Source: a virus. From it: 41,878 nt of DNA. How positions within the stretch are numbered: the stretch's first letter is position 1; every line of letters starts with the position of its first letter. The notes below the pieces were generated by a model. It was not told where the DNA came from. It searched no databases and saw only the letters and a program-made list of their open reading frames with translations. This document shows, one piece after another, positions 1 through 41,878 of the stretch. The position numbers were made by a program, and so were the translations under genes. The DNA lies in the IMG/VR virus record IMGVR_UViG_3300043436_003224, positions 1-41,878 of that record. One strand, given 5' to 3'.

Positions 1-423
1 GTCGGTATTCCACTTCATGCTACGGCAATTCGCAGAATAGGTGATGTGGTTGCTACTGAACCGGAATTTTATGACAGACTGTTTGATTGCTTTCCTTACA
101 TAGACGCTCAAAGACGCTTATGGGCTGATTTCGATTCAGAAAAACTCATAGAAAGTTATGCGCGAAGAGGATTTGATGGGGCGTCTGCGTTTATCGACAA
201 GTACCTGATAGGTGATAGGCGAAAGACGGAGGCTCGTGTTTATGTTTCAAAATTTAGAAAAAAACATCTTGGTGACCCTCATGGATATCCAGTCAGCTGG
301 TTGATAAGAAACTTAATGCTTAATGATATTGACGTTAATTCACCGACCCCTGTGGGTCCCAAAACTCGCGCTCATGCTGTGCGAGCGCTAGAACTAGAAA
401 GAGCAGATATCTATGAATATTAA
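1..423 (+). CDS. Hypothetical protein, 5'-truncated by window edge
   Basis: The reading frame is open from base 1 with no stop, so the gene almost certainly begins upstream; a GTG at 46 is the first in-window start but has no convincing ribosome site. About 140 residues are visible. They are soluble, mixed alpha-helical in appearance, with many Arg and Asp, and end in ELERADIYEY. I recognise no domain. The 3' end overlaps the ParB-like gene by 11 nt (413-423), so the two are likely co-transcribed and translationally coupled. Function unknown; position upstream of the neck genes suggests a packaging or DNA-handling context, which is inference only. Confidence 0.6.
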   Translation, partial: VGIPLHATAIRRIGDVVATEPEFYDRLFDCFPYIDAQRRLWADFDSEKLIESYARRGFDGASAFIDKYLIGDRRKTEARVYVSKFRKKHLGDPHGYPVSWLIRNLMLNDIDVNSPTPVGPKTRAHAVRALELERADIYEY

Positions 424-970
424 AATCGAATACGTTGAACCGTCCCTGCTTTCTGTTCCTGAATGGAAAGCTACCTACACCCTGCGTCCAGAGATGCTTG
501 TTATCTCTGCCTCCTTGTCTCAGTTTGGCTTCATTCAGCCGATACACGTCAGGCTTGCCACTGGGGAAATAATCGACGGCTCGGAAAGATACTTGCTGGC
601 AACAAATATTCCGCAAATTCTTGCTATGAGCGATGGAAAAATACCGGTCGTGTACCACGACGTTGACAAAATGGACGCCATGATGATGCACCTTCGGCTC
701 AATAGGGGACACTCCCATGTGTTGGCTCCTAAAACATCAGACATAATCCGAACACTTAGACGTTCTGGTAAATACGGTATTTCAGATTTTGAAGACATGC
801 TTTGCATGCGTTCGGAAGAACTCTCTCTAATGCTTGACGGAAGTCTCTATAAAGTGAGAAAAATTAAAGAGCACAATTACGCCAGAGCATGGATTCCTAT
901 TGAGGCTCCGCCTGGCTCACTAGAGTCATCTACGGTCTCTATCGAAAGACCCCCCAATCCTGACAGATAA
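413..970 (+). CDS. ParB/Srx-like N-terminal domain protein
   Basis: The 185-aa product carries the ParB N-terminal (ParB/sulfiredoxin fold) signature. GFIQPIHVR (about residues 39-47) is the usual G-x-x-xP-hydrophobic strand, GEIIDGSERYLLA (51-63) corresponds to the G-x-hydrophobic-DG-x-x-R-hydrophobic-x-A box, and LRLNRGHSH (94-102) matches the later LN-x-x motif. Members of this fold bind DNA, hydrolyse CTP or ATP, or act as nucleases; in phages they often sit near packaging or head genes. No partner ParA is visible. The start codon lies inside the end of the previous gene. The C-terminal 80 residues are not recognisable. The fold is fairly sure; the role (nuclease, regulator or partition) is not. 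Confidence 0.7.
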   Translation: MNIKIEYVEPSLLSVPEWKATYTLRPEMLVISASLSQFGFIQPIHVRLATGEIIDGSERYLLATNIPQILAMSDGKIPVVYHDVDKMDAMMMHLRLNRGHSHVLAPKTSDIIRTLRRSGKYGISDFEDMLCMRSEELSLMLDGSLYKVRKIKEHNYARAWIPIEAPPGSLESSTVSIERPPNPDR

Positions 971-1014
971 ATATTTCTGGTATATTTGTAAAAAGACTTT
1001 AAGTAAGGAACATT

Positions 1015-1791
1015 ATGCCAGGAGTACGTTACGGCCCAGACATATCCGACGATGCGGCCTACTTTGTTGACAAGGTTAAGGAAATTCAAGCCAACATTCG
1101 TTTAGGGAAAAAACCGAACGCTGGAGAACGAACAACCCTGGCAAATGCTGCAGAATTGGCTAATAAAGTTTTTGGTGTCAGTAAAGCAAATTTCGATAAA
1201 GGTAAACTTGGCGAAATGGCTGAGATGGCACGATACGGTGGCTCCAAGGCATTAAGTCGACGAGCAAAAGACTCTCGAGACGGTTCGTCGATGACGAAGT
1301 CTGTAGCAGAAGAGTTGCTGGACAGGTCTACTGGCAGAAACAGTCGTGGCAGTAGAACGAAGCCTGCAGAAGGAACTTACTACGAAGGACGTACTCGCTC
1401 GAAGAGATTCCGTGAGCTTGAAGCAAAAGCAACCAAGCGTTTGAACAGGAACGGAGTGGAGATAGGCAAAAGGTCGATAAAGAAAGGCGGAATCAATTCG
1501 TCAAACTTTAAAGATAGAGTCGACGGGCTGCAAATTACTAAAGCAAGAGGCGGCAAGAAAGACACGGCACGGGGAGCGGCTAGTTCCGACTTGATGAACC
1601 GAGTAAGAGGAGACTCTGCCGTCACGAAGCCAGGAATAGGTATCCGTCCTCGATTGGCGAGGTCTCAGCAAAGAGCAGAGCAACGTAAGAAAAAAGTTTC
1701 AGGACCCAAAACACCTGCGAGCGCAACAAGAGCCAAAAGTGGTCAGGCGAAAACAAAAACAACAGTCCAAAGAGCCGGAAAAAATAAGTAA
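1015..1791 (+). CDS. Highly basic hypothetical protein
   Basis: A 258-aa protein that starts at ATG 1015 behind AAGGAAC. The N-terminal 80 residues look helical and ordered. From about residue 80 onward it is dominated by Lys, Arg, Ser, Gly and Ala with little hydrophobic content, ending in a Lys-rich tail, which implies intrinsic disorder and nucleic-acid affinity. I recognise no family. Located just before the neck module, it could be an internal head or DNA-associated protein, or a scaffold-like protein, but nothing in the sequence proves this. It converges with the minus-strand gene ending at 1804; only 12 bases separate them and no terminator hairpin is evident. Confidence 0.6.
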   Translation: MPGVRYGPDISDDAAYFVDKVKEIQANIRLGKKPNAGERTTLANAAELANKVFGVSKANFDKGKLGEMAEMARYGGSKALSRRAKDSRDGSSMTKSVAEELLDRSTGRNSRGSRTKPAEGTYYEGRTRSKRFRELEAKATKRLNRNGVEIGKRSIKKGGINSSNFKDRVDGLQITKARGGKKDTARGAASSDLMNRVRGDSAVTKPGIGIRPRLARSQQRAEQRKKKVSGPKTPASATRAKSGQAKTKTTVQRAGKNK

Positions 1792-1803
1792 AAAGATAAA
1801 TTT

Positions 1804-2241
1804 CTAAAGGGTTGTAATCTCGTCCTCTTCGTCCCCTAGAACTTCTTTCTCATCCATCAGCCTCCAACTATGCAGTCCTAGTCCGGCATCCGGTTCAGCA
1901 TCCTCTAGAAAATCTTCATAGTAATAATCATTTTCCTGTCCGAAGTCTTTTTCCAGTAAAAATTGCTTTACAGACTCTACTGGTTCAAAAGTGGCTAAAT
2001 ATCTTCCAGTTGAGCTTTCTGTTCCAATAATTCTTAATCCGCACATGGCCATAAGGGTAGTTGCAACCTGCCACATGTAATCGCCCAACTCTACTTTTAT
2101 GTCGTCATCTTCTATTTCAGGCTCATGCTCGGTGTAGTAGTAAAATAATCCCTGATGAAGCCTGTCCACAATGTTTACAGTCGCGGCTCTTCTTGCGTTT
2201 TGGTCCGCAAACAAAGTGCCCTTAATTTCTTGTTCTGACAT
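1804..2241 (-). CDS. Small acidic hypothetical protein, paralogue of its neighbour
   Basis: The product is 145 aa and strongly acidic, with a Tyr/Glu/Asp-rich C-terminal tail. The start at 2241 is preceded on its own strand by AAGGA with good spacing. Its core (about residues 22-100) aligns with the adjacent 100-aa protein: VDRL..LF against LDRV..LF, ATTLMAMCGLRIIG against ATVVMAVAGMSIVG, then G-x-Y-x-A-x-F-x-P and a Ser-x-x-x-F segment. No known domain. It is oriented against the surrounding structural genes. The role is unknown; acidic small proteins in such places can be assembly chaperones or anti-host factors, which here is speculation. Confidence 0.65.
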   Translation of the reverse strand: MSEQEIKGTLFADQNARRAATVNIVDRLHQGLFYYYTEHEPEIEDDDIKVELGDYMWQVATTLMAMCGLRIIGTESSTGRYLATFEPVESVKQFLLEKDFGQENDYYYEDFLEDAEPDAGLGLHSWRLMDEKEVLGDEEDEITTL

Positions 2242-2253
2242 ATTTATCCTTCT

Positions 2254-2556
2254 TTATTGAATATTGTTTTTAATAGCAAAGTCACTAAAGGACTTATAGG
2301 GCTTGAACCGTGCAACATAATCGCCGTCGATGTTTTCCCCAACAATGCTCATTCCCGCAACTGCCATGACTACAGTGGCCATTTCAAAAGACTGATTTGC
2401 TAAATCGTCAATTTCGTCAGGAGACTCAATTCCGCCCTCCGGCATAAATAATGCAAATAACGCTTGAGTGACCCTATCTAAAACGCTCATATTGGCTTCA
2501 GATATCTCTTTGTTGTCGAATTCAACAGTTGGATTAAATTTTGATGAATCGCTCAT
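2254..2556 (-). CDS. Small acidic hypothetical protein, paralogue of its neighbour
   Basis: A 100-aa acidic protein, first of the two-gene minus-strand pair, with 12 nt between it and the downstream paralogue. Shared features with the 145-aa protein are the LDRV..LF helix, the hydrophobic MATVVMAVAGMSIVGE segment and the final DYVARFKPYKSFSDF block, so the pair most likely arose by tandem duplication followed by divergence. The start at 2556 has GGAG immediately next to the ATG, a spacing too short for an ideal ribosome site, so the start is not fully certain. I recognise no family. Confidence 0.65.
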   Translation of the reverse strand: MSDSSKFNPTVEFDNKEISEANMSVLDRVTQALFALFMPEGGIESPDEIDDLANQSFEMATVVMAVAGMSIVGENIDGDYVARFKPYKSFSDFAIKNNIQ

Positions 2557-2674
2557 CTCCGTAATCTACACCGGAATCACCTTGCGAGCAACCCCAGTGT
2601 TCGGCCAGGTCATTACTAGGTGTTAGAATTTGATACAACATTTATTTGCAACATCGCTTTAACCGGGAGCCGCC
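2557..2674. promoter_or_regulatory. Divergent intergenic region
   Basis: This 118-base gap separates the leftward small-gene pair from the rightward neck/tail module, so it should hold promoters for both directions. A TAGAAT at 2624-2629 could be a rightward -10 box, but the best -35 at the right distance (TTCGGC, 2600-2605) is poor. A ribosome site (GGGAG) precedes the start at 2675. The regulatory role rests on geometry rather than a clear consensus. Confidence 0.3.
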
Positions 2675-3319
2675 ATGATTGTCTCAGTCAACGACATTAA
2701 GACATATATGGACATCAAATTGTCCGCTCGCCAAGAAGACGCTGCAGAAATAATTCTGGCTGGCCTTCAAAGTGAAATGGAAGCTTTCCTTAAGCGACCA
2801 ATAGAAGTCCAAGAATTTACCGAAGAAATACGTCTTGACTCCAATCACACAGGAGTGCCAATGGGTTCGTTTTTGACATCAAACGACAACACGTACAACT
2901 CTTCATATACGTCAAGCCCAAGCAACGACACAACGACTTGGGCCACTCCTCCACCAACCGTCTATCTAAAAAATACTCCTATAGTTTCGGTTGACGAAGT
3001 AAAAGTAAAACCGCTTTTTGGAGCAGAAAAAGTTCTCCAAGAAGAGGTCGATTACATCACTAGAAAATATGGAATTGATTACTACTACGGATGGTCCGAC
3101 GATTTAGTGACAATAACTTATACCGCCGGCCTAGACGGAACATCAATACCTATCTTTAGGCTCTTAATCATCAGAGCGGCTTCACGTGAAATGCAGAATA
3201 TGTACGACGACGTTGTTGGCGTAAAAGACTTAAATACGCGTGGTACTGGCCCTCTTGTGACTGGATTCCTTGATAGCGAGCTTGGTTCGATTAGGAAATA
3301 TAGACGAGTTCGGGTATAA
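2675..3319 (+). CDS. Head-tail connector (gp6-like adaptor)
   Basis: The 214-aa protein opens with a helical N-terminus (ITMIVSVNDIK-type start, then a segment ending in EAFLKRP) typical of phage head-tail connector proteins of the gp6/gp15 adaptor type, which form a ring under the portal. The middle part contains a Ser/Thr/Asn-rich loop (about residues 60-90) followed by beta-rich sequence with VDEVKV and YTAGLDG, the latter also typical of this family. A GGGAG ribosome site precedes ATG 2675. It is the first gene of the rightward neck and tail module, directly followed by a tail-completion protein, which fits the assignment. Family assignment is by pattern, not by search. Confidence 0.65.
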   Translation: MIVSVNDIKTYMDIKLSARQEDAAEIILAGLQSEMEAFLKRPIEVQEFTEEIRLDSNHTGVPMGSFLTSNDNTYNSSYTSSPSNDTTTWATPPPTVYLKNTPIVSVDEVKVKPLFGAEKVLQEEVDYITRKYGIDYYYGWSDDLVTITYTAGLDGTSIPIFRLLIIRAASREMQNMYDDVVGVKDLNTRGTGPLVTGFLDSELGSIRKYRRVRV

Positions 3320-3323
3320 CGAC

Positions 3324-3824
3324 GTGGCCTCAAGAAACGTTTTAGTAACAGTCACGGACGTTGACTGGCAGGGCAAAGATACTGTAGACAGACTGCAAAA
3401 CATGCGAGACAGAGCCAATGACATGAGGCCGGTTTTGCAATGGGGAAAAGACTACTTACAAAGAGCTTATTCAAAAAACTTTACAACGATGGGTGCGATG
3501 TCTGCAAAGGCGATGTTAAAGGGGGCATGGCCTCCTCTTGATGATGACTATGCGTTTCAAAAAGCCGAACGTTATCCTGGCGCTCCGATGATGATGATAA
3601 CTGGAGAACTTTTTAGAAGCGTTGCCAATATGGCGTCTAGTTCAAAAAATGTAATAACCGAGATGGAGGGGACTTTTGTTATCGACAGTCCCATAGCCAG
3701 GTTTCATCAATACGGAACCCGAGACATGCCAGCAAGAAAAATACTTTTTATTCCTCGAGATTTTGACAGAGACATAAATAAAAAAACACTCCAATACGTT
3801 GTTCAGGGAAGTAAATTAATATGA
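3324..3824 (+). CDS. Virion morphogenesis / tail completion protein (gpS/gp10-like)
   Basis: The frame is open from TTG 3270, which would overlap the connector gene by 50 nt; GTG 3324, five bases after that gene's stop, is the more economical start, though neither has a strong ribosome site. The product (about 166 aa from 3324) ends with the family's hallmark, FHQYGTRDMPARKILFIP, matching the H-Q-x-G-T...M-P-x-R pattern of the phage virion morphogenesis/gpS and HK97 gp10-like proteins that join heads to tails. It overlaps the next gene by ATGA (3821-3824), indicating translational coupling. Confidence 0.7.
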   Translation: MASRNVLVTVTDVDWQGKDTVDRLQNMRDRANDMRPVLQWGKDYLQRAYSKNFTTMGAMSAKAMLKGAWPPLDDDYAFQKAERYPGAPMMMITGELFRSVANMASSSKNVITEMEGTFVIDSPIARFHQYGTRDMPARKILFIPRDFDRDINKKTLQYVVQGSKLI

Positions 3825-4429
3825 CGGCTTTAATGAATGGTTCTCATTTTGCAAAGAAATATGTCAATGATTACTTGACACAGGACCTACCAATAAGATT
3901 AATCCGCTACAGAAATGGCTGGAACCTGGACAGCACTTTGCTGCCAGACCCTGGTCAGTACATAGCTTACGAACCACTAGCCATAGATGAATGGCCCTCA
4001 ATCATCACCGTAACGACTGCCATGAATGGATTAGAGCGAATAGGCTTCGATGGTGCAGACCCTCTTTACAGGGTCTCCTACAGCATGAGAACGTACATTT
4101 GGGTCCGCGACGAAGGCAATGAGCCAACGACGGTAATGAGAGACAGACTAACCACTGTCGTTAGAAGCGCGCTTCTTGACTACCCCTGCCTAAAGGCCTA
4201 CGACTCTAGAACCTCATTTAGGGCGATAATAGGCGAAAACAGCATTCGTGAAGAATATTCAGATATCTCTCTACTAAAAGGCGAGAGAATGATGGCTGGT
4301 GCATACATCTCCTACATCCTCGAAATAGACGAAGTTGTCACAAGAGAGCCTCTCGGAGTTGTGGATTCAATAGAAATAGAAACAGTTACCGCAGGAACTG
4401 CAGAAGAAATGCCGTCACTTGATAATTAG
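3821..4429 (+). CDS. Putative neck / tail terminator protein
   Basis: This 202-aa protein starts within the stop of the previous gene (ATGA). Its size, acidic Glu/Thr-rich C-terminal tail and position between the gpS/gp10-like protein and the tail sheath are those of tail terminator or tail completion proteins, which cap the tube and sheath and bind the head. Sequence features include a YRVSYSMRTYIWVRDEG beta segment and a helix with MRDRLTTVVRSALLDYP, compatible with the alpha/beta fold of terminators (gpU/gp15-like). I see no diagnostic motif, so the call rests on synteny. Confidence 0.5.
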   Translation: MTALMNGSHFAKKYVNDYLTQDLPIRLIRYRNGWNLDSTLLPDPGQYIAYEPLAIDEWPSIITVTTAMNGLERIGFDGADPLYRVSYSMRTYIWVRDEGNEPTTVMRDRLTTVVRSALLDYPCLKAYDSRTSFRAIIGENSIREEYSDISLLKGERMMAGAYISYILEIDEVVTREPLGVVDSIEIETVTAGTAEEMPSLDN

Positions 4430-4446
4430 TTTTTATATTTTTAAAG

Positions 4447-4495
4447 TTCAATTCATAGTTGCACAGAATAATACATACCCCTCTGTACAATTGAA
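4447..4495 (+). promoter_or_regulatory. Inverted repeat in sheath 5' leader
   Basis: TTCAATT (4447-4453) and GCACAGA (4461-4467) pair with TCTGTAC/AATTGAA (4482-4495), with one mismatch, a 7-nt bulge and a loop of about 14 nt. It sits 46-94 nt before the start of the highly expressed sheath gene. There is no U-run after it, so it is a poor intrinsic terminator; RNA processing or mRNA stabilisation is more plausible. Pairing was done by eye. Confidence 0.35.
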
Positions 4496-4540
4496 ATCAC
4501 AATCACAAACGGGATTCCCAATGCGAAACAGTGAGGTCCT

Positions 4541-5995
4541 ATGCCTGGCGTAGTTATATCAACTTCAGTAAGAACCGGTCCTTCGACCACAACAGTACGC
4601 GAGTCGTCACAGTTGTTTGTCGTAGGCCTGACAGAGAGAGGCCCTTCAGACGAGCCTGTACTCATCCAAAACCTGGGAGAGTTCGAGGATACGTTTGGAG
4701 ATTACCTAACCGGTACCTACACTCACTCAACCCTGGAAACATTTTTCGAAGAAGGCGGCACACGGGCTTACGTAGCCAGAGCCGTTGGAGCATCTGCAAC
4801 CGTAGGAAGCCTTGTGCTTAACGACGGAGGAACCGCTGCTCTTACACTTACCGCAAACGGAGCGGGCGCATGGAGCGCGAATGTTGGTGTCGTAGTCACG
4901 GCCCCTACGGCAAGCACGTTTAAAATTGACATCTATTACTCTGGAGTACAGAAGTACTCAACAGGAACAGTGTCTACAACATCTCAGGCAGCGGGCAGAA
5001 TAAATCTGAGCGCAATCGCCCAAAGATACGTAAACGCAACAGTTAACAGCACCAGCCTCGTCCCAGACGCTCTCGCTTTGACTTCTCTTAGTGCAGGCGA
5101 CTCTTATCATAACCAAGTTGTCCAAGCTACTTATGAAACACAATTGGCACTCTTCAATGACGCCCTTGGTTCTGGTGCAGTAGTTTGCCCAGAAGACTTT
5201 TCTGATGCAATGTCAACTGCTCTGATTGAACATGCAAATGCAAACAGTAGAATTGCTCTCTTGTTCACAGGCGAGAATGCGGCTGTATCTGCAGTCAAGT
5301 CAACAGCACTTACGCTTCAAGCCGAAGACGGTGCAGAACACGCAGCCTTATACTACCCATGGGTAGAGGTTCCAACTGGAGTACCAGGAGTTACCAGATT
5401 TGTTCCGCCAGTAGGATATGTCGCTGGCAAGCGTGCGGTTGCTCACAACCAAACAGGGCCACATCTTCCTGCAGCAGGTCTTATCTCGGCAGCATCATTT
5501 GTAGTCGGCCTGAAGGCTGACATAAACAAAACAATTGGTGATGACCTTGATGCCAACTACGTCAACCCAATCAGAATCATTCAAAACACAATTAGAATCT
5601 ACGGTGCACGTTCACTGTCATCTGACGTTGATAACTTCCGCTATATTACTCAGCAAGACGTTGTAAATACAATTGTTACAGAGTGCTACCGCTCTATCGA
5701 AGATGTTGTGTTTAGCTCCATCGACGGCAGAAACACTATTTTCGCCAACATTGAGTCACGATTGATATCGATTTTGTCGGTCATGCGTAATCTCGGAGCT
5801 CTTTACCCAGCTTTTGACGCAAACGGTCGTCAGCTTGATGACGGTTATGTTGTGAAGTGCGATACTTCGCTCAACTCAACATTGCAGTTGTCTGAAGGCT
5901 TGGTCAAAGCAAAAGTTGGCGTTCGTGTCAGCAGCGTCGGTGACAGAATCGAAATCGATATTGTCAAGTCAAACCTAACCTCAACAGTAGTTTAA
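4541..5995 (+). CDS. Contractile tail sheath protein
   Basis: The 484-aa product has the standard sheath N-terminus (MPGVVISTSVRTGP, then FVVGLTERGP and a segment beginning EPVLIQNLGEFEDTFG). A Thr/Ala-rich beta insertion at roughly residues 90-180 corresponds to the variable outer domain. The conserved C-terminal part includes the GVVCPE-like stretch, the PVGYVAG segment, and the ARSLSSD...FRYI region followed by the R-x-x-x-E-C helix and the ISSVGDRIEIDIVK ending that contributes to the sheath inner layer. Length is normal for simple myoviruses. A GAGG ribosome site lies close before ATG 4541. Sheath polymerises around the tube and contracts on infection. Confidence 0.95.
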   Translation: MPGVVISTSVRTGPSTTTVRESSQLFVVGLTERGPSDEPVLIQNLGEFEDTFGDYLTGTYTHSTLETFFEEGGTRAYVARAVGASATVGSLVLNDGGTAALTLTANGAGAWSANVGVVVTAPTASTFKIDIYYSGVQKYSTGTVSTTSQAAGRINLSAIAQRYVNATVNSTSLVPDALALTSLSAGDSYHNQVVQATYETQLALFNDALGSGAVVCPEDFSDAMSTALIEHANANSRIALLFTGENAAVSAVKSTALTLQAEDGAEHAALYYPWVEVPTGVPGVTRFVPPVGYVAGKRAVAHNQTGPHLPAAGLISAASFVVGLKADINKTIGDDLDANYVNPIRIIQNTIRIYGARSLSSDVDNFRYITQQDVVNTIVTECYRSIEDVVFSSIDGRNTIFANIESRLISILSVMRNLGALYPAFDANGRQLDDGYVVKCDTSLNSTLQLSEGLVKAKVGVRVSSVGDRIEIDIVKSNLTSTVV

Positions 5996-6011
5996 ACAAA
6001 GGAAATTCCTC

Positions 6012-6509
6012 ATGTCAAAAGTAGCTCAAAGACAAGTACTAGCAACAATAGTTCCAAGCACTTTCAGCGACAACGCCAAACAGCAAACCAACGTGCAGGC
6101 CAACCTGCCTAAGTGGAACGGATTCCGCTTTGCTCAGGTTTCAGGTGGCGAGATAACAGCATCTGTAGAGAAAATCTACGAAGGCGGAAAGTCTAGACCA
6201 ACAGTCCTATGTGCCCCTTCGGAGATAGGTGACATCACGCTGACTGCTCACTATGACGATGATATGAATACCTCACTCACTGAAGCTGGTATCGGCCGTA
6301 AACTCAAGGACTTGCGTCGATACGTCGGAACAGCTTACTTTAACCTTACAGTATCTGTTTACGACTGCGACATCAAGGACCCAACCAATGACCGTATTTA
6401 CACAAATGCGCTTCTTGTTGGAATGACTGAGCCAGAAGGTGACTCGTCATCTGGAGCTCCAGCCACCTTCGCATTGACCTTCGCAATCTCAGACGTAGAC
6501 GCCGCCTAA
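6012..6509 (+). CDS. Tail tube protein
   Basis: A 165-aa protein starting 16 nt after the sheath stop behind AAAGGAAA. Size, order (sheath then tube) and a beta-rich sequence with GGEITASVEKIYEGG and a C-terminal PATFALTFAISDV strand are those of myoviral tube proteins, whose hexamer rings build the DNA conduit. The segment DITLTAHYDDDMN followed by a charged helix fits the tube fold. The sheath/tube pair is followed at once by the chaperone and tape measure, the conserved order. Confidence 0.85.
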   Translation: MSKVAQRQVLATIVPSTFSDNAKQQTNVQANLPKWNGFRFAQVSGGEITASVEKIYEGGKSRPTVLCAPSEIGDITLTAHYDDDMNTSLTEAGIGRKLKDLRRYVGTAYFNLTVSVYDCDIKDPTNDRIYTNALLVGMTEPEGDSSSGAPATFALTFAISDVDAA

Positions 6510-6557
6510 ATACGCTAGTTGCAACGCCAGGCAATATGTCTGTGCTAGCTTCTCAGC

Positions 6558-7109
6558 ATGAGCGATAATCCACTGTACACAACCGAAGACTCCGACGACG
6601 TTAAGAGCAGCAAAAAGGCTGGTCAGCGTGATGGACTTACTTCTTCTATAAAAGAAGAGACACAACTTGACCGCTTGCGTTCTGTTGTCAAAAAGAAAGT
6701 TGAACGCCCTGTTGTTCATATTCCTGTCACGGAACGTGATGGTGTGAGCATTAAGGTCAGCCCAAACATTACCCAGTCACAGATGAAAAACTGGAGAAAA
6801 TCTGCTGGCGAAGACTCACGAAACGGTCTTGATGCCACTAAATTTGCCTGCCTAGTTATTGGTAATACAACCATCGGCATCTGTATGGATGATGAGGAAA
6901 TCTATGACGAGAGTGGCAATAATCTTAACTTTGCTCACCCATTAGTTTTGGAAATGACCGATACTACTCGTCCGGTTCCAGATGCCGTTCGTGCCATGTT
7001 TGGTGTTGACCCTCACATCGAATCAGCCGCTTTGGCAATCTTGGACGCCGCTGGATATTCAGATACTGTTGCCGCGGTGGACCCTACGAAGGAATCTTCG
7101 ACGAACTAG
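6558..7109 (+). CDS. Tail assembly chaperone, zero-frame product (G-like)
   Basis: This 183-aa protein sits between tube and tape measure, the fixed place of tail assembly chaperones. The N-terminus is charged and probably disordered (acidic, then Lys-rich); residues about 60-180 form a compact domain with IGICMDDEEIYDESG and VPDAVRAMFGVDP. The zero frame ends at a TAG (7107-7109). A second open segment in the -1 frame directly continues to 7273 without any usable start, as in the classical G/G-T arrangement where a minority of ribosomes shift frame to make a longer chaperone that recruits the tape measure. No clear Shine-Dalgarno precedes 6558. Confidence 0.75.
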   Translation: MSDNPLYTTEDSDDVKSSKKAGQRDGLTSSIKEETQLDRLRSVVKKKVERPVVHIPVTERDGVSIKVSPNITQSQMKNWRKSAGEDSRNGLDATKFACLVIGNTTIGICMDDEEIYDESGNNLNFAHPLVLEMTDTTRPVPDAVRAMFGVDPHIESAALAILDAAGYSDTVAAVDPTKESSTN

Positions 7110-7273
7110 TTGAAGATTCCATAGTCATCTCCGCAGCAAGACTTGGAGAACTTTTCCACGTTAATCCGTTGGAACTCATGAACTTTGACGATAATGACTG
7201 GTTGGTCCTTCTCGCCTGTGCTAAAGTAATAAGTAACGACCGCGAAGAGCAAGAGCGCAAGTCGAAGACTTAG
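7082..7273 (+). CDS. -1 frameshift extension of tail assembly chaperone (T-like)
   Basis: The -1 frame is stop-free from 7010 to the TAG at 7271-7273. It has no ATG, GTG or TTG before 7169, so the segment can hardly be translated independently. From about 7082 it encodes a well-formed acidic domain including EGIFDELVEDS, a helix with ISAARLGELFHVNP, and WLVLLACAKVISNDREEQER, in the style of the T part of G-T chaperones. Re-reading C CCT (7082-7085) as CCC by a single slipping tRNA-Pro would join VDP to YEG. No textbook X-XXY-YYZ heptamer is evident, so the exact slip site is open; GAAGGAA at 7088-7094 is an alternative. A one-base sequence error would look the same. Confidence 0.6.
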   Translation, partial: PYEGIFDELVEDSIVISAARLGELFHVNPLELMNFDDNDWLVLLACAKVISNDREEQERKSKT

Positions 7274-7340
7274 GGATACTGCTCCCATAGCTTGACCGCC
7301 TTAGACTCACGTGATGTAAAAATCACTCTGGGCAGGCTAT

Positions 7341-10300
7341 ATGGCAGACGAAAATATTAATGTAAAAATTAAATTTGATGCCCAAACTGGTGAAATTCGC
7401 CGTGCGATTGCAGAAATTGCAGTTTTACACAAAAGACTAGACAAGCTTTCTAGCGGTAGAACAGACAAGTTTGCCAACAGCACAAACAAAAGCCTAAACA
7501 GCATGACCAGTGGCTGGAAGAGAAGTTTTGACGCCATAGACAAAGGCGCAAAGATGGCAGGCAAAGGCCTGACCAAGTTCTTGGGAATGTCAGTTAAGGG
7601 TGTTGTTGTCGAAATGGCAATACTTGGCGCAACAATGATTGGCATCCATGCATTATTTGCTGCAGGACAATTTCTGGTCAAAGCCTATAGGGGAGCCATG
7701 CAGATGCTTGCGTCAGGTGCGGCGGGGGTGGTTGTTGCAATATCTGCAGCCTCGGCAGCCATACGAGAACAACAAGCAGCAATATATGCCTACAGGGGCA
7801 AGGGTGCTCCAGCTTTTGGGTCAGCGATGAATCAGACCCGCATGGCGATGAGAAACCTGCAATCCGATGCCGCTCTGTCGAGCCTTGGCGTAGAAGCACT
7901 CAATAAGGCATATGGAAATATGTCAAAATCAATGAATACCAGCCAAATTAATCAAAGTGGTGGTGCAATCAAGGCTTTGATGGACTTTGGTTCAGCAGGT
8001 CAAGACCCAGCCAAGGGGCTTGAGCAAGTATCTGTAGTTATAGCCGCACTTTCTGATAAAAAGAAAAACATCAGTGACGTCATAACTGAGGCAAAAAAAC
8101 TAGGTCCAGAGATGGAATCGGCTTTAAAAAAGGCGAACGTTAAGACAAAGAAACAATTTCAAGAACTCCTGATGTCTGGAGACCTTGCTAAAAAGGGTGG
8201 CGTCTCCGGTCAGTTTGACGCAGTGAACAATACTTTGATTAGTCAAATGAAAGGCTACTTTACCCGTTTACGTGGCGAATTCGCGGACTTTGGCGACATG
8301 TTTCTTGAGCCGCTAAAAACTGCATTTGCTCGCGTGTTTGACAAAGTCAGAACCGACTTAGCGCGCGTATTTGCTGCAATCCAGTACAGCTTTGGAGCAG
8401 AGGAAGGAATAAATAACTTTGCAAGCGCTATAGAAAAAGCATCTGGCTGGCTAGTGAAAATGATTCGCGAATACCTTCCTACTGCTGTTGGCATGTTCGA
8501 CAGAATCGGTGACTGGTATACAAAATTCAAGCGTGGTTGGAATCTTGTTCTAGATGCGACACGTCCACTTATCGACGGAGCAAAGGTTCTATATAAGGCC
8601 ATGGACCCGATATGGGATTCCATCAAGGGAGGCGCTCAAAACCTTACGCTTTTCAAGGACCTCCTGGAAGAAAATAGTTTTTTTGTTGAAGAGTTCGGTC
8701 AACGCATAGCCGACATCATCGACACCCTTTCTGAATACTTTATGGGCCTAAAGAAAAACTTTGCCCAAATGGCTCCATTTATAAATGACCTTTTAGCAGG
8801 CCTTAATCAGGTATTAAAAGTGCTTACGAAAGTAATGACCGTTGGAGCCGGAAGCGGTCTTGGGGCAGCGCTTGCCCCACTAATGGGTGCTGCTGTTTTG
8901 GGACGAGGATTGGCCGGAGTCAAGGGGCGCTTAATGCCCAAGTCCGGAACCCATACACAAACCATGAACGTAACGGCCAACAGTGTAAATATCGGCAATG
9001 CTGGTCCAGTCGGTTCCGGTCGCCTTTCTTCTGGCGCAACGTCAGCAGGAGGTAGTGGTGCTCCTGGTAGTTCTGGTACGTCCGTTTATCCGTCGTCAAG
9101 AATAGGAGGCGGAGCGTATCGCGAAATGAGAGATGACCCATCTCGTAGATTTTCCCAAAATATTAAAGACGGATATCGCATGGGGTTTCGCTCAAGTGGT
9201 TCAACCCAAAGACACACAGAAAGATTTACCAAGAGGCAGCAAATAGGACGAGGAGCTGGATATGCGGCATTTGGGCAACCCAAAGACCCGTATGCATCCC
9301 CGACCATTATGGGTCGTGATGGAAAACCTCAACCAAACCCTCAGTACAATCTTGCACAGTCTGCTCGTTTTCGAGCCGAACAGTCACTAAATGGTCGCTC
9401 TAGAGACGAGTTGCATCAAATTGCGACAGGCAAAGGCATTACTGGCATAACTAAAGAATCTACAAGAGAAGAAATAAATCGCCAAATACTTGCAAAAAAG
9501 GGCTCAGTTGCAGAATTCAAAAACGACCCTCGCCCTGTCGGAATCGGAACAGGCGTTTCAAACGACCTTAGACGTGCAGCAAACAAAACCAGGTCAGGCA
9601 TAGATAGGGGAGTTGGTGTCGCTAGAGGCGGAATGGCTTACCTCAACTCTGGTGCGTACGACAGCGAAAAAGGTGAGTTCAGAGATGTAAAAGCACAGCG
9701 CGACGCACTAAAGAACAGAAGATTTGGCGTGAAAGGCGACGACGGAATAAGAAAAGGAGGAACTGACTCGCAAGGGGGCCTGAGAAAACTTTCGGGAAGA
9801 TTAAATTACGCCCGCGATATGAACAGAATTACGCGTAACGACAGTAAATTCGGAGCAGGCACAAAGAAGTTCAACAACAGTATGGGTGGTCGCGCCGGTG
9901 TAGGAATAGGACTTGGAATGGCAAGTCAGTATGCCCCAGAAGAAATGCGTGGAGCCATGGCTCTTGGAGCAACCGTTGCCACCATTAACCCAATGCTTGG
10001 ACTTGGTGTTGCTGGAATAGGTGGAGCCATGAAGGCTCAGGGCACAATGAAGGGTGCGATATCTGGTGCTGCTGGTGGAGCCGCTCTAGGCGGAATGCTT
10101 GGGCCACAAGGCGCGGCTATTGGTGCTGGAATAGGTCTACTTGTCGGCGGAATAATGGGAGCCGTAAATAAAGGAAAGGCTCAACTTGCTGCAGCTAAAG
10201 CGACAGTCATGGAAAGCTTCGGGCGTCTTTATATGGAGACCACGAAAAGCGCAGGAGCAGCATTTCAGAAAAACTACGAAGCTTCCCAGAAAGGTCAAAG

Positions 10301-12074
10301 CCTGGCTGGAAAAGGTGCAACCATGCTTGGAGTTGGAGCAGGTTATGCAAAAACCCAAGCCGGTATTCGCAGCTCTATAAGTGGCGCAATAGCAGGTACC
10401 GGCGGAAGCTACATGTCGGGTGGGAGACAGGAATTCGAAGACCCCGTAGCCGCTCTTGAGGCGTACTACAAGACTGCAGAAGGAAAAAAGGTAAGCGCAG
10501 AAGACCAAAAGACACAGAAAAAAAAGGCGACTGGCACGCTGCGCACAATGCTAAAAGAAACTGACCCGGCTGTTCAGAAACAACTTGGGGAAATAGACAA
10601 ACAAAACACCGCCAGAATAGATGCGTTATCTAGAGCTACTGGTAAAAGTGGTGCAGAACTAGAACAAATGGCTAAAAAGTTGGGTATAGACCTCTATAAC
10701 CCAACCGTAAAGTACAACGAACTTCTAACAAAATTTACTGAAGGCATCATAAAAACCGGAGCAGCCCTGAATGATGCGTTAGTAGATACTTTTCTTACTG
10801 GAGCAAATCCCTTCAAGGAAACCAGAGAAGCAGGAGAAAAAAGCGCCGCTCTCAACCAGAACGTAGCCGGTTTAGGTGATGTCCTTCGTAAGAAGGGAAC
10901 AAGCAAGGCGGATAAATCAAAAGCCATTGGCGCTTCCTTTGAGCAAATGATGCCGCAACTACTGGCAGTAAATGGTGGGGATGCGACAAAAGCCTATCTT
11001 GCCTATAACGAAATGTTTGGTCAAGGAGAAGAGGGGGGGGTTTTTGCAAAAGGCGGAGCCCTGGCAGGACAGGGAAAGACCGTCTTGGGGGATAAAGATG
11101 TTATAAAATCTCAAGGTTTGCTAAAAGAGGGAATGGTTGGCGAAGCTGCTACTCAAATAAGCGCAAGACTATCCAAGAAGAACATGACGGTCGACCAGGG
11201 AGCCCTGAAAGCAGCTCTCGCTAGTAAGAGTCCAAAAGAATTGGCAGCGATACTGGGCGATGTTTCGACGTTTGACGAGGCAATGGACCCAGAGCTTGCA
11301 AAGCGCGGCGTAGACACTAACAGACTAAGAAAAGGCTTAAAAGGCGAAACTGCAGCAGATTTAACATCAGGTCTTGAGAGCATCATCGGGCCCGGTGTAG
11401 CGATTACTGCTGAAGACCCAAAGAAGCTTGACGCAATAGCTACTGCGGCTACTGATTTTTCTACTTCTGCGACAGGTCTAGAAACTGCTATTAATACATT
11501 TAACACCAATATGGAAGGCTTCTTCAAGGCCCCTCTCGGCGAAATGCCGGGATGGTGGGAAAAGGGTCTGGTATTTGATGGCAAGACTCTTAAGCCGGCC
11601 AACGATACATCTACCCCTCGCGCGGGTGGCGTAGGAGACACTGCAACAAGCAAACTTTCTCAAACAATGGGCCGTCACGCTGCTATGAACGGTCAACTAA
11701 CAGGAAAGAGAACAGTCACTTCTTCTCTCAGAGATTACGCACTTGGTTCAATAAACTCAGACCACGCAACTGGTTCTGCTTATGACCTCACAGGACAGAA
11801 CCTAGGTCAGTACGCAAAGCTTGTTCACGCGAATGGAGGCTTTGCTGAGTTCCACGGTTCCATGGCTAATCGTCATCTCCACGTTGTTCCTGGTTCCGGC
11901 ATGGGTGACACATCAACACCTTCACCAGTTTCTACATCATCTAGTTCCGGTGGTGGAACCAATAATTACTATACATTTGAAATAAATGGCAACAACGCTG
12001 CTCCTGAAGTAATTGCCAATATGGTCATGGCCAAGATTCAAGAAAAAGAACGTTCTGACAGGCAGAGAAGATAA
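7341..12074 (+). CDS. Tape measure protein with M15-like peptidase motif near its C-terminus
   Basis: At 1577 aa this is the largest gene, placed directly after the chaperone. The N-terminal region is helical. It is followed by Gly/Ala-rich hydrophobic stretches (about residues 85-140, 490-540 and 850-950, some membrane-like), a Gly/Ser/Arg-rich low-complexity region (about 550-850) and a helical segment to 1400. Near the C-terminus, SDHATGSAYD (His1475, Asp1482) followed by RHLHVV (His1512, His1514) reproduces the S-x-H-x-x-G-x-A-x-D ... H-x-H zinc-ligand pattern of M15 peptidases (D-Ala-D-Ala carboxypeptidase or endopeptidase type). Tape measures set tail length and are released into the cell envelope, and several carry peptidoglycan hydrolases. 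A basic tail ends the protein. It overlaps the next gene by one base. Confidence 0.9.
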   Translation: MADENINVKIKFDAQTGEIRRAIAEIAVLHKRLDKLSSGRTDKFANSTNKSLNSMTSGWKRSFDAIDKGAKMAGKGLTKFLGMSVKGVVVEMAILGATMIGIHALFAAGQFLVKAYRGAMQMLASGAAGVVVAISAASAAIREQQAAIYAYRGKGAPAFGSAMNQTRMAMRNLQSDAALSSLGVEALNKAYGNMSKSMNTSQINQSGGAIKALMDFGSAGQDPAKGLEQVSVVIAALSDKKKNISDVITEAKKLGPEMESALKKANVKTKKQFQELLMSGDLAKKGGVSGQFDAVNNTLISQMKGYFTRLRGEFADFGDMFLEPLKTAFARVFDKVRTDLARVFAAIQYSFGAEEGINNFASAIEKASGWLVKMIREYLPTAVGMFDRIGDWYTKFKRGWNLVLDATRPLIDGAKVLYKAMDPIWDSIKGGAQNLTLFKDLLEENSFFVEEFGQRIADIIDTLSEYFMGLKKNFAQMAPFINDLLAGLNQVLKVLTKVMTVGAGSGLGAALAPLMGAAVLGRGLAGVKGRLMPKSGTHTQTMNVTANSVNIGNAGPVGSGRLSSGATSAGGSGAPGSSGTSVYPSSRIGGGAYREMRDDPSRRFSQNIKDGYRMGFRSSGSTQRHTERFTKRQQIGRGAGYAAFGQPKDPYASPTIMGRDGKPQPNPQYNLAQSARFRAEQSLNGRSRDELHQIATGKGITGITKESTREEINRQILAKKGSVAEFKNDPRPVGIGTGVSNDLRRAANKTRSGIDRGVGVARGGMAYLNSGAYDSEKGEFRDVKAQRDALKNRRFGVKGDDGIRKGGTDSQGGLRKLSGRLNYARDMNRITRNDSKFGAGTKKFNNSMGGRAGVGIGLGMASQYAPEEMRGAMALGATVATINPMLGLGVAGIGGAMKAQGTMKGAISGAAGGAALGGMLGPQGAAIGAGIGLLVGGIMGAVNKGKAQLAAAKATVMESFGRLYMETTKSAGAAFQKNYEASQKGQSLAGKGATMLGVGAGYAKTQAGIRSSISGAIAGTGGSYMSGGRQEFEDPVAALEAYYKTAEGKKVSAEDQKTQKKKATGTLRTMLKETDPAVQKQLGEIDKQNTARIDALSRATGKSGAELEQMAKKLGIDLYNPTVKYNELLTKFTEGIIKTGAALNDALVDTFLTGANPFKETREAGEKSAALNQNVAGLGDVLRKKGTSKADKSKAIGASFEQMMPQLLAVNGGDATKAYLAYNEMFGQGEEGGVFAKGGALAGQGKTVLGDKDVIKSQGLLKEGMVGEAATQISARLSKKNMTVDQGALKAALASKSPKELAAILGDVSTFDEAMDPELAKRGVDTNRLRKGLKGETAADLTSGLESIIGPGVAITAEDPKKLDAIATAATDFSTSATGLETAINTFNTNMEGFFKAPLGEMPGWWEKGLVFDGKTLKPANDTSTPRAGGVGDTATSKLSQTMGRHAAMNGQLTGKRTVTSSLRDYALGSINSDHATGSAYDLTGQNLGQYAKLVHANGGFAEFHGSMANRHLHVVPGSGMGDTSTPSPVSTSSSSGGGTNNYYTFEINGNNAAPEVIANMVMAKIQEKERSDRQRR

Positions 12075-13558
12075 TGGCACTAAATAGCATTTCATACATA
12101 ACTGTCGGCTATACCGAAACAGACAACGCAAGCGTTAGAAAAGGCTATCCAATAAAGCAGCTGTTTAAGCAAACAGTAAACACAAACACTCCAGTTTTCC
12201 CTGCTTCCTATACTCCTGTTTCTACTCAAAAATATTGGCTTCCCTTTCTAAGTGGTGCCCAGCAAGACTTTAACTTTATTGAGTACACGGTGGGTGATGA
12301 GTACGGGTGGAACGATGCCGACAACCTCCGAGCACCACAGATACCGTACTCAAACCCAAAAACAACAAAATACGACGACTTCGTAACTGGTCATAAGATT
12401 GTTTTTGCTAACAATATATACGTAGCAACGCAATACACGTTTGAGTGGGGTCTTACCAAGTTTAAAAGCAACACGAATCCTTACAAGCAATCACGAATTA
12501 AAAAATGGCGTAAATTTAATGACACCGATGATGACTGGTCTCAATACTGGTATCATCCTCTCCTTAAATTGTTTTTTCTCTTAGACTCCACAGATGCAAT
12601 AGCGGAACTTCCTAATTTTGACGAAGCCTCACAGTCAAAATGGGATAATTTTGTTGGTGATTCAACTGATATGAATCTCGAAAACTTCGACTTAGCTCAA
12701 ATTAGAGAATTGACATCTGGTGGAACTTCCAATGCGGCTGCAACGAGCCTGGTTGCTTCGCTGTCTACAAGAAATAACAATTTTGCATCTACTTATATTG
12801 TCAATACTGCAGTAAAAGCAAAAAGCGCAACAATTTCTGTTTTGTCACCTACACAAACTGTAAAAGCATCATCAAAACCTGAATCGCCAAAAATGATTCA
12901 ACGCAGAGCAATATCTAATTCTACTGAAAAAACGGTCCTAGATGAGTACGAGTTCAACTTACGTCCCAACAATATCTCATACAGCAATATTGGAATTACA
13001 TGGACGGAAATTGAACGTTTAAATAATTATGGATTGGTTGACTATAAAAACAATAAGCTTATGAAAATTTCATTTGAATTTGTTGTTGAAGCTCATTCAG
13101 GAGATAAATCAAGCATTTACGAATCATGCGAAGACAAACTCGCAAAACTTCAGAGAATGGCAAACACTCCAGAACTTGTAATATTTAGAAATTTTGACTC
13201 CCTGTTTAGCGGCAGCACTGCAGTCATAGAAGATAAAAGCTATAGGGAATGGGCGATTTTTGATATGTCAATCTCTTCTATTCAAAGAACTCCCCTTACC
13301 TCCGTATCGGATGGGGGGAGCATAAGTCGCGCTACCGTAAATATGACAATTCAAGAAGTGCGTCTCAGCCCTGACAATGTCATTTTTATGCCAAAACTTC
13401 GTAAGGTTCCGAACGTACCGAACGCCCCAGGAGGAACTCCCGACCCAGAACTGTGTACCGAACTAGCAACAGACTCTTCAGAGACAGCTCGCTCGGGCGG
13501 AATTAAACTCAGTCCATGTTGGTACAAGAACCGAGGAATGGCCGTTCCTGCGGAGTAA
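12074..13558 (+). CDS. Baseplate / tube-initiator-like protein
   Basis: This 494-aa protein starts at the last base of the tape-measure stop. The N-terminal 200 residues, rich in Tyr, Asn and Trp, are not recognised. The C-terminal half (about 290-450) has the look of LysM-less gp53/CIS tube-initiator proteins that connect the inner tube to the hub: an NLRPNNISYSNIGITWTEI start, long beta strands (KLMKISFEFVVEAHSGD), a helix with CEDKLAKLQRMANTP, and a final block with FDMSISSIQRTPL ... ATVNMTIQEV. Position between tape measure and hub supports this. The assignment is structural inference; the protein itself is surely a tail component. Confidence 0.55.
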   Translation: MALNSISYITVGYTETDNASVRKGYPIKQLFKQTVNTNTPVFPASYTPVSTQKYWLPFLSGAQQDFNFIEYTVGDEYGWNDADNLRAPQIPYSNPKTTKYDDFVTGHKIVFANNIYVATQYTFEWGLTKFKSNTNPYKQSRIKKWRKFNDTDDDWSQYWYHPLLKLFFLLDSTDAIAELPNFDEASQSKWDNFVGDSTDMNLENFDLAQIRELTSGGTSNAAATSLVASLSTRNNNFASTYIVNTAVKAKSATISVLSPTQTVKASSKPESPKMIQRRAISNSTEKTVLDEYEFNLRPNNISYSNIGITWTEIERLNNYGLVDYKNNKLMKISFEFVVEAHSGDKSSIYESCEDKLAKLQRMANTPELVIFRNFDSLFSGSTAVIEDKSYREWAIFDMSISSIQRTPLTSVSDGGSISRATVNMTIQEVRLSPDNVIFMPKLRKVPNVPNAPGGTPDPELCTELATDSSETARSGGIKLSPCWYKNRGMAVPAE

Positions 13559-13565
13559 TTAGATT

Positions 13566-15290
13566 ATGGCTAAATTATTTTTACCATCCAGCGTAGATAG
13601 TTTCGGAAGACCTGTAGGCAGTTCTGTCAGGTCTAACTTTCGAGGACCTTTTGAAAGAAAGTTACTCATATCTTCCCTGCCTGACAATTTGGTGTCAGAC
13701 ATTTCTGACAAAGTAACCGCGTTCTCGGTTAGTTACTCAATAAGTCAAGCTTCTGAAATATCGTTTGATGTTGTAGATGTTGATTTAGAGATGGCAAGAA
13801 ATAACTATTTCATACTTGGAAGAGATATAATCTACGAAACACAAACTCTGGGAAGAGTCAACTCGTTTACTGGTGAAGTAAGACAAGTTAGACAGCTCTT
13901 CGAGATAGCTCAGGTCACCTCAGCACAAGGGCCGGGCGGAAGTGCCATATATAGTGTTCAGTGCTATTCAAAAGCTGTTCAGCAAATGAAGAGAGACAAG
14001 ACTCCAGCAACAATCAAAGGCAATGGCAGTCAATATGTTAAAAATGCTGCAAAAAAATATGGCCTTGATTTCTACTGCGAAGAATCATCTAAAGCAAAAA
14101 ATATTACTAAAGCAAAAGGGTCAAAACAGTCGGAATCCGTTTGGGACGTTTTGGACAGGTTGGCAAAAGATGCAAAATTTGTTTTATTCGAAGTAGATGG
14201 GGTTTTAGTATTTGCTTCGGAAACGTTTTTGCTTCACAAATGGGGAACAAATATAAGATACATAGACAGAAAAGTAATCGACAAGAAAACCAAGAAAAAG
14301 TCTATAAAAAAACTGGCCAGAAGATTCATCCCCCTGCAGTGGCCAAACAGTGGTCCCCAGTACAACGGAACTTCTGGTTTCTTTCGTCTTATCGAAAGAC
14401 CTACGATTACAAAGTCCGCAAACGACCCTTACGCCGGAAATGGAAGCTGTTTGGTTGAAAGGTTTAACGGCGTACAGATTCGGCCAGGAATGACTGCCTA
14501 TGTTGGTTATGTTCCCAATTCATCCGGTTACTACTTGGTGGAATCCGTATCATTCAAAGAAATGACGCCAGACCCTGTTGCTGTTGGTTTCAGAACACTG
14601 ACTCGTGACGAAGAAAAAGAAGCAATAAGGCTCTTGCCTTTAGGTCAGACGTATCAACAAACATTTACGAGGAATGCTCCTTTACGAACAACAAAAGAAG
14701 CAGCTCGTAACGAGCTAGGAAAGCCAATAGTAAACCCCTCCAAGGATAAAAGAATTACTGGGAACAATTTTCCGACACAAGAGGACCCACTTCGTTATCC
14801 AGACATGGAGTACGCAAACATTTCCCGCACGTATGCATCTACTTATGGAAAAATACCTAAGAGCACGAACAACAGAAACTCAGTAATACTAACCGGGAAC
14901 ATAGACCTATGGAATAGGCCTATTGTTCTTTCCGTAAGCAACGGAAAAACGGTCGGATATCACACTCTTTTTAGCGTTGAATACGTTTATGCAGAGGGTT
15001 CTTCCTTTAAGGCAGCAGTTCTACCAACCGTATTCACAGAAGACGGCGTAGCTGTAATAAAGACATATGACGAAGTTGTAGCAAAATATTTAGCCGATGG
15101 CGGATACTCTGGGTCAGCTAAATATTTAGCCATCATTGAAGGCGGGTCTCGACAAGACGCAGTACTTAATGGGCGAGATTATGGCCTGCTTCTATCTATA
15201 CAGCAGTCTGGCGTGATTGAAGAACGTTTCCCTGGCATTAGTTTTAAGAACTTTGTCAATACTCCAGGGGGTGTAGATAGTGAATGGTAA
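13566..15290 (+). CDS. Baseplate hub protein (gpD/gp27-like, late control D type)
   Basis: A 574-aa protein with the features of phage late-control D/gp44/gp27 hubs: an N-terminal beta domain with SYSISQASEISFDVVDVD, a second segment with YSVQCYSKAVQQMKRDK, and the diagnostic helix-strand QSESVWDVLDRLAKDAKF followed by VLFEVDGVLVFAS. The middle contains FNGVQIRPGMTAYVGYV, a hub tube-domain strand. Three such subunits form a ring under the tube and carry the spike, which is encoded next. The start at 13566 is 7 nt after the previous stop. The C-terminal third, with further beta-rich sequence, is longer than in P2 gpD. Confidence 0.8.
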   Translation: MAKLFLPSSVDSFGRPVGSSVRSNFRGPFERKLLISSLPDNLVSDISDKVTAFSVSYSISQASEISFDVVDVDLEMARNNYFILGRDIIYETQTLGRVNSFTGEVRQVRQLFEIAQVTSAQGPGGSAIYSVQCYSKAVQQMKRDKTPATIKGNGSQYVKNAAKKYGLDFYCEESSKAKNITKAKGSKQSESVWDVLDRLAKDAKFVLFEVDGVLVFASETFLLHKWGTNIRYIDRKVIDKKTKKKSIKKLARRFIPLQWPNSGPQYNGTSGFFRLIERPTITKSANDPYAGNGSCLVERFNGVQIRPGMTAYVGYVPNSSGYYLVESVSFKEMTPDPVAVGFRTLTRDEEKEAIRLLPLGQTYQQTFTRNAPLRTTKEAARNELGKPIVNPSKDKRITGNNFPTQEDPLRYPDMEYANISRTYASTYGKIPKSTNNRNSVILTGNIDLWNRPIVLSVSNGKTVGYHTLFSVEYVYAEGSSFKAAVLPTVFTEDGVAVIKTYDEVVAKYLADGGYSGSAKYLAIIEGGSRQDAVLNGRDYGLLLSIQQSGVIEERFPGISFKNFVNTPGGVDSEW

Positions 15291-15332
15291 TACACGATTT
15301 TTAATTAAACTTGGCATAGTAAGGTAACGGCC

Positions 15333-16232
15333 ATGGCAGAAATTATTGACAGAGTAAAATCGTCATCCCATCCGCTTGCCCCAGGTCGAATCTATTCAGG
15401 CTTGATAAAAATGGTTGATTCGCGCGGTGCCGTAACTGTATATATCCAAGAACTGGCGTCTTCTTACGAAAAAGTCGTCCCTCTTAACACAAACAGTAAC
15501 TCGATTCTGGCTGTTGGAGACGTGGTTAAATGCACGTTTTCTAACGAGTTCTTCACCGAACTTATCGTTTTAGGCTTGGCAAACATTAAAGAAGCGGCGC
15601 AAGCAGGGGTGGCCATATCCGATACTGCTCCTTCAACTCCATCCTCAGGAGATTTATGGTTCGACTCAAGTACGAGTACGACTTTTATTTACTACGACTC
15701 GTCATGGATTGAAATTGGACCACAACCACTAAGTATTGTTGGACCGAGTGGGCCATCCGGTCCTGCCGGTGGACCAACTGGACCTACGGGCGTCTCTGGT
15801 GTTAGTGGTGTCTCTGGAGTCAGTGGCGTTATAGGCGCTACTGGACCTACTGGACCTACCGGTTCAACAGGACCTACTGGACCCACTGGCGTCGGCGCAA
15901 CTGGTGCAACTGGTGCAACTGGTGCAACTGGAGACTGGTCAACGGCACAAGAAGTTGTTTTATTTACGACTGGAAACCTAACTTCATCCAGCGTAGGTAA
16001 ATTACTTTACAATACAGCCGCATGCACCCTTACTGTAAACAGTTCTACTGGATTCTCAGTCGGTCAACGAGTAGACCTTGCCCGTTTAAGTAGCGCCACC
16101 TTCACTGTTGCTCAAGGTTCTGGAGCGACGGTTAACGGAACGCCTGCCCTTACTCTTCGGGCGCAGTACTCAGCCGCTTCTATTATTTGCACAGCCAGCA
16201 ACGTTTATCTCGTTGTAGGGGACCTTGGTTAA
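15333..16232 (+). CDS. Baseplate spike: OB-fold plus collagen-like repeats
   Basis: The 299-aa protein has an N-terminal OB-fold-like domain (about residues 15-85; [20 protein letters not shown] ... [14 protein letters not shown]), the kind found in gpV/gp5 spikes that cap the hub. A small [11 protein letters not shown]...SSWIEIG module (105-130) is also present in the large fibre at 38184-39968. Gly-X-Y repeats (about 137-200: [28 protein letters not shown]) follow, and then a beta-rich C-terminal domain (201-299). Position directly after the hub supports the spike role. A spike continuing into a collagen-like stalk would combine membrane-facing and fibre functions, which is unusual for P2-type spikes. 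Confidence 0.65.
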
Positions 16233-17341
16233 TGCCGTCAACTATTGGCATTGTTTCTTCTGGCGCAGTAATAATTGCCCCTGCTTGGACTGACAATACC
16301 ATCAGTTCAACAATGAATTTAACAATTGCTTATTCTGATGCAGTAACTGCGTCTGGCACCCCTCCACCAACATACTCGGTAACGTCTGGGTCTTTGCCGG
16401 CAGGCATTTCTCTTAACTCATCTACGGGTGCGTTAACAGGCACACCAACCTCTCCTTCTTCTTATTCTTTTACAATAACTGCAACGAATGCTGGTGGTTC
16501 AGTAAGTCAAGCCTTCTCAATAACAGTCGGCACTGGCATAACTGGAGGAAGTTCATTTATTGACAGCGGCGGTAGGCGCTACCATTTCATGACAGCAAAC
16601 GGGAACTTAACGAGTGTTCGTAGTTCAGCCACTTCGGTCAATGTGCGCGTACATGCAGGGGGAGGGGCTGGGGGCTCCTCCGTTGGTGGCGGGGGTGGTG
16701 CCGGTGGATTGACAGCCGTTGACCAAACCCTTCCCGCTAGTGGTTCTCTTGTTGCGACAATAGGGGGAGGCGGAGCGCGTCAGACTTCTTACTTTGGCGG
16801 TCAAGGAGCAAACGGAGTAAATACTGTTGCAACCGTAAATGGTGGCACCTACACGGCAACAGGAGGCGGAGGCGGGGGCTATTATAATGCCAATGCTCCT
16901 ACCACTGGCTCTTCTGGTGGTTCAGGTGGCGGTGGGTCTAGTGGTGTTAACTTGAATAACTTTTCGGCGGGAGGCTCGGCAACGCAAGGCAACGCTGGCG
17001 GCAGTGGTGCAAATCAAACAAACGGCTATTATCTTGCTGGTGGTGGCGGTGGGTTTATTGGAGCAGGAGGAAACGCGGTTTCTGGCGTGAATAGTGGAAA
17101 CGGTGGCGCAGGAGTTTCTTTTTTGAGTACCTTTTATTGCGGTGGAGGAGGAGGCGGTGGCGACAACATTGCTGGAACCGGGGGAAGTGGCGTTGGCGGA
17201 AACGGAACTACCGGGAATACAACCGGGGTAAGTGCTGCTGCGAACACAGCAAGTGGTGGTGGTGGATGCAGGAATGCGTCAGGCGGAGTTGCTTCCGGCG
17301 CTGGAGGAAGCGGAATAGTGATTGTGAGTTACGCAATATAA
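16232..17341 (+). CDS. Tail fibre with He_PIG Ig-like and glycine-rich domain
   Basis: The best start is ATG 16232, which overlaps the spike stop (TAATG); an earlier in-frame ATG at 16187 lies inside the spike gene and gives an implausible Arg-rich leader. The 369-aa product has a He_PIG-type Ig-like domain (about 40-98; SGSLPAGISLNSSTGALTGT then a segment with ITATNAGGS). It is followed by a long glycine-rich domain from about 117 with many runs of four to six Gly, as in the Gly-rich fibres thought to fold as polyglycine-II bundles and to mediate receptor recognition. It ends in a compact GSGIVIVSYAI strand typical of this fibre class. Confidence 0.75.
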   Translation: MPSTIGIVSSGAVIIAPAWTDNTISSTMNLTIAYSDAVTASGTPPPTYSVTSGSLPAGISLNSSTGALTGTPTSPSSYSFTITATNAGGSVSQAFSITVGTGITGGSSFIDSGGRRYHFMTANGNLTSVRSSATSVNVRVHAGGGAGGSSVGGGGGAGGLTAVDQTLPASGSLVATIGGGGARQTSYFGGQGANGVNTVATVNGGTYTATGGGGGGYYNANAPTTGSSGGSGGGGSSGVNLNNFSAGGSATQGNAGGSGANQTNGYYLAGGGGGFIGAGGNAVSGVNSGNGGAGVSFLSTFYCGGGGGGGDNIAGTGGSGVGGNGTTGNTTGVSAAANTASGGGGCRNASGGVASGAGGSGIVIVSYAI

Positions 17342-17700
17342 TGGCACACTGGGCAGAAATAGATGAAAACAATATAGTTCTACGCGTAACCGTAGGTGAC
17401 AACAATGACCCCGACGAAGGTTACCAGTGGTTGATGGACAACCTTGGGGGAACATGGGTGCAAACTTCGTACAACAACAACTTCCGTAAACAGTTTGCGG
17501 GCATCGGATTTACGTATGACGAAGTGAGTGATGTTTTCATATCCCCTTCTCCGTTCCCTTCATGGTTACTAAGTGAATCATTTGACTGGGAGCCACCATT
17601 TCCCAGACCAGATGACGACAATTTCTATTTGTGGGATGAAGAAACATTGTCTTGGGTTAATCCTGTAGAAGCGCAACAAAGCCATGATGGTATGGGATAA
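17341..17700 (+). CDS. Fibre-associated small protein (aquatic phage family)
   Basis: A 119-aa protein starting at ATG 17341, within the stop of the Gly-rich fibre. Its opening, MAHWAEIDENNIVLRVTVGDN, the block ending in NNFRKQFAGIGFTYDE and the PFPSWLLSESFDWEPP / FYLWDEETLSWV ending are the signature of a conserved protein common next to fibre genes in cyanophages and other aquatic myoviruses. Its biochemical role is not established to my knowledge; it is likely a structural fibre tip, adaptor or folding partner. The tight one-base coupling to the fibre gene supports co-production. Confidence 0.75.
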   Translation: MAHWAEIDENNIVLRVTVGDNNDPDEGYQWLMDNLGGTWVQTSYNNNFRKQFAGIGFTYDEVSDVFISPSPFPSWLLSESFDWEPPFPRPDDDNFYLWDEETLSWVNPVEAQQSHDGMG

Positions 17701-17707
17701 TTGAAAA

Positions 17708-18010
17708 ATGGATTCTCTCGCTTTTCCAATAAAATTTGACAGTACTGGTATCAAAAAACACCAGGACGGAACAACTGACTACTACTCTCAGTTGCTGTCT
17801 ATTTGCATGCTCACAGAGCCAGGAACCCACCCGATGACCCCTGGGTTCGGAGCTTTTGACCCTGTTTTTCAAGAGATAGACAAAAACGTGTTTATTCTTA
17901 ACGCTGCTCAGTTCGTCCCAGAAATTACGATTACAGCTATGGATACAACAGGCGTCGAACAGTCCTCTGGGTTGGCCAAAATTTCAGTAGCTTTTGAAAT
18001 AGCGGATTAA
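17708..18010 (+). CDS. Baseplate wedge protein, gp25/gpW family
   Basis: The 100-aa protein has the standard size of T4 gp25/P2 gpW homologues and their pattern: LAFPIKFDSTGIKKHQDGT at the start, then ICMLTEPGTHPMTPGFGAFD, corresponding to the conserved T-x-x-G-x-x-P-M-x-P-x-F-G block, and a C-terminal ISVAFEI strand. It nucleates sheath assembly on the baseplate. It lies immediately before the J-like gene, the order seen in P2-like baseplates. Confidence 0.85.
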   Translation: MDSLAFPIKFDSTGIKKHQDGTTDYYSQLLSICMLTEPGTHPMTPGFGAFDPVFQEIDKNVFILNAAQFVPEITITAMDTTGVEQSSGLAKISVAFEIAD

Positions 18011-18020
18011 AGGACAGAAC

Positions 18021-19496
18021 ATGCCAGCAGATTTTAGTGAATACGTAGACCTATCAATATTTGACAAGGAACCTGGAGATATCTATAGAGACTCCATAGA
18101 GCTTGCTCGTCTTTCCTTGCCTGACTTCAATCTACGTCCGGGAACTCCTGAAGACGCGATGTTTCAGGCTGCTGCATACGTCAGTGCGCTAAACATAAAC
18201 GCAATCAACAGACTACCAGACAGGCTCATGGCGGGCATTGTTCAAATTCTCGGCTACCAGCGTCAAGAAGCCATTCCCGCAGAAGTAGACGTTGAGGTAA
18301 CCATAGGTTCTTACGAAGGTGGAAACATTCCTGCTGGAACCGTATTTGTTTACGATTCTACGTTTGAAGACGAATCTGAACAGTACGCATTTCAGACAAT
18401 ATCTGCCACAACGGTTCCTGCAGTTGCAGAGGGCGTAACCACCTATCCGTCGGCAGTAGTAACGGTCCGTTCACTAGAACCCGGAATTATTCCTCCATTA
18501 GTGGCAGGAATAGAATTAAGCATAATATCTTCTGGAACAAACATTATTGCAGCCGAGATTGCAACTACAGCAAACTTTGCAAATGGTTTAAATGACGACA
18601 CCGATGCAGACTATCTATCAAAAGCTTCTACGTATCTTCGTTCACTCAGTTCAGTCCTGGTAACCCCTTCTCAAGTTGACGCCTACCTACTAACAAACTA
18701 CCCAGCTATTGTATCTAGGGCAAAAACACTGGACTTAACCTACGGGGATGACAGCACCGATGCAGACAAAAATCAAAACCTGACGGTATATCGTCCGGCT
18801 GGAGTAATTAAAACTTTTGCAGATGGAACTCTTGCAACGATAGAAACAGAAGCACCTCATCTTTACGTAGTTGGCGATGTTGTCGACTTAGATGTGTTTA
18901 ACTCATCAGTAAGTGCAACTTTTAATGGCGAATACACAATTACTGGTAGAAGCGACACGACTTTTAGTTTTGCAAAAATAGCAAACTCGGCAAGCACTGT
19001 AGTTACAGGTTCAGCATATGCTGGTCAAGATGTGACTGGTTACGTAGCCGTTGTTGCATACGGAAACGGTAGTGAACTAAGCGATATTGAAAAAGGAAAC
19101 TTAGCTACCGCTCTAAGGGAAAGGTCTATAGGTGGATTGGTTTTAGACGTTATTGACCCAGCATTCGCAACACTAGAAATTACTGGCTCGATAAAACTTA
19201 ACGAAGAATACGAGCAAGCAGCCCTCATAGAAACGATAGAGGACATTATTGTAGACTATTTAAGTCCACAGTCTTTTTCTTTAAGTTCAGATAGAATAAG
19301 ACAAACTCAAGTAATTGCCTTGATTAGCAATATTCCTGGCGTTGTTTACGTTGAGTCCTTAACCCTGACCCCGACTGGCACTCAGTGGCTTCCAAAGTAT
19401 GGAACGGACCTTTTGTTTAGATACAAAAACGCTCTTCCTCTTTTGTCTCTTGATGATATTGATATTACATATGCGTCAATCAACGTTGGAACGTAG
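18021..19496 (+). CDS. Baseplate wedge protein, gpJ/gp6-like
   Basis: A 491-aa protein following the gp25-like gene by 10 nt behind AAAGGACAG. It shows baseplate J features: an N-terminal helical region with FQAAAYVSALNINAINRLPD, a beta domain with EVTIGSYEGGNIPAGTVFV, the TDADYLSKASTYLRSL helix and TPSQVDAYLLTNYPAIVSRA helix (conserved in J/gp6/gp47 proteins), and a C-terminal part with LATALRERSIGGLVLDVIDP and IDDYLSP-like sequence. An inserted beta domain (about 250-330, HLYVVGDVVDLDVFNSS region) makes it longer than P2 gpJ. J proteins form the wedge dimers of the baseplate ring. Confidence 0.88.
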   Translation: MPADFSEYVDLSIFDKEPGDIYRDSIELARLSLPDFNLRPGTPEDAMFQAAAYVSALNINAINRLPDRLMAGIVQILGYQRQEAIPAEVDVEVTIGSYEGGNIPAGTVFVYDSTFEDESEQYAFQTISATTVPAVAEGVTTYPSAVVTVRSLEPGIIPPLVAGIELSIISSGTNIIAAEIATTANFANGLNDDTDADYLSKASTYLRSLSSVLVTPSQVDAYLLTNYPAIVSRAKTLDLTYGDDSTDADKNQNLTVYRPAGVIKTFADGTLATIETEAPHLYVVGDVVDLDVFNSSVSATFNGEYTITGRSDTTFSFAKIANSASTVVTGSAYAGQDVTGYVAVVAYGNGSELSDIEKGNLATALRERSIGGLVLDVIDPAFATLEITGSIKLNEEYEQAALIETIEDIIVDYLSPQSFSLSSDRIRQTQVIALISNIPGVVYVESLTLTPTGTQWLPKYGTDLLFRYKNALPLLSLDDIDITYASINVGT

Positions 19497-19498
19497 CA

Positions 19499-20710
19499 AT
19501 GGCCAGCACTTTTAATCTTTTACCAGACAACAACGCACTATTGGTATTCTCCTCACAGCAGGGTGAGTACGTAGGTATATCTTCTCTTTCTTACGACTGG
19601 ACCGCGTCAAACGCAACTCTTTTTATAACAAGCTCAGAAGCGGTTGTCAATACTAGATACGTTATGCAGTTGGCACCGAGTACTTCGAACGACGTTGTTT
19701 TAACTTTAAATAACATTCCTCTTACTCTTTCAGACAATGGACGAGCCATCTCGGCAAATATAAAAATGAAGGCCAACTCCCCGATTAGTATCTCTTCTCT
19801 TCTTTATATAGATTCTGCTTCTGCTTCATACGACCCTAACGTTCAGTCCATAAATAGTGGTAAATATTCAGCAATTCATACAAATCAGGCTTCTGTTCCT
19901 GACGACGGAAATGCGCACACTGCAACAATGAAGTTTACGATTTCAGGCCAGGGTAGCGCAAACATTTATGCAACACTTCCTCACCTCATACATGAGTTAG
20001 GTTTTTATAAAAATCGTTTTGTTGGCCGAGCAAGAACGTTCTTGCCGGATTTTTACTTTGAAGTTGACTCTTCTCAGTTATATCCATCTTTTCCTTTTTT
20101 CAGACTTTTAGACATCCTTACCTCGGCAGCTGGGGAAACGTTAGATGAGCACGACAGGATGTACGGGGTTGAACAACAACAACTTCAATCTCCTTCACAG
20201 GTAGCTGAATATTGGGCGTCTAGTTCGCTTGTCTCGACTCGCTCTGTGCGCACCGACTACATACCGTGGCTGTCTCAGTTTAATGGTTCGTTAATAAAAC
20301 AAAATATTTCAAAAACTGACGGAACACTGTTTTTTGACAATCCCAGAATCAAAAGAGATTTTCTTGAATGGCAATTAAGTACTTCGCATTACGGAGCGGC
20401 TGCAGGAAGCAGGAATGCCATTCTAGAAGCAGCGCGACAGGTTCTGATAAAGACAAAAGACGGAAACCCTAGCACTTTGTCGGTAGCAGTATTGCCGAGA
20501 TATCTAGGCGACCCCTTTGCAATCCGAGTTGCAACCCTTGCCAACGAGACGCCGGACGCCGAAGAAGGAGAAGTCAGCTCGCTGGTGACCCAATCGGTTA
20601 ACTGGGCAAAACCAATGGGCTATTCAATAACTGTGCAAACGTTTGACGAATTTTTCTTTTCGTTTGACGACCCAACGTTGGGTGCACTAGACAATTTCAG
20701 GTTTGGTTAA
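19499..20710 (+). CDS. Baseplate protein, tail protein I-like (gpI)
   Basis: The 403-aa protein starts 3 nt after the J-like gene stop. The N-terminal ~170 residues are beta-rich. The remainder carries the I-like pattern: YPSFPFFRLLDILTSAAGET, LDEHDRMYGVE, YIPWLSQFNG, FLEWQLSTSHYGAAAGSRNA, and ILEAARQVL, then a C-terminal beta domain. P2 gpI completes the wedge and anchors fibres, which fits the switch to fibre genes right after it. Twice the length of P2 gpI, because of the extra N-terminal domain. Confidence 0.7.
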   Translation: MASTFNLLPDNNALLVFSSQQGEYVGISSLSYDWTASNATLFITSSEAVVNTRYVMQLAPSTSNDVVLTLNNIPLTLSDNGRAISANIKMKANSPISISSLLYIDSASASYDPNVQSINSGKYSAIHTNQASVPDDGNAHTATMKFTISGQGSANIYATLPHLIHELGFYKNRFVGRARTFLPDFYFEVDSSQLYPSFPFFRLLDILTSAAGETLDEHDRMYGVEQQQLQSPSQVAEYWASSSLVSTRSVRTDYIPWLSQFNGSLIKQNISKTDGTLFFDNPRIKRDFLEWQLSTSHYGAAAGSRNAILEAARQVLIKTKDGNPSTLSVAVLPRYLGDPFAIRVATLANETPDAEEGEVSSLVTQSVNWAKPMGYSITVQTFDEFFFSFDDPTLGALDNFRFG

Positions 20711-20749
20711 AATGATACACTCATCTATGAGCAATTTAGGAGAAAAATA

Positions 20750-21781
20750 ATGGCTGGCGCAGGAGTAAAACTTTTTTTATCTGGCGAAATAGCTTATGCG
20801 GCAGATATAAATCAATATTTAATGGACCAGTCCGTTTCTCTTTTTCTCAACGAAGCAGCACGAAATAGTGCATTCGGAAACGGAATACCGATAACCCAGG
20901 CGGGCGGTGATGGAAAGCCCCTGCTGACTGCTGGAAGAATTTGCTTCCTACTGGAAGCTGCAGGTAGCACGGTCGGAAACCCTATTCGAACTATTCAATA
21001 TTACGACGGTTCAACGTGGGTCGACTCGGGACAGTTCACTGTCCCTGATGGTGCAGTAACGTCGGCCAAACTAAACGCTGGAGTAGCCGGAAGCGGCCTG
21101 TCAGGTGGTGCCGGAACTGCACTTGCAGTCAATGTTGATGATTCAACGATTGAAATCAACTCAGACACACTGAGACTTAAAGATGCAGGAATAACATCAG
21201 CAAAACTTGCTTCGGCAGTAGCCGGAAGCGGCTTGTCTGGTGGTGCTGGAACTGCGCTTGCGGTCAACGTTGATGGCTCAACTATTGAAATCAACTCAGA
21301 CACACTGAGAGTTAAAGACTTAGGAATTACGTCAGGAAAACTTGATAACAATCTTACTCTTGCAGGAAATGTTACTGGAAACCCTGCCGCTGGAACAGTC
21401 TCAACTGGCACTAGCGGTTTTGGCTATATGGGGCTACCACAAAACGCCACCACGACAGGTGCTTATCGTCTAGTTGCGGCCGATGCTGGAAAACACATCT
21501 ACTCAACAGCAACTCGCACAATAACCATTCCTGGAAATGCTACTGGTAATACACCTCAAGTTGCTTTTCCAGTTGGGACAACAATCGTTTTTGTTGCTGG
21601 TTCTGGCGCAACATTAACTTTATCAATGGATGGAACAACAACAGACACATGTTTACTTGCAGGTCCTGGAACAAGCATGACTGGTGGTACAGGCTCAAGA
21701 ACTCTTGCGGCATTTGGCATGGCAACTCTATTAAAGATAACCGCAACATCGTGGATAATCAGCGGTAACGGACTTACATAA
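20750..21781 (+). CDS. Tail fibre with 45-residue internal repeat
   Basis: This 343-aa protein has an excellent ribosome site (TTAGGAGAAAAATA before ATG 20750). The N-terminal part (AYAADINQYLMDQSVSLFLNE) resembles fibre N-termini in aquatic phages. A beta-rich stalk follows, with two nearly identical 45-residue repeats (each GSGLSGGAGTALAVNVD, then a segment ending in SDTLR-hydrophobic-K-D), a pattern seen in triple-beta-helix fibre shafts. The C-terminal domain has ATRTITIPGNATG and TTIVFVAGSGATLT strands, which occur in many fibre tips. It ends one base into the next gene. Confidence 0.75.
   Translation: MAGAGVKLFLSGEIAYAADINQYLMDQSVSLFLNEAARNSAFGNGIPITQAGGDGKPLLTAGRICFLLEAAGSTVGNPIRTIQYYDGSTWVDSGQFTVPDGAVTSAKLNAGVAGSGLSGGAGTALAVNVDDSTIEINSDTLRLKDAGITSAKLASAVAGSGLSGGAGTALAVNVDGSTIEINSDTLRVKDLGITSGKLDNNLTLAGNVTGNPAAGTVSTGTSGFGYMGLPQNATTTGAYRLVAADAGKHIYSTATRTITIPGNATGNTPQVAFPVGTTIVFVAGSGATLTLSMDGTTTDTCLLAGPGTSMTGGTGSRTLAAFGMATLLKITATSWIISGNGLT
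21083..21352 (+). repeat. Two 135-bp direct repeats in fibre gene
   Basis: Copy 1 runs about 21083-21217 and copy 2 about 21218-21352, both starting GTAGCCGGAAGCGGC, with only scattered base differences in the first 110 bases. The unit is in frame (45 codons), so copy number could change without breaking the fibre. Confidence 0.8.
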
Positions 21782-23193
21782 TGACTGGTGTAATTGGAGG
21801 AATGATTGGGGGCATGGTTACTGTCCCAAGTGAACCGACTGGTCTTAGTGCAACTTCAAATGTAAGCACACAATCTGTTCTTACATGGACTGTTCCAGCC
21901 AGAAATGGTGGTTCCCCAATTAAAGATTATGTTGTTCAGTATTCAACTTCGGCAACATTCGCTTCTGCCGTTACTACATTTACTGACGGTGTTAATGCCT
22001 CAACAGGGGCAACCGTAACTGGTTTAACTAACGGAACCACTTATTACTTCCGAGTGGCGGCAGTCAATAGTGTTGGAACTGGTTTATACTCGGGAACTGC
22101 TAATGCCACACCTTCCACTGTTCCAGGTACGCCGACCAATGTTCAAGGAACACCAAATGGAGTTACATCATCAACTGTTACATGGACTGCTCCGGCCGCT
22201 GCAAACACTGGACCAAACTTTACTGACATAACTGGTTATAAGGTTGAGTACGCTCTATCGCCTTATTCAAGTTATACAGAGTTCACTGCGGACACAGGAA
22301 ATGCCAATACCTCAATATCTGTAACTGGATTAACTAACGGAGAGTCTTATAGGTTTAAAGTTACGGCAAGGAACATACCAAATGGTTTAGGCACTACATC
22401 AGCACCATCTGCAGTTGTAGTTACGAACATCGTTCCTGCCGCACCAACGATAGGAACCATGACCCGTGGTACGGCTGCTAGCACTACGGATACGTTGGCT
22501 TGGACCGCGCCCACCGCAAATGGTGGAAGTGCGATTACTGGGTACGTCTATCAGACAACAACTAACGATGGTTCCACTTTTGCAACTGCAGTAGCAACAA
22601 CCAACGGCCTTACTACTTCTCAACCTTTCAACCCCGGCTACACGACAACCGTAACAAAAGTAAGAGTAGCAGCAGTTAACAGTCTTAACATTCCTGGTCC
22701 ATACAGCGAAATCTCCGCGGTTGGGTATGGTGGTTGGGCGTTGGGTGCAGCATCCGACAACACTGCCTCGTGTCCTTCGGTTTCATGTTCTTGTGCGGCA
22801 TGTGATTGCGGCTCAAGTACTGGTACAAATAGCACTCAAACAAAAACCAGAGACTGCTATACCTGGACAAGAAGTGGTAATGATGCGTCAACTATTTACG
22901 ACTCAAATGGAACAACCGCCTGCACCTCTGCTTATTCTGCATGTTCTGGCGGAAGTTGCGTAAGTTGCTCGGCTTGCAGCACAAGAACAGGCAGAGAGGG
23001 CGACTTCAGCGAAGGTGGCGTAGACTATACGTACGCAGGACCTGCTGGTTACTACTATACAGTATCCTCCTCAGGCTGTGCACTTTCTTGCATACAGTTC
23101 AACAACTACTCTGTGACTACTTGCCTGGGTGTTCAGACAATAGCGTTAACATCGGCTAGTGGTTGTATATATTATGATGGCAGCCCTTGTTAA
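21781..23193 (+). CDS. FN3-domain fibre with Cys-rich C-terminus (copy A)
   Basis: A 470-aa protein with three fibronectin type III domains (roughly residues 17-112, 114-215 and 216-315; each with the GLTNG-x-x-Y-x-F-x-V hallmark or a near version, e.g. GLTNGTTYYFRVAAVNSVG). They are followed by a cysteine-rich C-terminal region (about 320-470) with 16 Cys, many as C-x-C or C-x-x-C, around a conserved GDFSEGG-x-DYTY block. FN3 repeats are common in phage tail adhesins and probably bind surface carbohydrate weakly. The Cys-rich tip is unusual for a cytoplasmically assembled virion. A close paralogue follows at 23464, so this is half of a duplicated cassette. Confidence 0.75.
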   Translation: MTGVIGGMIGGMVTVPSEPTGLSATSNVSTQSVLTWTVPARNGGSPIKDYVVQYSTSATFASAVTTFTDGVNASTGATVTGLTNGTTYYFRVAAVNSVGTGLYSGTANATPSTVPGTPTNVQGTPNGVTSSTVTWTAPAAANTGPNFTDITGYKVEYALSPYSSYTEFTADTGNANTSISVTGLTNGESYRFKVTARNIPNGLGTTSAPSAVVVTNIVPAAPTIGTMTRGTAASTTDTLAWTAPTANGGSAITGYVYQTTTNDGSTFATAVATTNGLTTSQPFNPGYTTTVTKVRVAAVNSLNIPGPYSEISAVGYGGWALGAASDNTASCPSVSCSCAACDCGSSTGTNSTQTKTRDCYTWTRSGNDASTIYDSNGTTACTSAYSACSGGSCVSCSACSTRTGREGDFSEGGVDYTYAGPAGYYYTVSSSGCALSCIQFNNYSVTTCLGVQTIALTSASGCIYYDGSPC

Positions 23194-23211
23194 TTTTTTT
23201 AAGGAGAATTT

Positions 23212-23415
23212 ATGGATAATGTAATTATGAAATTTTTAATTGTGGAAACAGACGGTGAAGCCGTACTTAAATTTCCTTTTCCTTCGCTTGCTGATGGCCT
23301 TAGGTTTGAAATGCTGGAAGCAGTTCTTGCATCTAACCCAGTTCTTCGTTTAGTTGATGACGCCCAAATTGGCGACATCTGGGATGGACAGAACTTCGTA
23401 CCTCCTGTAGAGTAA
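23212..23415 (+). CDS. 67-aa fibre partner protein (copy A)
   Basis: This small acidic protein (MDNVIMKFLIVETDGEAVLK ... WDGQNFVPPVE) starts behind a strong AAGGAG site with the same leader as its paralogue at 25036, which it matches over its whole length. Both follow an FN3/Cys-rich fibre by about 18 nt. I recognise no domain. The strict pairing with the fibre suggests a folding chaperone or tip subunit for it. The conserved IGD-x-WDGQNF near the end is its most distinctive motif. Confidence 0.7.
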   Translation: MDNVIMKFLIVETDGEAVLKFPFPSLADGLRFEMLEAVLASNPVLRLVDDAQIGDIWDGQNFVPPVE

Positions 23416-23419
23416 TCAC

Positions 23420-23464
23420 ATGGAAACTCCTACCGTATTCGCTAGTCAGTCGAAGTTTGCATAA
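23420..23464 (+). pseudogene. 14-codon remnant of the 82-aa Cys-rich gene
   Basis: An ATG with the same upstream context (CACATGGAAAC) and same distance from the 67-aa gene as the full gene at 25244 encodes METP, then diverges and ends at TAA 23462-23464, which overlaps the ATG of the next fibre. It looks like the left edge of a lost copy of the 82-aa gene, cut during cassette duplication or replacement. The shared part is only about 12 bases plus the common spacing, so the evidence is modest. Confidence 0.5.
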
Positions 23465-25017
23465 TGCCATTTCTTGGTGGAAGAGGTCAGGCTTCTAGGG
23501 GCTATTTTGGTGCAGCAACAACACCTGGCGCACCAACTTCTGTTGTCTCCACAAAAGGTAACGGAGAGATATCTGTAGCGTTTACTGCTCCCAGTTTTGA
23601 TGGTGGACTTCCAATCACTACTTATCAGTACGCTCTTTCCACAGACTCGTACGCCACGTTTACAACTCGTTCAGCTGGAACAACTGCTTCACCCCTAGTC
23701 ATAACAGGTTTGACAAATGGAACTTCTTACGGAATAAAAATAAGAGCAGTCAACTCATTGGGTGGTGGAGCTGCATCAGACGCTGCAACGGCAGTAATCC
23801 CTTCCACTGTTCCAAATGCGCCGACTATTACAAGTTCTCCATCGCATGTTAATGGACAAGTAACTGTTACGTGGAATGCTCTAACAGGTACTGATACCGG
23901 AGGCGCAGCAATACTTAGTTACACGCTCCAGCATTCGTCTTCTTCAACGTTTGCAAACAATGTTGTGACAGTAACTGGCATAGCATCAAATAGCCATACT
24001 GTGAGTGGTCTAACAAACGGTGATATTCGTTACTTTAAAGTACTGGGAGTAAACTCAAACGGGGATGGTGCATACTCAGCAACCGCTAATGCTACACCTT
24101 CCACTGTTCCTAGTGCGCCTGCGACCCCAACCGTCAATGCACTAGACGCCGGAGACACTATTACGTGGAGCGCTTTAACCGGTGCTGCTACCGGTGGTCG
24201 TGCGATTACGGGGTATTACTACAAGGTAAGCACCAACAACGGAGCATACAGTGGTGAAACGTTTGTTGCTGCCGGCTCAACGCTTTCTTACGCTACATCA
24301 AACCAATACAGTGCAGGTACTAAAAAAATTCAAGTACGAGCAGAGAACGCAAACGGAACCAGCGGTTTCAGTACCGTTTCAGCCAACACGGTGGCGTGGG
24401 CTCAAACTAGCCAGGTTCAGCAGAACCCTACCGCGTGTCCTGCTCCAACCTGTGCGGCTTGTCCTGCTCCAACCTGTGCGGCTTGTAATAATGCTCCAGC
24501 CTCTTGCGAGGCGTGCTCTTGTGACTGCGGCACCGCTTCAAGAACAGCCTCGTCGGGAACAAGAGGAGCATCCACTATTGGAACAAGAGGAGCACCAACT
24601 CTTGGAACAAGTACTAGAACTTGCTACAGGTGGGAAAGACCTGCAGCCGGAAGCACTGCATCTGGTTATGTCTATGCTGAAAACAGCACTTCTGCTTGTG
24701 GTGACTACTCCGTATGTACCGCTTCAACCTGTGGCAATTGTTCGGCTGGAACATGTGGTGACTGTTCGGCTGGGTCTTGCTCGGCTTGCTCGACTTGCAG
24801 CGGCACAAGAACAAACAAGACCGGCGACTTCAGCGAAGGCGGAATAGATTACACCTACACTGGCACCCCTGGTTCGTACTATGCGTTCCCTAACCCAACC
24901 TGTGGCGCTTGCGGTTTCAGCAATGCTTTCTACTCTGTTACGGTGTGTCTTGGAACAAACTCAATCGCACTTACTTCCAGTGAGCCTTGTGCTGATGTAT
25001 TTGGAAACCCTTGTTAA
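23464..25017 (+). CDS. FN3-domain fibre with Cys-rich C-terminus (copy B)
   Basis: This 517-aa paralogue of the preceding fibre has three FN3 domains (roughly 18-113, 115-208 and 210-305; e.g. GLTNGTSYGIKIRAVNSLGG, GLTNGDIRYFKVLGVNSNG). The Cys-rich C-terminus is larger, with 24 Cys, extended by short tandem repeats (APTCAACP twice; GTRGA twice; CGNCSAGTCGDCSAGSC). The core GDFSEGG-x-DYTY and the final YSVT-x-CLG ... ALTS block are shared with copy A. The start overlaps the remnant stop at 23464. Likely an alternative receptor-binding fibre; expansion of Cys pairs suggests ongoing diversification. Confidence 0.75.
   Translation: MPFLGGRGQASRGYFGAATTPGAPTSVVSTKGNGEISVAFTAPSFDGGLPITTYQYALSTDSYATFTTRSAGTTASPLVITGLTNGTSYGIKIRAVNSLGGGAASDAATAVIPSTVPNAPTITSSPSHVNGQVTVTWNALTGTDTGGAAILSYTLQHSSSSTFANNVVTVTGIASNSHTVSGLTNGDIRYFKVLGVNSNGDGAYSATANATPSTVPSAPATPTVNALDAGDTITWSALTGAATGGRAITGYYYKVSTNNGAYSGETFVAAGSTLSYATSNQYSAGTKKIQVRAENANGTSGFSTVSANTVAWAQTSQVQQNPTACPAPTCAACPAPTCAACNNAPASCEACSCDCGTASRTASSGTRGASTIGTRGAPTLGTSTRTCYRWERPAAGSTASGYVYAENSTSACGDYSVCTASTCGNCSAGTCGDCSAGSCSACSTCSGTRTNKTGDFSEGGIDYTYTGTPGSYYAFPNPTCGACGFSNAFYSVTVCLGTNSIALTSSEPCADVFGNPC
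24436..24483 (+). repeat. Tandem 24-bp repeat, two copies
   Basis: Two perfect 24-bp units (24436-24459 and 24460-24483) beginning TGTCCTGCTCC encode the CPAPTCAA Cys-rich repeat in fibre copy B. Perfect identity implies recent expansion. Confidence 0.85.
24556..24603 (+). repeat. Tandem 24-bp repeat, two copies plus partial
   Basis: Units at 24556-24579 and 24580-24603 both start GGAACAAGAGGAGCA, with a partial third from 24604 (GGAACAAG). They encode GTRGA-containing octapeptides in the Cys-rich region of fibre copy B. Confidence 0.75.
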
Positions 25018-25035
25018 TTTCTTTAAGGAGAATTT

Positions 25036-25239
25036 ATGGATAATGTAATACTAAAATTTTTAGTTGTTGAAGTGGACGGTGAAGCCGTGCTTAAATACCC
25101 ATTTCCCATTTTTGCAGATGGCGAAAATCTTGAAATGATGGAAGCAATTCTTTCATCTAACCCAGTTCTCCATATTGTTGAATCTGTTGAAATTGGGGAT
25201 ACTTGGGATGGGCAGAACTTCATATCTCCTGTAGAGTAA
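25036..25239 (+). CDS. 67-aa fibre partner protein (copy B)
   Basis: Full-length paralogue of the protein at 23212: the same length, the same start MDNVI-x-KFL, the same AAGGAGAATTT leader and the same IGD-x-WDGQNF ending. About two thirds of residues agree by eye. Placed 18 nt after the copy B fibre, it supports the view that fibre and small protein form one functional unit. Function unknown. Confidence 0.7.
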   Translation: MDNVILKFLVVEVDGEAVLKYPFPIFADGENLEMMEAILSSNPVLHIVESVEIGDTWDGQNFISPVE

Positions 25240-25243
25240 CCAC

Positions 25244-25492
25244 ATGGAAACACCTTGGCAAAAATGGAAGCGCGAAAACGCTGAAAGACAACAATCTGGC
25301 AAAGTATCCCCTTTGGACTTTGCTAACCCCAATACGGAATACGCAGCAGAAGACGTAGCGGATGCGCGCTATGAGATATGCAAAGAATGCCCTCATTTTT
25401 TAGCAATAACAAAACAGTGTGTTAAGTGTGGATGCTTCATGCACTTAAAGACAAAACTGGCTCACGCTGAGTGCCCTGTAAATAAGTGGTAA
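25244..25492 (+). CDS. Cys-rich zinc-ribbon-like small protein
   Basis: An 82-aa protein with ICKECPHF (Cys46, Cys49), QCVKCGCFM (Cys59, Cys62, Cys64) and AECPVNKW (Cys77), the layout of a small Cys-cluster protein widespread beside structural genes in T4-like and other aquatic phages. The pattern predicts bound zinc. Its precise role is not established to my knowledge. It starts 4 nt after the 67-aa gene stop and ends the rightward region; the next gene is convergent, 8 nt away, with no obvious terminator between. The N-terminal 40 residues are polar. Confidence 0.75.
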   Translation: METPWQKWKRENAERQQSGKVSPLDFANPNTEYAAEDVADARYEICKECPHFLAITKQCVKCGCFMHLKTKLAHAECPVNKW

Positions 25493-25500
25493 TTTAAAGA

Positions 25501-26571
25501 CTACGAAAGTTCGTAGAAGCCTTTACCCCAAAGCGTCAGCAAACGGTTGAAGTATTTTTCATACAGAAGAGCGTTGGTATCTAGACCAAAACGGTTAACT
25601 GCGTATTCCCTGATGGCTTTACGGTCAAGTTTTGGGGCTTCTTGCGCGGCGTCAATAAACTGCTGCAAGGTACGACATCTAAAACCGTTAACCCCCTGAA
25701 TCACATTTTCAGGGAAAGCGCCCCAATCTGTAGTGATTACCGGCGTCCCACATGCCATGGCTTCAGCTACGACTAATCCAAATGGCTCGGTGTAAATAGT
25801 TGGGACAAATGATGCAATTGCGCCCCCCATTAGCTTGGCTCGTTCCTCTGTGCCAACAACCCCTACGTACTCGCCGTAATCGGGCACAGTTCCCTGTCCA
25901 GCGACCACCAGACGCTTTCCTAGGTGTCTACAGACGTCTACGGCCACCTGATAGCCCTTTCGGTCAATAAGGCGTCCTATGAAGAGGTAATAGTCATCAG
26001 GCGTCTCCCTGAATGGGAAGTCCCTTATGTCAACATGGCCAGGGATTACATCGTCATAAAACTGACCGTCTACGTCATTGGGGTTGCCGGCCGCAGCTCC
26101 GTAGCAAACATGCATCCAGGCATAGGACTCAAATACCTTGTACTTCGCGAAAGTTCCTCCGTACCCAACTTCAAACTCCACGGTCATGTTTTGAGGGAAA
26201 GCATCAGCAATCACTTTGTGCGCCCGTCCACCGATTACACAAATGAAGTCTTTGGGCTGGATTCGCTTAGCCATCTCCTCGATAGCCGTGTTGTTGAACT
26301 TCACCCAGTGAGGCAGGGCGTAGTCAAAAGACGCAAGGGAATAATGCTTGCCCTCTAGGGAGTCAAGGCGCTCCTGCTCGGAAATGCACATGATGTTCTC
26401 ATCACAGGGTGCGTCAGTAAATTCCCCGCCATAGAGGTAAACCTCATGGTTGAGGGATTTCATCATTATTGCAAATTTACGAACATTCTCAGTAAAAGCG
26501 CAAGCCGTGAAATCTAAGGTCGTATTAGCGTGTGGTAAACCAACTACGTGGAAGCGCAAGTTTTTCCCCAT
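25501..26571 (-). CDS. GT4-family glycosyltransferase
   Basis: A 356-aa enzyme with the GT-B C-terminal signature: FIGRLIDRKG (about 197-206), LVVAGQG (221-227), and EPFGLVVAEAMACGTPVITT (262-281), which holds the E-x7-E motif (Glu262, Glu270) that contacts the nucleotide-sugar in GT4 enzymes. The N-terminal half is divergent and carries a VIGGRAHKV segment. It has no membrane segment, so it acts in the cytoplasm. Likely targets are virion fibres, host surface precursors or DNA; adjacency to collagen-like fibres suggests fibre glycosylation, as inference. It is the most downstream gene of the leftward region. Confidence 0.85.
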   Translation of the reverse strand: MGKNLRFHVVGLPHANTTLDFTACAFTENVRKFAIMMKSLNHEVYLYGGEFTDAPCDENIMCISEQERLDSLEGKHYSLASFDYALPHWVKFNNTAIEEMAKRIQPKDFICVIGGRAHKVIADAFPQNMTVEFEVGYGGTFAKYKVFESYAWMHVCYGAAAGNPNDVDGQFYDDVIPGHVDIRDFPFRETPDDYYLFIGRLIDRKGYQVAVDVCRHLGKRLVVAGQGTVPDYGEYVGVVGTEERAKLMGGAIASFVPTIYTEPFGLVVAEAMACGTPVITTDWGAFPENVIQGVNGFRCRTLQQFIDAAQEAPKLDRKAIREYAVNRFGLDTNALLYEKYFNRLLTLWGKGFYELS

Positions 26572-26717
26572 TCTCTTGTTTTTGTTTTGGCATTGTCATC
26601 ATACTTTATTTCTTGCATAACGCTCACGCCCCAACCGACAGATGCTTTCCAAACCCAGCACTCCTCACGAGAGCCGATATCTACTTTGTCCCAAAATCTA
26701 TCAGCAGTTTTTGTCAT
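26544..26717 (-). pseudogene. Probable HNH endonuclease N-terminal remnant
   Basis: On the minus strand an ATG at 26717 opens a 57-codon frame whose start, TADRFWDKVDIGSREECWVW, matches the RFW-x-KVD ... CW-x-W opening of many phage HNH homing endonucleases. After about 30 residues the similarity fades, no GYG or HNH block follows, and the frame stops at 26544-26546, inside the glycosyltransferase gene. A TAGTAT lies 7 nt before the ATG. It is best read as a decayed HNH gene; a short functional peptide is possible. Confidence 0.5.
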
Positions 26718-26724
26718 GCCGAAA

Positions 26725-26730
26725 ATACTA
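26725..26730 (-). promoter_or_regulatory. -10-like TAGTAT, 7 nt before ATG
   Basis: TANNNT hexamer on the minus strand ahead of the HNH remnant start, with no Shine-Dalgarno between; compatible with leaderless expression. A single such box is weak evidence. Confidence 0.25.
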
Positions 26731-26739
26731 GCAGTAGTG

Positions 26740-27501
26740 TTATTTAAACTGCGTCAACGACTCTATAACCGTAAATGCTGCTGAGCCGGTTTTGATTAAA
26801 GTGACCGTATATAAATCAATACTTGAGGCGTTTCCTGCTGAAGGAACTATGCCGAATTGCCATTTTGGCGTTACCGCATTGCCGTCAATCGTAAAACCAG
26901 TTTGACGATACGGCGTCACTCCTGTCGTGGCCATGAACACGATGGTCATTGATTGACCCGTACTCATGACGGTATTCAAGGAAGTTGAGTTGTCGCCCCT
27001 GATGTTTAAAGTCCAGTTCGCCGTAGCGGCATCCGAGTAGTACAACAACGCCTGTGTCTTGACATCAAAATGAACCGTCCCTGTTGCTGCCGTAGCCGTG
27101 TTGGTTATCACTTCAAGAGGGGAAGTTAAAACAATATTTGTAGTGGTTGCAGGTCCGCTTACGCCCGAAACACCGCTTACGCCCGAAACACCGCTCACTC
27201 CCGAAACGCCCGATACTCCACTTACGCCCGAAACCCCCGACACGCCGCTTACGCCACTGACCCCAGAAGGTCCACTTACGCCACTAACTCCCGATACGCC
27301 AGAAGCGCCTTGTGGGCCAGAAACTGTGGAGGCGATACCACTTACGCCCGAAACACCTTGAGGTCCTGTCGGTCCCGTTGGTCCAACGACACCCAAAGAG
27401 TCGACATTGAGCGCCCATTTACCGTCCGTGTATGTCCACGTTTTTCCGTTTACGGTGTGGTTAGCACCGGGCGAGGGTGAGTTGGGAAAATCAATAGCCA
27501 T
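26740..27501 (-). CDS. Collagen-like tail fibre, (GVS)n
   Basis: A 253-aa fibre with an N-terminal docking-like module (about 1-37; [12 protein letters not shown] ... KTWTYTDGKWALN) shared with three other fibres here, a Gly-X-Y region (about 40-117) dominated by Gly-Val-Ser triplets, and a C-terminal beta domain (about 118-253). The tip includes ANWTLNIRGD, MSTGQSMTIVFMA and ASSIDLYTVTLIKTG, which resemble a C-terminal domain common in aquatic phage fibres. A perfect TATAAT lies 7 nt before the ATG. Confidence 0.8.
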   Translation of the reverse strand: MAIDFPNSPSPGANHTVNGKTWTYTDGKWALNVDSLGVVGPTGPTGPQGVSGVSGIASTVSGPQGASGVSGVSGVSGPSGVSGVSGVSGVSGVSGVSGVSGVSGVSGVSGVSGVSGPATTTNIVLTSPLEVITNTATAATGTVHFDVKTQALLYYSDAATANWTLNIRGDNSTSLNTVMSTGQSMTIVFMATTGVTPYRQTGFTIDGNAVTPKWQFGIVPSAGNASSIDLYTVTLIKTGSAAFTVIESLTQFK

Positions 27502-27508
27502 GCTTGCA

Positions 27509-27514
27509 ATTATA
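27509..27514 (-). promoter_or_regulatory. -10 box TATAAT, 7 nt before ATG
   Basis: A perfect TATAAT on the minus strand precedes the fibre start at 27501 by 7 nt, so transcription would begin at or next to the ATG. No -35 of quality is seen at 16-18 nt, and there is no Shine-Dalgarno at usable distance. Confidence 0.4.
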
Positions 27515-27585
27515 CCCTGAACCAGTTAAGGGGAATCACATGAAATACAATGAGAAAACGCCGGAATTGCCGTTCTTGTTTAGGA

Positions 27586-27741
27586 TTATTCCTCTGATGG
27601 TTTTTCTTCGTTAACAATATCTGGCATATTACCCTGGTCCAGCCATTCTCTATATTCCGCATCAAGCCAACCCACCTCTGAACCACCTTCTTTTGTTACC
27701 TTTTGAATTCCACCACTAGTTATTATTTTAAACAAACTCAT
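27586..27741 (-). CDS. 51-aa fibre-partner protein
   Basis: A short gene whose ATG (27741) overlaps the stop of the upstream collagen-like fibre by one base. The product, starting MSLFKIITSGGIQK and containing WLDAEYREWLDQGNMPD, has the E-Y-x-x-W-L-x-x-G-N-x-P motif that recurs in small proteins or domains following fibre genes in aquatic phages. A 50-aa protein at 40198-40350 has the related AYLAWVAEGNTTEE. Coupled translation suggests it assists or joins the fibre. Confidence 0.6.
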   Translation of the reverse strand: MSLFKIITSGGIQKVTKEGGSEVGWLDAEYREWLDQGNMPDIVNEEKPSEE

Positions 27742-28331
27742 TATGCCAACCAGTAGAAAGTTACATAGGTTACTTCGGTGTGGACGCCGTTGCCGAGATA
27801 CCCTGTGAGTCCTATTTGATAAGGGGTCTGGACTCCACTCCAGTCTCCATAACGCACTTCTGTAATTGTTACGGTGTTATTAACGCCAGTAGTGGGGTGA
27901 ACATTTATGAGGTTGTAGACACTGCACCCTGAAGGCATGTTTACTAGATGTAATTGGTTTGAGGTGTTAAAGGGAACAGTAACAGCAGCAGAACGAACAA
28001 TGTTTCCCGCGTTTCCTCCTTGCGAATAATTGGTAGAAGAAATAGAAGTAGAGGAAAGAGTCGGAGCGACTACGGTTCCGGTAAAAGTTGGGTTATTCAT
28101 GTTTACAGTGCCAGTTGGTCCAGTTGCTCCGGTTGGTCCAGTTGTACCACTAACACCACTAACTCCACTTACGCCACTAACTCCAGAAACTCCACTAACC
28201 CCAGATACTCCACTTACACCACTAACACCGGAGACTCCAGAAACGCCCGAAACACCCGAGACGCCAGAGACACCAGTTACAATCGGAACCCACTGTGAAC
28301 TACCGCTATCGTATTGTTTTAAAACTGTCAT
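27741..28331 (-). CDS. Collagen-like tail fibre, (GVS)n
   Basis: A 196-aa fibre with a short N-terminal strand (MTVLKQYDSGSSQWVPIVTG), about 14 consecutive Gly-Val-Ser triplets plus [10 protein letters not shown] (residues about 20-76), and a beta-rich C-terminal domain of about 120 residues with LHLVNMPSGCSVYNL and NNTVTITEVRYGDW. It lacks the FP-x-SP docking module of the neighbouring fibres, so it may attach differently or trimerise with them. Unrecognised tip domain. Confidence 0.7.
   Translation of the reverse strand: MTVLKQYDSGSSQWVPIVTGVSGVSGVSGVSGVSGVSGVSGVSGVSGVSGVSGVSGVSGVSGTTGPTGATGPTGTVNMNNPTFTGTVVAPTLSSTSISSTNYSQGGNAGNIVRSAAVTVPFNTSNQLHLVNMPSGCSVYNLINVHPTTGVNNTVTITEVRYGDWSGVQTPYQIGLTGYLGNGVHTEVTYVTFYWLA
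28147..28283. repeat. 9-bp codon repeat array encoding Gly-Val-Ser
   Basis: A tandem series of 9-bp units encodes GVS in the fibre at 27741-28331. The units differ at synonymous third positions while the peptide is conserved, implying selection on the protein repeat as well as slippage. Confidence 0.75.
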
Positions 28332-28343
28332 TTACAATTCTTT

Positions 28344-29714
28344 CTAAGACTTTATAATGTAGTTAAGAACCATTGTAGGCTGCATGTTGTTATGAGCCGA
28401 TGAAGCATTTGCGGCGGTATTATCAACATTTGTGATACCAACAGTCCCTGTCGCGTTGGGGCCACCCGTATCGCCGTACACAGGCGTGTAGTGGTTAAAG
28501 TTTCCCGTACCGGTCAATAGACCACCGGCCTCAATTGAGTATGTTGCTGTCCCTGGACCAGTTACTGTTCCTGCAATATAGCCGATTCTGTTTGGGTTGT
28601 TATTAGTAGCACCAATAGCAGCGGTCAGACTACCCGCACCGTGAGCGTGTCCGCTAGAAGCAAAAGTTGTCGTACCCGTCAATGTGTTGGCATGAGAGTG
28701 AGTAGGAACTCCTGATTGTGCAGAAGTCAAAGTAACTGTTTCAGCACCAGTCGTTGTTCCTGGTGTATTTGCAATACTCAAAAGGTTGGCATCCACGCCG
28801 CCCATGTTGTCAATACCAGCAACCGTACGACCACGAAGGTCAGGGAGACAGAAATCCGTTCCTGCTACGACACCAGTATTGTAGGTAGTTGAAAGAACAG
28901 CGAACAATGCAGCATAAGTTGTTCTAGATACCGCTTGTCCGTAGCAAAGCAACCAACCTGTTGGTGCCGTAGAACCTGCGTATGGATTTATTACTCCCGT
29001 AGGTATCGCTTGAGTTACAAACGCTGTGGTTGCAACGGCAGTTGTGTTGTTCCCGGCGCTCTGAGTTGTGGCAACGGTTCCAGTTGGAAGAGTTACGGTT
29101 CCTGTAAAAGTAGTGGGACCTGCAAGGTTGGCTTTTAGTGCTAAATCAGAAGAAGTGACCGGCGTAGCCCATGCCGTGTCGTAACTAACAGACGAAGACT
29201 TCGCCAGCATTTGACCCGTTGTTCCACCGGCAGGAACTACAGCCACTCCAGCAACTGAAGTATCCGCCCAAAGAACGTCGAAAACCGTAGGAGCTGTTCC
29301 CTGAATGACAACACCCGCAACCCCTGTTGCTCCAGTCGGGCCAGACGGGCCAGTCGGCCCACCAGCTGGGCCCGTAGCGCCCGTTAGTCCAGTTGCGCCG
29401 CTTGGACCAGTCGCACCAATTACACCAGAAACACCAGAAACACCACTAACCCCCGAAACCCCACTTACCCCCGAAACTCCGCTTGGCCCGCTTGGACCGC
29501 TTGCGCCAATACCGGTTGGTCCAGTTGGCCCGGTTGCTCCGGTTGGACCGCCCGCAGGTCCGGTTGCCCCAGTTAATCCGGTTGGCCCAGTTGGACCAAC
29601 CACGCCGACCGTGCTGACGTTAAGAACCCATTTGCCTCCAGTGAATGTCCACGTCTTGGAGTTGGCCGTAAACAATGCTCCTGGTGAGGGGGAGTTTGGA
29701 AAATCAATAGCCAT
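28344..29714 (-). CDS. Collagen-like tail fibre with tail-collar domain
   Basis: This 456-aa fibre has the docking-like module at 1-35 ([16 protein letters not shown] ... [10 protein letters not shown]) and collagen-like repeats at about 39-133, mixing GPTGPTGP and GVSGVSG. A beta linker with [15 protein letters not shown] and the common [16 protein letters not shown] follows. A phage tail-collar domain (about 239-300) contains [19 protein letters not shown], then [11 protein letters not shown] and [15 protein letters not shown]. The tip has repeated His/Thr/Gly-rich strands ending in [14 protein letters not shown], typical of short-tail-fibre-like receptor binders. Confidence 0.85.
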
Positions 29715-29722
29715 ATGCCCCT

Positions 29723-29728
29723 ATTTTA
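29723..29728 (-). promoter_or_regulatory. -10-like TAAAAT, 8 nt before ATG
   Basis: TAAAAT on the minus strand lies 8 nt before the start of the tail-collar fibre. The intervening AGGGG could instead be a ribosome site, so leaderless start and ordinary initiation cannot be separated here. Confidence 0.25.
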
Positions 29729-29738
29729 CACTACGTTT

Positions 29739-30488
29739 CTATTGGGTTCTGGCCCACTGAATGACTTTTCGGCTTGTGTGCTGTGCGATGCAGTTGTCCC
29801 CAATTGAGGTGATGTCGTAGCCAAGAGACTCAACATAGGAAATAATCTCCTTGCGTCGTTCTTGATACCAGTCCATAATGCTCCACGTCTCAAAGATGAT
29901 AGGTGGGTAGTTGTTTGCCTTGAGGGTTTCTAGGCCGCCCTTGATGACTGCAAACTCAAGACCCTCAACGTCTATCTTGATGAGTCTGATGTTCTGAAAT
30001 TCGTAATTATCCAGTCGGTCAATCTGTATCTTTTCCATCTTGCCCTGACTGGCGCACTGATTGTTGTTCTCGTGAACGCCAGCATCCAGACTGAAAGCGC
30101 CAATATTTACTTCAACGGAATAATCAGGAGTTGACATCTCTATTTCGAACGCGGCATCTCCGAGTCCTTTATTGATGGGGTAAACGTTCTCTAATCCATT
30201 CAGGACAAGGTTGGCGCACAACTGATAGAAAACTATCCTCTGTGGTTCAAAACCGTAGAACTCAATACCGGGGAATTGTTTAGCCAAAGGAACAACATAA
30301 GTTCCGACATTGCTGCCGATATCTAGGATTACTCCGTCCTTGTTGTCTCCAACCAGGATTGTTGAATAATATTCCAGCCATGCGTCATGACCAGCACCTG
30401 ACCGAAGTCCGTCACTGATTACGTCGGGCTTATCAAAGATAAGAAACTGATTTCCCCTGCATTGAACTACGAGCATATTAGGCAGCAT
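29739..30488 (-). CDS. FkbM-family methyltransferase
   Basis: The 249-aa enzyme carries the SAM-binding motif I (VILDIGSNVGTYVVPLA, about 53-69), an acidic motif II region (IEFYGFEPQR), and the FkbM hallmark LIKIDVEGLEFAVIKG (about 169-184) followed by PPIIFETW. FkbM enzymes O-methylate sugars or small molecules and often sit with glycosyltransferases. Here it lies between a small membrane protein and collagen-like fibres, and could methylate a fibre glycan or product of the neighbouring enzymes. A TAGAAT lies 8 nt before the ATG with no ribosome site. Substrate unknown. Confidence 0.85.
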   Translation of the reverse strand: MLPNMLVVQCRGNQFLIFDKPDVISDGLRSGAGHDAWLEYYSTILVGDNKDGVILDIGSNVGTYVVPLAKQFPGIEFYGFEPQRIVFYQLCANLVLNGLENVYPINKGLGDAAFEIEMSTPDYSVEVNIGAFSLDAGVHENNNQCASQGKMEKIQIDRLDNYEFQNIRLIKIDVEGLEFAVIKGGLETLKANNYPPIIFETWSIMDWYQERRKEIISYVESLGYDITSIGDNCIAQHTSRKVIQWARTQ

Positions 30489-30496
30489 AAAAATTT

Positions 30497-30502
30497 ATTC
30501 TA
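30497..30502 (-). promoter_or_regulatory. -10-like TAGAAT, 8 nt before ATG
   Basis: TAGAAT on the minus strand overlaps the stop of the membrane-protein gene and lies 8 nt before the FkbM start. The spacer is all A/T with no Shine-Dalgarno, favouring a leaderless or weakly translated start. Confidence 0.3.
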
Positions 30503-30784
30503 AACCCACCAGAAGTGCTTAATGATTGAAAGACTCGCCAGGATAACCCAAGCCACATTGAAGAGAATAATTGTTGGAAGCGTCTTTTCGGTAGATGACC
30601 AAATGAGGGCGATGCTTGAAGCGATGGCGAAGATGTAAACCCACCACCACTGGTAGCCAAGAAGCAGGCCAGGGAAGATGATGGCAATTTTGGTAGAAAA
30701 CCCCCAAGCCTCTACGATGTTTGGTTTAGTCCAATACCCCTTGTGAGACATCGTCTTCGTTGCTTGTATTACTTTGTTTAGCAT
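30500..30784 (-). CDS. Small membrane protein
   Basis: This 94-aa protein has a short polar N-terminus and about three hydrophobic segments (roughly 30-45, 46-62 and 69-90, e.g. WWWVYIFAIASSIALIW and ILFNVAWVILASLSII). Trp-rich, ending in FWWV. No family recognised. It overlaps the end of the preceding small gene by 59 nt, an unusually long overlap. It probably sits in the host inner membrane; it might modify the envelope or act in exclusion, but this is a guess. Confidence 0.6.
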   Translation of the reverse strand: MLNKVIQATKTMSHKGYWTKPNIVEAWGFSTKIAIIFPGLLLGYQWWWVYIFAIASSIALIWSSTEKTLPTIILFNVAWVILASLSIIKHFWWV

Positions 30785-30935
30785 TTTTTTTGTATTGTTT
30801 CTCTAAATTAATTAAATGTATTAAAATTATAAATTGGTCGTGACCGCCAAACCAATGCAACCACCAACAGAACTTGTCGTTTCCTTCTTTAGTGTTTGGA
30901 AGGTAGTGGTTATCTACTCGCCTGCTGTGACTCAT
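30726..30935 (-). CDS. Hypothetical 69-aa protein
   Basis: Opens MSHSRRVDNHYLPNTKEGND followed by KFCWWLHWFGGHDQF, and then a Lys/Asn-rich polar tail. The start lies 2 nt after the oxygenase stop. No family recognised. The Trp/His-rich centre looks non-random, and the reading frame fills what would otherwise be a 150-base gap, but the long overlap with the membrane protein gene makes the C-terminal half less certain. Confidence 0.45.
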   Translation of the reverse strand: MSHSRRVDNHYLPNTKEGNDKFCWWLHWFGGHDQFIILIHLINLEKQYKKNAKQSNTSNEDDVSQGVLD

Positions 30936-30937
30936 CT

Positions 30938-31516
30938 TTAATACCCTAAAAGATTTAAATGAGAGTTTTCCTTTTTGTCGTACGCATGGCTAGTCCAGGG
31001 ACCATTGGCGTCTACGTAATGATAGAAACCTTGAATATGGTAGGAATCTTGGGGGACGTTGAATACGGGTCGGAAGTGGTTGACGTCCATCCCCCTGTAG
31101 ATAGCGCCGTCACCCGGTTTCATTACGACTGGAGTATCTCCCATGACGAGAGGCCATTCATAATCCTTGCGGCGATAGTTGTATTCGTAGCAGACACTTA
31201 CAGAGATTTCGCAAGCAGGTCTGTCTATATGTGGGGCCAGTTCCTGACCACGCCTGTAGACCCTGTAAAAAGAGTATGTAGGGATTAGTGACAACCCCGT
31301 GACTTCTTCCACTTTTTCTTTGTAATCAAGAAGCAGAGACTCCATTAGGAAGTCCGCATAAACGGCATGGGCGTTAATTACCTGTGCTGTGTCCGGGCTA
31401 AAAGAATACGCTTCTTTTAAGAGTGCATATTTTGACACAAGAGAGACAACCGAGGCGTCTACAAAATCAGGTACGTGAACATAGTTGTCTAAAAGAAAAT
31501 CTCTTGTCTTACTCAT
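30938..31516 (-). CDS. 2-oxoglutarate/Fe(II) oxygenase-like protein
   Basis: A 192-aa protein with a double-stranded beta-helix pattern: YSFYRVYRRGQELAPHIDRP places the H-x-D iron ligands at His96 and Asp98, and MDVNHFRPVF gives a plausible distal His147 and the 2-oxoglutarate-binding Arg149. VVMKPGDGAIYRG is the strand before the distal His, as in phytanoyl/prolyl hydroxylase-like enzymes. It overlaps the next upstream gene by 8 nt (31509-31516). It belongs to a group of phage dioxygenases; substrate unknown, with protein residues, sugars or a halogenated small molecule as possibilities. Confidence 0.7.
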   Translation of the reverse strand: MSKTRDFLLDNYVHVPDFVDASVVSLVSKYALLKEAYSFSPDTAQVINAHAVYADFLMESLLLDYKEKVEEVTGLSLIPTYSFYRVYRRGQELAPHIDRPACEISVSVCYEYNYRRKDYEWPLVMGDTPVVMKPGDGAIYRGMDVNHFRPVFNVPQDSYHIQGFYHYVDANGPWTSHAYDKKENSHLNLLGY

Positions 31517-32090
31517 AAGAGAGCCATGTCACAAGAGAGTACCTAACACCTTCACTTACGGGGTGGACGATATGCGGGAATGAATAACAAGAAGGGAAAA
31601 AAACAACATCGCCAGCAGATGGCTCGTATGTTATTCCCAAAGTTGGGAACTCTAGTTTTCCTCCTTCAAAATCGTCATTTAAAAAAGCAATCATAGATAG
31701 CACTCTGTTTTTATGAGCACCACCGCAATCAAAGTGCTGCTTATATTCTGTTCCCTTTTCGTATTTTAAAACAAAATACCCTTCATCAAACAAACCGCCT
31801 AAATTATGATGGTCGGCATATTCTGAAGTAGCCCCAGTTACTGCGTTAAAAATATATTCATCAAGTTTTTGTATGTCGTCACGGACCATAATAGTGCTTG
31901 CCAATGGCAGGCTCTTGTTGCTTCGGTAAAGGTTTTGAATGCTCGGTTCGTTTCTGTCTTCATACGTACTGGCATATTCCCAATTTAAAGAAACGTCATC
32001 GTCTATTGCTTTTTCTATAGAGTCAATAATGATTTGAGGTTCTTTCAACAATTTGTCATAAACCCATAATGAAGGGTGGAGTACTTGCAT
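31509..32090 (-). CDS. Prolyl-4-hydroxylase-like 2OG/Fe(II) oxygenase
   Basis: The 193-aa enzyme shows the canonical P4H pattern: a KYEKGTEYKQHFDCGG segment with iron ligands His119 and Asp121, then LSMIAFLNDDFEGGKLEFP, the GDVVFFPSCYSFPHIVHPV strand with distal His173 (His176 alternative), and GVRYSLVTWL with Arg183 for 2-oxoglutarate. Such enzymes hydroxylate peptidyl proline or other residues. Several Gly-Pro-rich collagen-like fibres lie in the same region, which makes a fibre substrate attractive but unproven. Its start overlaps the DUF6065-like gene stop by one base. Confidence 0.85.
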   Translation of the reverse strand: MQVLHPSLWVYDKLLKEPQIIIDSIEKAIDDDVSLNWEYASTYEDRNEPSIQNLYRSNKSLPLASTIMVRDDIQKLDEYIFNAVTGATSEYADHHNLGGLFDEGYFVLKYEKGTEYKQHFDCGGAHKNRVLSMIAFLNDDFEGGKLEFPTLGITYEPSAGDVVFFPSCYSFPHIVHPVSEGVRYSLVTWLSYE

Positions 32091-32833
32091 TATTTTTCTT
32101 TTTTGGCTAGTTCAATATCAACTTTATGCTTGTGGCGTCTATACGGTCCTGCGGTGCCTAGTGACGGCATGATGTATCCGGAACCAAAGCCACTACTCGC
32201 AACATACTTAAAATAAGATTCGTCTTCAAACTCAATGGATGAAAGATTAGTGCTTCGTTTAAACGGAACTACCTGCATCATTGGTGTTCCGTATGGAATC
32301 ATAAAGTCCGTGTTGGCTTTTATGTTTAAAACAATATTGGTTACATGATAAAAATCAGTATGAACAATTGCCGGCAAAACATCATAGTTCTGACTTGGCT
32401 CCCACGAAATGGGAAGTATCAAAGAAGACCACCCAGGTGCAGTCTCAAAACGCCACGGAGTTACAATTTTTGGATATTGCATATTTTCAAGTTTGCGAAC
32501 TCCGACAACAGGGCATCCAGGCGTGTCTTGAACAGAGAAACCCTGTACCCCAATATTTTCAAGTGGTGGGCTCATATTTTCAATGCGTGATTCCCAGAAT
32601 CCATTTTCTGGGTTTGGCCTGAAATACAGATTGCTCCAAAGAGGAACAGTCATTCCCGCTGCTAGGTAGTCATTAACGCCTGCACACTTTTTCAAACCAG
32701 CACCACTAGGCATTGTCTTGTACCATTTAGGCATTGATAATTGCGAGTTTAAATATGGAGGCATCTCCATTAAGCGGTTATCTTCTGGCGTTACTCTGAT
32801 ATGTCCTGGTTTGACCGACTTTTTCTTTTTCAC
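32090..32833 (-). CDS. DUF6065-like hypothetical protein
   Basis: A 247-aa protein that starts at GTG 32833, overlapping the halogenase stop by GTGA with GAGGAA upstream. Features are a basic start (KKKKS), MPKWYKTMPSGAGLKKCAGV, AAGMTVPLWSNLYF and ISWEPSQNYDVLPAIVHTD, resembling the K-C-P-x-x-x-D-x-x-x-x-G-x-x-x-P-L pattern I associate with DUF6065 proteins, which occur beside oxygenases and halogenases. The fold looks beta-rich. The biochemical role is unknown; a partner or substrate-handling protein for the halogenase or oxygenase is plausible. Confidence 0.5.
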   Translation of the reverse strand: MKKKKSVKPGHIRVTPEDNRLMEMPPYLNSQLSMPKWYKTMPSGAGLKKCAGVNDYLAAGMTVPLWSNLYFRPNPENGFWESRIENMSPPLENIGVQGFSVQDTPGCPVVGVRKLENMQYPKIVTPWRFETAPGWSSLILPISWEPSQNYDVLPAIVHTDFYHVTNIVLNIKANTDFMIPYGTPMMQVVPFKRSTNLSSIEFEDESYFKYVASSGFGSGYIMPSLGTAGPYRRHKHKVDIELAKKEK

Positions 32834-34326
32834 TGCTCGTATTCCTCGTCTAAGTTTTGAATTTCTAACAATCCATCTTTATGGTCAACCAACTCGTGAT
32901 TGTGCCTGGAGTTCCTAAAGTTGTCCATTTCCAAATTGACTTTTTGTCGCAGGTTTAGTCTATCAAGGGCAAGCGAAGATGGTTCTTTTGGTAAAAGCCC
33001 TTGGCCTTGCATAACGTGAACTAAATGAGGTACATGAAACATTAGGTTTATCTCTTGGTAATGGTCATACCTGGATGGAACTTTTTCAGACCATAAATCA
33101 ATTAGTTCTTGAAGTTCATCATTAAGAGGCATCTCAGATTGGTCAATCCAAAATTGTGAGTCTCGCCTATCGGAAACGTAATGCAACCTAATCATTGTCA
33201 GTATATTACGCATTGTTTCAGTAATCGTTTTATTGTACGCAATCTGCATTTTTGATGATTTTTTAGTATATGAAGCGACGTTCTGAATAAGCATTTTTAA
33301 TTGAATTAAAGTACTGCCGATACTGGTGGCTTCCAGGGGTTCAACAAACGAGGAAGCAAGGCCTACAGAGACACAGTTTTTCACCCACTGGTTTTTTAAG
33401 AAACCTGCATCGTATTTAAAAGTTTTAGGATTTTCTGGGACCTTATATCCAGTCATCGCTTGCGCTTCTTCAATAGCCTTATCTACAGATATGTGAGAAG
33501 AAGAGAAGATGTAACCGTTACCACGACGTTCTTGCGTTGGTATTTCAAACATCCACCCAGAAGATGCTGCCCTGGCTCGGGTGTATGGGCGAATCTGTCC
33601 ATTAGGGTCAGACTCTGTTGGGAAAGCAATTGCTGAATCACAAAGAAGATACGGGGAAAAAGACTCCCATTCAGTGTTTCCTAGTTTTGTCATAAGAACT
33701 CTGGAAAAACCACTGGCATCAATCCAAAAATCAGCAGAAACAACTGCTTGCTGTTCTGTTGTTACTGAAGATATTTCTCCAGTTTCTGAATCAAGTTCTA
33801 TTGAGTTAACTTCTGCATCAATGAATTTAATCATTCTCGCAAAACATAGTCCTGTTAAATAGTCGTTTAGTTTATTTGTATCAAAATGAAACTGATTTGT
33901 TGTCTTGTGGATGTTTCGTCTACCAATTTTGTTCTGCACAAGACCCGCACTCCCCGTCTGAGAAGTAATTAGTTTATTGGAGTCAACAAACCCAGCATAG
34001 GTAGCAAACAAACCATGCGCAAATATTTCGTCCACTCCACCAATGCTGTGAAAATAGTCAGGGGTATGAGTTGTCCAGTTTTCAAAACGGAGACCATACT
34101 TATGGGTTGCGCTCGTGTTCTCAATAAGTTCACCAGTTGGAATGTCGCAGTCGTTCATGAACTCACGCCAGTGTTCTGTAGAGCCTTCACCAACGCCAAT
34201 AATTCCTATTTTGGAAGAAGAGATTATTGTAATTTCAGAATTAACAAATGCTCTCCGAAGCAATAAGGCAGAAACCAATCCGGCAGTTCCTGAACCGACA
34301 ATGCAGAATGATAAATTGTTATTCAT
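32830..34326 (-). CDS. Flavin-dependent tryptophan-halogenase-like enzyme
   Basis: This 498-aa protein has the FAD-binding GSGTAG (11-16), the GVGEGST box (44-50, cf. GVGEAT in halogenases), a catalytic-type lysine in HKYGLRFENW (Lys76; Lys79 in PrnA), and FVEPLEATSIGS with the conserved Glu region near the active site. The W-x-W-x-I-P motif typical of flavin halogenases appears as WMFEIP (258-263), with Phe for the second Trp. Flavin halogenases use FADH2, O2 and halide to form HOCl or HOBr that attacks an aromatic substrate; a viral member (VirX1 from cyanophage Syn10) is known to halogenate. No dedicated flavin reductase is seen nearby. Substrate unknown. Confidence 0.85.
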   Translation of the reverse strand: MNNNLSFCIVGSGTAGLVSALLLRRAFVNSEITIISSSKIGIIGVGEGSTEHWREFMNDCDIPTGELIENTSATHKYGLRFENWTTHTPDYFHSIGGVDEIFAHGLFATYAGFVDSNKLITSQTGSAGLVQNKIGRRNIHKTTNQFHFDTNKLNDYLTGLCFARMIKFIDAEVNSIELDSETGEISSVTTEQQAVVSADFWIDASGFSRVLMTKLGNTEWESFSPYLLCDSAIAFPTESDPNGQIRPYTRARAASSGWMFEIPTQERRGNGYIFSSSHISVDKAIEEAQAMTGYKVPENPKTFKYDAGFLKNQWVKNCVSVGLASSFVEPLEATSIGSTLIQLKMLIQNVASYTKKSSKMQIAYNKTITETMRNILTMIRLHYVSDRRDSQFWIDQSEMPLNDELQELIDLWSEKVPSRYDHYQEINLMFHVPHLVHVMQGQGLLPKEPSSLALDRLNLRQKVNLEMDNFRNSRHNHELVDHKDGLLEIQNLDEEYEQ

Positions 34327-34332
34327 TTTTAC

Positions 34333-35412
34333 CTAAGAATATGCTATGTAAGACTTGATGTAGTTAACTTCAAGAATCCACTGACTTAGCGTCAAGTCAG
34401 TGAAGGGCGGAATTTGCTCCAATATTTCTAGTGGAGACAAAGACGACTCTATACCATACTTAATGCATATTTCGTATATTTTTGATTCAATGTGTTGTCG
34501 TTCCGAGGAAAGTATTTCTTCTGGCACAACGGGCGGAGAAGGATGGTTGTGCACCAAAGCATTTAGTGTTCTGTATCGGTGAGTACTCTTTACCCAGTTC
34601 AAAAATAAGGGGCCGACGCTGGCCTGCTCCGTAAAACCATGTCGCGTATTTTCTTGATTTTGAAAGTATCTGTAAACAGGCATATCTTCCTGATATTCAG
34701 ATATCTCGTTTAGCACGTTTTCTGGTATCTGAAGAGTTTCAATATAATTTTTACATGCTAAAGAAACTTCATTATCGCTATCAAATGGACTCTCTGTTAG
34801 GGATGCCCATTCAATAATGAGTTTCATTAGACCCATAGGGGTTTTTGTAACAGCAGTTACAGCAGGCCAATCCCTAAAGGAATCATTAACACCGGGTATG
34901 AAACCATATACAACATGAGCAACACCGGCAGCACCAAGCATTACTGTTACTTTACTAATGTGTTGAAACAAAACAGTGTCTGTCACTGTAGGGCGCACCC
35001 CATCTTCTAAGGGAAACTGAACGGGTCCATATTTTCCTGCGTCACAACGGTCCATAAAATCTACGGCGTCTTTACTGGCCGTAGCAGGTGTCATTACCTT
35101 GGAAGACATCACGCAATACATGTCTTCTTCTTTGATGGAGTCTTTAACAAAGTGCTCTAAGATGTCGTCATAGCAAATAGCGTCAATGATTGACTCTTGG
35201 TTATTACGGACAAGAACATAGTTAAAATCACCAGAGTAAGGGTCTAGTTCTTTAAAGGCAATAATCGTCTTTCCATCCGAAGTAAACGTGTCATATTCCG
35301 TATATTCAATGTTTCCACTAGGCGTTGGGGTGTACAACTTGAAATCAGCCGTGCCGTCAATGCCGTAATAGCACTTATAGTTTGCTATTTCTATCAGCGA
35401 AATGTCGCTCAT
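34333..35412 (-). CDS. Hypothetical 359-aa protein of halogenase operon
   Basis: The protein lies 6 nt upstream of the halogenase and 10 nt downstream of the 75-aa gene, so it is part of the same operon. The N-terminal ~130 residues are beta-rich and acidic (YTEYDTFTSDGKTIIAFKEL), the central part has HISKVTVMLGAAGVAHVVYG, and the C-terminus is helical with EEILSSERQHIESKIYEICI. No signal peptide and no recognisable motif. It might be the protein substrate or a carrier for the halogenase/oxygenase set, but I have no sequence evidence for that. An AAGGT ribosome site precedes ATG 35412. Confidence 0.6.
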   Translation of the reverse strand: MSDISLIEIANYKCYYGIDGTADFKLYTPTPSGNIEYTEYDTFTSDGKTIIAFKELDPYSGDFNYVLVRNNQESIIDAICYDDILEHFVKDSIKEEDMYCVMSSKVMTPATASKDAVDFMDRCDAGKYGPVQFPLEDGVRPTVTDTVLFQHISKVTVMLGAAGVAHVVYGFIPGVNDSFRDWPAVTAVTKTPMGLMKLIIEWASLTESPFDSDNEVSLACKNYIETLQIPENVLNEISEYQEDMPVYRYFQNQENTRHGFTEQASVGPLFLNWVKSTHRYRTLNALVHNHPSPPVVPEEILSSERQHIESKIYEICIKYGIESSLSPLEILEQIPPFTDLTLSQWILEVNYIKSYIAYS

Positions 35413-35422
35413 TTTTTACCTT

Positions 35423-35650
35423 TTAAGACAGTGCAGCAATTTTTGCATCTGCACGTGCGATGTTTGTCAACAATGACGTTACTCGTGCTTCATTGCCTGT
35501 TGGTGGTTCTGCGGGAACCCATGTCGTTGCGTCAAATTCGTCAGGGTCAATCCCTAGTCCTACAAGGAGTCCATACACCTCGTTCAGCATATGCTTCTTG
35601 GTGTCGCCCAGTGATTTGATTTTTTGCTCTGTAGTTAAGTTGAATTCCAT
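35423..35650 (-). CDS. Small conserved fibre-adjacent protein
   Basis: A 75-aa helical protein (opens MEFNLTTEQKIKSLGDTKKH; then LGIDPDEFDATTWVP; ends in an Ala-rich helix) placed 15 nt after the His-rich fibre gene behind CGGAG. The acidic and helical composition with a Leu/Ile pattern suggests a small coiled-coil. It follows the fibre the way other small partners in this window follow theirs. Family not recognised. Confidence 0.6.
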   Translation of the reverse strand: MEFNLTTEQKIKSLGDTKKHMLNEVYGLLVGLGIDPDEFDATTWVPAEPPTGNEARVTSLLTNIARADAKIAALS

Positions 35651-35665
35651 GATTTCTCCGTTTTG

Positions 35666-37417
35666 TTAAGCGTTAAGAAGGATATAAGTGGTTCCAGAAG
35701 AAGCCGTATGAGTGTCGGATGCTGCTGTGGTGCCAGAGCGCACATCGTAGGACAATCCAGACGGTGTAGTTTCTGTCAAGATAAGAATAGCACCACCACC
35801 ACCTGCTCCGCCTCTTACTCCGCTTGCGCCTGTAGTTCCAGCGCCTCCTGCACCGCCTGTGCCTCCAGCGCCTCCAGCGCCTCCTGCGCCCCCTGCCCCT
35901 CCTGCGCCCCCAGCACCTCCAGCACCTCCAGCCCCTCCAGCCCCTCCAACATAATGAACAGTTGCATTGGCGACATGGGTTGCATGAGAAGGGGAATGAG
36001 GGTTTACGTGCTGCTGGTGATGAGGATTTGTGTGCACATTTGTATGTGGATGTGTTGTGTGGTGTGGGTGTACGTGGTGACCCGTATGACCACCGGCAGT
36101 ATGGTGATGCCCCACATGGTGGTGTCCACCATTAACCGTGTGACCTGCATAATAACCATTCTTAGGGTCGTGCGAGTCGCAGCAATGGTGGTGTGGGTTT
36201 ACTGTATGCGTATGGTTTACGTGGTGATGAGTCGTATGGTGAACCGTATGGTGTCCACCAGGGGTGTGATGGTGACCATTGGGAACATGGTGACCACTTG
36301 CAACATGGCCATTGTTCGTATGATACGGAGTCCCATGGTGGCCATTGTTTATATGAGTTGGAGTAGCCGAATGGGGAGTAACCGTGTAGTCGGGGGCTTT
36401 TGTTCCGGCAGCACCAGTAACTCCGGTTGCACCCGTGGTTCCCGTGGCTCCCGTGGTTCCTGTTGCGCCCGTGGTTCCAGAAGCGCCTGAAGCACCCGAA
36501 GCGCCCGCAACGCCAGTAGCACCAACAGCACCAATCATGGCAAGAGACATAACTGTTCCGGTTCCCGAAATATTCTTGGCAATAATAGCGACTACCGGTC
36601 CACCCATTCCGCCAACTCCACCAACACCGCCTGCACCAAGGACGCCAGATGCTCCCTGTGCTCCGCTTGCTCCTCGTGCTCCAGAAGCGCCGCTTGCGCC
36701 AGATGCTCCCCGTGCTCCAGAAGCGCCGCTTGCGCCAGATGCTCCTCTGCCACCAGCCGCGCCTACCGTTAATCCGTCACTAGGATGTCCGCCTGCGGTT
36801 CCTGCAACCCCTGTTGCTCCTACTGCTCCTGCGATTCCTGTGGCTCCTGTAAGTCCTGTGGCTCCAGCAATTCCTGTTGCCCCTGTTGCTCCGGTTGCTC
36901 CTGAAGAACCCGCAACACCCGAAGCACCTGTAGTTCCACTAGAACCTCCTGCTAACGCAATAGGTGTAGGGCCGTAAACAGCGTCAATAATTGCGCCACC
37001 AAGCATTGAAGTGACGCTTTTAAGAAGGTACGTAGGAAGAGCACTGACGTTTGGGTTGGTGTTTCCTCCGCCTTGTCCACCCAGTCGGTAGGTAATAGCA
37101 CCAGAAGTATGACCAGAAAGCGTTCCTGTTAAAACAGCAGAGGCAGTACTGGCGATTGTTCCATTGCTGGAGCCAGCAGTATTGCCAGTGACGTCACCAA
37201 TACCGACAACACCGTTGATGATTGCAGCGCCTTTGACGAACACTTTAAAACCCGAAGTAAGAAGAATGTTTCCTAAAGGAACGGTCAGTGTGTTGTAGTA
37301 CATGTCCCTAGTAAGGGTTACGGTTCCGCTGATGGTCACATCGCCATCGGTGCCTGTTCCGTAAACAGCGTCATTTCCTGAACGAACAACAATGTTCTCA
37401 ATTCTTGAAATTGCCAT
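35666..37417 (-). CDS. Tail fibre with histidine-rich domain
   Basis: A 583-aa fibre. The N-terminal part (about 1-110) has YGTGTDGDVTISGTVTLTRD and FKVFVKGAAIIN strands shared with the next upstream fibre. Long Gly-Ala-Ser/Thr triplet regions (about 155-345, e.g. GASGASGARGASG) follow, likely collagen-like or polyglycine-II. Residues about 347-489 hold about 47 His, often HH or HHH, with Asn/Gly/Thr/Pro and one CC pair. A GGA repeat (about 490-535) precedes a short beta tip (GGAILILTETTPSG). The His tract predicts heavy divalent-metal binding. Composition is unlike any neighbouring gene. Confidence 0.8.
   Translation of the reverse strand: MAISRIENIVVRSGNDAVYGTGTDGDVTISGTVTLTRDMYYNTLTVPLGNILLTSGFKVFVKGAAIINGVVGIGDVTGNTAGSSNGTIASTASAVLTGTLSGHTSGAITYRLGGQGGGNTNPNVSALPTYLLKSVTSMLGGAIIDAVYGPTPIALAGGSSGTTGASGVAGSSGATGATGATGIAGATGLTGATGIAGAVGATGVAGTAGGHPSDGLTVGAAGGRGASGASGASGARGASGASGASGARGASGAQGASGVLGAGGVGGVGGMGGPVVAIIAKNISGTGTVMSLAMIGAVGATGVAGASGASGASGTTGATGTTGATGTTGATGVTGAAGTKAPDYTVTPHSATPTHINNGHHGTPYHTNNGHVASGHHVPNGHHHTPGGHHTVHHTTHHHVNHTHTVNPHHHCCDSHDPKNGYYAGHTVNGGHHHVGHHHTAGGHTGHHVHPHHTTHPHTNVHTNPHHQQHVNPHSPSHATHVANATVHYVGGAGGAGGAGGAGGAGGAGGAGGAGGAGGTGGAGGAGTTGASGVRGGAGGGGAILILTETTPSGLSYDVRSGTTAASDTHTASSGTTYILLNA
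35950..36380 (-). repeat. His-rich low-complexity coding tract
   Basis: On the coding strand this stretch is dominated by CAC/CAT codons between Asn, Gly, Thr and Pro codons. The spacing is irregular (NGHH, TPGGHH, NPHHH), so it is not a simple microsatellite; the protein composition itself appears selected. Confidence 0.8.
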
Positions 37418-37419
37418 AG

Positions 37420-38184
37420 TTAGACCTGCTGAATGTAATTTACAGTTCCAGCGTTTGCTCCGGTTACATCTGTTGAGATAGTACCAGGGAGTGCGCTTGC
37501 GGAAGAGACTATGAGTATGACGCCACCACCAGCGGGTGCAGTTGCTGGTGCTTGAATATATCCAGTTCCAGATGATGGACCGCTGATGTAACGAGCAGCA
37601 AGGATGACAACTCCGCCACCTGCCTGTCCAGTACTACCAGCGCCTCCACGAAGGAACATAGGTCCTCCTGTTGCCGTTATGGTGTATCCAGTGATTGCCT
37701 GCATTGGTTGTTTGAAGTAACCAAGTCCACCCATTGTTGCATGAGGCGCAGTGGCTGTATAGGTTGCAGTTGCGTTACCGCCAAGACTGTGTGTCACTGA
37801 CGTAGTTGCTGCTCCACCTTGCATGATTGAACCCAAAGATGCGTATCCAGTCGTAAAGCCAACAATAGAACTTGTACCAAAACGTAAGGTTCCCTTAACA
37901 AAGATTCTGTAACCGTTAGGGGCCAGACGAACGCTGTTGCCCAATGTCAAATCGTTAAAATACATATCTCGCGTCATGGAGTAAACGCTCGCAGATGGAA
38001 CCATGCTTAAGACTGTTGTTGTTCCGTCTAAGGTGGCATCACCGTCAGCACCTGTTCCGTAGATGGAGTCAACGCTTTCGTTGAAGTAAGCGTTCCATAC
38101 ATAACCGTCCCATTGCCAACTCTTAGGGCCAATAGTAAAAATCTGATATTGATACGGAGAAGCAGGAAAAGTAATCGCTGACAT
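37420..38184 (-). CDS. Tail fibre (FP-x-SP docking-like N-terminus)
   Basis: The 254-aa protein has the module [17 protein letters not shown] ... KSWQWDGYVWN (1-33) and then the IYGTGADGDATLDGTTTV ... MTRDMYFNDLTLGNSVRL block, paralogous to the N-terminal domain of the His-rich fibre just downstream. The remainder is Gly/Thr/Ala-rich beta sequence with GGPMFLRGGAGSTGQAGGGV and VVILAARYISG strands. It lies 2 nt before the His-rich fibre gene and may form a fibre with it (proximal and distal parts). Confidence 0.75.
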   Translation of the reverse strand: MSAITFPASPYQYQIFTIGPKSWQWDGYVWNAYFNESVDSIYGTGADGDATLDGTTTVLSMVPSASVYSMTRDMYFNDLTLGNSVRLAPNGYRIFVKGTLRFGTSSIVGFTTGYASLGSIMQGGAATTSVTHSLGGNATATYTATAPHATMGGLGYFKQPMQAITGYTITATGGPMFLRGGAGSTGQAGGGVVILAARYISGPSSGTGYIQAPATAPAGGGVILIVSSASALPGTISTDVTGANAGTVNYIQQV

Positions 38185-39968
38185 TAAACACCACCAATAT
38201 CTTCAACCAGTAAATACGCAGGTTCTGTTGCTGACGCTTTCCATGTTGTGTTTGTGGCTGCATTGGACACCACACGAGCAAATACAGTTTGCGTACCTGC
38301 TGCAAAAGTTGTAACACAACTACAAACGCTGCCCTGTTGAAGGCTTGCGGAAGGGTAATAAATTAATGTATTTGCAATAATTGTTCCGCTAGTAGTAGCG
38401 GTTCTTAGGTAATGGTTGTTTACTGACGCATTTACGCCGTTATCTACTTTTCCCTCTACCCATGTTATTTTGTAGTAACGATTTGCAACCGCAGTCCATG
38501 TGACGCTAGCCCGTGTTACTTCAGTACTGCCATTACTTGTTATGTTGCTTGTAATGTTGGCTAAAGCCACAACACCTCGTGGTGCCTTGGTTAGCGCAGA
38601 AACAACCTCAACCCACGCTGAGCCACTGTATAAATAGAGAAGGTCTGTGTCAGTCTCATAAATCGTCTGACCTTCCCACGGTGCAGATGGACGAGTAGAC
38701 GAAGTAACTGGTAGTGGCGACATTGCACCGCCACCTAGTTCAACCCAAGCAGAGTTGTAGTAGATGTACGAAGAACCGGTAGTTGTGTCAAACCAAACTT
38801 GACCAGCAGTTGGTGATACTGGTGCAGTTGCAGAACTTGTAATTCCTATAGGTCCTGTTGGTCCTGTTGCGCCCGTTGGTCCTGTTGGTCCTGTTGGACC
38901 AGTCGCACCTGTCGTGCCACTCACGCCCGAAACACCGCTAACACCAGATACTCCAGAGACTCCTGAGACTCCTGAAATTCCGCTAACACCGCTTACGCCC
39001 GATACGCCTTGAGGACCTGTCGGACCCACTGGTCCGATACCGCCGGTTTCTGCGAACTCAATTAGGTCTGTGCCGATTTTAATAGCACCGCCAGCAGCAG
39101 TTCCGTAATTCGTTTGAATGAACGTTTGACCTGCATGGTCACCTTGAGCAACAAGAGTAAAGTCTCCGTTTTCAACTTCGCCAGCAATACTGTTATCAAA
39201 GTCAGTTGCGCGAGTGAACTTAAATTTAGAACCCGCCGAACCGAGACTGGTTACGGTGTAAATACCGTTTTCAACTTTATTTGTTCTTCCCGAAAAAAGA
39301 ACACGGTCACCAACAATGATTGTTGCTCCGCCGACTGTAGAAATAGCACCATTAGCATTTGCTTCAATGTAGGCACCAATACCAAAGCCTTCACTTGCAT
39401 CTGCAGTTCCAGCAAAGTAAGTACTTGCGTCTTGCGTGTCTTGAACTGTTACGACAGATGCGTGAGCGTTTTGTGCTCCAGGAACACCAGAAACTCCGCT
39501 TACGCCCGATACGCCACTAACTCCAGAGACACCAGAAACACCCGACACCCCTGAAACTCCAGAAACGCCCGTTGCTCCGATTACTCCACTGACACCCGAT
39601 ACTCCAGAAACGCCCGAAACACCAGATACTCCGGAAACTCCAGAAACGCCTTGAATTCCCGTAGGACCAGTCGCTCCCGTTGCACCTATGACACCACTTA
39701 CACCACTGACTCCGCTTACACCTTGTGGACCAGTAGCACCAATAACACCGCTGACGCCAGAAACTCCAGAAACTCCACTGACTCCGGAAACACCACTGAC
39801 ACCTTGAGGTCCAGAACTGTAGGCAAGAGAAGTCCAAGCAGTTGTACCGGTACCTACCTTGAATTTACCTGTATCGGTTTCTGCGCCGAGTTCACCTACA
39901 GCAAGCGTTGGGTTTGCAGCCGTCCACTCTGCGGCGGTGCCACGTCTAAATTGAATCTGAATAGCCAT
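38184..39968 (-). CDS. Large collagen-like tail fibre, (GVS)n
   Basis: ATG 39968 is the best start, with AGGAGGTG correctly spaced and a TGATG overlap with the upstream gene. The 594-aa product has an N-terminal domain [20 protein letters not shown] ... TGKFKVGTG, typical of phage fibre/Mtd-like N-termini. A (GVS)n collagen-like region (about 57-163) precedes a beta domain with [20 protein letters not shown] (common in fibres), a second Gly-X-Y region (about 317-375), the [20 protein letters not shown] module shared with the spike at 15333, and a C-terminal beta domain (about 450-594). It overlaps the downstream fibre by one base. Confidence 0.85.
39483..39812. repeat. Collagen-like 9-bp repeat tract
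   Basis: Encodes the first (GVS)n region of the large fibre. Units vary at synonymous positions and are interrupted by [17 protein letters not shown] segments, in the same style as tracts at about 27160-27350, 38925-39010 and 41530-41878. Confidence 0.75.
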
Positions 39969-40198
39969 CAAACACCTCCTGAATCAAGCGAAGTAATGCC
40001 ACCGTAATTGGTGGACGGGAAGCCCCCATCAATATTAGCAATAGAAACCCCTGTTGGACCTATAGGACCAGACGGACCTACCGCGGTTTGGGCTTGTAGG
40101 TTCCATGCGCCAACCGTTGTTGAATAAACCCATGTTTTATCGCCATTGGTGAATACTTGCCCGTTCGTCGGGGATGTAGGAAAGTCTATTGTAGGCAT
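39968..40198 (-). CDS. Short fibre protein with docking-like module
   Basis: A 76-aa protein consisting of the FP-x-SP module (MPTIDFPTSPTNGQVFTNGD ... KTWVYSTTVGAWNL), a short GPSGPIGPTG collagen-like piece and a terminal STNYGGITSLDSGGV strand seen at the C-termini of fibre proteins in aquatic phages. It overlaps both neighbours by one base. It could be an adaptor between the baseplate and the large fibre encoded next, or a remnant of a longer fibre; the precise gene coupling favours a functional protein. Confidence 0.65.
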   Translation of the reverse strand: MPTIDFPTSPTNGQVFTNGDKTWVYSTTVGAWNLQAQTAVGPSGPIGPTGVSIANIDGGFPSTNYGGITSLDSGGV

Positions 40199-40350
40199 TA
40201 TTCAGGGTTCCATTCTTCAGTGGTGTTACCTTCAGCAACCCACGCAAGATACGCCTCGTGTAGAGGGTTTCCATCGGGGATAACAATTCCTGAGTCATAG
40301 TAAACAACTCCGTTGTCATCTATCTGAAAATTATAATGACTTAGTTCCAT
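40198..40350 (-). CDS. 50-aa fibre-partner protein
   Basis: ATG 40350 overlaps the upstream fibre stop by one base (TGATG) and the stop TAA overlaps the next ATG. The product ([20 protein letters not shown] ... NPLHEAYLAWVAEGNTTEEW) contains the E-A-Y-L-A-W-V-A-E-G-N-T motif common in small fibre-associated proteins and resembles the 51-aa protein at 27586. Likely a fibre accessory; mechanism unknown. Confidence 0.6.
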   Translation of the reverse strand: MELSHYNFQIDDNGVVYYDSGIVIPDGNPLHEAYLAWVAEGNTTEEWNPE

Positions 40351-41878
40351 CACAACTCCGCACTTACCCATACTGCTGTATTCAAAATACCCATTGTGTA
40401 ACCCACTGGCAACTGATTACCAGTATTGTTATCAGACGAGTATGCCAATGTTTTAAAACCTACAGTGGTAGTTGACTGTCCTGATTGGTAAACCAGCACT
40501 CTGGAAATATTAGAACCTGCACTGTATTGATAGAAATCAAACGAGTGACTACCGCTTCCTGCTGAAGTATAAGCAGTTGGGTCTACTCTCATTGTTACTG
40601 GAAAAGAATGACTTATCAGAAGATTCCCACCACTTAAACCGACATTCCAATATTGATTAACTGCTTTTATGTTTCCTGCTGGGATTACATGAAAATACCG
40701 TTGGCATAGGGCTAGTTCTACACCGTATGGTCGTTGTTCAAATGGGGTTGGCTGTGTGTTTGCTTCTAGCTGTACACCAGTCAAATAAAAAGTTGCACCG
40801 TTGGTACTAATCCAGTTAACACCGCCAGAAGTTTTAGGCGTAAAAGAAGTTTTCCAAGAATTAACAGCACCGACAGCATCTGCCCCTGAGCCTAAATCAA
40901 ACCAAAGACTTAAACTTTCAGTGTTGTTGGTGCTCCATGAACCACTTGTTTCTCCAGGGATTGTTATAATTTCTTTTTCCCAAGTGTTGGCAGTCGTAAT
41001 AGTGTAAGTAGCGGTATACATTCTTGAAGAGGCAGGGTTCTTGATGGATACTGTATATGTCCCAGCAATACTTGAGCGAACCCAGAAAGAAAGAGTTACC
41101 GTTTTTGCACTAGCAGTCCCCCATCCCAAATAAGCGGTGTTTAAACCTTCCATAAAGTGACGTAAACCGTAGTAGGCATCACTGCTAGGGGTGGTTGCTG
41201 CTAAAGATGTTAGTAAAGTTGAATATGCAAATTCACCTGGTGCAACTGTTGATTGAATCATGCTTAATTTAGCATTAAGTGAACTGTATGTTGCCCAACG
41301 GTCCAATCCAAACACGTTATTAGCAAAACCACTGTTGACGGCAGTGGTGCCTCGTTGAGAAATGCGCATATCGCCATTAATGATTAAGTTGCGGAAACCG
41401 CTAGTAACATTTGCTGCTGCTGCAGTCACAAACTCTGTTGTAGCCAACTGGGTTGTGTTTGTACCAGCAGCAGCCGTAGGAGCAGTAGGTGTACCTGTAA
41501 ACGCAGGGCTATCCAAACTTACGGTGCCCGTGGCACCAGTTGTGCCACTAACGCCAGAAACTCCACTGACGCCAGAGACGCCAGAAACACCAGAAACGCC
41601 TTGTGGGCCAGTTGGGCCAGTATCTCCAATTGCACCACTCACACCCGAAACACCGCTTACCCCTGAGACGCCAGACGGTCCTGTGGCACCGCTAACCCCA
41701 GAAACACCACTAGCACCTTGTGGACCAGAAGGACCAACAACACCGCTGACTCCAGAAACACCCGATACTCCGCTTGGTCCAGTAGCACCAGTATCGCCAG
41801 AGACTCCGCTTACTCCTGAAACCCCACTAACACCAGAGACACCACTGACGCCCGAAGGTCCGGTTGCGCCAGTATCTC
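40350..41878 (-). CDS. Collagen-like tail fibre, 5'-truncated by window edge
   Basis: The minus-strand frame stays open to the end of the window, so the N-terminus lies beyond it; about 508 residues are visible. The first ~120 are Gly-X-Y repeats ([20 protein letters not shown]). They are followed by the fibre linker [20 protein letters not shown] (then TTEFV), and a C-terminal jelly-roll-like domain ([69 protein letters not shown]), the architecture of carbohydrate-binding fibre tips. The tail shows a [10 protein letters not shown] segment, frequent in such tips. Probably a receptor-binding fibre. Confidence 0.85.

Follow-up and report, generated by a model that had tools for sequence, protein, structure and literature searches.

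A viral gene cassette encoding a flavin-dependent halogenase, a P4H-like oxygenase and a dUTPase-fold protein adjoins a histidine-rich tail-fibre gene, its candidate substrate

Phages are known to carry flavin-dependent halogenases, among them VirX1 of cyanophage Syn10 and the PrnA-like enzymes of cyanophages and pelagiphage HTVC008M, which belong to the same enzyme family as the halogenase described here. To our knowledge, no natural substrate has been established for any phage halogenase. An annotated dioxygenase gene lies directly upstream of the halogenase gene in HTVC008M, a likeness to the present locus. The halogenase genes of cultured cyanophages vary in genomic position, and two reports list them as sporadic, host-like genes (PMC3037559, PMC2984593); a third describes VirX1 as accepting many small molecules (PMC8407142). 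Our literature search, which covered listings and abstract openings from a mainly open-access collection, returned nothing recognisable as the cassette below.

We analyzed a 41,878-nt stretch of uncultured virus DNA (IMGVR_UViG_3300043436_003224, positions 1 to 41,878), hereafter the window. The preliminary description of this DNA had reported a run of nine minus-strand ORFs at 29739-35650 with fibre genes on both flanks; all nine are present in the order claimed, and so are the flanking fibre genes (Table 1). Neighbouring ORFs overlap by up to 59 nt (the 69-aa/94-aa pair) or lie at most 11 nt apart, and the halogenase and d247 genes overlap by 4 nt. We lean towards the view, suggested by the sequence comparisons below, that this is a virus-borne cassette for post-translational modification (hydroxylation and/or halogenation) of the virus's own histidine-rich tail fibre.

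Table 1. Features of the cassette and its surroundings in the window. Counts over 59 loci exclude loci with less than 3 kb on either side.
Feature	Coordinates	Strand	Basis
Tail-fibre protein, 583 aa, collagen-type repeats and His-rich segment, candidate substrate	35666..37417	-	phrog_6320 (tail fiber) E=1e-25; PF01391 (Collagen) E=8.1e-12
His-rich low-complexity segment of fibre, residues 349-488	35954..36373	-	composition
75-aa protein, p75 family	35423..35650	-	in 53/59 loci
359-aa protein, u359 family, optional	34333..35412	-	in 42/59 loci, including short relatives
Flavin-dependent (tryptophan-type) halogenase, 498 aa	32830..34326	-	PF04820, motifs
d247, dUTPase-fold protein with degenerate catalytic motifs, remotely DUF6065-like	32090..32833	-	phrog_7084, PF00692 relatives
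P4H-like 2OG-Fe(II) oxygenase, 193 aa	31509..32090	-	PF13640, residues
Second putative 2OG oxygenase, 192 aa, local extra	30938..31516	-	phrog_2954 E=3.8e-42
69-aa protein, 59-nt overlap with next gene	30726..30935	-	in 11/59 loci
94-aa hydrophobic protein (s94), cassette member	30500..30784	-	linkage to halogenase and d247
FkbM-family methyltransferase, local extra	29739..30488	-	TIGR01444
Glycosyltransferase inside fibre region	25501..26571	-	PF00534 E=1e-17, phrog_3408 E=3.5e-80

The window halogenase is at most 38.1% identical to those of cultured phages (60 listed of 63 records), and the P-SSM2, HTVC008M and S-H38 stretches (S-H38 around the halogenase) gave no match to d247, s94, p75 or u359 at E<=1e-3. 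A T4/cyanophage label was considered and dropped: gp23 (PF07068) was not found in 7 relatives and was found in P-SSM2 and HTVC008M.

The halogenase gene lies directly upstream of d247 for 86 of the 89 distinct d247 homologues with at least 300 bp upstream (4 of 93 fell short of this length and were dropped). The same order was found in 82/83 loci from a d247 profile search, the 83rd being cut inside d247; this profile was built from halogenase-linked copies, and the best 80 of 171 viral relatives were kept. Starting from s94 (best 80 of 175), halogenase and d247 were found in 72 of 77 newly fetched loci, and the other 5 contigs start within 0.6 kb upstream of s94; three of the 80 matches were loci already collected and were not recounted. 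Other relative searches kept the best 80 of 541 and the best 80 of 367. A P4H-like 2OG oxygenase gene is found near halogenase/d247 in 55/59 loci, a glycosyltransferase relative no more than 4.5 kb from the halogenase in 11/59, the second 2OG gene in 5/59 and FkbM in 2/59 (5 distinct copies across all loci collected). The position of u359 within the cassette varies. Cellular d247 homologues came from only 3 genome contigs, all MAGs.

These loci share descent, so the linkage counts are not independent trials. Since the core is conserved in dozens of divergent viral loci, a chance gene order is excluded. The co-occurrence elsewhere of the halogenase, the 'DUF6065-like' gene (d247) and the P4H gene, which the preliminary description had proposed to check, is thus borne out. 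Its idea of one dedicated pathway stands for P4H, halogenase, d247 and the 94-aa protein; extended to all nine genes as a single unit it is unsupported, because relatives seldom carry FkbM or the second 2OG gene.

The name halogenase agrees with a PF04820 match over residues 8-452 (E=8.5e-102; 341.8 bits against a cut-off of 21). The closest PDB entry is 6frl (5.3e-57), with VirX1 (6qgm) at 8.7e-36, and 28 of the 30 PDB matches listed carry the label tryptophan halogenase; halogenase VirX1 and LooH make up the rest. The window protein carries GSGTAG (FAD), ATHKYGLR (K76), EPLE from residue 329 and GWMFEIP; we take K76 to be the catalytic Lys and the Glu of EPLE to be an active-site residue. 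Among its relatives, GVGE occurs in 85/85 and W-x-[WFL]-x-[IV]P in 83/85, EPLE in 76/83 (EPIE in the remaining 7), and the strict Lys motif in 76/83, the other 7 keeping THK. The P4H-like protein, whose name is likewise upheld (PF13640, E=1e-15), has HFD at 119-121, a distal H173 and R183, and HxD...H...R/K is intact in 76/76 distinct family members scoring over 150. Judged from these motifs, the active sites of both enzymes appear intact. Inactive sites, like homologues that never co-occur, would have spoken against the idea in the preliminary description, and neither was seen.

The second 2OG oxygenase keeps its name in part: HxD...H is retained in 6/6 distinct family members, the product has no Pfam match, and phrog_2954 is labelled 'ferrochelatase'. 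FkbM is correctly named (TIGR01444, E=3.8e-22, 79.3 bits against a cut-off of 37.7). For u359, family searches gave no credible match and the AlphaFold model is poor (pLDDT 50). By eye, the 94-aa protein looks like a membrane protein.

The d247 family has fold kinship to the dUTPase superfamily. PF00692 is matched by 22/58 family members (E<=10, best 7.6e-10), and the motif 3-4 sequence resembles that superfamily. A profile search against PDB gave 23 matches, with E from 0.0012 to 1.2. Of these, 20 bear the label dUTPase or dUTP pyrophosphatase, 3ecy has such a name in its title, and 3so2 and Wsv112 lack one. In a VIA-align structure search the 50 entries listed were all dUTPases (best Z 9.8, rmsd 2.9, 120 aligned). 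In the family alignment the expected catalytic Asp is replaced in 58/58 members (His 43, Asn 15), and the motif-4 Arg position is Pro in 55/58. We take the motif-3 Asp to be catalytic and the motif-4 Arg to be functional in dUTPases; by alignment, d247 does not appear to have these features of an active dUTPase and is apparently non-catalytic. Loss of the Asp throughout the family makes a binding or scaffold role likelier, and the dUTPase fold has apparently been turned from hydrolysis to another role. W37, C50, W66, D160 and R193 are invariant in the family, and Y162 nearly so.

The name 'DUF6065-like' survives only as remote kinship. PF19541 (DUF6065) is matched by 7/58 d247 homologues (best E=0.0042), and hhalign of d247 against DUF6065 gave E=1.7e-5 (probability 78). 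The window d247 itself has no Pfam family at E<=10, PF00692 included, and PF19541 has no match in the window record at that threshold. DUF6065 was rejected as the identity of d247: PF19541 is strong elsewhere in two records and weak, under cut-off, on one d247 (that of L029's record, E=3e-4). Nor do the searches support a dUTPase fold in the DUF6065 family: its profile found no dUTPase in PDB and gave just two chance-level NsrQ matches (E=1.3). For d247, the dUTPase superfamily is the better-supported kinship. The best d247 match in 50,697 phage records is 27.4% identical. More distant, d247-like proteins without a halogenase occur in 5/80 DUF6065 loci (best 80 of 541), 3 with room upstream, and in phages Sf-CH8 and HF2 (no halogenase in the neighbourhoods read). 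d247 is therefore not solely a halogenase partner, which counts against the fibre-modification reading.

The preliminary description had named fibre residues, host-surface glycans or a small molecule as possible substrates. Of these, the fibre leads, on the strength of a neighbour outside its coordinates: the histidine-rich fibre gene, which shares the strand of the cassette and immediately precedes it at a distance of 15 nt. Its 140-aa segment contains 47 His (codons CAT 24, CAC 23), 3 Tyr, 2 Cys as a CC pair and no Trp. A His-rich ORF lies upstream of the cassette in 65/71 loci, compared with 1/1009 other genes of at least 100 aa in the 88 scanned loci and 0/837 other genes within the 71; here 17 of 88 distinct halogenase genes were dropped (less than 3.2 kb upstream, or a score not above 300), the 71 include L026, a record near-identical to the window, and the His cut-off was set after the window was seen. 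The result persists at cut-offs from 12% His (69/71 vs 30/822) to 30% His (50/71 vs 0/852). Among ORFs that share the fibre N-terminal domain, 65 that are His-rich have a halogenase within 3.2 kb downstream and none with room lacks it, while none of the 25 without a halogenase at that distance is His-rich (incomplete ORFs and duplicates excluded, 10 ORFs without room set apart). In each of two long relatives, of 148 and 174 genes, a single gene is His-rich.

The segment appears to be kept in composition. Divergent pairs are 0.38 identical in the segment, compared with 0.33 when shuffled segments are used, and the 73 fibres analysed hold 18-40% His there despite differing sequence, with enrichment of Trp (3.9x), Pro (1.7x) and Tyr (1.6x). 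Counting against the fibre as substrate, in 6/71 loci no fibre passes the His threshold (in 5 the fibre at that position has 10-20% His; L031 lacks such a fibre and d247), and no gene exceeds it in halogenase-bearing P-SSM2 (0/206, about 10 kb outside the scan) or HTVC008M (0/153). Collagen repeats were rejected as the substrate under selection: 27/32 and 59/83 loci have a G-X-Y ORF, a looser link than that of the His-rich ORF, and so do 14/80 DUF6065 loci (best 80 of 541). His-rich ORFs in three DUF6065 loci were not counted as support, since by eye they resemble other-frame readings of repeats.

The chemistry and substrate that we infer would operate as follows. The fibre gene, judged from gene order, would be read just before the cassette. 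The P4H-like Fe(II)/2OG oxygenase would hydroxylate side chains, and the halogenase, with host-supplied FADH2, would halogenate aromatic side chains (His, Tyr, Trp) in the low-complexity segment. As Trp is absent from the window segment and Tyr occurs there 3 times, halogenation would need His or Tyr; we know of no His-directed flavin halogenase. d247 may act as a docking or scaffold subunit presenting the fibre to the enzymes, and the 94-aa protein might conceivably anchor the process at the membrane. Adsorption, metal binding or fibre protection would be tuned through the modified, fast-diverging segment.

Alternatively, the enzymes could produce or modify a diffusible metabolite, halogenated or hydroxylated, their place beside the fibre being incidental. 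The sporadic, host-like cyanophage halogenases at varied positions and the small-molecule breadth of VirX1 (PMC3037559, PMC2984593, PMC8407142) are consistent with such auxiliary metabolism. The coupling to a His-rich fibre in 65/71 loci speaks against it, and the scan of ten proteins, four of which have no known family, recognised neither a carrier protein nor a flavin reductase or further biosynthetic enzyme; we consider this explanation unlikely. The segment might also be a metal-binding bait for a receptor, as in the Ferrojan-horse idea of metal-linked receptor bait on phage, with the oxygenase/halogenase set protecting or tuning it by oxidation and halogenation itself perhaps not occurring. 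The His content and CC pair of the window segment, and the His retained across the 73 fibres, fit this picture. It leaves the conserved halogenase unexplained, however, and we rate it as rather improbable, with metal binding a candidate property of the segment.

Very improbable, in our judgement, is that the flavoenzyme is a protein hydroxylase like LodB or QhpG. The window clade has WMFEIP, with F at the second W, instead of WxWxIP, and the protein matches LodB, QhpG and GoxB at E=1.1e-7, 8.8e-6 and 1e-4, all far under the equivalog cut-offs (31.3 vs 400, 24.9 vs 240 and 21.5 vs 400 bits). The strength of the PF04820 match, the PDB matches and WxWxIP in 72/85 relatives argue for a halogenase.

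Modification of the fibre thus remains our preferred reading, and the cassette names a specific candidate protein substrate and a partner protein for a phage halogenase. More tentatively, phages may add halogens and hydroxyls to their own receptor-binding fibre, with a repurposed dUTPase serving as adaptor between enzyme and substrate and a hypervariable His/aromatic-rich segment selected for composition, not sequence; P4H-DUF6065 islands with FPPHFPP proteins might then be a hydroxylation-only sister branch. If true, a virus halogenating and hydroxylating its own adhesin would add a new level to phage-host chemistry and supply halogenases that act on proteins.

Set against known systems, d247 shares fold and motif 3-4 with the dUTPase superfamily (PF00692), but differs in having lost the Asp and in the coupling of its gene to a halogenase. 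In the P4H-DUF6065 islands of uncultured phages, a P4H-like gene lies near a DUF6065 protein distantly resembling d247, directly upstream of it in 49/80 loci (best 80 of 541). p75 and u359 relatives are sometimes present there, 3 loci encode a small FPPHFPP-repeat protein close to the d247-like gene, and the stretches of the 80 loci contain no halogenase. In RiPP and other substrate-adjacent protein-modification clusters, modifying enzymes are encoded beside a repetitive protein substrate. The cassette resembles them in layout, whereas its candidate substrate, in place of a peptide precursor, is a virion fibre.

The window is a linear viral record of 41,878 bases with a tail-sheath match (phrog_23) and collagen-type repeats in seven ORFs. 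On reading its sequence, we found that the nine ORFs listed in the preliminary description exist in the order claimed. The halogenase is a full-length PF04820 protein, the prolyl-4-hydroxylase-like 2OG oxygenase (P4H) matches PF13640, and the FkbM-family methyltransferase matches TIGR01444. Family and profile searches with the 359-, 94-, 75- and 69-aa proteins gave no credible family.

The linkage was analyzed first by searching viral contigs for the halogenase, which yielded 32 loci whose neighbours were compared, and then by a reciprocal test seeded with d247, the "DUF6065-like" partner protein, using the best 80 of 171 viral relatives and three genome contigs (83 loci). The halogenase lay directly upstream of d247 in 82 of the 83, the last contig starting inside d247, as found with a d247 profile made from halogenase-linked copies and thus biased towards such loci. 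Among distinct d247 proteins with at least 300 bp upstream, 86 of 89 adjoin a halogenase, and the three exceptions all lie within islands of P4H and DUF6065 genes. When the 94-aa family was searched alone, 72 of the 77 loci newly retrieved carried both halogenase and d247; the other five contigs start 0.6 kb or less upstream of the 94-aa gene. This hydrophobic protein is 74-100% identical among the 80 relatives listed, and in many of the same loci the identity of d247 and the 359-aa protein falls to about 35-60%.

Across 59 loci with 3 kb on each side, d247 occurred in 59, P4H in 55, the 75-aa family in 53, the 94-aa family in 50, the 359-aa family in 42 (counting short relatives), the 69-aa family and a glycosyltransferase in 11 each, the second 2OG oxygenase in 5, and FkbM in 2 (five distinct copies over all loci examined). 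Of 86 loci, 43 had P4H immediately upstream of the halogenase and 29 had it one gene further upstream; in 5, as in the window, it came right after d247, in 7 it was absent from the range and in 2 it was cut off. Taken together, these counts and placements indicate that the cassette core consists of P4H, halogenase, d247 and the 94-aa protein, with the 75- and 359-aa proteins common; FkbM and the second oxygenase are extras of the window's lineage and of a few others. The proposed nine-gene unit recurs as this core, its two extras being rare in relatives, and the suggested conservation of halogenase-d247-oxygenase linkage was borne out.

Inactive halogenase or oxygenase sites had been named as a possible objection; the sequence motifs, however, are intact. 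Halogenases retain GVGE (85/85), W-x-[WFL]-x-[IV]P (83/85; strict WxWxIP in 72/85, GWMFEIP in the window), EPLE (76/83, EPIE in the other 7) and a strict Lys motif (76/83, THK retained in the other 7), and P4H retains HxD...H...R/K (76/76).

The window d247 alone had no match in Pfam. With a model predicted from 21 sequences (pLDDT 71.5, pTM 0.64), Foldseek ranked dUTPases first (best E 3.5e-4), and VIA-align displayed 50 entries, every one a dUTPase (best Z 9.8, with an rmsd of 2.9 across 120 residues). A 58-member profile matched 23 PDB entries (best E 0.0012, mostly >0.01), of which 20 are labelled dUTPase or dUTP pyrophosphatase, 3ecy is titled likewise, and 3so2 and Wsv112 are unlabelled; PF00692 was matched by 22 of the 58 members at E<=10 (best 7.6e-10). 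In the alignment, motif 3 is [VI]-[HN]-[TS]-D, compared with I-D-x-D in dUTPases; of the 58 members, 43 have His and 15 have Asn in place of the expected catalytic Asp, and 55 have Pro at the position of the motif-4 Arg. Given these matches and lost residues, d247 most probably has a dUTPase fold but does not hydrolyse dUTP.

Directly upstream of the 75-aa gene is a tail-fibre gene overlooked in the preliminary description, with 47 His in residues 349-488. We scored an ORF up to 5 kb upstream as His-rich at >=22% His in a 50-aa window; the 71 distinct loci scored had 3.2 kb of sequence before the halogenase, and none had been retrieved via the fibre gene itself. Such an ORF was found in 65 of 71 loci, versus 1 of 1009 other genes of at least 100 aa in 88 loci scanned (0 of 837 within the 71; Fisher p about 4e-96 for 65/71 versus 1/1009, shared descent ignored). 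The 22% cut-off was picked after the window was seen, but the contrast was kept from 12% (69/71 versus 30/822) through intermediate values (68 versus 7/834, 66 versus 3/836, 60 versus 0/842) to 30% (50/71 versus 0/852). In five of the six misses, a fibre with 10-20% His occupies the same position; the sixth (L031) lacks both this fibre and d247. Two long relatives (156 kb; 203 kb, of which 200 kb was read) have no His-rich gene other than the cassette fibre among their 148 and 174 genes. HTVC008M and P-SSM2 also carry a halogenase; no His-rich gene was found among 153 genes of the former and 206 from most of the latter's genome, nor any match to d247 or the 94-, 75- and 359-aa families. In pelagiphage HTVC008M, the genes for the small and large terminase subunits flank the halogenase, and a gene annotated as a dioxygenase lies upstream of it.

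A search with the fibre N-terminal domain, seeded with His-rich fibres and so supportive rather than independent, returned 65 His-rich ORFs followed by a halogenase no more than 3.2 kb downstream and none with room but without one. The 25 fibres lacking a halogenase there included no His-rich one; the search also gave 38 paralogues that are not His-rich and lie near a halogenase, 3 intermediate fibres with one and 10 ORFs without room. Identity of the His segment was 0.38, against 0.33 when shuffled (210 divergent pairs), and 0.45 for the N-terminal 110 residues. Despite divergence almost to composition, its His share stays at 18-40%, and compared with the other parts of the 73 proteins analysed it is enriched in Trp (3.9-fold), Pro (1.7) and Tyr (1.6).

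Oxidising or halogenating enzymes occur together with a binding protein that is apparently non-catalytic and with a fibre segment constrained in composition. This association is most simply explained if the fibre serves as the substrate. Since the window's segment has no Trp, the halogen acceptor there would have to be Tyr or His, unless hydroxylation dominates.

Kinship of d247 to DUF6065 is weaker than to dUTPase: 7 of 58 members matched DUF6065 (best E 0.0042), and hhalign gave E 1.7e-5 (probability 78). The d247-like protein of HF2 matches both profiles, and the DUF6065 profile found no dUTPase in the PDB. Nine cultured phage records contain more distant relatives of d247 (best 27.4% identical); the Sf-CH8 and HF2 neighbourhoods read contained no halogenase. 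In HF2, a fibre-domain-like ORF (E=4.7e-6) lies about 1 kb from the d247-like gene on the opposite strand.

Relatives of DUF6065 number 541 in viral contigs; at E<=1e-5, the 50,697 cultured phage records contained none. All of the best 80 of the 541 loci had a P4H-type ORF and 78 had two or more; in 49, one ended at most 120 bp upstream of DUF6065. Five of the 80 had d247 homologues, all without halogenase. Such multi-2OG-oxygenase islands are widespread in uncultured phages (L206-L285, e.g. L254 and L262), some with relatives of the 75- and 359-aa proteins, collagen-like fibre or glutathione-peroxidase-like genes. On a Sinorhizobium medicae plasmid, the DUF6065 gene follows an autotransporter gene, also encoding a surface protein, by 9 bp. 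Three d247 loci without a halogenase carry upstream a small protein with FPPHFPP repeats (PASTA domain, E=1.6e-6, in the L212 protein, the sole copy checked). Their layout is that of the cassette, with a partner rich in proline, phenylalanine and histidine, a possible hydroxylation substrate.

Coordinates of the fibre gene and of related genes and loci
Feature	Coordinates	Strand	Context
Tail fibre, 583 aa	35666-37417	minus, as 75-aa gene	directly upstream of 75-aa gene
94-aa protein gene	30500-30784		window
FPPHFPP/FPPF-ending small protein	L212:2540-2977		upstream of d247-like, P4H, DUF6065 genes
FPPHFPP/FPPF-ending small protein	L215:1065-1454		upstream of d247-like, P4H, DUF6065 genes
FPPHFPP/FPPF-ending small protein	L224:11-364		upstream of d247-like, P4H, DUF6065 genes
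d247-like locus	L123:5914-8771		haloarchaeal virus HF2, cultured
d247-like locus	L122:5833-6627		cyanophage Sf-CH8, cultured
Halogenase locus	L408:12799-16772		pelagiphage HTVC008M
DUF6065 island	L206:4671-12716		uncultured phage
DUF6065 locus	L306:3403-6684		Sinorhizobium medicae plasmid

In a literature search of limited coverage, neither the cassette nor the partner family nor the His-rich fibre was found described. Phage halogenases and 2OG oxygenases have long been known (PMC3037559, PMC2984593), and VirX1 is described as a phage enzyme able to act on large and small aromatics (PMC8407142). The enzyme families are known, and what is new is that they are constantly combined with a His-rich fibre and with a partner of degenerate dUTPase fold.
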